NCBI GenBank assembly: GCA_900095095.1
Contig: FMBT01000336.1
Location: 210,001-274,000, forward strand
Direction of reading: 5' to 3'
DNA length: 64,000 nucleotides
Origin: Fragilariopsis cylindrus CCMP1102
Lineage: Eukaryota > Bacillariophyta > Bacillariophyceae > Bacillariales > Bacillariaceae
In this document: piece after piece, positions 1 to 64,000 of the stretch
Layout: every line of letters begins with the position of its first letter
How positions within the stretch are numbered: the stretch's first letter is position 1
The notes under the pieces: generated by a model
Told to the model about the DNA's origin: nothing
The model's database searches: none
Seen by the model: only the letters and a program-made list of their open reading frames with translations
Position numbers and translations under genes: made by a program

Positions 1-663
1 ATTGGTCCCCACCATGGCACTGTTGATGCTGTTGTCACTGCTTCTATTACCACTACTACTACTTTGACTCCATACATCACCTTCGACAACAGCACTTCTA
101 CTATCAGCATTGCTGGATCTTTTCCGAGTATCTCCTGTGTTATTGTTATTCTCCCCAACGACCGATGCTTGGGAGTAGCTGTCAATTTCGTCAGGGAACT
201 GCTGACGGTAAGGTTGCTGCTGCTGTTGCTGGTAATACTGCTGTTGCTGGTAATACTGTTGCTGTTGCTGTTGCTGTTGCTGCTGGTGATACTGTTGCTG
301 CTGCTGTTGTTGCTGAGGATGATGGTGGTCTTTATCCTGCTGAAAAAGGTTAGACTGCAGCTGTTGTTGATACGGGTAGTTCACATGCTGTTGTGCATCT
401 GATGGCTCTGGTGATTTTGGTAGATAATAATGTTGATGATTTAAAGGAGGAGGAGGAGGAGGAGGCTGCTGATGTTGCTGCTGCTGGTCTGTGTTTGCTA
501 CCGCAGTAGGTGGATCCTCGTTGATGGGAAATATTCGTCTATCAGTCCCTACTAGAGAAGGTGGTAAAAATTGCTGTCGCTGATGCTGATGATCCGAGGG
601 CGAATTGACACCAAACCACTGGGGGATCTCACAACCCGAATCATCGGTATGATTGTCAGCCAT
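1..663 (-). CDS. Gln-rich protein, C-terminal part beyond window
   Basis: An ATG at 663 opens a minus-strand frame that stays open for 221 codons to the window edge, so the 3' end is missing. The start reads MADNHTDDSGCEIPQWFGV, followed by a Pro run near residue 85 and long Gln tracts broken by Tyr and His (about residues 120-165), then Ser/Asn-rich sequence. No folded domain is recognisable. Gln/Pro/Tyr-rich regions like this are common in regulators of transcription or RNA handling, but that is only a compositional analogy. The uninterrupted frame through biased sequence supports coding. Confidence 0.7.
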   Translation of the reverse strand, partial: MADNHTDDSGCEIPQWFGVNSPSDHQHQRQQFLPPSLVGTDRRIFPINEDPPTAVANTDQQQQHQQPPPPPPPLNHQHYYLPKSPEPSDAQQHVNYPYQQQLQSNLFQQDKDHHHPQQQQQQQQYHQQQQQQQQQQYYQQQQYYQQQQQQPYRQQFPDEIDSYSQASVVGENNNNTGDTRKRSSNADSRSAVVEGDVWSQSSSSGNRSSDNSINSAMVGTN

Positions 664-1959
664 TATACTAATGAAAAGTCGTACCAAAACAACGAATTTG
701 AAGATAGATAGAATGTGACAAAGGTTCAGCTGCGTTAGTCTTCAGATGAATGGCTAGAATATTGCTCCTAGAAATGAAAAAGAGTTATGGATCAGGATGA
801 TGAAATTTTGACTATGATGATGATGACGATGATGAAGGTGGTTCCAGGAACGCACAGTAGTTGATAGCAGTAGTGGATGTTGAAGTGTTTTTCTCGACGC
901 AGAATACGTACTAGTTCGTCATTTTTTTCCTCCAACTTTATATTGTGTATCGAAAAAGTACACTGATTTGAATTCAAATTAGATTAATGATGATAGTAAG
1001 AATGATAAGAAACAAAGACGATAAAAAGCAAACGAGAAGTCGGTTGATTGACTTGATGAGGTGGACTAATTATGGATCAATCATCTGGTCGCAGAACTCA
1101 TTCTTTTGGCACGACGTAGGAAGAAAGAATGGCTGTGGGTTGCCGTTTGAAAACACACATGAACACCACGCTTTGCATGAGGACTCGCCTTCATTCTATT
1201 CTTCTCTAACTACAGGTGTAGAACGTACAGTACCGTATCGTCATACTGTACACAGGAAGTAATCGGTTGCACATTTTGACACCAGGAGTCGACCTGACCC
1301 TACTGTATCGTTGTATCAGAAATTTGAAAAATAGGTGAGCATGCAACATCCACGCATCGATTTAGGGCACCATCCGTTTCCTTAAGTATTCAATCGTCTT
1401 CCTAAGTGATTTTTAGTCGCGGGAAACGGTTTTAGTAGCACTGCCTGAAGTAATAATATTTTCCGACTTCATTTAGAATTTTTAATCGTAAAATATTTAA
1501 GCTCCGTGAGATTGATTTGATCAGATTGTGGGAAGTCGGGATATGTATTGAACGCTACGGGATATATATTGAACGCTACGCGTGACGCAAACGCGACGAC
1601 GCTTGCTCTGAGCATTTTTCGGAGGTTTTGGGTCGCGCGCGAACTTAATTGAGAGAAACGAATAACCTGTAATTGCGTGCCCCGCCACTAAATTAAGAGC
1701 CTCACAATCAACTGTGTTGCGTGCCCCGCCACTAGTGTCACACTTCACAAATACCTAAAGAAAAAAATGGTCTATTAGTAGCCAGCGAGTGATCATTGAA
1801 GTCTCAGCTCTCTGGACCATCTTCCGCTCATACGTGGATAAAAATTTGTACGAAATTTTATCAATCGTAGCCCCCTTATTTTAACACTTCATAAAATATC
1901 GAAGAAAGAAAAAAGAATTAAAAAACAATCGCCCCCAACCGCAAATAAGTCCCGACTGG
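664..1959. other. Intergenic, no supported gene
   Basis: About 1.3 kb between the Gln-rich gene and the DUF6817-like gene. ORFs of 61, 75 and 91 codons exist but lack domains or coding-like composition. It holds a short duplicated motif (TTGAACGCTACG at about 1548 and 1570), a duplicated GCGTGCCCCGCCACTA (about 1674 and 1720) and one copy of a dispersed repeat at 1814-1875. Both neighbouring genes read on the minus strand. Confidence 0.6.
1814..1875 (+). repeat. Dispersed ~62-bp repeat, copy 1
   Basis: Shares the core CATACGTGGATA and ATTTGTACGAAA plus a CCCCCT tail with copies at 31851-31918, 37561-37626 and 28758-28820 (inverted). All copies lie between genes. Confidence 0.75.
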
Positions 1960-3327
1960 TTATTGCACCGCCTCTCTTGCTTTCATTTCCTGGATCACAT
2001 CTCTCAAATCAGACAGTACAAGTTTGTTATAATTAACGTAGTTAAGGTCATTTGGATCCTTAACTGGAATAGAACGTTCCTGTCCTTCCAACATACGATT
2101 GGACCTCAACAACATCATTCTACTGAATGCAACCCATTGTCCAAACGAACGACGCTTATCCCAACAACTCGCGAGGGTGTAAAACTTCTCAAGGGCCGCA
2201 CGAGCTTCTTTAGCTGCATGAAGATAATTCTTCTGTCTGTAGTAAATCTGAGATAGTAACATGTTTGGTTCACCGATGAAAGGGTTCAGGATTGCACTTG
2301 TGTTCAGTAAAGTAATCTGTTCCTTTTCTGTGAGACTTCTTTCTTCTGTAACGACTTTCCAGTAACTATCTCTAGACTGTTTATCATCATCATATGAAAT
2401 AACAGTTTGACAATGATTAAATATTGATGGAATTACATCGAGGTGATCTCTAATACCATAGCAGACAGCACTAAGCCAATAGAAACCCACTTCTGGTATT
2501 CCATTTCCAGGATAAAGACTATCCCCTCCATTCTCACTCTGATGATGCTTCCATCCATTTGATTCAACCATTTGATCTAGGTAGTCAGCAATAGTAACTA
2601 TAAGGATATTGGCAGCTGTTTTCCTATCTACATCCCAAGTCCCGCTTTCACTTCCCCGATGTTCAATTGTATGTGTTTCATTAGTAGAACAGACAGAGTC
2701 AGGACGAATATTATTAACGACGTCTTTGAAATGACAGAGTGGGCCTCTATGAGTCGTTCCAAATAAGTATGCCAATGCTTCAGCTTGTTCTCCGAGTAGA
2801 TCTTTAACTTCATCTCTATCCTCTTCATTATTGGAATCAAACAAGTAAAACTGAAATAAATCTCCCGAGTATGCCGTATGTAACAAACCTGCACGTCGTA
2901 CTTCCTCAGGTTGATCCCATGCTGAAAGTGTACCAAAGGTACCCGTTAGATGGGTGAAAAAAGGTGTGCGTGCGTGAGCGAATTCAACGGCTCCATCTAT
3001 TCTGCTTATTTTCTCGATCATTTCCTTCCCTTTGGGATCGATGACATCCCAGTCTTCATGTAGGACAGCAATAATCTTAGGAGGAATTACTGGGAATGGT
3101 ACTTCCGACTTTATGTGTCTATGTGCCGTCGTCGTTGCTTTGTTACTAATTGTCGATGTCAATGTTGTAATGTTGACTTCGAATGAACCATTTTCACAGG
3201 CCTCATCGAGGCTACATTCTTGTTGTTGATCTCCATGAGTGTTAATAGCCTCATCTGGTTCTGTATTGATAGAAGCAATGGCAAATCCTATATGTATGAT
3301 TGAGAGTAATGGTAATAATATCTTCAT
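1960..3327 (-). CDS. Secreted DUF6817-like protein with TPR-like C-terminus
   Basis: Intronless 455-residue protein from an ATG at 3327. Residues 1-18 form a signal peptide (MKILLPLLSIIHIGFAIA). After a Thr-rich linker, residues ~115-210 carry H..TPFFTHLTGTFGTLSAW, then AGLLHTAYSGDLF, which matches the pattern of the DUF6817 family (a short-chain HD-like helical fold of unknown activity). Residues ~350-400 (AILNPFIGEPNMLLSQIYY and the following helix pair ending AAKEARAALEKFY) look like one or two TPR units. Activity is unknown. The protein probably enters the secretory route. The family call is from motif memory, not a search. Confidence 0.75.
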   Translation of the reverse strand: MKILLPLLSIIHIGFAIASINTEPDEAINTHGDQQQECSLDEACENGSFEVNITTLTSTISNKATTTAHRHIKSEVPFPVIPPKIIAVLHEDWDVIDPKGKEMIEKISRIDGAVEFAHARTPFFTHLTGTFGTLSAWDQPEEVRRAGLLHTAYSGDLFQFYLFDSNNEEDRDEVKDLLGEQAEALAYLFGTTHRGPLCHFKDVVNNIRPDSVCSTNETHTIEHRGSESGTWDVDRKTAANILIVTIADYLDQMVESNGWKHHQSENGGDSLYPGNGIPEVGFYWLSAVCYGIRDHLDVIPSIFNHCQTVISYDDDKQSRDSYWKVVTEERSLTEKEQITLLNTSAILNPFIGEPNMLLSQIYYRQKNYLHAAKEARAALEKFYTLASCWDKRRSFGQWVAFSRMMLLRSNRMLEGQERSIPVKDPNDLNYVNYNKLVLSDLRDVIQEMKAREAVQ

Positions 3328-4313
3328 TGTTGAAAGAATTTCAACTCTTCTGACAGCGTCTGGTCAGTGAAATAGTCTCTTTCTGTCTCTATCTCTCTTT
3401 CAACGTTTCGATTCGTTTCGCTTTGGCAGTCAAAAGTGATGCTGGGATTGCTTGTTACGTAGCAGATTGGTTTTGTGATACTTCAAGTCATACCAGAGCG
3501 TTTCTACGATGCTTGTGTTTCGATGTTCCTTCTGCATTGTTTACAGAATTATATTCTTCGTTCATGTGCTTTTAAAAGAATTGATTTCTACTACGTGTGT
3601 GGACAGCCAAATTGAATGTGCAAATGCAAGCGATGCCCATCGAAGATTCAAGAATCATCATCACAAACTTCTCTAAAGCACGTGACCACCTGATAACTGT
3701 AATATTATTTTTTTGCTTCACACGAATGAATGATCTGTTAGATCGTAAAGATCCAAACGTGATTGGATGAGTCGAGTCGAGTCGAGGGAGTCGAATAGCG
3801 TCGCAGTTCAGCTCACGCTTTCGATATACTGTGTAACAAAGCAACAAAGCATTCATTCGAATTTGTTTTGTTATAAGAACAACATGGTCGTTGTTTGTTA
3901 GCATTCCATTTCGTGTTGAAGATGGTAATATTTCTCCCTTAAGGAGAGAGACACGACGACCGTCAATGGATCTATCATCGCATATCAAATCATAGTAGAA
4001 AGTCCAATCAATCATCTAATTATTTAGTCTCCTCCTACTACATAGCCATGACAATGAACAATATTACCATATCTGTCTTTTTGTTCTCTACTTCTTACTA
4101 TGTTGGGGTCTTTGTTCCAAGTAACAGCAACAGTCCACGCGTCAGGGGTAATAATTTATTTCGTAGCAGTCATGATACCTAGGTACCTATGTTTAAACTC
4201 ACATTGAAACGTAATATTGAGTCCTAACAACTGATTGCAACAAACGAAAAATAGTGTATAGCGAAAAACTACCAATATTGAATCGGCGATAACTTATAGT
4301 GATACAAAAATAT
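3328..4313. other. Intergenic, no supported gene
   Basis: A 147-codon minus-strand ORF at 3572-4015 has no recognisable domain, signal peptide or coding-like composition and is not accepted. A short tandem GAGTC/GAGTCGA stretch lies near 3775-3790. The region should contain the promoter of the minus-strand secreted protein and the 3' UTR of the epimerase gene. Confidence 0.5.
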
Positions 4314-5501
4314 TTATTTAGCACCAACAGCTACACCCTGTGCCTCGAGAGCCATATCAGTAAGTTCCTTGACTCCTTCCGAAAGATCGTCGTATGCAAA
4401 AAGTCCCGATCCAGCGATGAAGCAATTCGCTCCAGCTGCGGCACATTCACCAATTGTTTCCTGAGTAGCCTTAATACCTCCATCCACTTCGATGTCCACA
4501 TCTAAATCACGATCGACAATCCACTTGCGGATCTTTTTGATTTTTTCTGTCATGGTAGGAATGTATGCCTGTCCACCGAATCCTGGATTTACCGTCATGA
4601 CTAAGACATGATCGACTAAATCTAACACATTTTCAATCATTTCTGCAGGAGTATGAGGATTCAATGCAACCGAGGGAGATCCACCAGCCGCTCGGATTCG
4701 TCCCAGAGCTCGATGCAGATGAGTGCATGCTTCAACGTGAACAATAACTACTCCAGGTTCTCCGTTAGGTCCTTTTGACACCCTATTTATTACAGAAGAT
4801 ATTATCCAAGATGTGTTAGAAAGAAAGAATAAATGAATCAAATAATCTACACATAACTATTTTTCCATGCCTATACTGACCACCCAACTTACTCAACAAA
4901 TTCTTCAAGCATGGCATCGGTACATTTTTCGCTAACCATTAATTGTGTTTCGAAGGGCATATTGGTGTATTTACGACACCAACGAATTGTTTCAGGACCG
5001 AATGTTACGTTTGGAACGAAGTTTCCATCCATGACATCGAATTGGACACGATCACATCCAGCCTCTTCCAATCTTTTACAGTCCGCACCAAGTTTACCAA
5101 AATCGGCTGGCAATACAGAGGGAATGATCTACGGCACGACAGGATATTATGAGGTTTGGGGGAAATGAAATAAAATGAGCAATGCATTTCAAAGTAAAGT
5201 TTGTGGTATTTTGAAATAGTCTACATCGTATATGTGTCTACTTACTTGCACTTTTCTTGGCGTTCCGTAGACGTTCAGTGACGTCGTACTAATATCAGCA
5301 ACATTGGAACGAGAGATGGACTAAAACAATAGAGTTAAATAAGGTTGGAAGGAAGGAAAAGATCGGTTGAGAAAAAAATGTGTCAATACAATAGTTTGTT
5401 TTCGACACACAATTTACGACGACAGAACTCACAGTAAAAGCATTGACCGATTGGAGAGAAACACCTCCTAGGACGATGATCGATTTAACGAGACTGTTCA
5501 T
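4314..5501 (-). CDS. RPE: Ribulose-phosphate 3-epimerase, plastid-type
   Basis: Interconverts ribulose-5-phosphate and xylulose-5-phosphate in the Calvin cycle and pentose phosphate pathway. Exons: 5433-5501, 5246-5320, 4893-5128, 4314-4782; all introns are GT-AG and the total is 283 codons including stop. Residues 1-23 form a signal peptide ending VNA-FT, the Phe-containing cleavage motif of diatom plastid precursors. The start is ATG 5501 because the upstream in-frame ATG at 5543 would spoil the signal peptide. The TIM barrel shows IIPSVLPADF, FDVMDGNFVPN, VNPGFGGQ and VDGGI. Oddly, the two metal-ligand His positions of classical RPE (HFDVMDG and HLMV) are Gln here (QFDVMDG, QLMV), while both Asp remain. 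Family identity is firm; full activity is less certain. Confidence 0.92.
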
Positions 5502-6592
5502 GATGCGATGCTGATGGGTAATGTAGTAATATCGCGTTCTCAATGTATTTTTTATGATGTCATCCGATGAATGAATCTTCCGCCGATGTTAATCTAAAAG
5601 ATCCATCTGGTTTCTTAAATTTAGATGAATTTGGACGTACCAAGTGCACGGCACTCATCCTACCATATTACGCACAATCCATCATCCACTAATCGCACCT
5701 TCCTCTTGAGCTATCTGTCGATGACGCACGCATTTTCCTGCTTGACGTTATACCTACCATAAAAGGTAGGTATGACGTGAAGCAAAGGTGACGGTAGTAC
5801 CGTCACCTTTGATTGTACCGGTAACATCACAAAAAACTGGTGATCATTGATTTTTCCATGCAAAATGCCTTTATTCGTTGTGCCTCGTTCCTCTGTTGGT
5901 ATCTTCTCGAACATAGATTAATCATGATGCATGCGACGTATTACATGCTCTCGACGCACTGCTCGCACTGTCCACACGGAGGAAAAACAAATGAGATTTT
6001 GCTTGAACGCGCCAAGCACGATCTTGGCAGGAGGCTGTTGGCAGGTTGTCGGACAGACGAAAAGTATCTTTTTTTTAGCAAGTCGAGAGGAATTAAGAAA
6101 TACATGAAGTAAAGATCACACATTGCATACAAAAGAAAAAAGGGAAAAAAAGCGTGCAGTGAGCACGAAACTTCCACGATCAAAAATGAGTGAGCCTAGT
6201 CGTAGCTCGCATATTCACTCTTTAGGCACGGGTACTTGTTCGCATTTACTTCTTCTCCTTCATCGCTCTCATCAGGCTCTCACTTTATGCTGCCTCCCGC
6301 ACGGTCCAACCACACACGAATCGAAAGGGGAAGTTGTCAACCGTCATGAATGAGTCGAGTCTCCATAATAGTATCTGTGAGTGAACGACATAGTGTAGCT
6401 ATTTGTAGCTGAATTCAATAGCAGAATGCGGCGTTCATGTACTACACTCCTTTTTCGTCGCAGATTGGGGGTTCTCATAAAACACCTTCTCCCAATGACC
6501 AAAGCGACCACCCTGACTCAACACAACACAATACTATTTAATTTACTCGTCTACCGTATATACCAGCAACTAATAATATAATATAAGATAAG
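5502..6592. other. Shared upstream region of two plastid-type genes
   Basis: About 1.1 kb separates the divergent epimerase and Cys-tailed plastid-type genes. Small ORFs here lack support. Within it, 5722-5810 holds a cluster of TGACG motifs and two inverted repeats (separate entry). Confidence 0.6.
5722..5810. promoter_or_regulatory. TGACG motif cluster with two hairpin-forming repeats
   Basis: TGACGC at 5722-5727 and TGACGT at 5743-5748 and 5773-5778 lie in 57 bp. An 8-bp inverted repeat TACCTACC/GGTAGGTA occupies 5751-5772. A 13-bp inverted repeat around one central G occupies 5784-5810 and itself contains GGTGACGG. The cluster is about 220-310 bp upstream of the epimerase start. TGACGT-type elements bound by bZIP factors are known as CO2/cAMP-responsive elements in diatom carbonic anhydrase promoters; a role here is inference. 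Confidence 0.4.
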
Positions 6593-7324
6593 ATGTTGTC
6601 ACTAATTCTTCAAGTTTTCCTCCTCTCCTCCGTGTCCATGTGTGCGGTGGCATTTGCTCCCACGATGACGCCATCTGCACCATCATCAGGACCATCCTCT
6701 TTATCAAGAACAACTTCCAATGACGACAAAAGCAGTAGTAGTCGTCTGAGAGTCAGTAATACATTCAGTCCGTCCGACGACGTCGATTACGTCCGAAATC
6801 TAGAAGATAAATTGATTCACTTTTCCAAGATCCTGGATGACGACGTACGACGAAATGATTTTGAAGCATTTGTGACCAATAAATTACAAGAAGAAATTGC
6901 TATTACCAACGCTGCTACTACCGCTGCTCTCTCTTCGACAGTCGAACGACTCAAATTGAAAAGTTTGAATTTCGTACAAGCTATGGATAAGAGTATCTTA
7001 AAACTAGGCCAATCGGCACAAGATCAAGGGTGGGACAATCATGTCACGTCCGGTTTTCAACCGGTGCAACCGGAAAGCAATAGTATCTGGCCATATGTGG
7101 ACATGTTAATCCAATTCAAATTACTTATTTCCAACATGGAACGTACCACCAATAGGAAGAGCAAGAATAATGCCTTACAACTTGCTGCTGCTAATGCTTC
7201 TACTGACATCAATACTGCTACTGATGCTAGTGCTACTACGACCGGAAATGGATGCAAATGTAAAGGCTGTCCCGGTCTTAATTCGTGTAAGAACGGGAAA
7301 AAAAGAAAAAAATGCCTTGAATAA
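6593..7324 (+). CDS. Plastid-type protein of unknown function, Cys-rich tail
   Basis: Intronless, 243 residues. Residues 1-21 are a signal peptide ending CAVA-FAPTMTPSAPSS, a textbook ASAFAP-like plastid motif followed by a Ser/Thr-rich transit segment. Residues ~55-150 are mostly predicted helix (YVRNLEDKLIHFSKIL, a long KLQEEIAITNAATTAAL segment, RLKLKSLNFVQAMDKSIL). The C-terminus holds a compact cysteine cluster, GCKCKGCPGLNSCKNGKK ending KKCLE, which could bind metal. I do not recognise the family. It is divergent from the epimerase gene. Confidence 0.75.
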   Translation: MLSLILQVFLLSSVSMCAVAFAPTMTPSAPSSGPSSLSRTTSNDDKSSSSRLRVSNTFSPSDDVDYVRNLEDKLIHFSKILDDDVRRNDFEAFVTNKLQEEIAITNAATTAALSSTVERLKLKSLNFVQAMDKSILKLGQSAQDQGWDNHVTSGFQPVQPESNSIWPYVDMLIQFKLLISNMERTTNRKSKNNALQLAAANASTDINTATDASATTTGNGCKCKGCPGLNSCKNGKKRKKCLE

Positions 7325-8760
7325 TAATGTAAATAGAAATAAAATAAAAACACACATAATATTATAATATATATAAATAGCCTCAGCAAAACATCAAACA
7401 TCAACCGCCTCCTCAGCCTGGGATACTTATACCTGGCGGGGTTGATTACTGTACAGTAGAGGGTTGTTTATTCGGGTTGATTATAAATATTTTATCCCTC
7501 TTTTGATACCCCAGCCTGTTTGTGTTCCATCCTCAAAATTTAACACGCGATACTAGTAGAACCAAGACAAATACATATCAAATATCAAATATTAAAAACA
7601 TCTTCATACAGTACCAAGCGATAGAACCCTAGATCCCAGACTATGTCCGGTCCAACAATGTGTCCGTGGACATCCTTGAGGGTTAAGAAGTAGGTTTCAC
7701 CAAGGATATTGAATATCATGCATAGGTAGCTTTTTCTTCTTCATAGATACACTTGTTAGCAGTGGTGTGACCGTTGTATGCCAATGATTTTGTCCGGGGA
7801 ATAATTGCTATTGTGTGACCCAACGCCAAATAATGGATTTTGGTATAAATGAGGAATGAGCGACCATGATGGCCGGTGCGGTGTTGGCAATGTTGCTACT
7901 AAATGTTGGCATGCATTTTCCAATTGAATGCACATCACAGAATATGTTTTTGTGAGTAGGACTATCTCATTTTACTTGCTTTCATTGTCAGCATCAATGA
8001 GACTCTGGAGTTTGACCATGATGGTAGTGCTTTACATGGCTTGATTTCTAGCTGCTGATACGATAGGTGTGTAGTGTCCTATCTTGATCTTTTTTGAATT
8101 TGATTTGAGTCCAAACTCATCAATATATCTGAATTGCATCTTTAACTTTAACTTCATGTACTACCATGGATATGGTACTGTAGCTAGTAACATTATTTTT
8201 TGTGAATCTTGAATGAATGAAAAAGTATCTGTCTGTAACACAGTGTATATTGTAGAGGAGAGCCCGCGATTGAAAGTTTTTCTCGAGCTCGTGCGGGATT
8301 AAAATTAATTATTGCACGCGTGAGTGTATCGATATTGACGAACGTAAGTACAGACCAAAATACGATTGAATTTTGAACAATAAAAAAACCTATTGCCGTG
8401 CGCACGTACATTACAGTGAAGTAATGTTATTAATATACAATTAATTGTACGTGCGCACGTAATGTTAATAGAGGATATACGTGCGCACGGCATACTGTAT
8501 ACTATATAAAACCCCAAACGAAACCTACGATTGTTCCATAGAATAAACGAGGAGTAGTCGTTTCTTTTGACCGTTGTGTAGCTTCACTCCTTAATCCCGC
8601 AACGACATTTGCCACATCATTAATTTCAATTCAATTCTCAACTCAACATCAGAGTACGATTTTAAAAGAAAAATCATAACATAAATCTCAAGCTCACAAC
8701 ACAGCCAAAATAAAACTTTAACTCAACTCAACTCAACTAATCTCAAGTATTAAACGTAGT
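7325..8760. other. Intergenic, promoter side of the lipase gene
   Basis: About 1.4 kb with no supported gene. The right half contains three copies of a 10-bp palindrome (separate entry). The last 100 bp before the lipase start are AT-rich with repeated CTCAA units, typical of a 5' UTR. Confidence 0.5.
8397..8489. promoter_or_regulatory. Three copies of palindrome CGTGCGCACG
   Basis: Perfect palindromes at 8397-8406, 8450-8459 and 8480-8489, roughly 270-365 bp upstream of the lipase ATG. Copies 1 and 3 with their flanks form a 15-bp inverted repeat (TGCCGTGCGCACGTA and its complement). The arrangement resembles binding sites for a dimeric factor or a cruciform-prone element; function is unproven. 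Confidence 0.4.
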
Positions 8761-10232
8761 ATGATGATGATGATGATGCATGATAACAAATCGTTCCTCT
8801 TTGTCGTCGTCGTGATGGCAGTACTCTTGTCCGTAATTACTGCCGCTGCCCCGGATGACTCGATTATTAGCAAGTCGTCGAAATCAAGCAAGTCATCAAA
8901 GTATAGTACGTTTCGATCGAAGTTGTGCAAGAAGACAAAGCGACCAGCTGTATCCCCAACGACGAAGTCACCATCGTTCAACCCAACAACACCAAGTCCA
9001 ACCAAAACACCAAGTGCGTTATGTTTCCTCACCGACTTGAACGTGTTTGGAGATTCATTATCGGATACAGGAAATGGGGTTCAATATTATCCATGTACCG
9101 AAACATATTGTGGTGATCGTGCTTCGAATGGTCCATTGATTGTGGAATTAATTTCGGATGCTCTAGGATTGGGACCTGTCATACCTGCCACCAAACCTGA
9201 TGCAACAAATCCATCCCTACCAATTCCATCGGGTGTGGAGGGTGCCAACAATTGGGCCTTTTCTTCGGCTTCTGCCAATACCAGAAAGATCCGGAAAAAA
9301 ACTAATGTAACAAATGATTTTGCCTTTCAAATCGAATTATATAAGTCCGACTTAGAAGAGAAACAAGGCACAACAACATCACCATCTATTGAAGCAACTA
9401 CATTGCAGGTTGTTTTTTTTGGAGGGAATGATGTACGAGAAGCAGTAGCATCGCGGGCGGGCGCAACCACTTTTATTGGTGCTTCTTTGGATGCTTTAAT
9501 TACCAGTATTGAAGCTCTTGCTAACATGGGTGCCTGTTCCTTCTTAGTATTCGGGTAAGAGACTGTGTATGCTTTGTGTTTTTTGCTATTACATATTATT
9601 GCATCTTGTTCGTTACAAAATATATGTGAACCAAATCGTTATGCACCATACCATATGAATCTTACACAGCTCTCTCTTTGTCTCTCTCTATATATATATA
9701 TATATGTTGTACTCATATTCATTTAAGACCTCCCAATGTTGGTTTGGCACCTATCGTTGCTAAATTCCAATCTGAGCGTGTAACAAAATTAATTACAGAT
9801 TTGTCTAGTTTCTTTTCTCAAGCATTAGAAAATAGATTGTCACAGATTAATATTTCCAATAATGACTCCAAATGTTTGGGTGTCCAATTTGTTGATTTAT
9901 TTACCCTCTCTAACGAGTATACTGACACGGAAGAATTCGATACCGAATTCCCGGATCCATTAGCCTATTGCAACAGTCGGTTTGCTGTTCCTTGTGAGGC
10001 ATGCAATGTTGTTTTGGGGAAGTTTGCATACCCACTACGTGTCAACACTACCAGTGGGATCTGTAATTGTCCCGTTCCTGTCATATCCGAGGATGATACT
10101 CAATTGGAATGTTCCCAATTTGCATTTTTTGATGAATTGCATACCACCACAGCGTTGAATGAAAAATTAACAGCACGTATCTTAGAAGACCTTATTGGCG
10201 AAGTCAAAGTCGACGACCTTGGTGAGAATTAA
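8761..10232 (+). CDS. Secreted GDSL/SGNH-family lipase or esterase
   Basis: Exons 8761-9554 and 9728-10232, GT-AG intron of 173 bp, 432 residues. It starts with six Met codons, then a hydrophobic signal (FLFVVVVMAVLLSVITAAA) and a Ser/Lys/Thr-rich linker. The SGNH blocks are visible: block I LNVFGDSLSDTGNG (catalytic Ser) near residue 98, block III VVFFGGNDVRE (Gly/Asn) near 218, an LPPLG-like FGPPNVGLAP spanning the splice junction near 265, and block V FFDELHTTTALNE (Asp and His) near 395. Plant-type GDSL enzymes hydrolyse acyl or acetyl esters of lipids or wall glycans. The substrate here is unknown. The protein is probably extracellular. Confidence 0.88.
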
Positions 10233-10764
10233 AATTGCAATGAATGATGTCGGCCCGGGGTTGACTTGGAGTATGTAACCGAACACCTATTCGTTTATCT
10301 TTTCGAAGGACTTATTAAGCGTTGATTCTCATGTTTATGAATCAACTGTAAAATGCAATACACACGCGCACACAAACGAATATTATGCAATCGAGTTCCC
10401 TGATTTCCCTATAAATCTATATACAACATCATACATATATATATCCCCGTATTCACTTACTATTCTTACTATCTACTAATATTAAAACCATATAACATTC
10501 AAATACGATTTCATATATTTAACTGTTTTTCTTAGATATGTAGACACAATAACATCGACAATATAACAAGGGAAAAGAAGGAGAGGTATAGTAGAATGTG
10601 TAGACTGTTACGATCATTTCTATTGTTGAATTATTAGCGCGTTAGTCGACTAGTTATGGGATTTGACTCAACAGACCCAACTGCCACACCATGGATCGCT
10701 AGGACCTAATGGATCGCCCAATTCTCACTCATCGTCGCGTATTTTTTTACCGGACCCATCCTAT
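10233..10764. other. Convergent 3' region
   Basis: Spacer between the 3' ends of the plus-strand lipase and the minus-strand FAD oxidase. AT-rich, with a run of TA dinucleotides near 10430; no gene seen. Confidence 0.5.
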
Positions 10765-13700
10765 TCATTCTTGTTTATTATCGCATACAGCTTCGGATAA
10801 AAAGTTGGTACCCCTTGGAACGTAAGCAAGATTGTCAAAACCTCCTATTGGATCGTACTTGTCTCGAACAGCACTAATTCGATTGACTGTTTCGGGAGTA
10901 TTCCAATGATACTGCAAGAAACTTGGGTTTGCCATTGCAATTGGGCCTAGATACTGGACGAGAGGAGAGAACAGAAAAAGAAGACGTTTGTGAGAACACG
11001 TGCTTAATAGGAGACATTAATTCTGAATTTCAAAAAACAGTATTCTTGTTGAAAACGTTATGGAAGATCGGATAGTACTGTACATTACTTACGGGGTAGT
11101 ACGCTTGAAGCTTCGTTGGGTCATTATTAAAGAATGGATCTTTGAGTATGATATCTAATCTCAAAGCAGGGGGGCCATTCCCATTTAAGACCGCTGAATT
11201 GCGCCAGGGGAAGGCAGACGCTGATTTATCTGCTTGTAGATTTGCACCGTGCGTTAAATGCTGGGATTGAAATCCACCTGCTTCTCCGAGTTCCCGCATA
11301 ACATCATCTGTCAAACGTGGAAACATCATACCACCCATAAAAGGAGGTACTTCACCAGGTTTCGATGATGCATCAGGTAGATACATTGCGTTAGGACCCT
11401 CCGATAAAGAAAGTTGAAAAGACCCTGGCCCAAAATTAGGACCTTGTCCAAATGTTGACATTTCAGCGAATTGTGTCCCCAAATAGGGATTAGGATCAAA
11501 TTCGCTTGCAAACGATTTCGCGACAGATTCAGCTATACCATGGTTATTCACAAAGCTGGTAATATCTGGAGCTAGAGCGAGAAATGCTTGGACAACTTCT
11601 TTCGTATACCATTTGTCTTCCAACAGAAAATTTATTAAACATCCGACTGCTAAAATACCAGCATCTAAAAATTCACTGCATTTTTGTCCTGTAGCGAACA
11701 CATTCAAATTGAAATCATAACCCGATTTTGGTTCGGTACAAAAAGAGTTATCGATTCGCAAATCTTCACAGATATTGAGCGAGCGTCCTACACTACCGAG
11801 ACCTTCTGTACCGCCAAAAGCGCCACCACCCACGTCACCACCACGAAACCAATTAAAAATGATAATAAGAGTTTCAGCCTCTTCTCAAGCGAACAAATGA
11901 TAGTAAATTTTTTGTTAGAACATATAGTATTGCAGTAAATTGCATCCCTAAAAAGTAGAACTAAATACCATACTTACCAACTTGAGTCTTGACCTCATGG
12001 ATTTGAATCCCATATTGTGGGATATTAATGGACGTGATATCGTTACACGGAGAGGATGTAGCATCACCACAAACTGGGTTATAATCTTCTGTCATCAAAG
12101 ATAAGCCGGAACTAGAATTGAACATCTCTCCATCCAGTAGTTCAGCATCGGTAAACATTTTGATAGCTTCTTCCCATGTTCCTAAATAGATTCCGGTAAT
12201 TGAATTAGGACCAGCTGCTCCTCCAAATTTCGGTGATTCTAAATTATCATACTGGAAATTTTGGAATTTTACAGCAAATTCGCCTTTTGTGGTGTTATCA
12301 GCTTTATAGGTAACCCAAATAAAAGTGAAAGCTGTTGGGCTCGGAGATATGACATTTTGAATGTAGAGATTCGTAATCACACCAAAGCCGCCACCACCTC
12401 CTCGCGCAGCCCAATACAATTCCTCATGGTTGTTTGAGGTAACCTCTGTAATAACCGTCCCATCAAATAGAACAATATCAAATGCTTTGACTTGATCGGA
12501 ACCGGTGCCGGCCCACTGATGGAAGACAGTATATAGGAAGTTATAAGAAACAAAACATTGTTAGAATATCGGATCGATAATTTCGTTTACTGTGCCAATA
12601 ATTCTAACTGGTGCAGTTACATTAAAAACGCACAAACATCAATATTCACATGAGCTTACAGGAGTTACGTCACCTAGCCCACCACCGAGAAGATATCCGG
12701 TTACTCCTACAGAGGGACAGGAACCAATGACAGCCATTGCTCCCTCTTCGGGATCATAATTATCGGGATTACCAACAGCTGCTACCAGTAGAGCATTTGT
12801 ACATCCACTTGGTACCTTCATGATGCCTGCATACTTCGTGCCAGGAAGAATCCCTTCTCCCTTCTCTCTTGAAACAACTGTGATGTTATCGGGTTTGCAT
12901 GTCTATTATAATAGTATAATGCAGAGAAAAGTATGTTATATTATACTGTGTTAGTTTCGGTAGAGAGTGGAAATCAATATAGGGAAATACCAGCTTTACT
13001 TACAAGCTTTGTATCGATCACAAGTGTACTAACGTTGAATTTGTTGTAGCAATAGAAGAAAAAGAAGAAGAAAAAATTAAGAAGATAGTGATAATAATGA
13101 CAGCAATTCGGAATATATACTTCTTTTGATACGTACCCATCAGCTGTGCTCACTCCTTGCCACGAATGTCCTGTTCCACGAGGTGACACCTATTGTATAT
13201 ATATAGTAAGAAGGAAAACACAATGAAGTTCGTAAGTTTTGTAAAGATAACAAGTCTACAAATGCAACGATCACACTCTACTACTGTATGTATCAAAAAA
13301 CATACCACATATCCGGACGACCTAGCACAATCCACACCATGCACGATATCTTCTGTATTTTCAGCAAAAAGAACTGCGCCTGTTTTAACATTTTGATATG
13401 ATGGATTTGTTTTTGTAACGAGAAGAAGGGAGAGAAGATCGAATCAACAAGAGTACATATATATTAGTGTGAGAGAGAGATTGATACGATCGATTAAATC
13501 GACTGATCGATTTAGTAAGAAGTAAAATAAGCAGACGGCGATATATCATCGTGTTCAACTAACAATCAACGCGCTTACCTGGGAGACTGAATATTTCGGA
13601 AAGAGGAATGGAATAGAATGAATGAATAGAATCAGAGGACGAGGACAATATGGTATTAATATATAGAAAGAAGGCCACACATAATGTATTCTTATAAGTA

Positions 13701-14203
13701 ATAATAACATACCTAGTACCATAATTTTGGATCCCTCGAGCAGTATTGTACTCAGTTAGATTAAAGTCTTTGGAAGTGGCAGTATTAGGCGAGAAAACCA
13801 CTTTGGGAAGTGTATCGTCACCAACATAATTTACGGTAGCGTTTTGAAATACATTCAGAAGACAACTTCGAAGATAGAATGCACTCTTTGCTGCAGCAAC
13901 ACGAGGATATTTTGCATTATTATCTGGTGAAGATAGTGTAGATGTTGATAATGGTTTGCTTTCGGAACCTTTACCTTCACCTTCACTTTCACCGAATGAT
14001 CCTTCAAGAGTTCTTGCCCAAAATACTTCTTCATCTAGCTGTAGATTATCACTAATAAAACCACTAAATTCATCATCTTTTCTTCGAAGACGAGTATGTT
14101 GACGATCCTCATCAGTAGTCGCAACAACAATACAGCACCGATTCAGCGCAATAAGCCAGAAGAAGTAGTGGATGCCTACGGCAACGATTCCGAAAAATTG
14201 CAT
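10765..14203 (-). CDS. Berberine-bridge-like FAD-linked oxidase, nine exons
   Basis: Exons: 13713-14203, 13579-13586, 13306-13379, 13137-13189, 13004-13028, 12660-12902, 11978-12515, 11093-11883, 10765-10953. All introns are GT-AG; the sum is exactly 804 codons (803 residues). The second exon is only 8 bp and the fifth 25 bp. An N-terminal hydrophobic segment suggests secretion. The PCMH FAD domain has SPRGTGHSWQG (His for flavin attachment) and GSCPSVGVTGYLLGGGLG (Cys equivalent to the 6-S-cysteinyl site), so bicovalent FAD is plausible. ELYWAARGGGGGFGV follows, and the BBE C-terminal motif YWNTP...YDPIGGFDN appears as YHWNTPETVNRI and YDPIGGFDN. The family oxidises carbohydrates or alkaloid-like substrates with O2; the substrate here is unknown. 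It is longer than usual (about 500-550) because of an N-terminal extension and insertions. Confidence 0.88.
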
Positions 14204-14835
14204 GACTTCTTCTCGCTTTCTTTCGTTGTCAATTATTTAGTAGCTGTTTTGAACTTTTACTTTTTATGTGAAGTGCGTACCGGTAACTTACCTGGATATA
14301 TTATTTATTTTATTTGTTGGAAATCTACGCCACTTCTTTTGAGTGGTGTGCTGGTACTGGATCCGGTACTGGATCTAGTACTGGATCCAGTCTGCATCTT
14401 CTATTTTTTCACGTCATAAATCTCATTTCTTCGCCCTCACTTTCCGCGCTTACTCACTGTGATGAGAGGACAAAAATGAAGTGATGTAATCTGTTCGCCT
14501 TATTCGGACTTATCGGCAATGCAAGATATAATGTTGCGTGAATAGGTACTGTACGTGAAGTCCCCACGATTCATCAGGGGTCACGCGCCAGTTTCGCGCT
14601 ACCAGGGCATGCGCTTCATTTATATTGGGTTCAAAGCTTGGTTTAAGTTGGATTGAAAATGATTAAGCCCTTGCTTTCAGTAAGAAATACTACCAATAGG
14701 TCCATGCGCCACCATCTTATTTGGGTCAAATAACACCACTATTCGTCCTGTGCAAGCGGCAGGAAGATAGTGCTGTAAGCCTCATTGCCGGCCCAGCAAG
14801 GAGATCAGCGGCATTACAAGTTTGCAATTCACCTC

Positions 14836-16086
14836 TTGGTGGTGACATTGGCATTGCATCCAATGTACTCTTTTGCATCCTACTTGATTTCTTTTTAGTC
14901 ATGGTAGGATTTAGTTTGTGTTTTTGTAGAAATTTGTTGTGCTATTATTCATTTTTTTTGCGATTTTTGCAATTTTATTCAATGCACGCGCTGTTTTGTA
15001 TGCAGATGTGCAGTTATGCACGAATTTTGTCTCGTAAAATCCCTTCACCGATAGGCACCTCTTTTTGAGATCTTCTGATGTACGCTGTTGCTGTTATTGC
15101 TCCAACAATTGATAACACAACCCTGTTTAAACTTTATTATATTATCTTTTAACAGTGATGATAAAAGATATATGTTCTCATAACCTGTAAATGTGTCTAG
15201 CTACCTAAATTCACTAGACTGAAGACCTCCTATGCTATTTAACGTATATAAATAGTATTTATTAGTAGAAGAGTGAGCTTAGTTGCTCTCTATGATTGGC
15301 TATATCTACTCGTGTGGTATATTTGTGGTCTGACCCTGGCTGGTCATTCCACTCATATGATCTGTCCTGGCTGGTCATTCCATAGTGACACGTGCCTTAC
15401 GTCTACAATTGATAAGTTCCCTACAACAGGAGCAATTGCTTCAGGTGCTATGTGGATCTTTTCTTGTCCTCATCATATAGAGGTGCTTTGTAATTACAAC
15501 CGAGTAGAAGTCTTTGTACTTTTTGATAGTTTTTTATCTTCAAACACACCGGTAGCCTCATTAAAAATGTAAGGTGTGGTGACTCTAGCAAATCAAATAT
15601 ACTACCATACTATAAACTCACTGCTATTGGTACTACTATTTTGTACTAATACTACTACTGTTGCTGCTCTAGAGGTACAGAAAATGTGAAGCAATTTCTT
15701 CTTCCTTTTTTCTATGATTAATATACTATAATGACAGTAACTGTAGGCATTAGACACGTGTCACTATGGAATGACTGACGAAGGACAGACCATAGGAGTA
15801 GATATAGCCAATCATAGAGAGCAACTAAGCTGACACTTCTAATAAACACTATTTACATACACTGATAGCTTAGAAATCTTCACCTTTCTACAAAACACAG
15901 TAATTCCTACCACCATGACTAAAAAGAAAGCAAGTGAGTAGGATACAGAAGAGTACATTGGATACAATGTCAATAACACCAACAAGAGCCAGTGACAGAA
16001 CAGTGCCTAGAGGGTTTATCCCATATGACGGCACACAAGAGGAGAGTCTAGTGAACTTAGGTAGCTAGACACATTTACAGTTACCT
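14836..16086. repeat. Rearranged imperfect inverted repeat
   Basis: The segment 15757-16086 read on the minus strand matches three plus-strand blocks in a different order: 14836-14931 (CATCCAATGTACTCTT...TTAGTCATGGT), 15181-15220 (AAATGTGTCTAGCTACCTAA) and 15228-15396 (TATGATTGGCTATATCTACT...CATTCCATAGTGACACGTG). The left side thus holds the same pieces as the right arm, but shuffled. Within the left arm CTGGCTGGTCATTCCA occurs twice. The identity looks to be about 80-90% by eye. Confidence 0.65.
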
Positions 16087-16537
16087 CTCTTCCCAGGATT
16101 TTTACAATGTGAAAGTTACAAATATATTATCATTCCCTTTTGATCTCCACACTTTTCATACTATATTTCTTTTTATCTACTTATAATTGGTAACTTCCCT
16201 TTCACTTTCATCTAGACCTTCTTGTAGTGTAGCCAGCGGATCTAACTTTGACATCAATTCAATAGACCCAGTATCACTAGAATCAATACTTGCAACAGAG
16301 AAAGAATCGATAAACATTCAGTATGGTGATGTATTCATAACATTTGCCGCTTTAGCAGTTGTACCTGTAAATTATTCATCAGGAGGAACACGAGTAGGTT
16401 TATAGTTAGAATGCGTAGTCATCATTCTTAATCTCTTATTGCCTTACGTATCAGGCGGTGGCATGTAGTCATCTTCTCTATGAACTCCTTTGTCAACATC
16501 AATATCATCTTGCTCATGTGAAACAGGATGATCATCC

Positions 16538-16563
16538 TTAGCTTTAGCAGCTGCTAAAGCTAA
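16538..16563. repeat. Perfect 26-bp palindrome
   Basis: TTAGCTTTAGCAG followed directly by its exact complement, with no spacer. Confidence 0.85.
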
Positions 16564-17802
16564 CGATGATGCACCTTCTTCTGCTACTTATGCTAATGCG
16601 CCTACACCAACTTCTGTATCCAAAAATGCAGTAGGTCCAGTATAGTAGTAGTAGTTGTTGTAATGGCATTTGATACAGAACCATTCACAGAAGCAGACGC
16701 ATTCATTCACAGAAGCATCAACACAGTGTTGATCATTTTGACTCTTTATAAGATGCAGATGCTCAGTTCAAATACCACCCAGTTCCTTACCTAATTTACC
16801 ATCTCCACCTGTTCCAATAAATCTGATAGGAGATTCACTACCATCCTCCTCTTTTGGTGTCTCTTCAGTCAAAATCATCCGTAATACACAGACATAATAA
16901 CCTCGTTCTGACAATGCTTCACCCTTTGATGCATTGATATCCTTACCAGTAATTGAAATTCGAAACATAGCTGTTTTGATATCCTTCTTTCCGGTCTTCA
17001 TGGTCTTTTGAATTGAAAAAAACCATAATCAAAAACCATATTCAACAATCCGTTTCAACTTGTTCTCTACATTAGGATTTTCCACTTTGGCTTGTTTATT
17101 GTTTCTGCATTGATGCTAGTGCAGCATGTCCTACACAGCAGCACTAGTATAGAATAATTGGCGGGTCAACCATTGTCTCTCCAGTCTTTTTAAGATAGGG
17201 AGGAGCAATGCAGCAGCTTTTAGATAATAAATTATATATATAGTGCAGCATGTTCTGCAGAAAATACTTTCGCTTCTGCTTCACCTTCTTGAAAACCAAC
17301 ATGATTTGAAATTTTACTAAACCAAGACGGGTTCATAATATTTGTAGATATGTTAGCTGACTGGGGTTTGTACAAGTGGGAGCGTGCGAGCGCCTCTGAA
17401 TCTACTATCATTTTAATCAGTCTCAACATTCGCATGGTACGTATCATACATTTACATCTCCCTCATCCGGCTTTACATGCAAACAGTACATAATTACCAA
17501 AAAAATTGGTCATAAATTGGCAGCCAAAAATGCTGAGAGGATGGAGGATGTATCTCACTTAGTGGAGTCAGTGCCACTATACGGTGCACATTCAATGTAA
17601 ATGTGCTTCCCTCATTGGAGTAAAAAAATCGTATCCAAATTTGGAGGTAGAATAATGGGGCTACACTGGCACAGGCAGACATACGACCATGATCAGTCCT
17701 ATTTATATAAAAATTAGAAAATAGTACACTAGTAGACTACAAGACTCTCACTGTTTCTTTGGGTCGAAGTTTGAGACATCCATGGCTTCTTGTTCAGTGA
17801 TT

Positions 17803-20042
17803 TTAATTTTTCCATCTCGTAAACAGACGGCTCTTTTTGGTTGAGGATTTCTTATTTCTGGATTCATGATCATAGTTTCCATAATATCCAAGGCCACGGT
17901 CTGACGATTTTCTAGCATCTCCACCTCCGCCGTCCCCACGATCACCTTGGAAGCCTCTGCCCCCACCACGTCCACGACCACCACCACGTCCACCACCACG
18001 ACCGCCCTGATTACGACCGTCACCACCACTACGATCGACGTTTATCTTCTTATGCTTCATCAGTCCGTACTGCTGTGCCACTTTCACTCGCAAGGCAGGC
18101 GGTTCTTCCAATCCCGCTTGATTGGCAAACGCGTTGATCATGTCCACCACCGTATCGAGATGTTGTTGGATTCCTAGATTTTTAAAGTGCAGAAAGTAAA
18201 AACCAATCAGACTTTTGTAGCAATAACTTGCCCTATCTTTCATGATGTCGTCGTTCAAAGCACGTGTCATCCATTCGGGTGACGTTGCTTCTTCGATGAA
18301 TTCTTGCAATTCCTGGTTGGCAGGGATATCAATGCCGGTCAATTCGTTTCGAAGGACAGGTTTCACTTCTTTTTTGTCACTAAAGACCAGTATTCCTGTT
18401 CCACTCTTTCCAGCCCGACCAGTTCGTCCCAATCGATGGATGTAGGTTTCCCGATCCGTAGCTGATCCCACTTGTAAGACATGCGTTACATTGGGATAAT
18501 CGACTCCTCGAGCACTGACGTCGGAGGTGAAAAGAATTCCGGTGGTGACCTTTCGAAAGCGTTGACTAGTTTTGCTACGTTCGTTTTGGCTTAGTTTGGA
18601 ATGAATTTCCATAACCCGATGCGTTCCGCCATTCTTTTTGAATAAATTGACAAAGAATTCCACCTGAGCAGTAGTATTGAAGAAGACCATGAGTTTCGTT
18701 GTCGTTCCATCGGATTGTTGTTGCTTCATTAACTTATCAATCAATTGCACGACGCCTGTGATCAGTTTGGTCGGAGGAAGAACAACATAGGATTGCTCGA
18801 CGGTGTTGGCGACATGGCTGTTGGGATCGTCTTCTTGAATGCAGTCAATGGATTCGTAACTGGGATTTAGAAACCGTTGAATCTGTGTTTGTACAGTGGG
18901 TGGAACGGTGGCACTGAAGAGAAGAGTTTGTCGTCGATTTTTGGATGGCAGGTAACTGACAATTTTATGGATTTCGTCTCGAAACCCCATATCGAGGAGT
19001 CGGTCCATTTCATCCAAGATAAGAACATCAACGTTCTTGACGGTGTCTGCAAAATGAATACCTCTATCTTTGAGTTTCGAGGATTCCAAATGATCAATCA
19101 ATCTACCGGGTGTTGCCGTTAGAATAGTAGGCAAGCGGCGATCCAGCATCTGTAAATCTACTCCTCTGGCGGTCCCTCCGAACATAACTTGACAACTGGC
19201 ACCAACACCTTTATGAACTCTAACTAGACCTTCGGCAGTGTTATGAATTTGTGTTGCCAGCTCACGGGTGGGAGAAATGACAAGGATCCGGACGCCATCT
19301 TCGCCATCTTCTCGCATGTGGCCTTGTTGTATAATCCGTTCGAGAGTCGGCAGAAGAAATGCTAGTGTCTAAAGATAATAAGTAATAATCAATATAATTG
19401 GAGGTAGACAGAAATATATAAGAAGTGATGTTTGAGGGTCAGATAAAGCCTGTCAGCTTTGTTTCTAGTATCACATCACAATATTGTTATGTTACCTGCC
19501 TTTCCAGACCCAGTACGACTCCTTCCTACTACATCCTTGCCCTCGAGGACAGCATCCCAAGTCCTTGCTTGAATATCCGTCATACTTGTAAAGCCTTGTT
19601 GCGTCAATCTATTGAGCGTTTTGTGATGTAGATTCTCGAGATCGGCAAAGTATCGTGTCGTCGTATCTTCTTCTTCTTCTACTTTTTTTTCTTCAGCAGA
19701 GTTGTTGTTGTCGAGTTGCAGTGATGATGAGTCTGAGTCGTCGATGTCTACTGATGATACAACACCATCTAATGGTGACGGCGAGTTGATGCTGTTCGTA
19801 GAGAATAAGCGAAGTCTAGTATGAGGAGTCGAAGGGAGCAACAACCCCGGCGTTGTAGTAGAAGAACTGACAGGAAATTTCCGGTGCTTTGTAATTGTAG
19901 CGCTAGTCGTTTTAGTACAACAACATGTACATGTCCTACTAATTATTGTTGCTGCTCGTGTAGCAGCATTCCTTATTGGGCGCCGCCGCAACACAAGCAA
20001 CTGCGCCGAGGAGCGACGAGCTGTAACAATAAAAGCGGACAT
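17803..20042 (-). CDS. DEAD-box RNA helicase, probably mitochondrial
   Basis: ATP-dependent RNA helicase of 702 residues. Exons 19500-20042 and 17803-19368. The N-terminus (MSAFIVTARRSSAQLLVLRR) is rich in Arg, Ser and Ala and lacks acids, fitting a mitochondrial presequence. Motifs in order: Q motif (FADL...GFTSMTDIQARTW), I (SRTGSGKT), Ia (SPTRELA), Ib (TPGR), II (LDEMDRLLDMGF, DEMD in place of DEAD), III (SAT), V (SARGVDYP), VI (HRLGRTGRAG). An RGG/RG-rich tail follows (residues ~635-665), typical of RNA annealing. The intron is best read as GC-AG: AAAG|GCAGGT to TTTAG|ACACTA rebuilds GSGKTLAFLLP, whereas the nearby GT donor would break the frame or lose the Thr. Similar in layout to mitochondrial Mss116-type helicases. 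Confidence 0.93.
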
Positions 20043-21128
20043 GATTGATAGTTGCCTGCTAACTAACGAAGTATTGCTGCGTCACTTAGAGGTCTTTGTC
20101 GTTGTTGGCTCTATAGTGTACCAGTACCAGCACCGTTCCTCGTATATTTTAGATTGTATCCACATACATAATAAAACGATGATTGATGGATGGATGGATT
20201 CATTCATTCAGATACACTCTCATGTACTGTAATTGGTGGCTCTACAGGAACAATAAATATCTTTCAGTCACGAATGATGAGCTTGAGTGCAGGGGGTAAT
20301 AATTTAATTATTACCCCTGCTTGAGTAGTGTTTGTTTGTTCACCCCCCCCCCGCGCCCCAACAAGCCATTTTTTGATGACGTCATGTTTTCTCACGTAGA
20401 AGCTAGCTTAGTACTATTGACACGAATATTCTTCTGTATGACGCGTGTGACTCGTGCCAAAATCATGCCTCGCAAACAATGGCCTTGCTTCTATATTTTT
20501 TCATACTGTAGTCTCATTTTCGTTATCCTTCGTAACGATAGAAAATGTACGATTCAAGTTTTAGGCTCTATTTTGAAGACACACGCCTTACACAAGCTGA
20601 CACAGTTCGGCACATCCCACATTTCGCCCTATTGTATTAAGAACAATTATGGGTAAGGCGACGCGATACAAAGTGAATCTTCAAGCAGTAAGCAGGTGGA
20701 AGAAGGAAAAAGTGTTAGTCGTGACTGTTCCGCGAAGCAGCCCTCATAAGAAGTCTCAGACAGTTTAACAGAACAAAACATTGATGAAGAGAGAGTGCCG
20801 TTGCATGTAAATCTCATGCAACAGTCACATAAATTTCGCTCACCAAACACTCAAAACACAACGTGCATCCTTCAAACACCCATCGAATTCGCCATTTTTG
20901 GTGCAAGCAACTCATCATCCATCTGTTCTTCTCATTATTCGTAAAGACACAACATCGAAAGGAAGATCTAATCTCATCCATATCCGTTCCTTCACTCACA
21001 CATGCCGACGGATAGTCAGTGAAAACCACCATCAACATCATCGAGCACAAAACCCCCAAGTCCACTGCCACCAAGTCCACCATCATCATCATCAGATCAT
21101 CAGATACTACTACGAATAATATAATAGT
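20043..21128. other. Divergent promoter region, helicase and bHLH genes
   Basis: No supported gene; a 111-codon ORF at 20321-20656 has no domain. It contains a strong inverted repeat at 20289-20320, a C-run at 20342-20352, and near 21030-21120 CA/TCA-rich sequence just before the bHLH start. Confidence 0.5.
20289..20320. repeat. AT-rich inverted repeat with G/C ends
   Basis: GGGGTAATAA, 5-bp spacer, TTATTACCCC, extended outward to GCAGG/CCTGC apart from one extra G. It could fold as a hairpin in the shared promoter region. Confidence 0.7.
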
Positions 21129-22702
21129 ATGGCAACCACATCGTCGTCGTCTGCCACAACAATGTCGAATAATTCGAATAATGCTGCTACTGCCATCGCC
21201 GCACAGGCCGCAGCAGCGGGAGCAGCTGCGGTACGTGATATGAAAAACTTTTCGGATCATGAAATTAATGAACTATTGGGATTAATTCCCGATGAATATA
21301 CGGCGGAAGAACAACGACAACAAGCTGAACATGAAGCGGCGGCTACGGCGATTGCTGCCGCCAACGCGGCCTTTGCTTCCGGTGGAGGTGTGCACCACAC
21401 GGTGGGCGCCCAGGCACTATCCTCTTCAAATAATAATACTAATTCCGGGGGATTGGAATCTTTAAGAGTTTCTACAGAATTAACACCAAGTAATAGTACC
21501 ATTACTACTACATCGGAGCAACAACAACAACAACCACCGGGAAATCCAAAAACCAGCAGCACTACTACGGATGATGATGAAGCACAGGTACGATCGGAAC
21601 GGAAACGGAGTCGTGAAAAACAACGTCGGAATGATGTGAATAAACAATTTGCAGAATTGACGGAAATTTTGAAACGCATTGAACGTGAGGAACAAGAAAT
21701 TGGACGTCGTGATGATTCGTATGGTAGTCTCTCGACGATGATGGCCATTGCCGCCTCGACGGGACCGACCAATCGTGTTGATTTGATTGCACGGACGATT
21801 GTGCATCTCGAACGATTGAATCGTACTGCGAAGAAACAAAAATTGGAATTTAATAACTTACGTGAACAATTGGAGAATACGAAAAAATCGGGTGAGGATA
21901 TGGCCGAAAAATTAAAAGACGTAATGTTTAATCAACAACGGCAAGTAATGTCAACGTTACAACCGTTTGCACATTACCAACCACAACAACAGCCTGGTGG
22001 TACTGTGGCATCATCATCCGCGCCCGGAGGAGGAATGCAAACTACTAATACCAATGGGACCACAAATCAACAGCAACAGGTACGTACATCCAGAAGAGAT
22101 ATTATCTTGAACTATTTTTTGCAGTTACACTACATATATACTCACTTACACTTGAATATACATTTGCACTTACTCTTGTTTTATAACAAAATCAGATGCC
22201 AATGATGATGGTACCAATGATGATGCCACAACATCATACTGCTACGAACGGTCAACAGCAAGGGTCTACTACTAATGCTCCCGGAGGAGCGGCAGCACCG
22301 TCTGGCGGAGCGCCACAAGCAGGCGGCGCACAACAGCAGCCTCAACAACAGCAACAACCACAGTATATGATGATGATGCCACCACAAATGATGCAACAAC
22401 CGGGAGGACAACCTATGCAAATGCAACCACAACAGATGATGCAGCCAATGATGCAACAACCACAACAACAGATGGTACAACAACAACAGCAACAACCTGT
22501 CCAACAGCAGCTTCCACAACAACAGCCACAACAGCAAAGTTACATACAACCACCACCACAACAGCAACCACAGCAGCGGCAGCAGCAAATGATGACGGCG
22601 CCTGGTACTACGTCATCACCAACGGGACAGAAGGGACGTATGTCTAGTAAAGGCAGTGGAGGAGGAGATAATTTGGGTGAAAATTTCGCACATTCAGCCT
22701 GA
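21129..22702 (+). CDS. bHLH transcription factor, Gln-rich
   Basis: Exons 21129-22079 and 22196-22702 with a GT-AG intron; 485 residues. The basic region RSERKRSREKQRRNDVN and helix 1 (KQFAELTEILKRIE) lie near residues 157-187; helix 2 (RVDLIARTIVHLERLNRT) near 218-236 continues into a leucine/coiled-coil stretch (LEFNNLREQLENTKK). Glu9, Arg12 and Arg13 of the basic region are kept, predicting E-box (CANNTG) binding, but position 5 is Lys rather than His. The loop is long, about 30 residues. The N-terminus is Ala/Ser/Asn-rich and the C-terminal third is Gln/Met/Pro-rich, like an activation domain. It acts in the nucleus; targets are unknown. Confidence 0.88.
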
Positions 22703-24108
22703 AATGAAACGCCAACGCAACCAGACAACGACTAACGATAACGAAATCATTCCGACACGTGTAAATAAAGAAGATGACAATAAAGAGTCTGTGTCACGTT
22801 AAGTAAGGCAAACAGCAACTATTAGGGGAAGAAATCAATGAACTACTGTACAAAATCTAGCACTGTAATACTAGTGTGCATCAAAACTATCCAATTAAAA
22901 ATACCATGAAAAGTAAAAAAGAGAACTATCTATAATTAATAAGTAAAATATGCTTTAGCTCAACTATTAGACAGAAATGAAAGTTACTATTAGACATGAA
23001 TGAAAGTTTTGATACTGTTTGTTCTATGGTCAACTGATTGTATGAATAATGTTAAAGAAGTCAGTATTGTAGGTGTGCACTAATGTGTCACCAGCTCTCT
23101 CCTACTGTACTGTATTGCATTGCAAAACTACTACTGGGGGAGAGAGGTGTCATTCTCAGACCAGAATCACACCCCTGAAAAGTGGTATGGCTGCTAACTT
23201 ACTACTACAGTACTACTTTTACACTGGTTATGATTTTCCACAGCCACTCTTGCGGTGAGGCAGAGATATTTACAATACTACGAGGATTCGAGACAGTCTG
23301 ATTTGATTCATTCAGCCTCCCACATTCAAATCCTTTCGCCATAATAGATTCGCTCTACAGTACTGTACTTTCTTTTACCACCATTATTATTTACTGCAGT
23401 GGACTATTATTTAACCTATTCTAAAGGGATTAACGCTAAAGCATTGAACTATTATTTAACCTATATGTGCATTCACAGTTCATTCTCGAATCGGAACTCT
23501 AAAAACCCTTTTGGGCTGAGCACGCGCTAGCACACAACGAACACGAGATGAGATGGAGAGAACAAAGAGACAGCAAGTACAAAGACGGCCGATCACACGC
23601 TTTCTCCGTGTTCATCTCGGCTCATACACGAAACGTGAAGATACTATCATGCAAGCACGCCACGATCAAACCACACTTCAATGTCATTGATTGCTTGACC
23701 TAGAACTACGATTGAATTCTTTACTACAAATACACAGTATGAAACCATCGATATCATTGAAAGTTTGGACGTGTTGACATACTGCATTATAATCTAATTC
23801 TTCCATTCGTCAGAACACGTCATGCATGTCATACTTATTTGCTTCCTTTTACATAAGGGGGAAAAGGAAATTGTCGATGACGTGAGTTTATCATACATAT
23901 TGAGAGTTCGCACGTATTATTTTCCTTCTTCATCATTGGTAGATTGTGACATTAGACATTCTCCAACCTTGGTCCGGTATTGAATACTGAAGGTTCCTAC
24001 TCATAAAACAGCACTTGCGACTTTTTTTTGAAAATATATTTCAATTTTTTTTACTACTGTCAAAGTGTCAAAGAACAAATATAAAAAGAAAAAAAAGCAA
24101 TAGCCAAG
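22703..24108. other. Intergenic, no supported gene
   Basis: AT-rich with short direct repeats: ACTATTATTTAACCTAT occurs near 23403 and 23447, and GAAAGTT-containing near-duplicates near 22978 and 22998. No domain-bearing ORF. Confidence 0.5.
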
Positions 24109-24444
24109 ATGCCAATGGTCACCAAGTTTGCGCTGTTATCTCTCTTTTCAAATACTGAAGACTCTTCATCCTGCAACAAAGGTTTGTCATCCTTCAAGAC
24201 TCGTCGTTCACCATGTAAACCAGAAGGAGGTGTTAGGAGGATGTCCAGCATCTCGTCAGAGTCAAGTATGGCATCAAGCACAACTGCATCATCGGAATGT
24301 TCCAGCTGTCCTAATTTTGTGAATTGTGGAGGCGATCCGAATTATAGAAACAAGAATAACAATGATAATGATGAGAATAGCAACCGGTTACAGAATGAAA
24401 AGGAAACGACGATGACGACGATGATCAAGAAGCTTGAATGGTAG
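24109..24444 (+). CDS. Possible small Ser/Asn-rich protein
   Basis: A 111-codon ATG ORF, Ser-rich in the middle (SSISSESSMASSTTASSECS) and Asn/Asp-rich near the end, which is the compositional style of other proteins here. A shorter antisense frame (stop at 24060) ends in a possible membrane helix (LVTIGILAIAFFSFYICSL) but lacks a good ATG. Only one can be real; I favour the plus strand weakly. No family recognised. Confidence 0.3.
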   Translation: MPMVTKFALLSLFSNTEDSSSCNKGLSSFKTRRSPCKPEGGVRRMSSISSESSMASSTTASSECSSCPNFVNCGGDPNYRNKNNNDNDENSNRLQNEKETTMTTMIKKLEW

Positions 24445-25071
24445 GGGAAGCAACGAGCGAGGGATACGACCGACCCACTGTCAGTCAATCCGTGTAGAAC
24501 ATTTGTATTTTGTAATTCTATATTTCATTTGTCATAATAGACCAGTAATGTAAAATTAATACTATAGACTTTTTTGTATAAATACACCCGCACTTTACAC
24601 GCACTTTACCTGTAGTACACTTTTAGAAGGAAAGCACTTCATCCTGTAGAGCTAGCTAGTAGGTAGTGATCCCGATATACATTCTACAGTCATGTTAGAT
24701 GCAGCATGTAGTAGATTGGTAACAACTGCAGACTTAGATATCAAGGGTACTGTACTCCTAGGATACTTAATATGCAACTAGTCAAAGCTCTAACAGGTAA
24801 TGATATATCCGACGCAGGCGTACGTACGCGTCCTAGATCATCAAAACTACCATAGTAGACTTTCTAAAAGTGAAGATTTTTTCTAAAAAATGAAGCTATT
24901 TTACAGTTAAGAATATGTATTATGTTGTAGATAGAGATAGACGATGGAGATAGACGAAGGAGAGAAAAAGAAATTGAGCTCTTCCCCGGATAAGTGCAGT
25001 CCGATCTTTGTGTTGTGTGTAGTTAGTGTATGCATTTATTATTTATAGTAAGCAATAGTGATAAATATAAA
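24445..25071. other. Intergenic, no supported gene
   Basis: About 630 bp, AT-rich, with TAGTAG and GTAC-rich simple sequence near 24655-24840. Nothing else seen. Confidence 0.5.
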
Positions 25072-25401
25072 TCAAGCCGAATGGCACCATAACATTGTAT
25101 TACCAAAAGCAAACGTCCACATTAGATTTTCTGTGCGACTATAATCTTTGTTTGTGAGTGGTGGTTCTTCTAACAATGATAACCAAAAAGCGCCATAGAA
25201 TTGATACATTTCATGAAAAAAATGCAATTGTTCAATACCACCCGGTGATGATGATGATGAAGATTTCACGAGGGAACTACTAGTGCTGGTAGAAGGAGAA
25301 CCGTAGATCATATCGTTCGATGGATCATCCTTGTCGAGAAGAGGGAATGTAGCGACGTCGAAAAACGAAGTTAGTATGTCTAAAGCGGCTTTCTTGAACA
25401 T
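25072..25401 (-). CDS. Small hypothetical protein, 109 residues
   Basis: ATG at 25401, stop at 25072. The N-terminus (MFKKAALDILTSFFDVATF) is amphipathic, a Ser-rich linker (STSTSSSLVKSSSSSSPGG) follows, and the C-terminal third is aromatic (FHEMYQFYGAFWLSLLEE, then LMWTFAFGNTMLWCHSA). The alternation of low-complexity linker and ordered aromatic sequence suggests real coding, but no family is recognised. No signal peptide. Confidence 0.45.
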   Translation of the reverse strand: MFKKAALDILTSFFDVATFPLLDKDDPSNDMIYGSPSTSTSSSLVKSSSSSSPGGIEQLHFFHEMYQFYGAFWLSLLEEPPLTNKDYSRTENLMWTFAFGNTMLWCHSA

Positions 25402-27758
25402 ATTATCGTATCGTACTGTATCGTAATTGTATCGTATAGAATCTCAAAATATTATCTTCTTCGTTTCTCTGCCTCTCAGATGATATTGTAGTGATCTAAT
25501 CGTTTGACGATTGTGTCTGCTGTATAATGAGCTCGAGTAGATAGAAGAGAGAAAATTATTACCACATTAGGACAAGATCCAATTCCACTAGCCTTTTCAC
25601 CTGTAGTATTAATCATTCAATTCTTCTGCTGTATACTGCTTCGATACGGTAGGGCTATTCTTTCTGTTTTTGTTTGGAAAGATCTCTTGACATCAAGAAA
25701 ATACTGTGAATTCTACTTCTACAATGTAACAAGACACACATACGTATAATTGCATAATTATGGAATCAATCACTTATTTGGCTGCCCACACGCTTTTCGC
25801 TTTTGAAAGGTGACCGCACTGCATGCTCCATACTGTACTCTGACCACGATTTACGCACAGGAAATTCGATCAAAAAAATGTGTGTCAATCTAATGCGTAA
25901 GCTCGCCGGACTCTCAACAAAATTGTTATAGGACTAAATCAGTACATTCTATTACGTAATTTAAAGCAAGCGTACAGTATTGGAGGTGAGCTTTGTGACG
26001 CGATGATATTCCAGCTCGTCTATCGGTGCATGTTGTATTGTATTCCTCATTTATCATTGTGGCGCGCGTGTATCTTAAGCGCGTTGTTCCGTGTCTTAAG
26101 CGTGTCATAATTGCGCCCATTATTGGTGCACGACTAGTACAGGACTGAGGATTTCGTCAGATCAAAAAAGCACATGAATAAAAAAATAAAATAAAAATTA
26201 ATGGCGTACGTCCGGTCAAAGTACCAAGAAAAGCCCAATGTGTAAATCCGCTATGGAAAGATATATCCAACAGAATATTCTTGGGAAGGGAGCTATTAAA
26301 GCTGTCGAAAATGAATTACGTAGTACGAAAGTAGAATTTGATTTGAAAAAGAGAGGCTGAGCAACGAGAAGGAGCAAAGAAAGATATGTGCAAGTATAAA
26401 GTCAAAGCTTCTGTTCTATTCAACAACACAACAATACACATGGAAATCTAATGTACAAACGGGGAAGATGGGCAATCAAATCTAGTCGAAAAAATCGTGT
26501 TGCTACTACTATTACTAAAGAGGAACTTCTGCTTCGCTATAAGTTGATGATTCGATTTCTAACACAAATGCTCTTGAATATATAGATAATTTTATAAACT
26601 TTTTTTTACTTTAGTTAAAATACTCGTTAACTAACACAACTAACTTACTACCTTATAAAAAAAACTGGACTACTAACTACGGTACCCATTGATATATAGA
26701 TATATTATGAATGCACGTGTCGACATACTGGACTACTGTAACCCTACGGTATTACTGTACATTTATAGTATCATGGATGCTGCTACTGCTACTGATACAA
26801 TAACACCAACGATAAGAGAACTTGAAATTTTTGTAGTTGCACCAGAAATTACCATAACAGGATCAGTCGATCCTGGTGCGATTATCCGCCGGGAGCAACC
26901 ACAAGTTTGTTGAGGGATTCCTCCTATAGCGAGGTTCATGATGGTCATCAAGAAACTCCAAAACGGTCGTTGGTAAAGATTCCTGTGATGATGTTGGGTC
27001 TGCTGGGTGCTGCAATGATTGCTTTGAAGGGTGTAAAGAATGTCATCATTCGCCGTGACCAATACAGCGAGGTTGATAATGCTACCCACATCCATGTTTG
27101 AGAGACCTCGCAACGCAAAAAGCACCGAATAACGACCAAATTTAAATAAATCCTAACGCTCATAAATATAAAGAAATAAACCACTCGCCACCATAACTTT
27201 CCTCTTCGTCTTTACTGAAACCCTTTCGCATTTCAGTTTCTCGTATCTTTTCCCTAATTCTTTGTCGGGTTAGCTGGAAAAACAAGCATAGCGTGGATTC
27301 AATGCTGACCGGCTGTAAAATAGTCAAAGACCTTTCTTTCCGAGCAGAGGTAGACGCGAAACAATTGTTGAGTACTAATTCGATTCTTCACCCAAACTTA
27401 TAACACAAACAAACTTCCCATCAAGACGTGTGGTTCCATTGGTCCAACACCATCAACAAATGAAAACAACAACGAGGTATAAAACATAATCCAACATAGT
27501 TGACATTAGTTAACGAACACTTCCTCAAATTTTTTTTTCTGACATGAGATTAAAGTTGACACAAGATTTACTTTTCTACTAAATTTACTATTCCTACATC
27601 CTCCGCATACTACGTACCAGTCCTAACTACTTTGATACCTCCGCCCCAGTTTTCCCATCTCCCCACGTCTTGCCCCTTAACCTAACTTGTGCAATAAGTT
27701 TACGCTAAACATTTATGTTGCCTAATGAGGATTGATTCCCCGCATTTAATTTTACTAA
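25402..27758. other. Gene-poor region with weak ORFs
   Basis: No firm gene. A minus-strand ATG ORF at 26763-27095 (111 codons) ends in a hydrophobic tail (SSLIVGVIVSVAVAASMIL) that could be a membrane or GPI signal, but the rest has no domain and an overlapping plus-strand ORF is equally open. A 35-codon plus-strand peptide at about 26251-26358 (MERYIQQNILGKGAIKAVEN) looks coding-like and may be a gene fragment. A repeat at 26090-26160 recurs at 28877. Confidence 0.4.
26090..26160 (+). repeat. Direct repeat, copy A (partner at 28877-28947)
   Basis: Both copies contain CGTGTCTTAAGCGTGTCATA, then TGCGCCCATTAT, then ACGACT(A/C)...GGATTTC. About 80% alike by eye, same orientation, 2.8 kb apart, flanking the GC-rich kinase copy. 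Confidence 0.7.
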
Positions 27759-28642
27759 CTAATGTTTAGCCTCTGCATCGACGTTGGCGGTTTGGATAAT
27801 GCCACGGCGGACAATCTCCTGCTTTAGCTCCTCATTACCAGCCGCCGCCTCAAGGAGGAGATCGCGGGCTATGGTCATGCGGGGCAGGTAGAGCTGGGCA
27901 CCACCGAAGAGCATATGTTTGGGGTCCCCACCAGCAAGGAGGAGCCAGATGAGGAAGAGGCGCACACGCTCGGCGTACACAAACTTCTCCACCTCGAATA
28001 AGAATTCAGTGATGTCAGCAACGGAGACTCCATCAGCCATAGCCTCCTCAGCACCGGCATCAATAGTGGTCTCGGCTCCCGAGGCGGTCTGTTGCAGGAT
28101 CAGATTGTTGATGCGAGGCATCGCAGTCGCCAGGAGACGTTGGGAAAGGTAGTGCCGGGCGAAGGCTTGTCGGGAGGCCAATGGGGCGTAGGGTCCTGGT
28201 TCCCCCGGACTAGGGGTCCACCCGATGGAGTAGCGCATGTCGCCCAAGACCATGAAGTGGTAGGCAATGTCAAACACCGCTGGTCGCCCTTTAGTCATTT
28301 CGTGGTCCACAATCACACAAGAGTATGAGGACTCGGCATCTTCGTTGGGAATCTTCATTAGGATGTTATTAGGATGGAAGTCGCCGTGGGTGACAGTGGT
28401 GGTACTAAGCATCTTCGCGAATCGACTTGTGGGTGCAAGACGTAGCACTTGCTGCTGATGGCGACAGTAGTAGCTTCTCCTTCTTCCGCATCGACGATCG
28501 TGGCCTCGAGCTTGAACGTCTGACCGGTGGCACCACCGGCGAGAAGTGCTAACTCCAATTTGGCAGATTCAGGAAGCGCTAGTAGGGTTCTGGCTTCAGC
28601 CATCAGAGCAGACTTCTCATCGTGGGAAATTTCGACAGGCAT
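27759..28642 (-). pseudogene. Choline/aminoglycoside kinase-like gene, internally truncated
   Basis: Two overlapping minus-strand frames. The first (ATG 28642) has an N-lobe start, ELALLAGGATGQTFKLEA; the second, from about 28440 to the stop at 27759, has the catalytic loop THGDFHPNNILM, the metal motif VIVDHEM and AVFDIAYHF, as in choline/ecdysteroid/aminoglycoside phosphotransferases. Between them most of the usual N-lobe and linker (perhaps 70-100 residues) is missing and the frame changes, so this reads as an internal deletion plus frameshift. It is intronless and clearly GC-richer than the AT-rich DNA on both sides, suggesting recent insertion or transfer from another genome or a GC-rich locus. 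A GT microsatellite abuts its start. Confidence 0.7.
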
Positions 28643-28757
28643 GTGTGTGTGTGTGTGTGTGTGTTTTCGTGTTTGACTTTATCCGTATGTGAGAAATGGT
28701 GGAGGATGAACGCCATATATGTGTACCATACAAACGATACAAACACATGGATTTCAA

Positions 28758-28820
28758 CGATTTTTTGATTTTTTTCGTACAAATTTCTATCCACGTACAA
28801 GTATGAACGGAAGATGATCC
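28758..28820 (-). repeat. Dispersed ~62-bp repeat, inverted copy
   Basis: Complement reads CATCTTCCGTTCATAC, TACGTGGATAGAAATTTGTA and CGAAA followed by an A-rich run, matching the copies at 1814, 31851 and 37561. Confidence 0.75.
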
Positions 28821-28876
28821 TGTGCGTGGGGAGCTTTGCTCTTATTCCAGCTTAATCAGGCCCAAACGCGTCGTTA

Positions 28877-28947
28877 CGTGTCTTAAGCGTGTCATAAGTG
28901 CGCCCATTATGATTGGTGAACATACTGGTACACGACTCAGGATTTCA
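28877..28947 (+). repeat. Direct repeat, copy B (partner at 26090-26160)
   Basis: Contains CGTGTCTTAAGCGTGTCATA as in copy A; a few small insertions distinguish the two. Confidence 0.7.
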
Positions 28948-29234
28948 CACATCAATGATCATAACATCAATAAAACAATTAGTGTACCAGTACACAATAC
29001 AGTACGGTACTACGGTAAGTTAGTGCGGTATGTGCTTCGGTGAATAAGCGAACATGCCCGAAGAAGTTGTCAAATCGCAATCGTAAATAATGCGAAATGA
29101 TAAGGTCATAAAAGAATACAAATAATAAAATCAACGAATGAATCAAATCAATCAATCAATCAATCAAATCAATCAATCAAATCGAATAGCAATAAAAGTA
29201 CACGTTCTAATAATACGAATAAAAAAATTCCACC

Positions 29235-29723
29235 ATGTCGTCGATCATACAAGTAGTAGTAGTACCAGAGAAGAATCAAGAAAGAGATGAAGAAATTCAT
29301 ACTATGTTGGAAATGCTGTCATTGTCATCGAAGATAAGGGAAGATAGTTGCCCAGGAGCTTCTGTTTCATCCGATGTAGAGACGTCCTCATCATTATATG
29401 ATGATGAGAATACTAATACTGATAATATATCACCACTTCATTATTATACACGAATTGAAATCTCATGTCATAATACTGAAGCATCGGCATGGATTGTGGC
29501 GGGTGATGATATTTATGATGTGACCGATTACGTCGAACATCATCCGGGTGGCAAATCATCTTTAATGAAAAAGATTGGAGGTACTGTGGATTGTACCAAA
29601 GATTTCATGTTTCATTCGAAATCAGGACAAAATCATTGGAAACAATATTTAATAGGAAAAATCACGAAATCTCCATCCAAGAATGGACATATAGTAGAAA
29701 AAGAATGGTGGAAGTTTTGGTGA
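29235..29723 (+). CDS. Cytochrome b5-like heme-binding protein
   Basis: Intronless, 162 residues. The N-terminal ~75 residues are acidic and Ser/Asp/Asn-rich without a clear targeting signal. The b5 fold follows at about 80-150: AWIVAGDDIYDVTDYVEHHP, then GG, and DFMFHSKSGQNHWKQYLIG. The HPGG His and the His of FHS are the expected axial heme ligands. No membrane anchor is visible, so it is probably soluble or needs a partner. Cytochrome b5 domains carry electrons to desaturases, hydroxylases or reductases; the partner is not evident from the neighbours. Confidence 0.85.
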   Translation: MSSIIQVVVVPEKNQERDEEIHTMLEMLSLSSKIREDSCPGASVSSDVETSSSLYDDENTNTDNISPLHYYTRIEISCHNTEASAWIVAGDDIYDVTDYVEHHPGGKSSLMKKIGGTVDCTKDFMFHSKSGQNHWKQYLIGKITKSPSKNGHIVEKEWWKFW

Positions 29724-30368
29724 ATGAAAATAACAAATAGTAGAGGAAGGAAGGAAGGAGAAAAAGAAGAAGGAAAAATGATGTCAAAGTCTGGTTTTGA
29801 ACCCTTCATATTTCGTCGCCATTCCAGCGGCTGCCTCACGCCTTCATTGTATTTACATACAGTAACATACACTTCTAGGGTGTAATACAATACAATAACA
29901 ACACTCGGTGGCCTGTCTTTTCGTCGGGCCAAAATGACAGTGCAAAAACGGACAATCGTGAGTGAGGCCAGGCCAGATTGTTGAACTGACAATCACGTCG
30001 TCTACAGTACAGTATAGTACAGCATGAATGAATGAATGCAGTACATACAATACATTGTGCAGAAGAAAAAAGGTGCTGGTTTTATACTACTTCTTGAGTT
30101 AATAAAACTTATATATCACGTGTCTTTGAGCTGCATAGCATATACTAGTCTTAATACTGTATTTGTGATGTTAGAGCATTCTACTGTTAATGATATTAAT
30201 GTAGACTGGTAAAGCTATGAGGTTTTTTTTTCATTTTAGATTATAAAGTTATAATATATTGATTCATTCATTATGCATTCATATAGCGACATCATTAGTT
30301 AGTTAGTTAATTAATTAGTTGTACGGACAAGGCATGCATGCAGTCTATTGTGTATACAGTATGTAAAA
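29724..30368. other. Convergent 3' region, nothing recognised
   Basis: About 640 bp of AT-rich sequence with GTACAGTA/ACAGTACAG simple motifs near 30005-30025 and TTAGTTAGTTAATTAATTAG near 30296-30316. Confidence 0.5.
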
Positions 30369-31514
30369 TCATACGTCCGGATCAACTCTCATCCAAATCT
30401 CTATAAGTGGACCTCCTGCGTTACTGTCATTTTTATCCTCTCGCCGCATTATCATTATATATTTGCTAATATAGGTAATACCACCCATGCACAAACCATC
30501 AAATCCTTTCACTAATCGATGTTCGTTATCCGATGATACCTTCACAACACCCGAAGCAGTAGTGACGATAGTATTACTACCATCAATTGAAGAAGAAGGA
30601 GAGGAAGAAGAAGGCGATTCAGTTGTTGTTGTTGTTGTTGTGTCTGCCACAGCCACAGCAACAAGCTGTTGGATTGTAATTTCTTCTTCTGGTTCTAAAT
30701 GCTGATCAAAGGTTCCATAATGTGTCTTTGGAGCTAATTTTTGTCCCGCGGTTCGTTGGATCTGAAAACAATACGGTACAGTGATTTCATTACTATAGAC
30801 TATACTTGTGGTTGTGCTTGTACTACTGCTACTACTGCCTTTGCCATTATCCGCAATCACTTCTCCATTTCGAACAATGGGTGCCCAATCCCCTAGAATT
30901 AATCGATTCAAGAATGGACGACGTATCGAATTTTCAAACTCAAACGGTTGTACTAATCCATCGATCAAATCATTATTCTGATTCAATTGTAACAACTCTT
31001 GTACAAGTTGCATACTATCTTTGTATAATTTTTCATCGGATTGTTGTCTCCAATAATTTTGAGGTGGTCCATTCCGTGGTCCATCGACATCCATCCAGAC
31101 ACCAGTATCCAAATTCTTCCATCCACGTTTTATTCCAGGGACAGTATAATGAATAGATGGCATCGACATAATTCTTCTACCACTAGATATATGTTGTTGA
31201 GGTGCTACGGACGGAGTATCAGTATCAAGAGTAACAGGTATTGTTTTGATCGAAGTATCGGTATCTTCAATTGTTGTTGAATACAGTAGTGTACTTCTTT
31301 TGGGGGACGACGAGACAAATAGTTCCGCTGACACTGTGCCTGTAGTAGCTATTCCATTACTATTTCCATTTCCATTTCGATAAGATTGTCGTAGAGGTAG
31401 GGGTGCACGTGTAGGTGCCCATGCCGAAACTCCAGTTATCTCTAGACGGCATAACAACAAAATAATTAAGCAGCATCTACACATCATTCTCATATTCATC
31501 ATCATCATCATCAT
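30369..31514 (-). CDS. Plastid-type protein of unknown function
   Basis: Starts in a run of ATG codons; the first ATG is 31514, giving 381 residues. A hydrophobic signal (CLIILLLCRLEITGVSA) ends in A-WAPTRAP, an ASAFAP-like site with Trp at +1, followed by Arg/Ser/Asn-rich transit-like sequence. Residues ~110-200 include IHYTVPGIKRGWKNLDTGVW and FLNRLILGDWAPIVRNGEV. The C-terminal part resembles a beta-barrel ending YIMIMRREDK and PLIEIWMRVDPDV. Two Thr/Ser linkers interrupt it. It could be a lipocalin- or fibrillin-like plastid protein, but that is a weak guess. Confidence 0.7.
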   Translation of the reverse strand: MMMMMMNMRMMCRCCLIILLLCRLEITGVSAWAPTRAPLPLRQSYRNGNGNSNGIATTGTVSAELFVSSSPKRSTLLYSTTIEDTDTSIKTIPVTLDTDTPSVAPQQHISSGRRIMSMPSIHYTVPGIKRGWKNLDTGVWMDVDGPRNGPPQNYWRQQSDEKLYKDSMQLVQELLQLNQNNDLIDGLVQPFEFENSIRRPFLNRLILGDWAPIVRNGEVIADNGKGSSSSSTSTTTSIVYSNEITVPYCFQIQRTAGQKLAPKTHYGTFDQHLEPEEEITIQQLVAVAVADTTTTTTTESPSSSSPSSSIDGSNTIVTTASGVVKVSSDNEHRLVKGFDGLCMGGITYISKYIMIMRREDKNDSNAGGPLIEIWMRVDPDV

Positions 31515-32427
31515 TGTATGGTAATTCAGATTCAATACACTAGGTTAGTTGTGATTCGATTCGTGATAGCTCATACGGTATATTCTGCAGGGATGTTCGT
31601 TCCCCCCTTCTCTCGACGAAATCGAAACGCGATTTCTGCGACTGAGCTGACGAGGCAGAAAGAGTGATACTGTAGAAGCAAGATACCTTAGTGTTGTTTG
31701 CGTTTTTCCTTCACCCATAAGCCGCCGTAAAAAACGTACGCAATTCGTTGTTCGTGTTTGCGTGCCGTGCCCATCACGCGTTAAAAGTGTGATTCACACT
31801 TGTAGGAATCAATCCATAAGTATGTTATTTCATGCGGTCATTTTTTTCCAATCTTCCATAATACTAGTACGTGGATAGAAATTTTGTACGAAAAAATTTA
31901 AAAATCGCAGCCCCCTCAATCACGCATAGTGACTTGTTCGTGACTTGTTAGCTAACAAGTCATTTTTTTTCTGCCTGGTCCGTCCTGGAGATAGATTTTC
32001 ACTTGTGTGTATTCGAACGCGTTAGTATTCAGTATGTGAAGTAAGGATTGAAATGGAAAGATTCTTTTCCATGATACATACAATGGGAATGTAACTAGTC
32101 GAGCCTCCACTGGTACTGTTCTGTTCGTTACAAAAGTGGATTCGAAACAAAGAAGTTGATACAGTCAAATGGCGAAAGAGGTGGGGTTTAATTTGGTGGA
32201 CTTTCAACTACTTTAAAACTCTCTTTTAGAAAAGACACACATGATCGGATTTTTCGAAAAAAACACGTCCTACATACCCGATGATAATGGGTCTAATAAC
32301 AATATACCAGTAGCAAAATAGAAATTACTGCACTGACTAATCACCATAACACGCGAACTTCGTGATATTGCTGATAGAGTAGTGCAATATTTGCACCAGG
32401 CACGATCTGAACAACAACTCACTCATC
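31515..32427. other. Intergenic before the KEN-domain gene
   Basis: Contains AAGTGTGA/TTCACACTT (palindromic, near 31786-31802), dispersed repeat copy at 31851-31918 and GTGACTTGTT direct repeats near 31930-31950. Just before 32428, one frame (about 32349-32427) reads RELRDIADRVVQYLHQARSE, which looks coding and may be a further N-terminal piece of the next gene in another frame. Confidence 0.5.
31851..31918 (+). repeat. Dispersed ~62-bp repeat, copy
   Basis: ATCTTCCATA, then TACGTGGATAGAAATTTTGT, ACGAAAAAATTTAAAAATCG and CAGCCCCCTCAAT; closest to the copy at 37561-37626. Confidence 0.8.
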
Positions 32428-35400
32428 ATGGAGGCGCCACTTCTATTGGATCTTGCATTAGGTGATCCCACGAGCATCGAGGACAGTATTCGTGTTTTGG
32501 AGCTTGCCGGTCGGACTTTGGTGCGAGCGGTAACCGTCATACAAAATGTGGTCCGCGATTGGCTCCGTGCGATAGCAGCCGCTGTTACTATACAGAGTGT
32601 AGTCCGTAGTTCTCAATTGCGACAAAAACAAGGAAAGGGAAGCAATTATACAAAAAAAGGTTCACCCAGAATTGTGCTGCCTCTAAAATTCAAGCCTTCT
32701 ATCGATTGTACTTGGTCAAATGTGATGTAGGAAATATTATACATCTTTGTGAAACGTTCAAAAGTGCCTTTGGGATCAGTAACAATATTCCAAACGTTGA
32801 CTTAATCGATCACGATGGGTTGTTGCCAACTTGGACGCGAATAGATGCGGATACCACCCAGGAAAATGACAATACAGAAACAGCCACGAGAGGCAAAGAT
32901 GGGGAAACCCAGGTAATAACGAAGATTTGGGAATTTGCGAGGCAACGAGGGATGGTCTGTAAAACAGAGGAGGAAGCTCAAAACTCCATGTGGCGTAATC
33001 GTGGGGTTTCTATCAACGCTAAGATTCTACTTTCTCTTATATCAAATCCAGAAGTGGATATTGATACAAAAGTTCTCTCCCATTCATTCCTTGGTGAACT
33101 ACTGTTGTGGTCAGCCGTAGATGTGGGAGATAACTCTCTTCCACCTGATATTATGAGAAGCATTGAGTCTATGTGTGTCAACAATCTCCCCTCGAAGAAT
33201 TGGGGCATTTTTCGTGGCGCAGTGCTTATTCTTGGGGAGCTTTGTCATCTCCAGAAACCTAGCCAAAACTCTGTCTCAAGCGATATGCTGGTGAAACTTC
33301 TCAACTTGTTACGTCTTATTTTTATGAGTTCTGATAACCCAGTGTATGATTCATTTTCTTCCAGTCTACCGAGTCAAGATTGTCGTGTGGCATGGGGAAC
33401 TCATGTTGGATTCGAAATTATTCGCTTGCTTCAAGGATACTTTTCGTATTTATCATGGGATCAACTTCTAGAATGCCAATATTTGAAGACTTCTGTTCTT
33501 GTGTGGGCAGATGGAACGAAAGCTTGCTCTCGACCGAGGGATGTGGTTCATAGTGCGTGAGATGAGTGGCCGACTGACGATATTGCCTTCCATAAATTTT
33601 TGCGGGATTCAGTGCATGCAATTATAAATAGTGCCAACAAAGTAGAGCGACATCTTCTGGAATTAATTGCCATGTACTTATTAAATGGGATACAACATAT
33701 CTCACTTCCATTAAATGTACAGAATGAAGACAACATTATGGGCCCAACAAATGTAATGTATGCAAGCAACACCACAAATATAGGTGATCAACTCAGTTGC
33801 AATTGTATTGCACGGCTACTTGTAGAAATATTTGTTGCCGCTCACGGTTGCGGCCTGTACTTCTCATTTCTGATCGACACATTTCAAAAGGACTTTTGCA
33901 TTGAAAGTTTCAGAGATTATAGCCCTACTCGTTCAGGATGGATGAGTGGAGTATTTTGTGGTAACAATGCATTGCTATCAGTTGTGGATCTCTCAACACT
34001 ATCATCCAGTTTGAACGAACACTCTACCGATAACCAACAACTGATTGCTTTATATATTCTCAGAGGTCTTTCTTGTGAAGAGTTATTAAAGCATGTGAAA
34101 ATAGACGCATACATGTCAGCTATCTGCAGATTTCCGGATACTCTGTTGGGTGCGTGGTTCCATCGACGCAACAATCCGATTGGATTTCAACTCGAAAACA
34201 TCCTGGCGCACTGTGCAGCCTCCATCAACAGTATGGATTGCTTAGGTATGTATGGGGGGGGATCTTAATTTACTAATTGAACCGAAGAAGAAAAACACAC
34301 TTCTGCATACGGCGGCTTTCTATGGTTCAGAAAAAGTATTGCGGCTGCTCATTAAAAGAGGTATGCAATCAACGGTACGAGATATAGATGGTGATTCTCC
34401 TCTTTCAATTGCAAGGCGGAGGAAACATAAAGATTGCGTGACTATATTGCAGGGTATATCAGATAATGATAACAGAAATATTGAATATCTTGTAACCGCT
34501 ATTGAAACTCCAGGGCCTGCTCTTATTTCGGTTGCCACTGTCACCAAAACGCAAACAAAGAAGGAAAAATCAAAAAAGAAACGGAAAAAAGAAGAAGAAA
34601 ATCAAAGAAGTAGAGCCTGTAAACGATGTCTCAGAGCGAGATGATAATGCAGATGCCAGGACTGTAGGGGTAACAGAGGACGCAAAAAGGCATTCAGATG
34701 TGCTTGCCGAAATTTTCGGGGAAGTAAGCAGAATCAAACTTTCTATTGATACTGCTAAAGAAATATTTGCCGCTCAGCAAGAGATCCCAGAACATGACAA
34801 TATTGTCAGAATTTTAAGCTGTGAAATTAATAACAACGAAGGTAGTTTAATGCTTGAGCCAACTGGCGGGAGACTCGAAGCGCTTATTTCGCTCGTATTT
34901 AGCAGCCAACCTAATACTCATGTATATTCTTTCGATATGCGTCTAAGATGGTGCCATCAACTCCTTTTGGCAATAAGGAAAGTGCATTTATATCGCGTTC
35001 ATGGTAATATTGATACTATGAATATTTTCTACACAAGTTCCCTTGACAGGTCAATTACTGTTAAACTTGGTCCTGTGGCTGATAGGAAGTGTTTGAGCAG
35101 TATCTATCATTCAAGAAATATTTTCTACACCTCGCTACCTTCCTCGTCACTTGCCTTGGATACAGGCGCTGATATAGCTGCGGCCGGGTGCATTCTTTCA
35201 TTGCTTCTTTGTGGACATCACATATATGGTTTGGAGTCTGTAGATCAATGCAGTAATATGGAACACCGTATCCTCTTCAATAAATCAAAAATAAAGGATA
35301 TGAGCGTAGAAGCATGTGATCTGATTGAGCGTATGGTTGAAGGTTCAGTAGATACAGACACTTGCCTTAGTCACCCTGTCTTTTGTAAGGCCCGAAAAAG

Positions 35401-35722
35401 ATTAGCTTATATTTCAGAGTTAGTGAGAACTGGCAAGCACCTTCGCCTCCCATCAGATGAAAAACTTGGTCTTGGCTCGGACTGGCGAAGTAAGCTCAAG
35501 TCCGAAGGTGTGTTAGTACGCCACTTGAGTTCAAGTCTTTCTTCATATGGATGCCATCCAAGTGATCTTTTGCGTCTCTGCCGTAATTTCTACCAGCACC
35601 CACCTACGGATTATCAGGGATGTGACCTTTTTGATGATGCCATCTTGGATCTTCAGAAATTTCGCTCGTTATTTCTTGATTTGTTCACTATCTTTGGTCC
35701 TGACCCTCTATGTTATTCCTAA
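32428..35722 (+). pseudogene. IQ-ankyrin-pseudokinase-KEN protein (RNase L/IRE1-like), interrupted
   Basis: About 1,100 codons in four frame segments. Order: IQ motifs (AVTIQSVVRSS; AASKIQAFYRLYLVK), a long helical region without known family, ankyrin repeats near 34262-34480 (NTLLHTAAFYGSEKVLRLLI, GDSPLSIARRRKH), a pseudokinase near 34700-35390 (HGNIDTMNIF instead of HRDLKPxN; LGP instead of DFG), then a KEN domain to the stop (DWRSKL, YGCHPSDLLRLCRN, FYQH). The Trp (35483-35485), Asp (35564-35566), Arg (35582-35584) and His (35597-35599) match W632, D661, R667 and H672 of RNase L in order and near-identical spacing. Breaks: an A7 run near 32652, an in-frame TGA at 33558, a G8 run at 34254, an A-rich stretch near 34570-34600. 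Decay, or homopolymer assembly errors, cannot be separated here. Confidence 0.75.
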
Positions 35723-36356
35723 CTAAAAAGCTTAAAATTGTGTTAAACACAACGAACTACATTAACTAATATAGCTATACTTAGCACTTATTTTCTTCTC
35801 AAAATTTCTCTGATGAGTTAAAGAATTATGATTCTAAAGGACAGTATAGTACAAATAATCCCAAACTTAAGCACAAGCCAATCATAACAAACATACTCCA
35901 TATCCTTCTTTAGTGGACCCCATGAATATATACCTTGCCATATTAGACCAACCTAAAAACTCATAGCTTATTCATTAATTTGTTGCTCCTATGAACGTGT
36001 GTATGTACGTATCAACACATGACACAACTGATGATAATAGTCGTGACACCAACAAATTCCACATCTACTCCCCAATAAACTACTATCACTCAATCAGTTG
36101 AGAGCCAAAAAAAGTACGCAGTGAAAGTTTAACACTTGATTTTCAAAGTAGCATATAGGATAATCATTGTCTAAGAGAGCTTCTCTCTAAAGAGAAATAT
36201 GCCCTCAAAATATATCTTAGTTTTTGGGAGCTACAATTGAAGAACTGGAGCAAGCTGGCATATCGCCTCATAAAGCTCACCATCGCTCCATCTATTATGG
36301 ATGGATGGGTCGTATCGTATCGTATTTACTGTACATAAAACTGTATGTATGTGTAT
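35723..36356. other. Convergent 3' region, nothing recognised
   Basis: AT-rich spacer between the KEN-domain gene and the minus-strand phospholipase. A CGTATCGTATCGTAT run lies near 36310-36326. No gene seen. Confidence 0.5.
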
Positions 36357-37292
36357 CTAATTCTTCTTCTTCTTGTTCTTGTTGTTGTTCTTGTTCTTGT
36401 TCTTCTTCTTCTTCTTTATGAATGCACATTTCCCGAGTCCCGCTTTTTCTCCACAAGTTACGGGACACCAAACGAACACCTTCTTTTTCTTGTGCTTCTT
36501 TTTACATTTCTTTTTCATCTTTTTACCTTTTTTATTGCCAACCCATTTCCTGCACGATTTATTCTTCTTTCGAAACATTTCGTCGTCAACGAGGTCACAA
36601 CTCTCGTCGTTGCATCGGTCCAATCCTGCCTGATCGCAATCGTTGCGGCGGCTATTATCGCAAGCTTCGTAACCAAAAGTGTCAAGGGCTGTGAAGAAAA
36701 AATACGCCAAGAGTTCGCAGTTGACTTGACCGGCACATGTGGAAAGCATGTCGTCATAAAAGTCATCGTCGCAATCGGAACCTTTCTTGGAACAGTCAGC
36801 ATAGCAGATGTCATGGGCATTGCATTGGTTTTCGAATCCAAGGGTTTCCGTCAACGTGTCCCTCAAAAACGAAGGGATCCGAGACGTTCCGCATCCATTG
36901 GTGTCTAAGCCGAAGTCGCCACAGTAATCTTCGTCGTACTGTAATGCGACGGTGCCAAAGTTTGCGTCACGCCTTTTATTGTGGTTGCTCTTTGTGCTGG
37001 TGGTTGCTTCGGCGAAGCAATCTCCGTTGGGGTCGATCCGGCAAAAGACGTCGGGACTTTCCAACCAGCTTTGACTGTCGTAAAGAGATACACAGCCGTT
37101 CGAGTCAGTACGAGCCCCGCCGGACGGACCGACTCTATCGTCCGAACCGTAATCATCGTCCCAACACTTCACCAAGGCTCCTACGACGGGACTATCGTTG
37201 ATAGTGAAGCAGACGTTGGTGGTGAATCCAGCAGTTGCCAAAGAAGGTGACAGAACAAAGAGGCTGAAAGATGCAATAAGCGATTTCATCAT
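36357..37292 (-). CDS. Secreted phospholipase A2-like protein, basic Cys tail
   Basis: Intronless, 311 residues, ATG 37292. Signal peptide MMKSLIASFSLFVLSPSLATA. Residues ~22-110 look like a small beta domain with Cys pairs (GFTTNVCFTIND...VKCWDDD...NGCVSLYD). The PLA2 core is CNAHDICYADCSKKGSDCDD, with the catalytic HD pair, followed by FYDDMLSTCAG; upstream YCGDFGLDTNGCG may supply the calcium loop. The lysine-rich C-terminus includes SCRKWVGNKKGKK and VFVWCPVTCGEKAGLGKC, a six-Cys ShKT-like pattern seen in other diatom secreted proteins, and ends in a Lys/Asn run. It should hydrolyse sn-2 acyl esters; this is inferred from the HD motif. Confidence 0.78.
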   Translation of the reverse strand: MMKSLIASFSLFVLSPSLATAGFTTNVCFTINDSPVVGALVKCWDDDYGSDDRVGPSGGARTDSNGCVSLYDSQSWLESPDVFCRIDPNGDCFAEATTSTKSNHNKRRDANFGTVALQYDEDYCGDFGLDTNGCGTSRIPSFLRDTLTETLGFENQCNAHDICYADCSKKGSDCDDDFYDDMLSTCAGQVNCELLAYFFFTALDTFGYEACDNSRRNDCDQAGLDRCNDESCDLVDDEMFRKKNKSCRKWVGNKKGKKMKKKCKKKHKKKKVFVWCPVTCGEKAGLGKCAFIKKKKKNKNKNNNKNKKKKN

Positions 37293-37560
37293 GACGGAGT
37301 AACTACTTCTTTTTATCGAATAACGAATATTTGCTGTTGCGATTTAGAGCTGAATAACTGTCAAGTTATAAGTTTTGATCAGAATGGATACCAACTCGCT
37401 GAGTTCTTAAGATGATGGTTGCACTTTTTAAAATAAACATGACTTAAAGCGTACTTCAAGTACGAGTTCTCTTTTTCACAACATTTACACTTTTTGCTTT
37501 GAATTATTAGATAATTATATTATTATTAAAGCGTACTTCTCTTTTTCACAACATCCCACA

Positions 37561-37626
37561 GGACCATCTTCCGTTCATACGTGGATAGAAATTTGTACGA
37601 AATAATTAAAAAATCGCAGCCCCCTC
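37561..37626 (+). repeat. Dispersed ~62-bp repeat, copy
   Basis: GGACCATCTTCCGTTCATAC, GTGGATAGAAATTTGTACGA, then A/T-rich and ATCGCAGCCCCCTC; 17 bp before the perfect hairpin at 37643. Confidence 0.8.
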
Positions 37627-37642
37627 AAATATAATGCAGACG

Positions 37643-37715
37643 CTTCGGAGAGGTCGGTGAAATCAATCCAACAAATCGCGACTCTGGCAGATTGATTTCA
37701 CCGACCTCTCCGAAG
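37643..37715. repeat. Perfect hairpin: 26-bp arms, 21-nt loop
   Basis: Left arm 37643-37668 begins CTTCGGAGAGGTCGGTG; right arm 37690-37715 is its exact complement. GC-richer than the surroundings. Confidence 0.9.
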
Positions 37716-37883
37716 TGGCGCGTGCTTTCAGTCACAGATCATGCTAAACGCGTGCTTTGATCGTCTATCCCGTGCACATAAGTAATCGTCGGAACCATCT
37801 GTTCATCACATCAATCCTATTCCTCAAATCAATAAGTATAAACGAACGTTCCACTCAACTGACAAAATTTGTCTTTGCGGCTA

Positions 37884-37966
37884 GGGAATCTTTGACCACC
37901 CCCTACTCGTATCGAACTAAAATTAGGAATCTTTGACCATCCCTACTCGTATTTGAACTAAAATTA
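37884..37966 (+). repeat. Two ~42-bp direct repeats upstream of FEA1-like gene
   Basis: Each unit has AATCTTTGACCA, CCCTACTCGTAT and GAACTAAAATTAGG; units begin about 37884 and 37925, 345-430 bp before the FEA1-like start. Possible promoter element duplication. Confidence 0.7.
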
Positions 37967-38310
37967 GGCAGTAATAGCCTGTTTACTGGAGACACATCCT
38001 AAGTATTGCTTTTGAGTGGTACGAATTAACCTTAGAATGTGAAATTAACAGCAAGCCTGTCAATGAATGCCCTCGTCGTAGTCGTGTCTAAATCTTCTAT
38101 TGTGACGTGGGATTAATGAGATGCAATAGACCGTAGTAACTTAAGTAAAAAATATATGTCGAAAACAAAAGATTCTGTTGTATTCCACGTGTGTGGTACC
38201 ACGCCGATTTTGCAAGATTTGTCTCAGGTGTTCTCATCCTTTAACTTCACATAAAATCTAAATTTCAACTTAATTTATTAATAATTAAATCGAAAAAGAA
38301 ATATATCAAA

Positions 38311-40150
38311 ATGGTTTCCTTCACTACTGCAACTTCCGCTCTAGTTCTTTTAGCGTCGACTGTCAACGCTTCTTTCGAAACAATCGCCAACTATGGACCA
38401 GCATCTCAAGTAACCGATCACGTAAGTCAGCCTCCTTTTTCTTTATAAAAGAAAGGATCAAATATGATATAACATTGAATTTCGACATCCCCATTGATTC
38501 GTTAAGACTTACCCAATCATTTTCTTTTTCTTTCAATTTAAACTATATATATATATTATCTTGTTTATGTAGAATGCGATCGATTTGGATCAAGAAGAAA
38601 TGGAATTACAATTGGCACTTGGTAACGACGAGGCCTATGCCAATGCCCTCAAGATTTATTCGGAAGGTGCCTATTCCAAATCCACTGCGAAGGTGACCTT
38701 ATCTGCTGCCATCGGGAGTGCAATTTCCAAAGGAACTGCCGTGACTGGAAAGAATGCGGCTGGGAATCAAGTCATTGGTAAAACGTACGAAGATTATGCC
38801 AGTGGTGCCACTGATATTTTAGTTCAGTACCAAACCACCGATAGTCAAAAGAATTACGTCGATTGTCAAGTCGGTGCCTCGTTAACACCAAACACTGTTG
38901 GGTGCTTTGCGGCCTCTGGATCTATGGCGATTGATGGTGTCGGTGATGCTACGTACACGTACGATCCACTTACCGATAATATCAACAAACGATCCATTCA
39001 AGGATTTTCGACTGCCGCCAAAAAGAAAATGGCCGAATGTGAAAACTGTCCGTACAAGATGTATCAAAAGTTTTATGATTATTATGGACAATACGATTAC
39101 GCCAATCAAATTACCTTAGCGGCCATGTCGGGACAAAAAACCAACTTTGATAACTTTGATATGGATATGGGTTTGTACGGATTTGATGGAAGAACTCGTA
39201 AGTTGTTATATCATATATATCTATTTGAAATGGAATGAATCTATTGATCTTTCTGTTAGCGTTATTCCAGCACGTCGGAAGTCAATTGCATCGATGCACT
39301 AACACCAAATTATTCTTTTTGTCTTACTTATCACACAATGTAATTTCATGCTACCTCTAAATTCAAAAATATAGAAATGATCAAGAAGGGTACTGCTTAC
39401 ATGACAATTTGGATGTACGTGATCCGTGAAATGGAAGATGCTCTTGATGATTGTAAGGAGGCATGTACCATTGAAGACTGTAATGATGATCCTGTCCATG
39501 CTTGGGATGAAGGTGTTGCATTCTACACTGGATCCCTTGAAGGTTCCGATGGATCTGGATCTGGTAAGCTCGCGTATGCCCTCGCGGACAAACGATGCGC
39601 CAACTTCAAGACCTGTGGAGATATGGGTGATTCCTCGACGGGTGGATCGCATGTAAATATTGAAATTTTCAAACAATTTAGTATTGGACAAAGTAAACTC
39701 ATGCAAGGTCAATGTGCCTCGGCACGAGAACAAAAGGTCAATATCGAAAACTTGATGCTGGTTCCACTCATCCAAGGGTCACTCCGTTACGCCTGGAAGA
39801 TGGAGAATGAAGATTACAGTGAAAAGGCCGAAGCCGAGGGTGCCATCTTCGCCGCTGCCGTCTTACCTGTCGTACACGCATGTGATGCAGGTGCTGCACA
39901 AACTATTGCTGATAATGTGAAGGTTGGAAACCAAGGATCTGGAAACTTCGCTGCCGTTAAAACTGCCTTCGAATCCACATACGAGTGTATGGGTGTCAAC
40001 GGTGACCACGTTGGTGGACTTTACGATACTGCATCGGCATCCTACTATGCAGGTGCTGAACCTATGGGTGGATCTGGTGCTGGAAAGATCAGCATGACTT
40101 TCGCTGCCGCCGGTGTCGCTGCACTCACGTCTTTGTTCATGTTGGTTTAA
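38311..40150 (+). CDS. FEA1-like iron-assimilation protein, probably GPI-anchored
   Basis: Exons 38311-38421, 38573-39197 and 39375-40150, GT-AG introns, 503 residues. The signal peptide is MVSFTTATSALVLLASTVNA. Sequence such as YGPASQVTDHNAIDLDQEEM, NPVHAWDEG-type HAWDEGVAFYTGSLEG, YALADKRCANFKTC and GTAYMTIWMYVIREMEDALD follows the pattern of the algal FEA1/high-CO2-response family, whose domain also underlies diatom phytotransferrin. The tail GGSGAGKISMTFAAAGVAAL and following hydrophobics is a good GPI-attachment signal. Expected role: iron binding or uptake at the cell surface, often induced by iron limitation. Assignment is from remembered family motifs, so the exact subfamily is open. 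Its 3' end has been copied twice downstream. Confidence 0.75.
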
Positions 40151-40182
40151 ATATATAACATACCGTATATTTATATAATATT

Positions 40183-40825
40183 GGACCTATAGGTGCATCT
40201 ATCTGGTGCCGGAAAGATCAGTTTGACTTTCGCTGCACTCACGTCTTTGTTCATGTTGGTTTAAAGATATATACTATATAATATTATATGTGATTAACAA
40301 AAATATAGAACTCTTCAATCCTCGTATATTCAGTTTTAGTTTTTACAAGTGTTGCCTGCATCCGTCGAACATCTTGAATTGCTCAATAGTACCCTAATAC
40401 TAATGGTAAATCTAGATTGATTCTCTCAATCTACAGTAATAGGCATGCCTCTGTGATGTCTTTTGCTGGTGTGTTTTTGATTATCTTCTTCAAGAGGGGG
40501 AGGTTAGTACCCTTTCCCATTATGGTACTACTACCGCTAGAAGGAAAGAGCCGTTCTTTTAGTTCCTCTGTCAATACACGGTGGGCCGGAAAGATCAGTT
40601 TGACTTTCGCTGCACTCACGTCTTTGTTCATGTTGGTTTAAAGATATATACTACTGTATATAATATTATATGTGATTAACAAAAATATAGAACTCTTCAA
40701 TCGTCGTATATTCAGTTTTAGTTTACAAGTGTTGCCTGCTTCCGTCGAACATCTTGAATTGCTCAATATTACCTAATATATTAATGGTAAATCTAGATTG
40801 ATTCTCTCAATCTACAGTACGTGGC
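40183..40825 (+). repeat. Two tandem copies of the FEA1-like 3' end
   Basis: Copies at about 40183-40445 and 40583-40825 carry the last ~20 codons of the FEA1-like gene, its stop and ~180 bp of following sequence; the match starts recur 377 bp apart. Both lack the same 15 nt (five codons, AGVAA region) present in the gene, so the second copy derives from the first. The second is in frame with a 74-codon ORF (40417-40641). Confidence 0.85.
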
Positions 40826-40870
40826 ATTCCCATTAGCCTACCAACAGATTACAAATACCGGTAAGCACAC

Positions 40871-41040
40871 TCTAAATCTGTCATCAAATTTGAGACTAAA
40901 TAATGTCGATGTTTCAATTCTTCTAAATTGACTATCAATTTTGAGACTAAATAATGGCGGCATGTTTCAATTCTTTCTAAATTGACCATCAATTTTGAGA
41001 CTAAATAATGGCGGCATGTTTCAATTCTTCTAAATTGACC
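40871..41040 (+). repeat. Tandem repeat, three ~53-bp units
   Basis: Units start at 40871, 40922 and 40976 with TCTAAAT, contain ATCAATTTTGAGACTAAATA and end TTTCAATTCTT; a fourth start is at 41029. A single inverted unit lies at 46458-46516. Confidence 0.85.
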
Positions 41041-41762
41041 GACACTCCGACACAATCGACGAGACGGAGCTTTGGAGCATTGGCAAATATAAAATAACTA
41101 CTAACTACTATGCACCTGTGTACATAAAAGTTATGCAATCGAGGACGAAAGCAAGCTTGGGTATCTGTTGCTGAGATGCGACACGGCATACAAATCAACG
41201 TTATGTTTCCGTTTCAAGCGTGTGTGTGTTTGTTGTCTGCTACTACCTATATGACGACGTCACTTACGTCATACGTCGCTATTTTGACTGAAGACTTTGA
41301 ACAAAATAAAACATGTGTCTTGTCTGTTGAGAGGTGCTATCATATATCAGATAAATAAATCACCAAGAAGTGCCAGCGGACTGATGCATATATTTCATTC
41401 TCTCGTCGATCTACTATATTACTATTACTATTATTATGTGCATACCGTACATTACAATGTGAACGAGCGAGGGAAAATGCCTTCTTCTCCGTTTTAGTTT
41501 TTCGACACGGTACATTGATCCTCATATTATCAAGTGTGGACGAACATAGACGCCATTTCATCTTCCACCAGCATTGAATACACGAAAGAGACTTCGAAAG
41601 ATGAGAGTTAGTTTCCTATATGCACGGTCGGTATTCTACTACTTTTTTTCCATTTTTTTTTCTCATCGGATGTTGGTTGTCATAAATTAGAAAATCGATA
41701 GTTTGAAAAGAGCAATCATTGTTATTATTCTAAACTTTGTTTTTCAACTCAAAAAAAACAAG

Positions 41763-43169
41763 ATGAAGTTATCTACGTTTACTAATCTTCTCCTCGGTGG
41801 TATTGCCACCATGGCATTCAATTCATTTACAAGTACGCCTACTTTTGTTATGGTACGTTAAAATACAAGCTGATCATTCATTCATCGGTCGTATTCTATA
41901 CCAAATCTGTACCAATAACTCCCTCTTTCCACAATCATCATTATCATCTTTATTATGATAAATTAGTTCGGTCTTTTCACCCACTGTCAATAAAATAAAC
42001 CTAACTTTATTCGTTTGTTTTATCGATCCTACCCCCCCCCCCCCCCCCCCCCCCTCTCTCTCTCTCTCTCTCTTTAACAGGCACGTGGATCAAAGGATCA
42101 GAAAGGCACAGTCGCAAGTAGAGGACCAAAAGTAACGAAAGCTCCTAACGACGCAAGTAGAGGACCAAAAGAAACAAAAGCTCCTAATGCAAGTAGTAGA
42201 GGACCAAAAGTAACGAAAGCTCCTACTAACGCAAGTAGAGGATTAAAAGAAACGAAAGCTCCTAAAGGAACGAAAGCTCCTAACGCAAGTAGTAGAGGAC
42301 CAAAAGAAACGAAAGCTCCTACTAACGCAAGTAGAGGATTAAAAGAAACGAAAGCTCCTAAAGGAACGAAAGCTCCTAACGCAGGTAGTAGAGGACCAAA
42401 AGAAACGAAAGCTCCTACTAACGCAAGTAGAGGACTAAAAGAAACAAAAGCTCCTAAAGAAACGAAAGCTCCTAACGCAAGTAGAGTACCAAAAGAAACG
42501 AAAGCTCCTAAAGGAACGAAAGCTCCCAACTCAAGTAGAGGACTGAAGGAAACGAAAGCTCCTAACGCAAGTAGAGGACCAAAAGAAACGAAAGTTCCTA
42601 AGGGATCCAAAGGAGACTACTCTGGTGGTTCGAAAGGAGGAAAGGGATCCAAAGGAGGATACTACTCTGGCAATAACGATAGTTGTATCTGGTTAGATGA
42701 ATATGTAAACGACGAAGAGACTCCACAAGATTTCTATGGTTGCGTTGAGAAGTTCACAGATGGATTTGAGGACTTGTCATATAATGATGTAATGGATTGT
42801 ACCGTGAGTATTGAGAATGTGTGGGAAAAGTGTCCTTATTTTCTCCTTGATTATAATGACTATGTTAATGCCACCAATGTCCCGTTCAACTTCCCAGATG
42901 ACTACGCGGCATGTAAAGCATTAAACCAATGTGCCTATAGCGTTTATGCTATTGACGAATGTTTTGGTGACGAAGGTATTGACATGGAAGGGATGTTGGC
43001 AAATATAAAAGATGTTGATGTTGATGACGTAATGAATGCTTATAATGCTGAAAATTACGACTACGTCTCTGGTGTATTCAAGGAAATCATAACATATGGC
43101 AGAGAAAATAACGTAACTGATCCATCCATTCAGAAATCCATTATGTGTATCGCTGATAACTTTTTGTAG
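41763..43169 (+). CDS. Silaffin-like Lys-repeat secreted protein
   Basis: Exons 41763-41852 and 42081-43169, 392 residues. Signal peptide MKLSTFTNLLLGGIATMAFN. Residues ~38-205 are a repeat array of ASRGPKETKAPN and SRGLKETKAPKGTKAPN units. Lysines fall every third residue (KETKAPKGTK), like the KXXK lysine clusters of diatom silaffins, and RGL occurs four times, fitting the RXL processing motif of biosilica proteins. A Lys/Gly/Ser block (SKGGKGSKGG) follows, then an acidic Cys-containing domain of ~170 residues (CIWLDEYVNDEETPQDFYGC to the end). Expected site: secretory route or silica deposition vesicle. The intron carries a C23 then (CT)n tract before its acceptor. Role is inference from motif style. 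Confidence 0.75.
42032..42073 (+). repeat. Poly-C and CT microsatellite at intron acceptor
   Basis: About 23 C residues followed by CT repeats, ending in TTTAACAG at the 3' splice site of the silaffin-like gene. Confidence 0.85.
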
Positions 43170-43515
43170 TAATCGTGATAATAACTTTATAACGAATAGT
43201 AAGTCAAGTCAAGTCGGGTGTGTGTGGACAAGAAATAACCAACAATGAAAAAGTTATCTCTTTTTGTTCTATAATAATTATACAAAGTGGTTATTGTGCC
43301 ATATTATGAGATAAGATAGCATAAATATAAAATAATCATAATATAATATATAATATTTATACAGGAAAAGTAAAGTGTAGTAGTAGAAGTAATAGTATTG
43401 TTATTGTTATTGTTATTGTTATTGTTAGTCATCACAAAAACAATCGACAATAAAATTGATTGATTGATAATTTTGAAGAATTTGAATTTTTGACTTGGAA
43501 AAAAAAGTAATTAAT
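43170..43515. other. Convergent 3' region
   Basis: AT-rich spacer with a (TTATTG)n run at about 43397-43427; nothing else seen. Confidence 0.6.
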
Positions 43516-44646
43516 TTAATAAGATACTTTCCTTGATACTGGTGTTTTCGAAAATTCATTCTTCCAGCTATTATTCATCATCATTGTCATCGTCGTCACA
43601 GCAGCAGCAGTAGTAGCAGTAGCAGCAGCAGTAGCAAACACATCTTCTCTCCTTTCTATAGGTGTAATAACAATATTGCTATTGCTATTGCTATTGCTAT
43701 TACGGAAGGAACTGTTACGATTCTTCTTCTTGGGATGATTTTGATCGATGCATTCATCGGAGATACAGCGCACGACAGTAGCAGTGACAGTGACATTAGT
43801 AGTAGGTACTACTACTATTTCTGTCTTACCAGCATCAGCATCAGCAACAATACCACCAGTATCAGCAGTACCAACAGCAATAATACCAGCATCGATGGCA
43901 TCAAAGTATCCCCATCGATTTGCTATATCTTGACATCCTTTGGAACTTCGTTTATAAATTTCTGCTAATTCGAATACTTTTTTTTGATTTTCATCATCAT
44001 TCACATTGCTAACACTCTTCTTAGTTTCAGTTCTTTTCTTTAATCGTAATTGTTGTTTTTGATATCGAAATACCGCTGATTTGGAGATTCGTTGGACTCT
44101 TTTTCGATGATTACCAACATATTCTTCGGCATACGTTTCTAATCCACGGACACAATGATAGTCATTCGATTCATTCTCAACATCTTCTTCATGCTCAATT
44201 ATTGTTTCATTTTCATCTTCCATAACAACAGCAGCAGATGCAGATGAATCTGAATTACTACTAGTATCTTTTCTTCTTAGATACTTCACAGTTTGATGGA
44301 CACGTTGAATAATATTCGCATATTCATTCTTACTAAAATAAGAAGATTCTAATTCATTTTGTGTATAATCATCCAGTGATGGAATCAATGTAATTTCATC
44401 ACCTTTCATTGTATCAAATGAAACTGTCATTTTAGTAGTAGCAGCAATAGTAGTACGAGGAGCAATACGAGCACGCTTGTTCTGTTGTTGTGGTTGTGGT
44501 TGTGGTTGTGGTTGTGGTGAAAGAGATCGTAATACTTTCGATTGTTTCGCTGATTGTTGTAATAACAATCTTCGTTTTCTATTCATAGTCTCCTCTTCTG
44601 ATTCCAACATGTTTGCTTGCTTGTTTGTTTGTTTGTTTGTGTGCAT
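43516..44646 (-). CDS. Diatom-type hypothetical protein with conserved helical core
   Basis: Intronless, 376 residues, ATG 44646 (codons include a NKQTNKQ start). A basic, Gln/Pro-rich N-terminus (KRRLLLQQSAKQSK; PQPQPQPQPQQQ) precedes a core at ~80-255: SYFSKNEYANIIQRVHQTVK, CVRGLETYAEEYVGNHRKRV and LAEIYKRSSKGCQDIANRWG. That pattern (RGLE, basic helix, A..Y...S.....A) recurs in many diatom proteins of unknown function. The C-terminus is Asn/Ser/Thr/Ala low complexity. No signal peptide; basic patches suggest a nuclear or nucleic-acid setting, which is only inference. Confidence 0.72.
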   Translation of the reverse strand: MHTNKQTNKQANMLESEEETMNRKRRLLLQQSAKQSKVLRSLSPQPQPQPQPQQQNKRARIAPRTTIAATTKMTVSFDTMKGDEITLIPSLDDYTQNELESSYFSKNEYANIIQRVHQTVKYLRRKDTSSNSDSSASAAVVMEDENETIIEHEEDVENESNDYHCVRGLETYAEEYVGNHRKRVQRISKSAVFRYQKQQLRLKKRTETKKSVSNVNDDENQKKVFELAEIYKRSSKGCQDIANRWGYFDAIDAGIIAVGTADTGGIVADADAGKTEIVVVPTTNVTVTATVVRCISDECIDQNHPKKKNRNSSFRNSNSNSNSNIVITPIERREDVFATAAATATTAAAVTTMTMMMNNSWKNEFSKTPVSRKVSY

Positions 44647-45263
44647 TCGGTTTTATGTTTAGTTATTGTTTATTATTTGTTACACTGTATTTCGAAATTG
44701 AGAATAAATAATACTGTGAATAGCTATGAAGAATATAAAGCATAGAACCTACTATGCACTACCAAAGACAAACGCATTACCATTCCCATGAAGAGAAAAA
44801 GAAGACATAATACTTTTCTATATCTATTAAACAAATGTGGGTTTTTTTGATCGTCGTTTTGTTTGAAGAGCGAATTCTGTGACTTTCTAATCCTACTTTT
44901 TCTCGGAACATACATTTTTGTATCACATGTCTCATTTATGTATGGCCACATACATAGATGATTGAAGATGTATGGAAGGTAGCGCGAAGATTGTAGTACC
45001 TTTTTAAGGTTAATTAATTTTGGGCATAAATAGACTATGGTACTTACTGCTAGTACACTAGTACAATTGTTAATTTATTTAACAATAAAAATGTCATTAT
45101 CAGACACTATTGCCCGTTTTCAAATTTCACGGACTGACATCAATATTTAAGTCACAGTTTTAGTAGTGCCACCACATGTCATAATAAATGTTGATAAGTT
45201 TGATATATTCTTTAATCGTCAAATGCCATTCAACTCTTTCTGAAGAAATCACGAACACATTAC

Positions 45264-45307
45264 TAACATAGAACAGTCTTGCCTCTAACATAGAACAGTC
45301 TTGCCTC
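45264..45307 (+). repeat. Two 22-bp tandem units
   Basis: TAACATAGAACAGTCTTGCC plus TC, twice in direct succession. Confidence 0.85.
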
Positions 45308-46329
45308 TCCTTTATATGAGGTGCCGCAACCTTCGTGCACCCTAAGTGGCCTTTAGGTCGCTTCGAGTCGGGATTAGTAAATTAGATATGTATATTACTA
45401 TTTTTCCTTGATCGTCAAATTTATAATCATTTTTTATCTGTGCCTATGTGGTACAGTAGAAGTACACTACTTGTATGTTAAGAAAATTACATATATTGAA
45501 ATTGATAATCGTGGTACAAAATACTACTCTACGACTTCAAATCTCGCTACCGGTAGTCGTAGAGAAGAAAAGAAGGTTAATAATTTATTTATACAGTGGG
45601 CCTCAATATATAGGACCGAAATCCGAATAGTACTTTCCACGACCATGAAAGTTGTCAGCAATGCATTTCTATGCCGATGACTTCGATGGCTAACGCTCAA
45701 TTCAATGGTATGATAATGACGGCAGGTTAGGCGGCACAGCAAGCGATGTCTCCCTTCCCATGCAGTAGCTGTCTGTCATAGCCACGTCAGTCACCAACGG
45801 CAGCAAATCAGCGGCAGCAGCATCGTCAGTCTTCATCCAAGTAAGAGGACGAAGACAAAGGGAAACCAAAACCAAAAGCAAAGCGTACATCATTACTTAA
45901 AGCACAGATAGATGAGAGCGAAGGTGAAACCGAAAGCAGCAAAAGAAAAACTTACCACATCACAGGGTGACAGAACAGGGACAGGAACAGGGAGATCTTG
46001 GCGATAAAGCACAAAGAAGGTGAGAAGGAGGAGGAAAGGAAATATATCCTACAGCAAAATTTCACCATTTCCGGTGACAAAACAGGAACAGGAAACAGGA
46101 ACAATGGCGATGAATGAATGAAACATAACACATTGAAATCAAATCAAATCAAACAAACAAAAAAGCAAGCTATATTTATTTATCTCTGCTTCAAGAATTA
46201 ATAGCATCAATTTAAATTTAATTATAGTTGTCTTCCATGTCACTTTTTTCTTGTATGTATGTATGTGTGACGTAGTGTGACGAATCGAATGACACCATAC
46301 CATCATCAACTCATTGATTGTACATAACA

Positions 46330-46516
46330 TTGCTTTCGTCCTCGATTGCATAACTTTTATGTACATGATGCTACTTGCTAACAGGTGCATACCACAGTAG
46401 TATATCTGCCATGCTCCATGCTCCAACTCGTCGATCATTTCGGGTGTCGGTTCAAGCAATTTAGAAGAATTGAAACATACCGCCATTATTTAGTCTCAAA
46501 ATGATGACAGATTGGG
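46330..46516 (-). repeat. Inverted relative of 40.9-41.15 kb repeat region
   Basis: Complement of 46458-46516 matches one 53-bp unit (GAGACTAAATAATGGCGG); the adjoining 46330-46457 matches 41040-41150 (ACATAAAAGTTATGCAATCG and AGGACGAAAGCAA), with gaps. Confidence 0.75.
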
Positions 46517-46701
46517 ACTAGATTCGCGCGGGACTCATGGTGTTGTCATTGGCGTTCCATTCTTTTTTTTCCGCGCCCATTTATTACGGTATGCACACAA
46601 CTACTTCGAGGTATTCTGCTAATATGCTCTTTTGTTCCTGCATGAAGTCAAAAACAATAAACTCGATGGACAGCACATAATTTTATTTGTTGAGTGTTGA
46701 G

Positions 46702-47784
46702 ATGCATCTTATCTACAAGAAGTATTCTGTTTTCGTGCATAATATACTTCTTATACTTTTTATTACTGTGGCGGACGTTACTATTACCGATTGTTTTATT
46801 TCTGTTCAAATAAGAATGCCTACAACAACTTCTTCGTTGTTATCAGGACTAGGCATAGAAGATACGATGAACGAAAGAAGCAACGCGACAGATAACATCA
46901 TGACGATTGTGAATGATCCACGATCATGTATTTTACGTGTTGGTGCCAATGCTGGAAAGTTATGTCAACTTGCTAATGAAATGATCCCAGATTCATCTCG
47001 TGGTAATAATAGTGGTGGTGATGGCAGTAGCAGCAATAGCAGCAAAAAGTTATTTTGTGATGCGGATGACGAAAATATAAATTTAGAATCAGAACTTGTT
47101 TTAGTAGAAGTACTCACAGATTTATTTATTGCATTATGGGCAACATCACAATCATTGAAATTGAATTGGATATATTCTATTAGAAGTAAAATTAAATTAA
47201 ATGCTAAAAAATACCCTGTCGAACATTGTAGAGGAAAAGCTGGTAAATATACAGAATATTCACAATTTACTGGTATAACAACAACAAATCAATCTACTGT
47301 TCCTAATACTAATAGTAGTAACACCAGCTTGGATAATACGAATCATCAGAATGTCATATCCTTAGAATACTTTACTGCGGAGCATTTGGAATTATTATGT
47401 GGTGATATCACAACATTTGCAATCGAAAGAGAATGGGTACAATATCATCAACCAAGAAATTTAATTATGGCAATGTTAGGTGAAGTTGGTGAATTATCTG
47501 AATTATTACAATATAATGGTGAGGATGAATACAATAACGATACTAGTCATGAAAATAATAATGAAGGTAATAATAATGAAAATAATGAATTGCCATTATT
47601 ATTAATGGATCGATTGCAATTGAATGATGAAAATTCGAAAAAGAAATTAGATAAATTATCACAAGAATTAGCGGATGTTACAATTTATGCATTACGATTA
47701 GTGACAGTTTGTAATGTGATTCAACCATTAAAAGAATCATTACAACAGAAACAACAAACAAATAACAACAAACAACAATCATGA
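46702..47784 (+). CDS. MazG-fold nucleotide pyrophosphatase (dCTPP1-like), two domains
   Basis: Intronless; the first ATG is 46702, giving 360 residues. A hydrophobic N-terminus (FVHNILLILFITVADVTITD) suggests entry to the secretory or plastid route. The C-terminal half is a clear dCTP pyrophosphatase-like all-alpha NTP-PPase: FAIEREWVQYHQPRNLIMAM, GEVGELSELLQ (ExxE) and QELADVTIYALRLV (ExxD), the metal-binding motif set. The N-terminal half contains ELVLVEVLTDLFIALWATSQ, KIKLNAKKYPVEHCRGK and KYTEYSQFTGIT, the end of a second MazG-like unit whose first half is degenerate. Such enzymes hydrolyse non-canonical or excess dNTPs to monophosphates. Asn-rich insertions are present. Confidence 0.85.
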   Translation: MHLIYKKYSVFVHNILLILFITVADVTITDCFISVQIRMPTTTSSLLSGLGIEDTMNERSNATDNIMTIVNDPRSCILRVGANAGKLCQLANEMIPDSSRGNNSGGDGSSSNSSKKLFCDADDENINLESELVLVEVLTDLFIALWATSQSLKLNWIYSIRSKIKLNAKKYPVEHCRGKAGKYTEYSQFTGITTTNQSTVPNTNSSNTSLDNTNHQNVISLEYFTAEHLELLCGDITTFAIEREWVQYHQPRNLIMAMLGEVGELSELLQYNGEDEYNNDTSHENNNEGNNNENNELPLLLMDRLQLNDENSKKKLDKLSQELADVTIYALRLVTVCNVIQPLKESLQQKQQTNNNKQQS

Positions 47785-48907
47785 ATGAATGAATGACTTA
47801 TTTTATATTGGTGTGAATGAATAAGATTTTTGTGAAAATCTGATGACTCCATTTATACCTTGCTTGTCGGTCCTGTCACGGGCAGCAGCAAACGAGATGC
47901 TAGAATAGATGTACCAACTATTTCAGCTCATATCGATGGATTGGGTGGCATTCTTTCAGCAGAGGACAGAAACATCATAGGTCCATTGTCTATTTTCTTT
48001 ATTGGAAGTAAATATCGGATCTTCGTTGATGATTGTATATAGATGCGATTAAGGAGTAATTAAGACTTGCATTTTCTAAACATTCGTATTTTAGTATGGT
48101 GTGTCCGTAGAAGCTTACGTAGAATCTACGTACAATTATTGAATTGAGTAAAATTGTGTTTCCATGTATTCTAAATCATGATAGAAACCGGAACTTGTTA
48201 CAAATCCTCTTATAATATATTGCTAGTTGAGTGGCGTTTGGTCTGACGGTTTTTGTCTTTCTCTTCAACACGTTTTTTTTATTTTTGTTAGCACTTCTTA
48301 TACGTGTTCTTAGTGTGAGTAAGAAATGCTAACTTTCTGTTCTTTTGAAGATATCTTTGCTAACACCCTCCAAGCATTTCTATTCAATAGGGGAGTTTGG
48401 AATTGGAAGTATTGGCTAGTGTCAGTGAAGAGAGTTGAAAATGGGTTGTTTGTAATGCTGGCTTTATTTCAATAGATGATAGTTTTATTATGACATGGTT
48501 TTGTAAAAGTTCCTTCTTTTTTAGCAGCTGCGCAAGGTTGACTAATTTAGTCGAAAGTGAACTGTTGTCATGTACACCATGACGGTTGCTGCAAGGGAAG
48601 GTCCGTTAGTTATCACGAGATATACGCAAATTCCACTAGCTACTAGTGAACAGTGGTGAGACAGGGAGAGAAGGCAACACGTCAAACAGGCTATTGGAAT
48701 AGGGCACCATTGCATAGGCCAATACAGAACTGACAAAGAGATCTCGGCTTAATAATTATCTTTGACAATTGATTCTTTGATATTAGTTAATAGGTATGCC
48801 CGCCCGCCCTCATCTCAGAGGGATAAGACAGTGACAATGCATATTTTGAATACAAGGTGCAATACTACCGGACATAGATAAATAAAATGGCTGCAATTTG
48901 TTTAAGT
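47785..48907. other. Convergent intergenic region, no supported gene
   Basis: About 1.1 kb. A 60-codon frame at 47860-48042 (PTISAHIDGLGGILSAEDRN) begins without ATG and has no recognised domain. Otherwise AT-rich single-copy-looking DNA. Confidence 0.45.
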
Positions 48908-49921
48908 TTAATCTGATAGGATGTACTTCGATGTACCCTCCTTGGCCACAGCATTCCAGTAATTATACCCATATTGTAAACCAACTTCCATGGGAATGGT
49001 GTTGAGAAGACGAAAATCTTGTCGAGCCACCACTACCGGCCATGTGGGAACAAGAGTTCCAGTTATTTCATCTTTGGCCAACCTCCAAACAAGTTCAAGA
49101 ATATTATTTTTCTCGGAATTTATAAAATATTGTGTTTCGTTGGAGTTTGGATCGTACGCCAAATCATTGGCGTACACACCTAAAGATGTGGCCGCAAATT
49201 GACTTTCTTCGGGTGTATCGGGAATAAAAATTCGAGAGTGAAATTCTTGGTCCGCTTTAATTTCAATATCGCCTGTCTCTGCATTCACTTTGACAGTATG
49301 TCCAAACAATAAGTTGTTACTCGAATCATCAGTGTTGTTGTTTTCCTCAGCAGCACGTGCACGCCATTCCTCGTTGTACACCGACCACACAGCATCGCCC
49401 AAAGTCATGAGTGTCTGATTGTAGAAGACCGCTGTGACATTTGCGGAGTTTTCCTTATTAAACAAAAAACCCACACTTTTGTCCCCTTCTTGCTGATCCG
49501 TAAAATATCCTCGTGCATAACCACAGATTGGTGTTCCTTGAGGAATGATAATTTCTTCCACTGCACCACCTTCTGTATTATTTGAGTAGTCTTCGTCGTC
49601 GTCGTCGTCCCCCTCATCATCGTATATACATAAAAAGAGCCCCCGTCCACCGGACGCAACGAGTGATGGACCAGTCAGTACATTTAAAGCTAGTTCTTCC
49701 ACAGCGATGCCTCCCTCCATATCTGCGATGTTACCGACGGGACCGACATAGGGTTCAATACTAGTAATGTCTGTAGTTGAAGTGGAACATGATAAAAACG
49801 TTCTTGTTCGGTCAAAGATGATTGATGGAACATACGGATTATTTTGATGAAACGAAAAAGCATGAATTATCACTGTTGTATCTATGATCAGTGCTAATGC
49901 AACATATGACAATAACTGCAT
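48908..49921 (-). CDS. Plastid-type SET-like domain protein
   Basis: Intronless, 337 residues, ATG 49921. The signal peptide ends IIHA-FSF, a Phe-type plastid motif. SET-like features: GRGLFLCI near residue 93, an acidic insertion (DDEGDDDDDEDYSNN), then IIPQGTPICGYARGYF; near the end WPVVVARQDFRLLNTIPMEV and GLQYGYNYW resemble the last SET strands and the GEEL..DYGxxYW region. This would suit protein-lysine methylation in the plastid, but the cofactor-binding NHxC motif is not obvious, so it may be inactive or another fold. Confidence 0.65.
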   Translation of the reverse strand: MQLLSYVALALIIDTTVIIHAFSFHQNNPYVPSIIFDRTRTFLSCSTSTTDITSIEPYVGPVGNIADMEGGIAVEELALNVLTGPSLVASGGRGLFLCIYDDEGDDDDDEDYSNNTEGGAVEEIIIPQGTPICGYARGYFTDQQEGDKSVGFLFNKENSANVTAVFYNQTLMTLGDAVWSVYNEEWRARAAEENNNTDDSSNNLLFGHTVKVNAETGDIEIKADQEFHSRIFIPDTPEESQFAATSLGVYANDLAYDPNSNETQYFINSEKNNILELVWRLAKDEITGTLVPTWPVVVARQDFRLLNTIPMEVGLQYGYNYWNAVAKEGTSKYILSD

Positions 49922-50396
49922 CGTACTATTTTGGGGATGGTAGGTAAGAAGTAATGGAACCTCCTGTACTGTACGACCTACGGTATAGAACCAGCCCCCA
50001 GCACCCTAGTGGTGTACTGTACTGTACCGTAATTAGGTATGAGTAAGTTATGCTTCAAAATCTGCTCACAAAATTCCAACTTCGGTTGACACCACACATT
50101 TTTTCAGAACAGAATTCTTGAAATAAATGCGGGACAACATCATGAAATATACACGCACAAAAACGATAGATCTACTGAGCGAATAATTTAAAGCGAGTTT
50201 CCACGCTTTCGACGTACCGAAAGTTACTATGACGCCGTTTACGTAGTGGCAAGATGGGATTGGAAAGAAAACAAATAACACAGAACAGTCACAACGGCAT
50301 GATATAAGAGGTACAGTACAGTAGTATTGATAACACTATTATTCATTATTTTTTTATTATTGATTTGATCAATAGATTTACGGCAACTCAATAACA
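49922..50396. other. Divergent promoter region
   Basis: Between the SET-like and sulfotransferase genes. GTACTGTAC-type motifs recur near 49964, 50014 and 50313; no gene seen. Confidence 0.5.
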
Positions 50397-51512
50397 ATGT
50401 GGCGGTTATTATTCGTGATTGAGATCTTGTGGTGCGGCCTGCTGATGCAAATGCAAGTTGCTCATGCTGGTAGGGATTATCGGGAGGCTTTCAAATTTGT
50501 AGGAGGATTTCTTGGATTTGATTATGCGAATCAGAAGCGTGCTTCACATTATACTGATAATACATTTGCATCTATTACATCACCGACGAAGAAAGATAAT
50601 AATATAAATAAGGGTAGTCTGATTAGCTTGATCGGTGCTGGTTTTGGACGAACAGGAACAAAGTCAACGGAAGCTGCATTGGTTCAATTAGGTCACAATA
50701 AGATCTATGATACACGAAGTATGTTGGAATTGAATCACACCAAACAATGGATCGAGGCTGCGATTCAAATCAATAAGAATGGTGATTTGAGACTTGCAGA
50801 AGATCTATTGCTTGACATAGAGTCTCGTGGATACACAGCCACACTTGATTTTCCAATGAATCTGTTTAGTAAAACCTTTGCTGAATTACGTCCTTCGGCG
50901 AAGGTATTATTCACAATGAGAGAAGATACCGACAAATGGTACGATAGTTGGAGGAATGTGACTTTAGTTCTCAGTCCATTCTATTTGAGGCCATGGAATT
51001 GGATTGTTGATTTCACGTTTCTCATCAAAATTTGTGAAGCATTTGGTTTTCCCTATTATATTGCTCCATCTCCCGAACATATTAGTCGACCACTTCCATG
51101 GTATGAGAAATGTCATTTCAGGCCTGCCTTTGATCTTGGTGATGTGTCAAGAGAAAGATGGATTGCGTTCCATAATCGCATTAGGAAGGAACTTGAGGAA
51201 TCTCTTCCAGCATCTAGATTTCTTGCGTTTGATGTCCGACAAGGATGGGCACCGTTACTAACATTTCTACAACTTGAAAATCAATATCCAGAACTTATTG
51301 GTGCTGATGCTGAACCCTTCCCCAATGTGAATGATATTGAATCATTGAAAATGGTTCGAAACGTTATGGATATCATTGCTATTGGCCTTCCACTCTGGCC
51401 TCTACTCCTTGGATGGCTATGTGTAACCATACTATATTATATTGCCTCCATCATCAAAAGATGTTGTATTATTGTAGCAACAGCAAAATCTTCAAAGCTC
51501 AAGAGCAGTTAG
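50397..51512 (+). CDS. Sulfotransferase-family protein with C-terminal membrane helix
   Basis: Intronless, 371 residues. The N-terminal signal or anchor is MWRLLFVIEILWCGLLMQMQ. The P-loop-like PAPS-binding motif LIGAGFGRTGTKSTEAALVQ sits near residue 77, followed by LGHNKIYDTRSML, as in the sulfotransferase family typified by Pfam Sulfotransfer_4. KVLFTMREDTDKWYDSW near residue 170 matches the 3'-phosphate region, and PLLTFLQL near 294 is typical of the late conserved block. A membrane helix (MDIIAIGLPLWPLLLGWLCV) and basic tail end the protein. It probably sulfates a small molecule or glycan in the secretory route; substrate unknown. Confidence 0.8.
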   Translation: MWRLLFVIEILWCGLLMQMQVAHAGRDYREAFKFVGGFLGFDYANQKRASHYTDNTFASITSPTKKDNNINKGSLISLIGAGFGRTGTKSTEAALVQLGHNKIYDTRSMLELNHTKQWIEAAIQINKNGDLRLAEDLLLDIESRGYTATLDFPMNLFSKTFAELRPSAKVLFTMREDTDKWYDSWRNVTLVLSPFYLRPWNWIVDFTFLIKICEAFGFPYYIAPSPEHISRPLPWYEKCHFRPAFDLGDVSRERWIAFHNRIRKELEESLPASRFLAFDVRQGWAPLLTFLQLENQYPELIGADAEPFPNVNDIESLKMVRNVMDIIAIGLPLWPLLLGWLCVTILYYIASIIKRCCIIVATAKSSKLKSS

Positions 51513-52304
51513 GCCTTCGAGTAGATAACAACAGCCACCTCCTATCAGAAAAATATATTGGACTAACGTAAACGTAGAGAAAGAAACGAAAGTACTAGAA
51601 ATAGAATTGAATATTGAACGTGATGAATAAAACGTAAAACAATTTCTAAAGAAATTGATGATACGATCGGTAGATGACAACGATGACGTGACGCTGATGA
51701 TGGTGTTATGTTGATTCGGTTTAACATTTACGAATATATAGTGATGTTTGTGGTTGTTCGGTTGTGTTAGTACAGTATTGTCTACTTGTTTATATGTACT
51801 TCTACAGTAATACACGTAAAGTATTAATCAAATCTAATCGAACCGAAGCGTTCATCTCATCGGCACCATCACCACGCGGACTTTCGATCATCATGAATCT
51901 AAATATAAAGGTGTACTAGTAGGTACCTCTCTCCTACTACTATGTAGAGTAGGAGTACTACAGTAGTTTGATCTCAAAGACAGCTATTGTTGCTTGTTGC
52001 CAAAAAGAAAATACAGAACACGATATAAAGTGAATACAAAATTACATAATAATATTCACTTAGTATTATTATATTTTCTACTGTCCTAGTATAAAGTTCC
52101 ACGACCTTCCACATATAAACCTCCACGACCTTCCACATATAAACTTCCACGACGTTCCACATTCATTAGTGTACAATCATGCTGATGCTTTGGCCAAATG
52201 ACTAAGTTGACACGACACTACCGATCCAGACATTATTTTCAAGAATGAACGGAATGATCCCACCACCAGAAAAAATTAGAAGCTACTACTACCAAAAGTT
52301 TTAC
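51513..52304. other. Convergent 3' region with minisatellite
   Basis: No supported gene; contains the 24-bp tandem repeat at 52090-52161 and AGGTACCTCT/GAGTAGTA-like simple sequence near 51925. Confidence 0.55.
52090..52161 (+). repeat. Three 24-bp tandem units
   Basis: Units TATAAA(G/C)(T/C)TCCACGACCTTCCACA at 52090, 52114 and 52138, with few differences. Confidence 0.85.
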
Positions 52305-53715
52305 TTAAATGCTGAACAGCATAAGGGATGCAGCAATGAATAACAATCCGAACAGGAAGGAGTATGTCACATGTTTCGGATTGGCAGCGTATTTGTGTGC
52401 GGTGGGTAATAATTCATCAATGGATATCACAGTCATCATACCAGAAACAAGTCCAAATAGAATACCATTGGCAGTACCCGAGATACCATCATATAAGATT
52501 AACCACACCACTAGAGCACCGATGGGTTCGGTCAGTCCCGATAAGGTACCCCACATGAAGGAATAAAATCGTCGTCCGGTGGCATAATACAGTGGCATCG
52601 CGACACATAACCCTTCTGGAACATTATGAACAGCAATACCGACGGCCAAGGCAATACCCACCGATGGTTCGGTAGTGTAGGCCAGGTATGTGACCATCCC
52701 CTCGGGAAAGTTATGAATAGCAATCGAGGCTGCCATTGCCCAACCCATATGTGATAATTCATTCCCCTCATCACTCACAACAGCCAATTCCGCTCCTGAG
52801 TCATCTTCTGTGGTCCGGCCTGTTTCAAGGCCTGTTTCTGCTTTGATGTCTTCGCTGCTTTCATCAGCAGCAGCATCAGCAACGACACCCTCTTCCTTTT
52901 CTTTTTCATCGGCACGTACTTTACTTTCGAAATCTTCCCGCATCTTATCAATAGCATTCGCATCATGTGGATGACAATGATCATGGGGAGTTTCGTTTGT
53001 TGTTGTACCACCAGAATGCTTTTTCGAATCCCATGCCAATAAATAATCCACAACCACATCCAGCGCCATCATTAAAAGACATCCACCAAAGAAGGACAAT
53101 GTAGCATAAATAAAAGCATCTCCATCTTCGAATCCATCTTCCGAGAAACTGAAATAAAAACAACACAACAAGAAATAAAAGAGATAGGATGTGTTAATAA
53201 ATAAGGCCTAAAGTTTTCAAAGGTAAAAAACAAAACTTATAAAAACAAATAAAAACTTACCCCACTACAGCCTTTTGATAGATATCCACTAAGGAAATGT
53301 AGACCATAATACCAGCCGCAAATCCTAACGATATCGCCAAAATACTTGGTTTCGCTAAGTTGGCAAGTACTGGAAAAAATACCACCGCTGTTATTTATTT
53401 ATTTCATTTTTGTTGGTCCGATTCAGGTTTAACGACGACGACGACGACGATGAAAAAGGGAAGGAAGAAGGAGGAATGTATGGATGTGCGTGAGAGAAGG
53501 GAGGGCGGGAGAGAGCGTAGTGATTATGATTTGGTTGTTGTACACAAGAACCTGAACGAGAATCATGAAATGAAATGGGACAACACCCATCAACAGTGAT
53601 AACAGTAGCAATAGCAAGACGATTGCGAAATGCGTAACTTACATGAACCGATCGCAGTACATGCACCGGCGGCGATAACCAATAGAAAGGCAGCTGTTTC
53701 TCTAGAAATAGCCAT
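52305..53715 (-). CDS. ZIP-family metal (zinc/iron) transporter
   Basis: Exons 53643-53715, 53261-53387 and 52305-53148, GT-AG introns, 347 residues. Eight membrane helices are expected. Helices 1-2 read ETAAFLLVIAAGACTAIGSS and VVFFPVLANLAKP, helix 3 FAAGIMVYISLVDIY. A cytosolic loop carries a His motif (HDHCHPHD) and acidic sequence (residues ~105-190). Metal-site helices 4 and 5 are AIHNFPEGMVTYLA and AVHNVPEGLCVAMPLYYATG. It belongs with the ZupT/ZIP11-type branch and should import zinc or iron into the cytosol from outside or from an organelle. The first 53-kb ORF start upstream of the third exon is intronic and was rejected. Confidence 0.92.
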
Positions 53716-53855
53716 GATGATCAAGAATAGTTAGTCTATGCTGATGTAATAGAGATTGATTACAACACAATTGAGGTGTACTGTAATTAGATGATGTGTA
53801 GTAAATTAAAAATTCTCTTTTTAATTTTGTGTGATGTACAACAAAGCATGGAACG

Positions 53856-54426
53856 GTAGGCCACAAAGAAGTATTCCTTGCATTTCAGTGGTACGCACAT
53901 CAGGCTAAACATGTTGTACTACTGAAATTTGAAATCTTGACACGAGATCTAGTCTTGAAGCAATCAGGCCAGCGAAGGAAGACAGATTAAATAAATGTAC
54001 TCGTACTTGTACACATCATGTATTATTATTTGTACTTGTATTTGTTCAAAGGCCTCTTGAATGGCCTATTTGATTTTAGTGCGATAATTGTAATCGTACT
54101 CGCGCTTAGTACTGTAGATGTTGTTACAGCTGTAGGAAATTAAAAAAAATCTATTCTAAATCGTAGGCCACAAGAAGGCGTATTCCTTGCACATGCCGGA
54201 ACTGAAAATGTAATCTTGACACGAGATTTAGTTCAAGGTACAGCGAAGGAAGACAGATTATACTTTATCAATGGTACAGATGCTGTATAAATGTAAGGAC
54301 ATGCGCCAGTAGAAATCATGACACCTCCCTTAGTCGCGCGGAAATACCGTTGTACAAAAAATGATGTGAAGTACTTGTACTTTGTACTTGTTCAAAGGCC
54401 TCTTTGAAAGGCCTCTTGGATTTTAG
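53856..54426 (+). repeat. Diverged direct duplication, two ~225-265-bp copies
   Basis: Copies 53856-54080 and 54163-54426 share GTAGGCCACAA, GTATTCCTTGCA, ATCTTGACACGAGAT, CAGCGAAGGAAGACAGATTA and TTGTTCAAAGGCCTCTT. A fragment of the end (GGCCTCTTT...CGCCTCTTGGATTTT) recurs at 58510-58537. Confidence 0.75.
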
Positions 54427-54434
54427 TAATATTT

Positions 54435-55090
54435 CTAATTATGGGCTCACTTACTGATAGCAATGAGAAGAAATCGAAATTTTGCACATTTAAGAAATGA
54501 GAAGAACCGGTAATTTTGCGAAAAAGAAGAATTTTAGGAATTTCCTATTTCTAGTTATGGGCTGACTATTGGATTATATTTTCGGAATAATGGACTTTCG
54601 AAGCATCTAACTAATAATAGTAAGAATGTGGACTAGGAAAATTCTGCGAAAAAAGAAGAAATATTGGGAATTCATATTTCTAGTTATGGGCTCACTGGAT
54701 ACATGTATGATTGTTAATGGACTTCGAAGCATCTCTAATAGTAAGTATGTGGACTAGGAAAATTCTGCGAAAAAAGAAGAAATTGGGAATTTGATATTTC
54801 TAGTTATGGGCTCACTGGATTGATTCATGTATGATTGTTAATGGACTTCGAAGCATCTCTAATAGTAAGAATGTGGACTAGGAAAATTCTGCGAAAAAAG
54901 AAGAGATTGGGAATTTAATATTTCTAGTTATGGGCTCACTGGATACATGTATGATTGTTAATGGACTTCGAAGCATCTCTAATAGTAAGTATGTGGACTA
55001 GGAAAATTCTGCGAAAAAAGAAGAAAGTGGGAATTTAATATTTCTAGTTATGGGCTCACTGGATTGATTCATGTACTTATGATTGTTCTG
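54435..55090 (+). repeat. Minisatellite, about six units of 116-129 bp
   Basis: The motif CTAGTTATGGGCTCACTGGA (or close variants) recurs at 54435, 54551, 54680, 54800, 54924 and 55044. Units share ATGGACTTCGAAGCATCT and GTGGACTAGGAAAATTCTGC; the last four are nearly identical, and the first two are diverged. Confidence 0.9.
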
Positions 55091-55521
55091 GGTGATCGAA
55101 GCGTGCTGATGCCGGTCGAAGCTGCTGTACTCGTTCATCATTTCGCTATTCGCATATCGTCGCCCTCATTCATCGTTTAGGAAAGAGAAAGTTACATAAG
55201 GCGCTGTGATCACTATCGATTTGTTCTTTGATGTCATGTTGCTGTTTGTTGTCGTGATTTTACGAGGAACAACACAACGAGGCTTCATAATGGAGAGGAA
55301 AGAAAGAAGGATGTGTCGCAATTCTTTTATTGCAAAGTTGAGAGATCATGTTAATGAGCTCATAACATCAACAATCGCAACAACGCGAAGACAATAAATA
55401 CAAAACATAACCAAACACAAACTCGACGATCAACCAATAAAGAAAGCGTAACTCAAATCTCAGACAACAACTACCAGACAACAATTTATTAGCAACACAT
55501 ACTCAAAACAAGAACAAAAGA

Positions 55522-56388
55522 ATGAATTATTCTACAGCCATCATCCTACTTCTGTCAACACAAATTACTACCTTCTCCCAAGCTGCACATTTTCGTGGCA
55601 CGGCAATAGTGACCTCTGACACCGACTTTGATACACAGCGCCAAGAGCTTTTACAATATTATCCTCATGCCACGGTCAGTAACATTAAACTCATCAACAA
55701 ATGTACAGAAGATGTAACGGTAGACGGGTGGCCAAGTATCGGGGCTAATGGAGGAACATTCAGTCCATCAGGACCAATGGTCCCAACAAACCCCTTTTCC
55801 CAAGCTGGCACACGTCTTAGTTACTGGTATACTTCGGCAGAGGATAGTACGTACTCTGTCATTGAACTTAATCTGAGTAAGGCGGAACGTGGTAGCTACT
55901 TTGGTCCCAATACAGAGATTGGTCATATCAGCTTCAGCGATTACGATGGATTTTCCATCGCCTCTCAACTCAAGGCAATGAACAGGGATGGTTCACCAGC
56001 TTGTCTCGATTCAGGGATGAAGACGACTTATCTTCCTCCAACGAAACAAGTTGATGGTACCTTTGCCTGTCCTTACAGTCTCAAGCCGATTCATAATAGT
56101 CTGTGTGCATCAAGCGACTATAAGAAAACCAACCAAGTAATCAAAGATCACAGTTGGGCTTGGAACCCTGACTACTCATGGACCAAGGATTATTTCACAA
56201 GCGAGCAAACTCGGCCTAACGGAGGGAACACGGCAGCCGTAAATTACTGGTGTGAGGATCGTGTGTGTGAGAATCTCCCCACTTATCCTCAGCCAGTCGG
56301 AGCGCTCATTTATTGTTTCAGTGATATTATTGATACTGTTGAGATTACGTTCTGTCCATCTAATGAGGGAAGTTTCTTTGAAAACTAG
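55522..56388 (+). CDS. Secreted thaumatin-like protein (tentative)
   Basis: Intronless, 288 residues. Signal peptide MNYSTAIILLLSTQITTFSQ followed by AAHFRG. A mature beta-rich domain starts VSNIKLINKCTEDVTVDGWP, close to the thaumatin N-terminal strand pattern (NxC...VW.G), and contains GHISFSDYDGFSIASQLKAM, like the DVSLVDGFN strand of thaumatin-like proteins, plus at least eight Cys (CLDSGMK, FACPYS, SLCASSD, WCEDRVCENL, IYCFSD, TFCPSN) that could pair as disulfides. Thaumatin-like proteins bind glucans or act in stress responses. The fold call is by pattern only. Confidence 0.7.
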   Translation: MNYSTAIILLLSTQITTFSQAAHFRGTAIVTSDTDFDTQRQELLQYYPHATVSNIKLINKCTEDVTVDGWPSIGANGGTFSPSGPMVPTNPFSQAGTRLSYWYTSAEDSTYSVIELNLSKAERGSYFGPNTEIGHISFSDYDGFSIASQLKAMNRDGSPACLDSGMKTTYLPPTKQVDGTFACPYSLKPIHNSLCASSDYKKTNQVIKDHSWAWNPDYSWTKDYFTSEQTRPNGGNTAAVNYWCEDRVCENLPTYPQPVGALIYCFSDIIDTVEITFCPSNEGSFFEN

Positions 56389-56659
56389 AGACCAGCAGAG
56401 ATGATCTATACTGATGGAGCAGTAATAAGGATTACCAAAACAAAAAAAAACCAAAAAAGAAAATAAAAAGTAAAAAAATTGAGCCTAAAGTGGGATCCAG
56501 ACAAGAAAAAAAACCAAAAAGTTGATGAAAGAGTTAGAATGATGACTGCCCTCGCTATTTAATAGTAACACTATATAGATTCTGCTGTTTTATTACAAAT
56601 ATATTTCTTTCCACCCAATAATACATTATAATCCCATCCTTCTAGATAGATACCTAGAT

Positions 56660-57962
56660 AATTAATTGGTATATTCTTATTTGGTATGAATCTGTTGAGG
56701 TATGTGACTAATGAATACATTGTTACATTGACACATGCATTTGCATTGATGGGGTGGTTGCAATCAGAGTTGCTAATGCCAATGTTTTCTACACCAGCTC
56801 TGGCCCTGATATGTCAATATATGCTCTGGATACTTGTCTTTTGTTTTAGCATCCCACCAATTATATACAAATGCAATGATACGATCATCAAACACAACGT
56901 TGTCTGATCTTGCAGTATATGAAGGAGGTATATCAGCAATCCTTTGGCCCTCAATACATTTTTCTGATGAACCAATGAATTATTCCTTCTTCAATGAGTA
57001 TGGTTCAATCTCATTCGTTGTATTATTATACCGCAATACCAAATCAACAATATCCATAACTACTTGGTTCAATATAAGATCCATCAGGAATAGGCAACCC
57101 TACATTCTGTCTACCATAGTAAGTAAACATATCCTAAAGCAGAATTAACCCCAAATAATGCAACACCCGAAAAGTATTTGCCATTTCATACCTTTATACC
57201 ATGTGTAGGATAATATAACATTGGATGCAATAATATACCAGCAACTGTAGTCAAATTATCACTCATTATTGTTTGCATAGATTGTGTCATACCATCTAAT
57301 CCATATAAATGTTCCATGATTGGTCCATACAGATTTTTTGGTGCAATATAGCCTACTGATGCGCCAATGCCTAATCCACAGATATATGGTGTTTGTAATG
57401 TCTTGTTACTATTGTTGTTGTTTGGTTCACCACATGCTAAATCAACTATACCATATAAACTACCAGCAACAACAGCATTACCAAGTGCAAATGGCACCAT
57501 GATTGAAGCTACACTCCCATGATGCAACGTAGGTAGTATCGTCCATGTAGTAAATGATAATACAGTTCCCCATTGACCTACCATAGCTTGACGCATATGC
57601 TCATTGGGGATTGTAATACAAAGTACCAAGTATAAAAACCCAAGTGCAGGAAATGATGGTGTTGCCAATGCTGTTGTTGATGATACTAATGATATACGAA
57701 TTGGTAGTGGTGGTTGATGGCGGTGTTTGATTATATTGGTATTAGTAGTAGAGGTAACATTATCGTGTGTTGGGTTCTTTGTAGATTGGAAAAGTGGATA
57801 TGAATGAGATATACAACGATGACGATGTATAGAAGTAGGTTTGCCTATAATAAGACGTGATAGTCTATGTTGATGACAACTTTGATTGATATTGATCGTC
57901 CATTTCTTTGAAGCAAATGTTTGAGTACTACTACACCATAATGTAATTATTGAGAATGACAT
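56660..57962 (-). pseudogene. Polytopic membrane protein gene with decayed 3' half
   Basis: ATG 57962 opens 258 codons to a TGA at about 57186. The N-terminus is basic and Ser/His/Thr-rich, possibly an organelle signal. Hydrophobic helices include ALGFLYLVLCITI, SIMVPFALGNAVVAGSLYGI and YICGLGIGASVGYIAPKNLY. After the stop, clearly coding-like sequence continues downstream in shifted frames to about 56660: NGKYFSGVALFGVNSALGYV, GRQNVGLPIPDGSYIEP, CIEGQRIADIPPSYTARSDN and FVYNWWDAKTKDKYPEHI, separated by about four or five stops or frameshifts. The original protein was therefore some 430 residues; the current ORF may still make a shortened product. Family unknown. Confidence 0.65.
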
Positions 57963-58953
57963 AATAATTTAGAGAATCTTTAAAATCAGCAACTCTCTCT
58001 CTTCGGTCCATATATACCTATGGCCATCATCGGCACATCTAGCTTGCTTGCTCACACCTCCTTGTACCCAACAAACATACATATTTCATTTCACTCAGGT
58101 CAGGTCACAGGTCCTCTACCAAGTGAAATAAGGGCTGCTCTAATTGGAACCGGTACTCAGAAATAGTGAGAGCTATGTATGATTCCCTGAGGATAAGGGG
58201 ACAAATCGCCCCCCTAGCCTATATTATATACACTATGGTAATACATGTAAAATAATATGTAGTCCTAAGTACCTTTCTGATTTCCAGAGGCTCAGCCCTC
58301 AGTCTCAAACTTTTTACCATGACGCATCTCGTCCCCTATCTTCTACTACGCTTGCTCCATTACTACAATGATTGGTATGTGCTTGCTTCAGTCGTGCTTT
58401 ACGCACTTTCAAAACCAAGAAATCTCGCGGCACCCTTTCGGGGTTTGAGAGAAACTATAGATAAAGGAATCCTTTTTTTTCATTTTTCTGCTTGATGTAA
58501 GATTCCAAGGGCCTCTTTCAAACGCCTCTTGGATTTTCTTAAGTGAGAAGTACAATTATTATGTTTAGGATGGATGGTTGTTATCGACGCGCATAGCAAA
58601 TGTGTATCACGTGATAGGAGGATTTTGGTCTGTCAGTCGTCCGCGTAAAAATCATGTCAAAATTTCAAATATTATTTTTCTCGCGTTCATGTTTGGTCAT
58701 GACTTAATTTCGTGGGACTCAAAACTAAACTCACTGTGAAAAACAAGTCCATCATTCGATGAAAATTTTCAATCAAAAATGATTATATATATTACGCGTG
58801 TATTCAACAGAAACAGTTAGTATATTCCTACTCCTGGACCAAATTTTGTCTAGAAAATATATCTAAATTTTAATTTGGAATGAATAGTTTGTAAGTTGCA
58901 TGCCGTTGAAAGTACTATAATTTTACTAGTAATGTCAAGTAAATTGTGAAATC
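57963..58953. other. Intergenic, no supported gene
   Basis: About 1 kb, AT-rich, with a short GGCCTCTTT...CGCCTCTTGGATTTT fragment at 58510-58537 related to the 54-kb duplication. Confidence 0.5.
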
Positions 58954-60002
58954 TCAATTAAAATTCGATCCGTAATAGTCTTCGAACACACTTTGGGCGA
59001 TTTCTGTGTGACTGGTCTTAAAGATTGGTACATAGCACCGAGCCATTTCCAGTGAGTTTTTGTTAATCTTGACGTTCGATTGAATACGAATTCTCGAAGC
59101 TTTCGCGACGTCAAACGATTGCACACGGAGGCTTGGTTCCACTTTTTGAATCTCTGCAATAGAGACTCGGTGAGAAGTACAATCATTTGATTCCTGGCTG
59201 GACGTCGCTTCACGGCTCACAATGACGAAATATCTTGCCTGGTATCGAGCTGGGTTTTTATGAAACTTTCGAAAGGAGCCACCATTAAACGAATTGTACT
59301 TGAGCTTCTTTTCAAATGTAGCGTCCGACGACACTGATTTGATCTCGTACGATGCCATACAATTCTTACACACGACATCTGCCCAGGATGAAGAGGAATC
59401 AAAGCCACCATTCCAGTACAACTGATGACGGCACCCGCACGATCTGCATGGCATTTGGTCTATCATATGCCGGGCAACCAATGCCTCGTAGACATGGCCC
59501 CCTACACTAGGGGGAAATTTCCATGATTTGCGATACCAATCCTCGGCTGAGTATGCAGTTACGTCAAACGTTTTAACGGATCGAGCTGATTTGGCGTGTA
59601 TTTTTTTGCCGCATTCTATTGACAAAGAATAGTCTTTCCTGTTCTTCTATCGAAGCGATGGTAGAAGGGTTTGTACGAGTTGAACTCTATCGAGTCATTC
59701 GTATCAAAAAATATCTCATCGTTCGAACTTTCCAATTCATTACGAAGAACTTGGCGAACTGCTTCTGTGATGTCTTTTGATAGCACTCCATCATTGGCAG
59801 ATATATGATTGATAGAGATGGGTGCGCCAGAATCTGGCTTCGAGTTTTCAACAGCTTCTTCCACGGCTTCGTCCCCAAATGCATTATGTTCCTCGTTGTA
59901 GGTCGGGTCGAAACCCCATTCCTTCAAGTTCTTGATAATCCCCTCACGCACATCGCTCTCGGACACAGGGATTTGGTTGGTGATGCTACTTCTTTCCGAC
60001 AT
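58954..60002 (-). pseudogene. Zinc-ribbon/PD-(D/E)XK-like candidate nuclease, frame-broken
   Basis: ATG 60002 opens an acidic 128-codon frame (MSERSSITNQIPVSESDVRE) that stops at 59616; the next frame runs to 58954 and has no ATG near its start. Reading is continuous apart from one base near 59632 (AAAG), so this appears to be one gene of about 350 residues with a frameshift. The second part has GGHVYEALVARHMI (helix with Glu), two CxxC pairs (CRSC, CKNC) enclosing NGGFDSSSSWADVV, then ASYEIKS. Glu, Asp and ExK in that order suit a PD-(D/E)XK nuclease core with an inserted zinc ribbon. The assignment is tentative and no partner is evident. Confidence 0.5.
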
Positions 60003-60847
60003 GGCGATAAAAAGTACTGTGTAGTATTATCGGATTTGATATTTGCTTTGAATGCAAAAAGAGACAAATAACTTGTGTATGAGAGGATCCGCTGTGTTGA
60101 TCTGCGTTGATCGACCTACCGACCTTATCCCAAAACAAACAGTTGTTTCGGGTCTCGTGATGGAGTCGGCCACGCAAGTGGCGATTCTTCGCCCACATCA
60201 AGTTTTCATTGGCCGGGAGACGAAAAAAAGAAAATTTCAAACCCCCCGTTGGAATAGTACTACTATATTGTGACTGTTTCCAAATAATGATACCGATTGA
60301 TTGAGATCGGTTCATTTATTCATTTCGGCTTGGAGATGAACCTGAGTGAGTGAGTCGACCACGCGTGTTTCTCCAAACTAGGTTTTTACGTGTAAATACT
60401 TTGAATGAATCGGAGACTTGCGTCATGTCTCCTCCAAACTCTCCCCACCGCAAGGTGAAGCTATTATAAGCTTCTACAACGCTCTGCTAGAATGTTTTCT
60501 ATCTTCTACTGCTATTAGTAATGCTGTATCCCTTATTATCATTATTCGTTTAAGAAGAAAAGAAGATTAACTTCAGACTTAGGTTACACTATACTACTCT
60601 TTCATTCTTTAGAGGAAAAAGTACTATATCTTGATTACAATTAAATGCGATAATAATAAATAGAGATGTTTACAGCATTTTCTTTCATTTACGCATAGAT
60701 CACTTCTTATGTAAGGTGAAATTAGTTGTGTTTCAAACAAAGAACAAGTGATCCATAATTGCACTCTACCGCAAAAAGGTCTGGGGGTGGGATCAAATAA
60801 TTATGGTACCATATATTGTACTATACTATTTGTATTATTATGTTACG
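60003..60847. other. Intergenic, no supported gene
   Basis: About 850 bp. Minus-strand 109-codon and plus-strand 73-codon ORFs here lack domains. No repeat of note. Confidence 0.45.
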
Positions 60848-61261
60848 TTAGGGAAGCAACAGAGCTACCAGAGAAAGTCCTCCCAGCAGTATGTTGCCTT
60901 TCGCACCCGATAAGCATCCAGCATCGTACTTGCACCATGTTTCCACGGTATGAGTGATCACAATCAGGAATGCTAGCGGCGACCACGTCACGTGCAACGC
61001 TTCGGGCGATTCGAAATCCGCACAGCGACTGCTCCAAAAACCAGTCGGCACGTCCGTGACAAAGAGACAAGTGACACCCACGAACGCTACCCACAGACCG
61101 GTAATACGCCAAATCATGATATCAAACTTAGTCTTCCTAGTAGCTGCTGTGCGACCCTCGATTTTCGAAATGATGGTTAGGTGACGAAAGAAAAGGAACG
61201 GACTCCAGAGAAGCATCAGGATGCCGTTAATAGCAATTGCAGGGCGAAGGAACGAGGACAT
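60848..61261 (-). CDS. Small polytopic membrane protein, 137 residues
   Basis: ATG 61261, stop at 60848, intronless. Four hydrophobic segments: AIAINGILMLLWSPFLFF, IMIWRITGLWVAFVGVTCLF, HVTWSPLAFLIVITHTVET and NILLGGLSLVALLLP. A basic loop (KIEGRTAATRKTKFD) joins the first two and Cys occur in the second loop (CADFE). No family is recognised. Length and hydrophobic periodicity support a real gene, for example a four-helix integral membrane protein. Confidence 0.62.
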   Translation of the reverse strand: MSSFLRPAIAINGILMLLWSPFLFFRHLTIISKIEGRTAATRKTKFDIMIWRITGLWVAFVGVTCLFVTDVPTGFWSSRCADFESPEALHVTWSPLAFLIVITHTVETWCKYDAGCLSGAKGNILLGGLSLVALLLP

Positions 61262-61675
61262 TATTACTGAGAATATTTTTATATAGTGGACGACAGCAAT
61301 AGTTATGCAATTTGTGGCAATTAATGGCCCTGGTGCTATTACTCTTTGCCTTTCTCTCTCTCTCTCTCTCTCTGTATTGTACGATGGATATCTTTCTCTC
61401 CTTCTCTTTATTCTTGGATATGAAATAAGAAATTACAATTCTTGCTCACACGAATAGAATAGATTTTTTTTATCTATGCCCCTTTATTGAAGATCTCTTA
61501 TTTTTTCATCTGTTTTGATTTGAGCACAATACGGTAAGTTACGGTAATTCAAGAAGCTTTTCGACTTCGAAGCTTGGACCAGCATGAGAAATAACGAGAG
61601 AGGCAACATCAAAAGACAGCATAGTCCTATACCCTATACTAATACCGTATCAACACAAGTGTTTATACTACTATA
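61262..61675. other. Divergent promoter region with TC microsatellite
   Basis: Contains a (TC)n run at about 61351-61373; no gene seen. Confidence 0.6.
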
Positions 61676-63541
61676 ATGTTAGATCCAACCGTTGTTGCTG
61701 CCTGTGATCTGGCGGTAAATTTCGTGTTTGGTCCGACAGCCACATACCGACCGATTGGTTCGGCAGCCGATACTGCCTTTTCAGGATCAGCGGTCATCGA
61801 ACTTGAGGTTCTTGTTGTGATACCAAAAACAAAAACGACGAAACCGACGACGACGACGATGACTAACGGTAAGAATAATGCTCATAATACAAATACAACA
61901 CGTGTTGTTTTGAAGCATAGTGCTGTTCGAACCTTATCAAAATCTTTTGTCACTACTAGTACTTCCGAAGAAGAGGGTGATACTATAAAATCAAGTAAGA
62001 AATATGCAGCAGCACTGAAGGTCGATCAAAGTAGTCGTAATGAATACGCTTTTCTACAATCGTACTCGGAGAAGTTATTACAATTACCTCCTAATACTAT
62101 CGACAACGACGGCATCAGCAGTAGCAATAAAAATAAAAATAAAAATGACGATGACGAGGAAGAAGAAATCAAACTAATACAAACTAAAACAAGGATACCA
62201 CGAACTTTATATGCGAGGAATCATCCCACTGAGGGAATTACATTGCTGTTAGAATCATTGTCGTCTTTTGGTGGTTGTGGTGATGATAATGATAATGATA
62301 ATGATAATGATAATGATAAGGATAATGACGACCACAGCAATCGTCATCACAGCAGGGATAACAATGCCGATAACAACGACGAGATGACGACGCCGACGAC
62401 GACGACCAGTAGTAGTACCAGTAGTGGTGGTCGCGTGACTGTAATCCCTCTCGGACCAAAACTGAATGCCACCCTGGAATGGCTTGCAAATTTTCATGCA
62501 AATTTTTTACCACGATCCTTAAATCCAAATACCTTTTTGAACGATGACAATGACAATAGTGATAGTGATTTTGCGGCAACAAAAGAAGTGAAAGAAAAAG
62601 AGGAAAAAGAAGAAGAAGAAGAAGAAAAGAAGTTATCATCCTTACTGTGGTCCATCGGGACGCATCTTTCACTTGAAAAACGATCACCAATAGAACTTCA
62701 ACAACTTCCTAGAGATCTAACAGAATTTGTGGAACGATTTCAAAATATTGATAATGATCATGATAATGAGAATGATTGTTGCTGTAGCTATTTCCAAACA
62801 CTACAAGCAAAACAACAGGGTCAACGAATACAAGATGTGGCAATGGATGTTGCTCACTATTTACATCCGGATAACAATCCCGCACACAAGACAATAGTTC
62901 ATGGTGATTACAAACAAGGGAATATGTTCTTTGCTGCTACTGCTACTAATAATAATAACACGACTGCTGTCACTACCACTGCCACCTCTTCTTCCAGCAG
63001 AAATAATGGTGATAAAGAGATTGACATTGACATTGATGCCGCCCATCAGCATCAGGAAAAAATTGCTGTCTTTGATTGGCAATGGACTGGACCAGGATTA
63101 GGTGCCACCGATCTTGTGTATCTTTGTGTGATGGCAGTTTCCGATGAGGCCTTGGTCGATTACGAAACGACTATACTACGACCGTATCACAACTATTTAA
63201 TCCAAGCGTTAACTAACGTTACAAGGACTAATAATAATAAAAACAAGAACGTCGGCGATGGCACTACTACCACCACCACCACCAACTACGATGAATTATA
63301 CCCATACAATCATTTAATCAATGAATTTAAAATTGCGATGATTGATATACAACGATGGATGGGTGGATCTCGATATAAATCAATGACAGTAGAAACTGTC
63401 CAAAAAGCGAAAGAAAATATCGATATCAATCATGGTATATTCCGTCGATCGATGACACGAATTGTTTGGATATTCAAGATAGTGGATTTAGCATTAGATG
63501 ATATAGAATCTGGACGAATACAATTGCTTAAACATAAATAG
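61676..63541 (+). CDS. APH/choline-kinase-like phosphotransferase
   Basis: Intronless, 621 residues, much longer than the usual 300-400 because of low-complexity inserts (Thr-rich near 55-75, Asn/Asp near 140-160 and 200-225, Glu-rich near 300-315, Asn/Thr near 420-440). The N-lobe has TLSKSFVTT and KYAAALKVDQSSRNEYAFLQ (candidate ATP-site Lys). The C-lobe has the catalytic loop IVHGDYKQGNMFF near 408-420 and the metal motif VFDWQWTGPGLGATDLVYL near 464. These are the signatures of aminoglycoside/choline/methylthioribose-type small-molecule kinases. Substrate unknown; no signal peptide. In-frame GATAAT repeats (62276-62322) encode an Asp/Asn tract. Confidence 0.82.
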   Translation: MLDPTVVAACDLAVNFVFGPTATYRPIGSAADTAFSGSAVIELEVLVVIPKTKTTKPTTTTMTNGKNNAHNTNTTRVVLKHSAVRTLSKSFVTTSTSEEEGDTIKSSKKYAAALKVDQSSRNEYAFLQSYSEKLLQLPPNTIDNDGISSSNKNKNKNDDDEEEEIKLIQTKTRIPRTLYARNHPTEGITLLLESLSSFGGCGDDNDNDNDNDNDKDNDDHSNRHHSRDNNADNNDEMTTPTTTTSSSTSSGGRVTVIPLGPKLNATLEWLANFHANFLPRSLNPNTFLNDDNDNSDSDFAATKEVKEKEEKEEEEEEKKLSSLLWSIGTHLSLEKRSPIELQQLPRDLTEFVERFQNIDNDHDNENDCCCSYFQTLQAKQQGQRIQDVAMDVAHYLHPDNNPAHKTIVHGDYKQGNMFFAATATNNNNTTAVTTTATSSSSRNNGDKEIDIDIDAAHQHQEKIAVFDWQWTGPGLGATDLVYLCVMAVSDEALVDYETTILRPYHNYLIQALTNVTRTNNNKNKNVGDGTTTTTTTNYDELYPYNHLINEFKIAMIDIQRWMGGSRYKSMTVETVQKAKENIDINHGIFRRSMTRIVWIFKIVDLALDDIESGRIQLLKHK

Positions 63542-63664
63542 TAAGAAAATAGGGCAAACTATTATCCTTTAATGGATTATTTATTTGATAGATTTTTTAT
63601 TGCATTTATTTATATACTACGGTAGTTAGTACAAATTTGATAATATGTAATACTGTACTTTCCT

Positions 63665-64000
63665 TTACTTCGACGGTGGTAATGCGGGACCTTCTTCCTC
63701 TTCATCTTCGTCATCCTCGTTGGTGTTGGTGTTCGTGTTGTCATCCGGCTTTTTTTCTTCTTTCGCCGCTGTTGTTGTTGTTGTATTTGTCGTTGCAGTC
63801 CCCGTTGGTGTTTTACTATCATTATCATTATCACTGTTATCATTACTGATTTTCGGTTGATGATTTTCTTGTTCTAATTTTTGTTTCATCAATTCCAAAA
63901 ATGAACCATCATTCGGAATCGGGATAGTGGTACTATCGATATTGATACTACTCCTACTACTTGTTGTTGCTTTGTCATTATTTCCACTACTACCGCCATA
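63665..64000 (-). CDS. Acidic Thr/Asn-rich protein, N-terminal part beyond window
   Basis: Minus-strand frame open from the window edge to a stop at 63665 (111 residues). Sequence IPIPNDGSFLELMKQKLEQE is the only ordered-looking part; the rest is Thr/Asn/Asp/Glu-rich low complexity (DDNTNTNTNEDDEDEEEEGP) ending in ALPPSK. The start lies outside, so no family can be given. Confidence 0.6.
   Translation of the reverse strand, partial: YGGSSGNNDKATTSSRSSINIDSTTIPIPNDGSFLELMKQKLEQENHQPKISNDNSDNDNDSKTPTGTATTNTTTTTAAKEEKKPDDNTNTNTNEDDEDEEEEGPALPPSK

What the first reader, a model, noticed from the sequence alone, without database searches (positions are those of the whole stretch)
32428..35722. 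RNase L-like architecture (ankyrin-pseudokinase-KEN) with IQ motifs in a diatom
The order ankyrin repeats, kinase fold, KEN ribonuclease is best known from animal RNase L; IRE1 shares only kinase-KEN. Here the kinase has lost the catalytic Asp (HGN) and DFG (LGP), as expected for a regulatory pseudokinase, while KEN keeps the Trp, Asp, Arg and His that correspond to RNase L W632, D661, R667 and H672 with matching spacing (D+6=R, R+5=H). The N-terminus adds IQ (calmodulin-binding-type) motifs not found in RNase L. This suggests a calcium- or ligand-gated RNA-degrading stress or defence factor in a stramenopile lineage.
Basis: partly seen in the sequence, partly recalled or inferred. Interest (0 to 1): 0.88.

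Follow-up and report, generated by a model that had tools for sequence, protein, structure and literature searches.

The report
Interrupted RNase L-like gene, probable alga
An algal-looking nuclear gene, not readable in one piece in this sequence, strings together calmodulin-type IQ motifs, ankyrin repeats, a dead kinase and a probable RNA-cutting KEN domain, an arrangement known best from the animal antiviral enzyme RNase L.

Summary
The finding holds at its coordinates. On the + strand, 32428-35722 carries in order three IQ-type motifs (one above Pfam's cut-off), about 490 residues of unknown sequence, about three ankyrin repeats, a kinase-like domain with HGN for HRD and no DFG Asp, and a C-terminal stretch resembling the KEN ribonuclease. 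The KEN match is weak (Pfam E 0.008 for the cut piece, under the curated score). It is still the only ORF of 749 in the window to reach E 1 on my KEN profile, beats 5000 of 5000 shuffles, follows the kinase directly, and keeps W, D, R, N and H with RNase L/IRE1-like spacing. The gene cannot be read through: three frame changes and one internal stop. Introns, assembly errors and recent decay cannot be told apart here. It differs from RNase L in its short ankyrin array, probable loss of the nucleotide site, and IQ motifs. A survey tabulates KEN with kinase 'along with ankyrin repeats' in eukaryotes, which may mean RNase L alone. The collections searched hold no eukaryote genomes and gave no relative; both structure models failed. 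RNase activity, calmodulin gating and dimer activation are inferred; the algal origin is likely, not shown.

The parts
32428..32655 (+). Piece 1 (frame 1): first ATG and two IQ-type motifs (VTVIQNVVRDWLR 32530-32568; VTIQSVVRSSQLR 32584-32622)
   Evidence: PF00612 E 1.8e-4, 21.4 bits vs cut-off 20.3, two stretches at the lax limit of 10; positions
32664..33557 (+). Piece 2 (frame 3): third IQ-type motif (32679-32720), then start of a region of unknown sequence
   Evidence: PF00612 19.4 bits in the short cut, 15.4 in the whole ORF, both under the cut-off; no other Pfam family at E<=1
33558..33560 (+). In-frame TGA between pieces 2 and 3; an intron around it (for example GT-AG 33553-33612, 60 bases, in frame) cannot be excluded
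33561..34250 (+). Piece 3 (frame 3): rest of the unknown region, running into the first ankyrin-like repeat (near 34194-34250)
   Evidence: no Pfam family at E<=1; its H-x-A-A marker at 34209 lies 32.3 residues before the next
34251..34263 (+). Frame change in or beside a run of eight G, inside the ankyrin repeats
   Evidence: frame change preferred to an intron but not proven
34264..34500 (+). Piece 4 (frame 1): ankyrin repeats
   Evidence: PF00023 E 6.9e-9, PF12796 E 8.7e-9 (piece 34246-34500); period 33.0 residues; 410 distinct PDB sequences at E<=0.1, best ankyrin-1/-2
34547..34625 (+). Lysine-rich linker holding the last frame change (frame 1 to 2)
   Evidence: A-rich direct repeats 34547-34610
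34697..35368 (+). Piece 5 (frame 2), first part: kinase-like domain; VHGNIDTMN 34997-35023 at the HRD place, VKLGPV 35060-35077 at or next to the DFG place
   Evidence: PF00069 E 1.9e-6, 27.9 bits vs cut-off 31.7; titin kinase E 1.5e-4; positions
35369..35722 (+). Piece 5, last part: KEN-like domain; P-x-F start 35375-35383, W 35483, D 35564, R 35582, N 35585, H 35597, stop 35720-35722
   Evidence: PF06479 E 0.0082, sub-threshold; 0 of 5000 shuffles reach its score, only ORF of 749 at E<=1; alignment; motif

Best explanation
This is one nuclear gene of a eukaryote, probably an alga, that cannot be read through in this sequence. Its product would be an IQ - unknown region - ankyrin - pseudokinase - KEN-like protein, a probable distant relative of RNase L and IRE1 that works like them; I do not file it as a formal member of either. 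Shown here: the order of the parts, the loss of the HRD and DFG aspartates, and the kept W, D, R, N and H of KEN. Inferred: calmodulin (or a like protein) binds the IQ motifs and a partner or ligand binds the ankyrin repeats; this releases or brings together two molecules; the pseudokinase serves as a dimer platform without needing ATP; the paired KEN domains cut RNA. The interruptions are few for about 1,100 codons: unrecognised introns, assembly errors at homopolymers, or recent decay. My evidence does not choose among these.
For: Pfam IQ, Ank, Pkinase and KEN hits in the right order on one strand. KEN piece: 9.4 bits on a four-sequence RNase L/IRE1 profile, 0 of 5000 shuffles as high, best shuffle 6.5; of 749 window ORFs only this one appears at E<=1. 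The W...D-x5-RN-x3-H motif occurs in 1 of 749 ORFs; 9 of 400 shuffled windows held any. F, G, W, DLL, RN and a late F and P are shared by all 5 aligned KEN sequences. HGX in place of HRD is typical of pseudokinases (PMC4718504). The pieces follow each other on one strand; each of the five has no stop in its frame and G+C highest at codon position 1. The ankyrin period continues over the G-run (32.3, then 33.0 residues).
Against: KEN and kinase are both under Pfam's curated scores. The KEN piece alone has no PDB hit at E<=10; hhalign gives a probability of 11.7% (E 0.0025); the whole ORF scores only E 0.34 on my profile. The nearest PDB kinase is titin, not IRE1 or RNase L, and the titin match runs to residue 317 of the ORF, through the first 26 or so residues of the stretch I call KEN (base 35446), so the P-x-F start is not specific to KEN. 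The usual FW there is FC. The catalytic H is not invariant in my alignment because the human chain 4oau has N at that place (an engineered change, recalled). Both structure models failed (mean pLDDT 34.4 and 34.8). No relative was found. The tail after the histidine aligns poorly. In piece 5 a minus frame with 22 stops scores slightly higher in codon use.
Confidence: 0.6

Rival explanations
1. The C-terminal part is not KEN: this is an IQ-ankyrin-pseudokinase scaffold of CAMK-like descent whose tail resembles KEN by chance or convergence.
For: KEN is sub-threshold, hhalign probability is low, the best PDB kinase is titin, which I recall as CAMK-type, and its match runs into the KEN-like stretch. 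IQ motifs suit calmodulin partners.
Against: Right place behind the kinase, W and D-LL-x3-RN-x3-H in register, 0 of 5000 shuffles as high, only one of 749 ORFs.
Confidence: 0.2
2. KEN-descended but dead here: the gene is a recently decayed remnant or a null allele.
For: Three frame changes and one internal stop. A kinase-like gene fragment lies nearby (27759-28678), so decayed genes may be normal here.
Against: The RNase residues are all kept and each piece keeps an open, mostly coding-like frame, so any decay is recent. Introns are not excluded.
Confidence: 0.3
3. The frame breaks are sequencing or assembly errors and the gene is intact in the organism.
For: The gene's only two long homopolymers (A7 at 32652, G8 at 34254) lie beside two of the three frame changes; the third is in or near an A-rich repeat.
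Against: An in-frame TGA also exists. Pfam domains of some other window genes are open over all or most of the profile: sulfotransferase 2-213 of 215, ZIP 75-310 of 323, DUF6817 6-85 of 85. Real slippage mutations fall in the same places.
Confidence: 0.3
4. Some or all breaks are spliceosomal introns and the gene is whole.
For: Frame-keeping GT-AG pairs exist at each break (14, 11, 5 and 26) and GC-AG pairs too (9, 8, 8 and 27). A helicase gene of the window reads TGSGKTLAFLLP across an apparent GC-AG intron (19369-19499), not across the GT donor beside it.
Against: Such pairs are common by chance and no control was run. At the G-run all 5 GT-AG pairs cut out recognised ankyrin sequence: the join of 34246-34330 scores 23.5 bits on PF00023 against 36.0 unspliced. 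Seven of 8 GC-AG pairs there would spare that core while removing the weaker first repeat, so an intron is not excluded.
Confidence: 0.25
5. Two or more neighbouring genes, not one.
For: Five separate ORF pieces.
Against: Same strand, overlapping ORF ends, and an ankyrin repeat spans the piece 3/4 border in period. The first methionine of piece 5 lies inside the kinase-like part (read by eye).
Confidence: 0.08

Closest known systems
RNase L (2-5A-dependent ribonuclease, vertebrates)
   Same: Ankyrin repeats, pseudokinase and KEN in this order (PMC4061530, passages); D+6=R and R+5=H as in the pig chain 4o1o; RN pair kept
   Different: About three ankyrin repeats; HRD and DFG aspartates lost whereas RNase L binds nucleotide canonically (PMC4718504); IQ motifs and about 590 residues before the ankyrin repeats; no evidence for 2-5A sensing
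IRE1 / Ire1p
   Same: Kinase followed by KEN; DLLRLCRNFYQH against DLLRALRNKYHH of the yeast chain 2rio
   Different: No active kinase motifs; IQ and ankyrin parts in place of a luminal sensor; a transmembrane segment was not tested for
KEN proteins tabulated in the HEPN survey (PMC3710099)
   Same: KEN 'Fused to S/T/Y-Kinase, along with ankyrin repeats, CCCH in some' (table passage)
   Different: No IQ motif is mentioned in the passages seen; species not seen by me, so the ankyrin cases may be RNase L alone
Titin-type kinases
   Same: Best PDB sequence match of the kinase part, E 1.5e-4 with KEN and 2.7e-3 without
   Different: The match explains neither the ankyrin repeats nor the W...D-x5-RN-x3-H motif

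Membership tests
KEN (PF06479, RNase L/IRE1 type HEPN) | Profile match at the curated score | tested here: not met
   16.7 bits vs 23.3
KEN (PF06479, RNase L/IRE1 type HEPN) | R-x4-6-H catalytic motif with a polar residue after R | tested here: met
   RN-x3-H, R at 35582, H at 35597; definition from PMC3710099
KEN (PF06479, RNase L/IRE1 type HEPN) | Directly C-terminal to a kinase-fold domain | tested here: met
   Pkinase match then KEN-like stretch in one ORF
KEN (PF06479, RNase L/IRE1 type HEPN) | KEN fold | tested here: inconclusive
   single-sequence model of mean pLDDT 34.4; not searched further
RNase L | Ankyrin repeats before the kinase | tested here: met
   about three, fewer than the nine I recall for RNase L
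RNase L | 2-5A binding by the ankyrin repeats | not testable with these tools
   no usable model; binding residues not compared
RNase L | Pseudokinase with canonical nucleotide-binding residues | tested here: not met
   HGN at the HRD place, LGP or PVA at the DFG place, against PMC4718504
IRE1 | Luminal sensor domain and transmembrane helix | not tested
   No Pfam sensor domain appeared; no transmembrane prediction was made
IRE1 | Active kinase (HRD and DFG aspartates) | tested here: not met
   both missing
IQ motif proteins | IQ profile match at the curated score | tested here: met
   21.4 bits vs 20.3 for the first piece; the motif of piece 2 stays under it

The most novel reading that the evidence does not exclude
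A family of RNases in diatoms or related algae in which calmodulin binding at IQ motifs, not 2-5A or ATP, controls pairing of a nucleotide-free pseudokinase and so switches on an RNase L-like KEN domain: a calcium-triggered RNA-decay response, perhaps against the RNA viruses of algae, built separately from the animal pathway.
Probability: 0.2. Interest if true: 0.8.

Novelty: new variant of a known kind. Interest (0 to 1): 0.5.

Why it matters
If intact copies exist, they would show that the ankyrin-pseudokinase-KEN plan of animal antiviral RNase L occurs in an unrelated algal lineage, with a calcium-type input in place of 2-5A. They would also be a natural test of whether the KEN nuclease needs nucleotide binding by its kinase partner. 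It would give algal biologists a candidate for regulated RNA decay in stress or infection. If this copy is dead and no others exist, it is a curiosity.

Tried and rejected
Relatives: seven scans or searches found none. IMG/VR with the kinase-KEN piece, pieces 2 and 3, a KEN alignment led by the window's KEN and one of known KEN sequences led by yeast Ire1; GTDB with kinase-KEN; plasmids by tblastn. These collections hold viruses, prokaryotes and plasmids, so absence says nothing about eukaryotes.

Structure: kinase-KEN and pieces 2+3 were folded without relatives; mean pLDDT 34.4 and 34.8. No fold search was made on such models.

Introns: I listed frame-keeping GT-AG pairs of 36 bases or more in a set stretch at each break (14, 11, 5 and 26, of which 25 of the last were printed), and later GC-AG pairs (9, 8, 8 and 27). 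At the G-run all 5 GT-AG pairs remove recognised ankyrin sequence; the join of one (34246-34330, GTATGT donor, TTCAG acceptor) still scores 23.5 bits on PF00023 against 36.0 for the unspliced piece. I first held the break to be a sure frame change; the GC-AG pairs made me weaken that. No chance control was run for such pairs.

Middle region: no Pfam family at E<=1 apart from the IQ motif; PDB best E 0.39, AP-1 gamma; a helical repeat is possible but unproven.

A first motif pattern was mis-set by one residue and found nothing; one search is the corrected one. No second copy in the window: tblastn at E<=1 found only the five self matches. No Rfam family at gathering score; no tRNA in a bacterial-code scan.

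Literature: searches. Among the titles and abstract beginnings listed I saw no ankyrin-kinase-KEN protein of diatoms or other stramenopiles. Lists were capped: 20 of 19,270, 20 of 1,514, 10 of 22; searches returned nothing; the library is open-access only. Seen in passages: PMC3710099 (plus section 9 whole), PMC6025073, PMC4061530, PMC3019232 (the word KEN not found; oomycete kinases with ankyrin repeats reported), PMC4718504. PMC4536996: abstract beginning only.

Full report
What is there. The + strand between 32428 and 35722 is covered by five open pieces: 32428-32730, 32610-33560, 33561-34268, 34246-34644 and 34496-35722. They carry IQ motifs, a long region of unknown sequence, ankyrin repeats, a kinase-like domain and a KEN-like end, in this order.

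How strong each part is. Ankyrin is beyond doubt (PF00023 E 6.9e-9; 410 PDB sequences at E<=0.1). One IQ match passes Pfam's cut-off (21.4 vs 20.3); the one in piece 2 does not (19.4 in a short cut, 15.4 in its ORF). The kinase match is significant by E-value (1.9e-6) but under the cut-off (27.9 vs 31.7), as expected of a diverged pseudokinase, and it begins at model position 53, so the start of the N-lobe is not recognised. KEN is the weak link: E 0.063 in the whole ORF, 0.0082 when cut out, 16.7 bits against 23.3.

Testing KEN against chance. I built a profile from four KEN sequences printed from PDB chains (human and pig RNase L, yeast and human IRE1). The KEN piece, cut by me at 35369, scores 9.4 bits; none of 5000 shuffles reaches it (best 6.5). 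Of 749 ORFs of 40 residues or more in the window, only this one appears at E<=1, at a modest 0.34. The motif W-x18-36-D-x5-RN-x3-H occurs in 1 of 749 ORFs; 9 of 400 shuffled windows hold any match. The pattern was chosen after seeing the sequence. In alignment all five sequences share F, G, W, DLL, RN and a late F and P; the H is N in the human 4oau chain. Against: hhalign probability 11.7%, E 0.0025; no PDB hit for 35393-35719 alone at E<=10; and the titin match runs through base 35446, so the first 26 or so residues of the stretch are as much kinase end as KEN start. Position directly after a kinase is the added argument for KEN. I put KEN homology at about 75%.

The pseudokinase. HGN faces the HRD place (alignment to titin HFD). 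A review notes that HRD to HGX is a change to which many pseudokinases converged, with the R-to-G change in 19 of about 50 human pseudokinases and 8 of about 500 active kinases, and that mouse MLKL has Asn in that motif where the human protein has Lys (PMC4718504, passages). The same review describes RNase L as binding nucleotide in the canonical mode, so the present protein probably differs there. By PDB sequence the nearest kinase is titin (E 1.5e-4; 0.0027 for the kinase piece alone), so descent from the IRE1/RNase L kinase is not shown by the kinase part.

The breaks. Frames change three times (near 32650-32662, near 34251-34261 and between 34547 and 34625) and one TGA stands in frame at 33558. 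The gene's only two long homopolymers, A7 at 32652 and G8 at 34254, lie beside two of the changes. At the G-run the ankyrin period continues across the change (32.3, then 33.0 residues between marker positions). All 5 GT-AG introns that fit there would delete recognised ankyrin sequence, and the join of the best-looking one scores 23.5 bits on PF00023 against 36.0 unspliced. This favours a true frame change, but 7 of 8 GC-AG pairs in that stretch would spare the recognised core, at the cost of the weaker first repeat, and the window's DEAD helicase gene reads the canonical TGSGKTLAFLLP across an apparent GC-AG intron, 19369-19499 (with the GT donor at 19495 the frame does not fit). So introns, errors and decay all stay open. 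The sulfotransferase and DUF6817 domains of the window are open over nearly the whole profile and the ZIP domain over most of it. Each of the five pieces has no stop in the chosen frame and G+C is highest at codon position 1; codon score is best in the chosen frame for 4 of 5 pieces.

Whose gene. The spliceosomal-type intron and a Fea1 domain at 39344-40147, which I recall from algae including diatoms, suit an alga. No call names the organism, and no genome is held.

What it does. The best reading is a dimerisation-switched RNase in which the IQ and ankyrin parts take the input, the dead kinase pairs the molecules, and KEN cuts RNA. [quoted passage not shown] For the protein here every one of these steps is inferred.

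Known or new. KEN joined to kinase with ankyrin repeats is known from RNase L and tabulated for eukaryotes in general (PMC3710099); [quoted passage not shown] A KEN protein in an alga is thus expected; the IQ front, the short ankyrin array and the loss of the nucleotide site make a new variant. I rate interest at 0.5: a good lead that rests on one interrupted copy and a sub-threshold nuclease match.

Noticed in passing
27759-28678, - strand: Fragment of an ecdysteroid-kinase-like/choline-kinase-like gene (PF02958, profile 212-263 of 294 only); the ORFs listed upstream show no full N-terminal part by eye, so it may be truncated, broken or split by introns. Another EcKL match lies in a 632-aa open frame at 61643-63541.
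   Followed up: partly
19369-19499, - strand: Apparent GC-AG intron (GCAGGT...TTTAG, 131 bases) inside the nucleotide-binding loop of a DEAD-box helicase gene; the join reads TGSGKTLAFLLP without stops.
   Followed up: yes
39344-40150, + strand: Fea1 (low iron-inducible periplasmic protein) match, E 5.9e-6; a likely algal iron-uptake gene.
   Followed up: no
36357-37343, - strand: Group XII phospholipase A2-like ORF (PF06951 E 0.0011, under its cut-off) with a lysine/asparagine-rich tail.
   Followed up: no
29223-29723, + strand: ORF with an HPGG motif that looks like cytochrome b5 (recalled motif, no profile run).
   Followed up: no
1960-3363, - strand: DUF6817 domain, E 1.6e-19, in a 467-aa ORF.
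   Followed up: no
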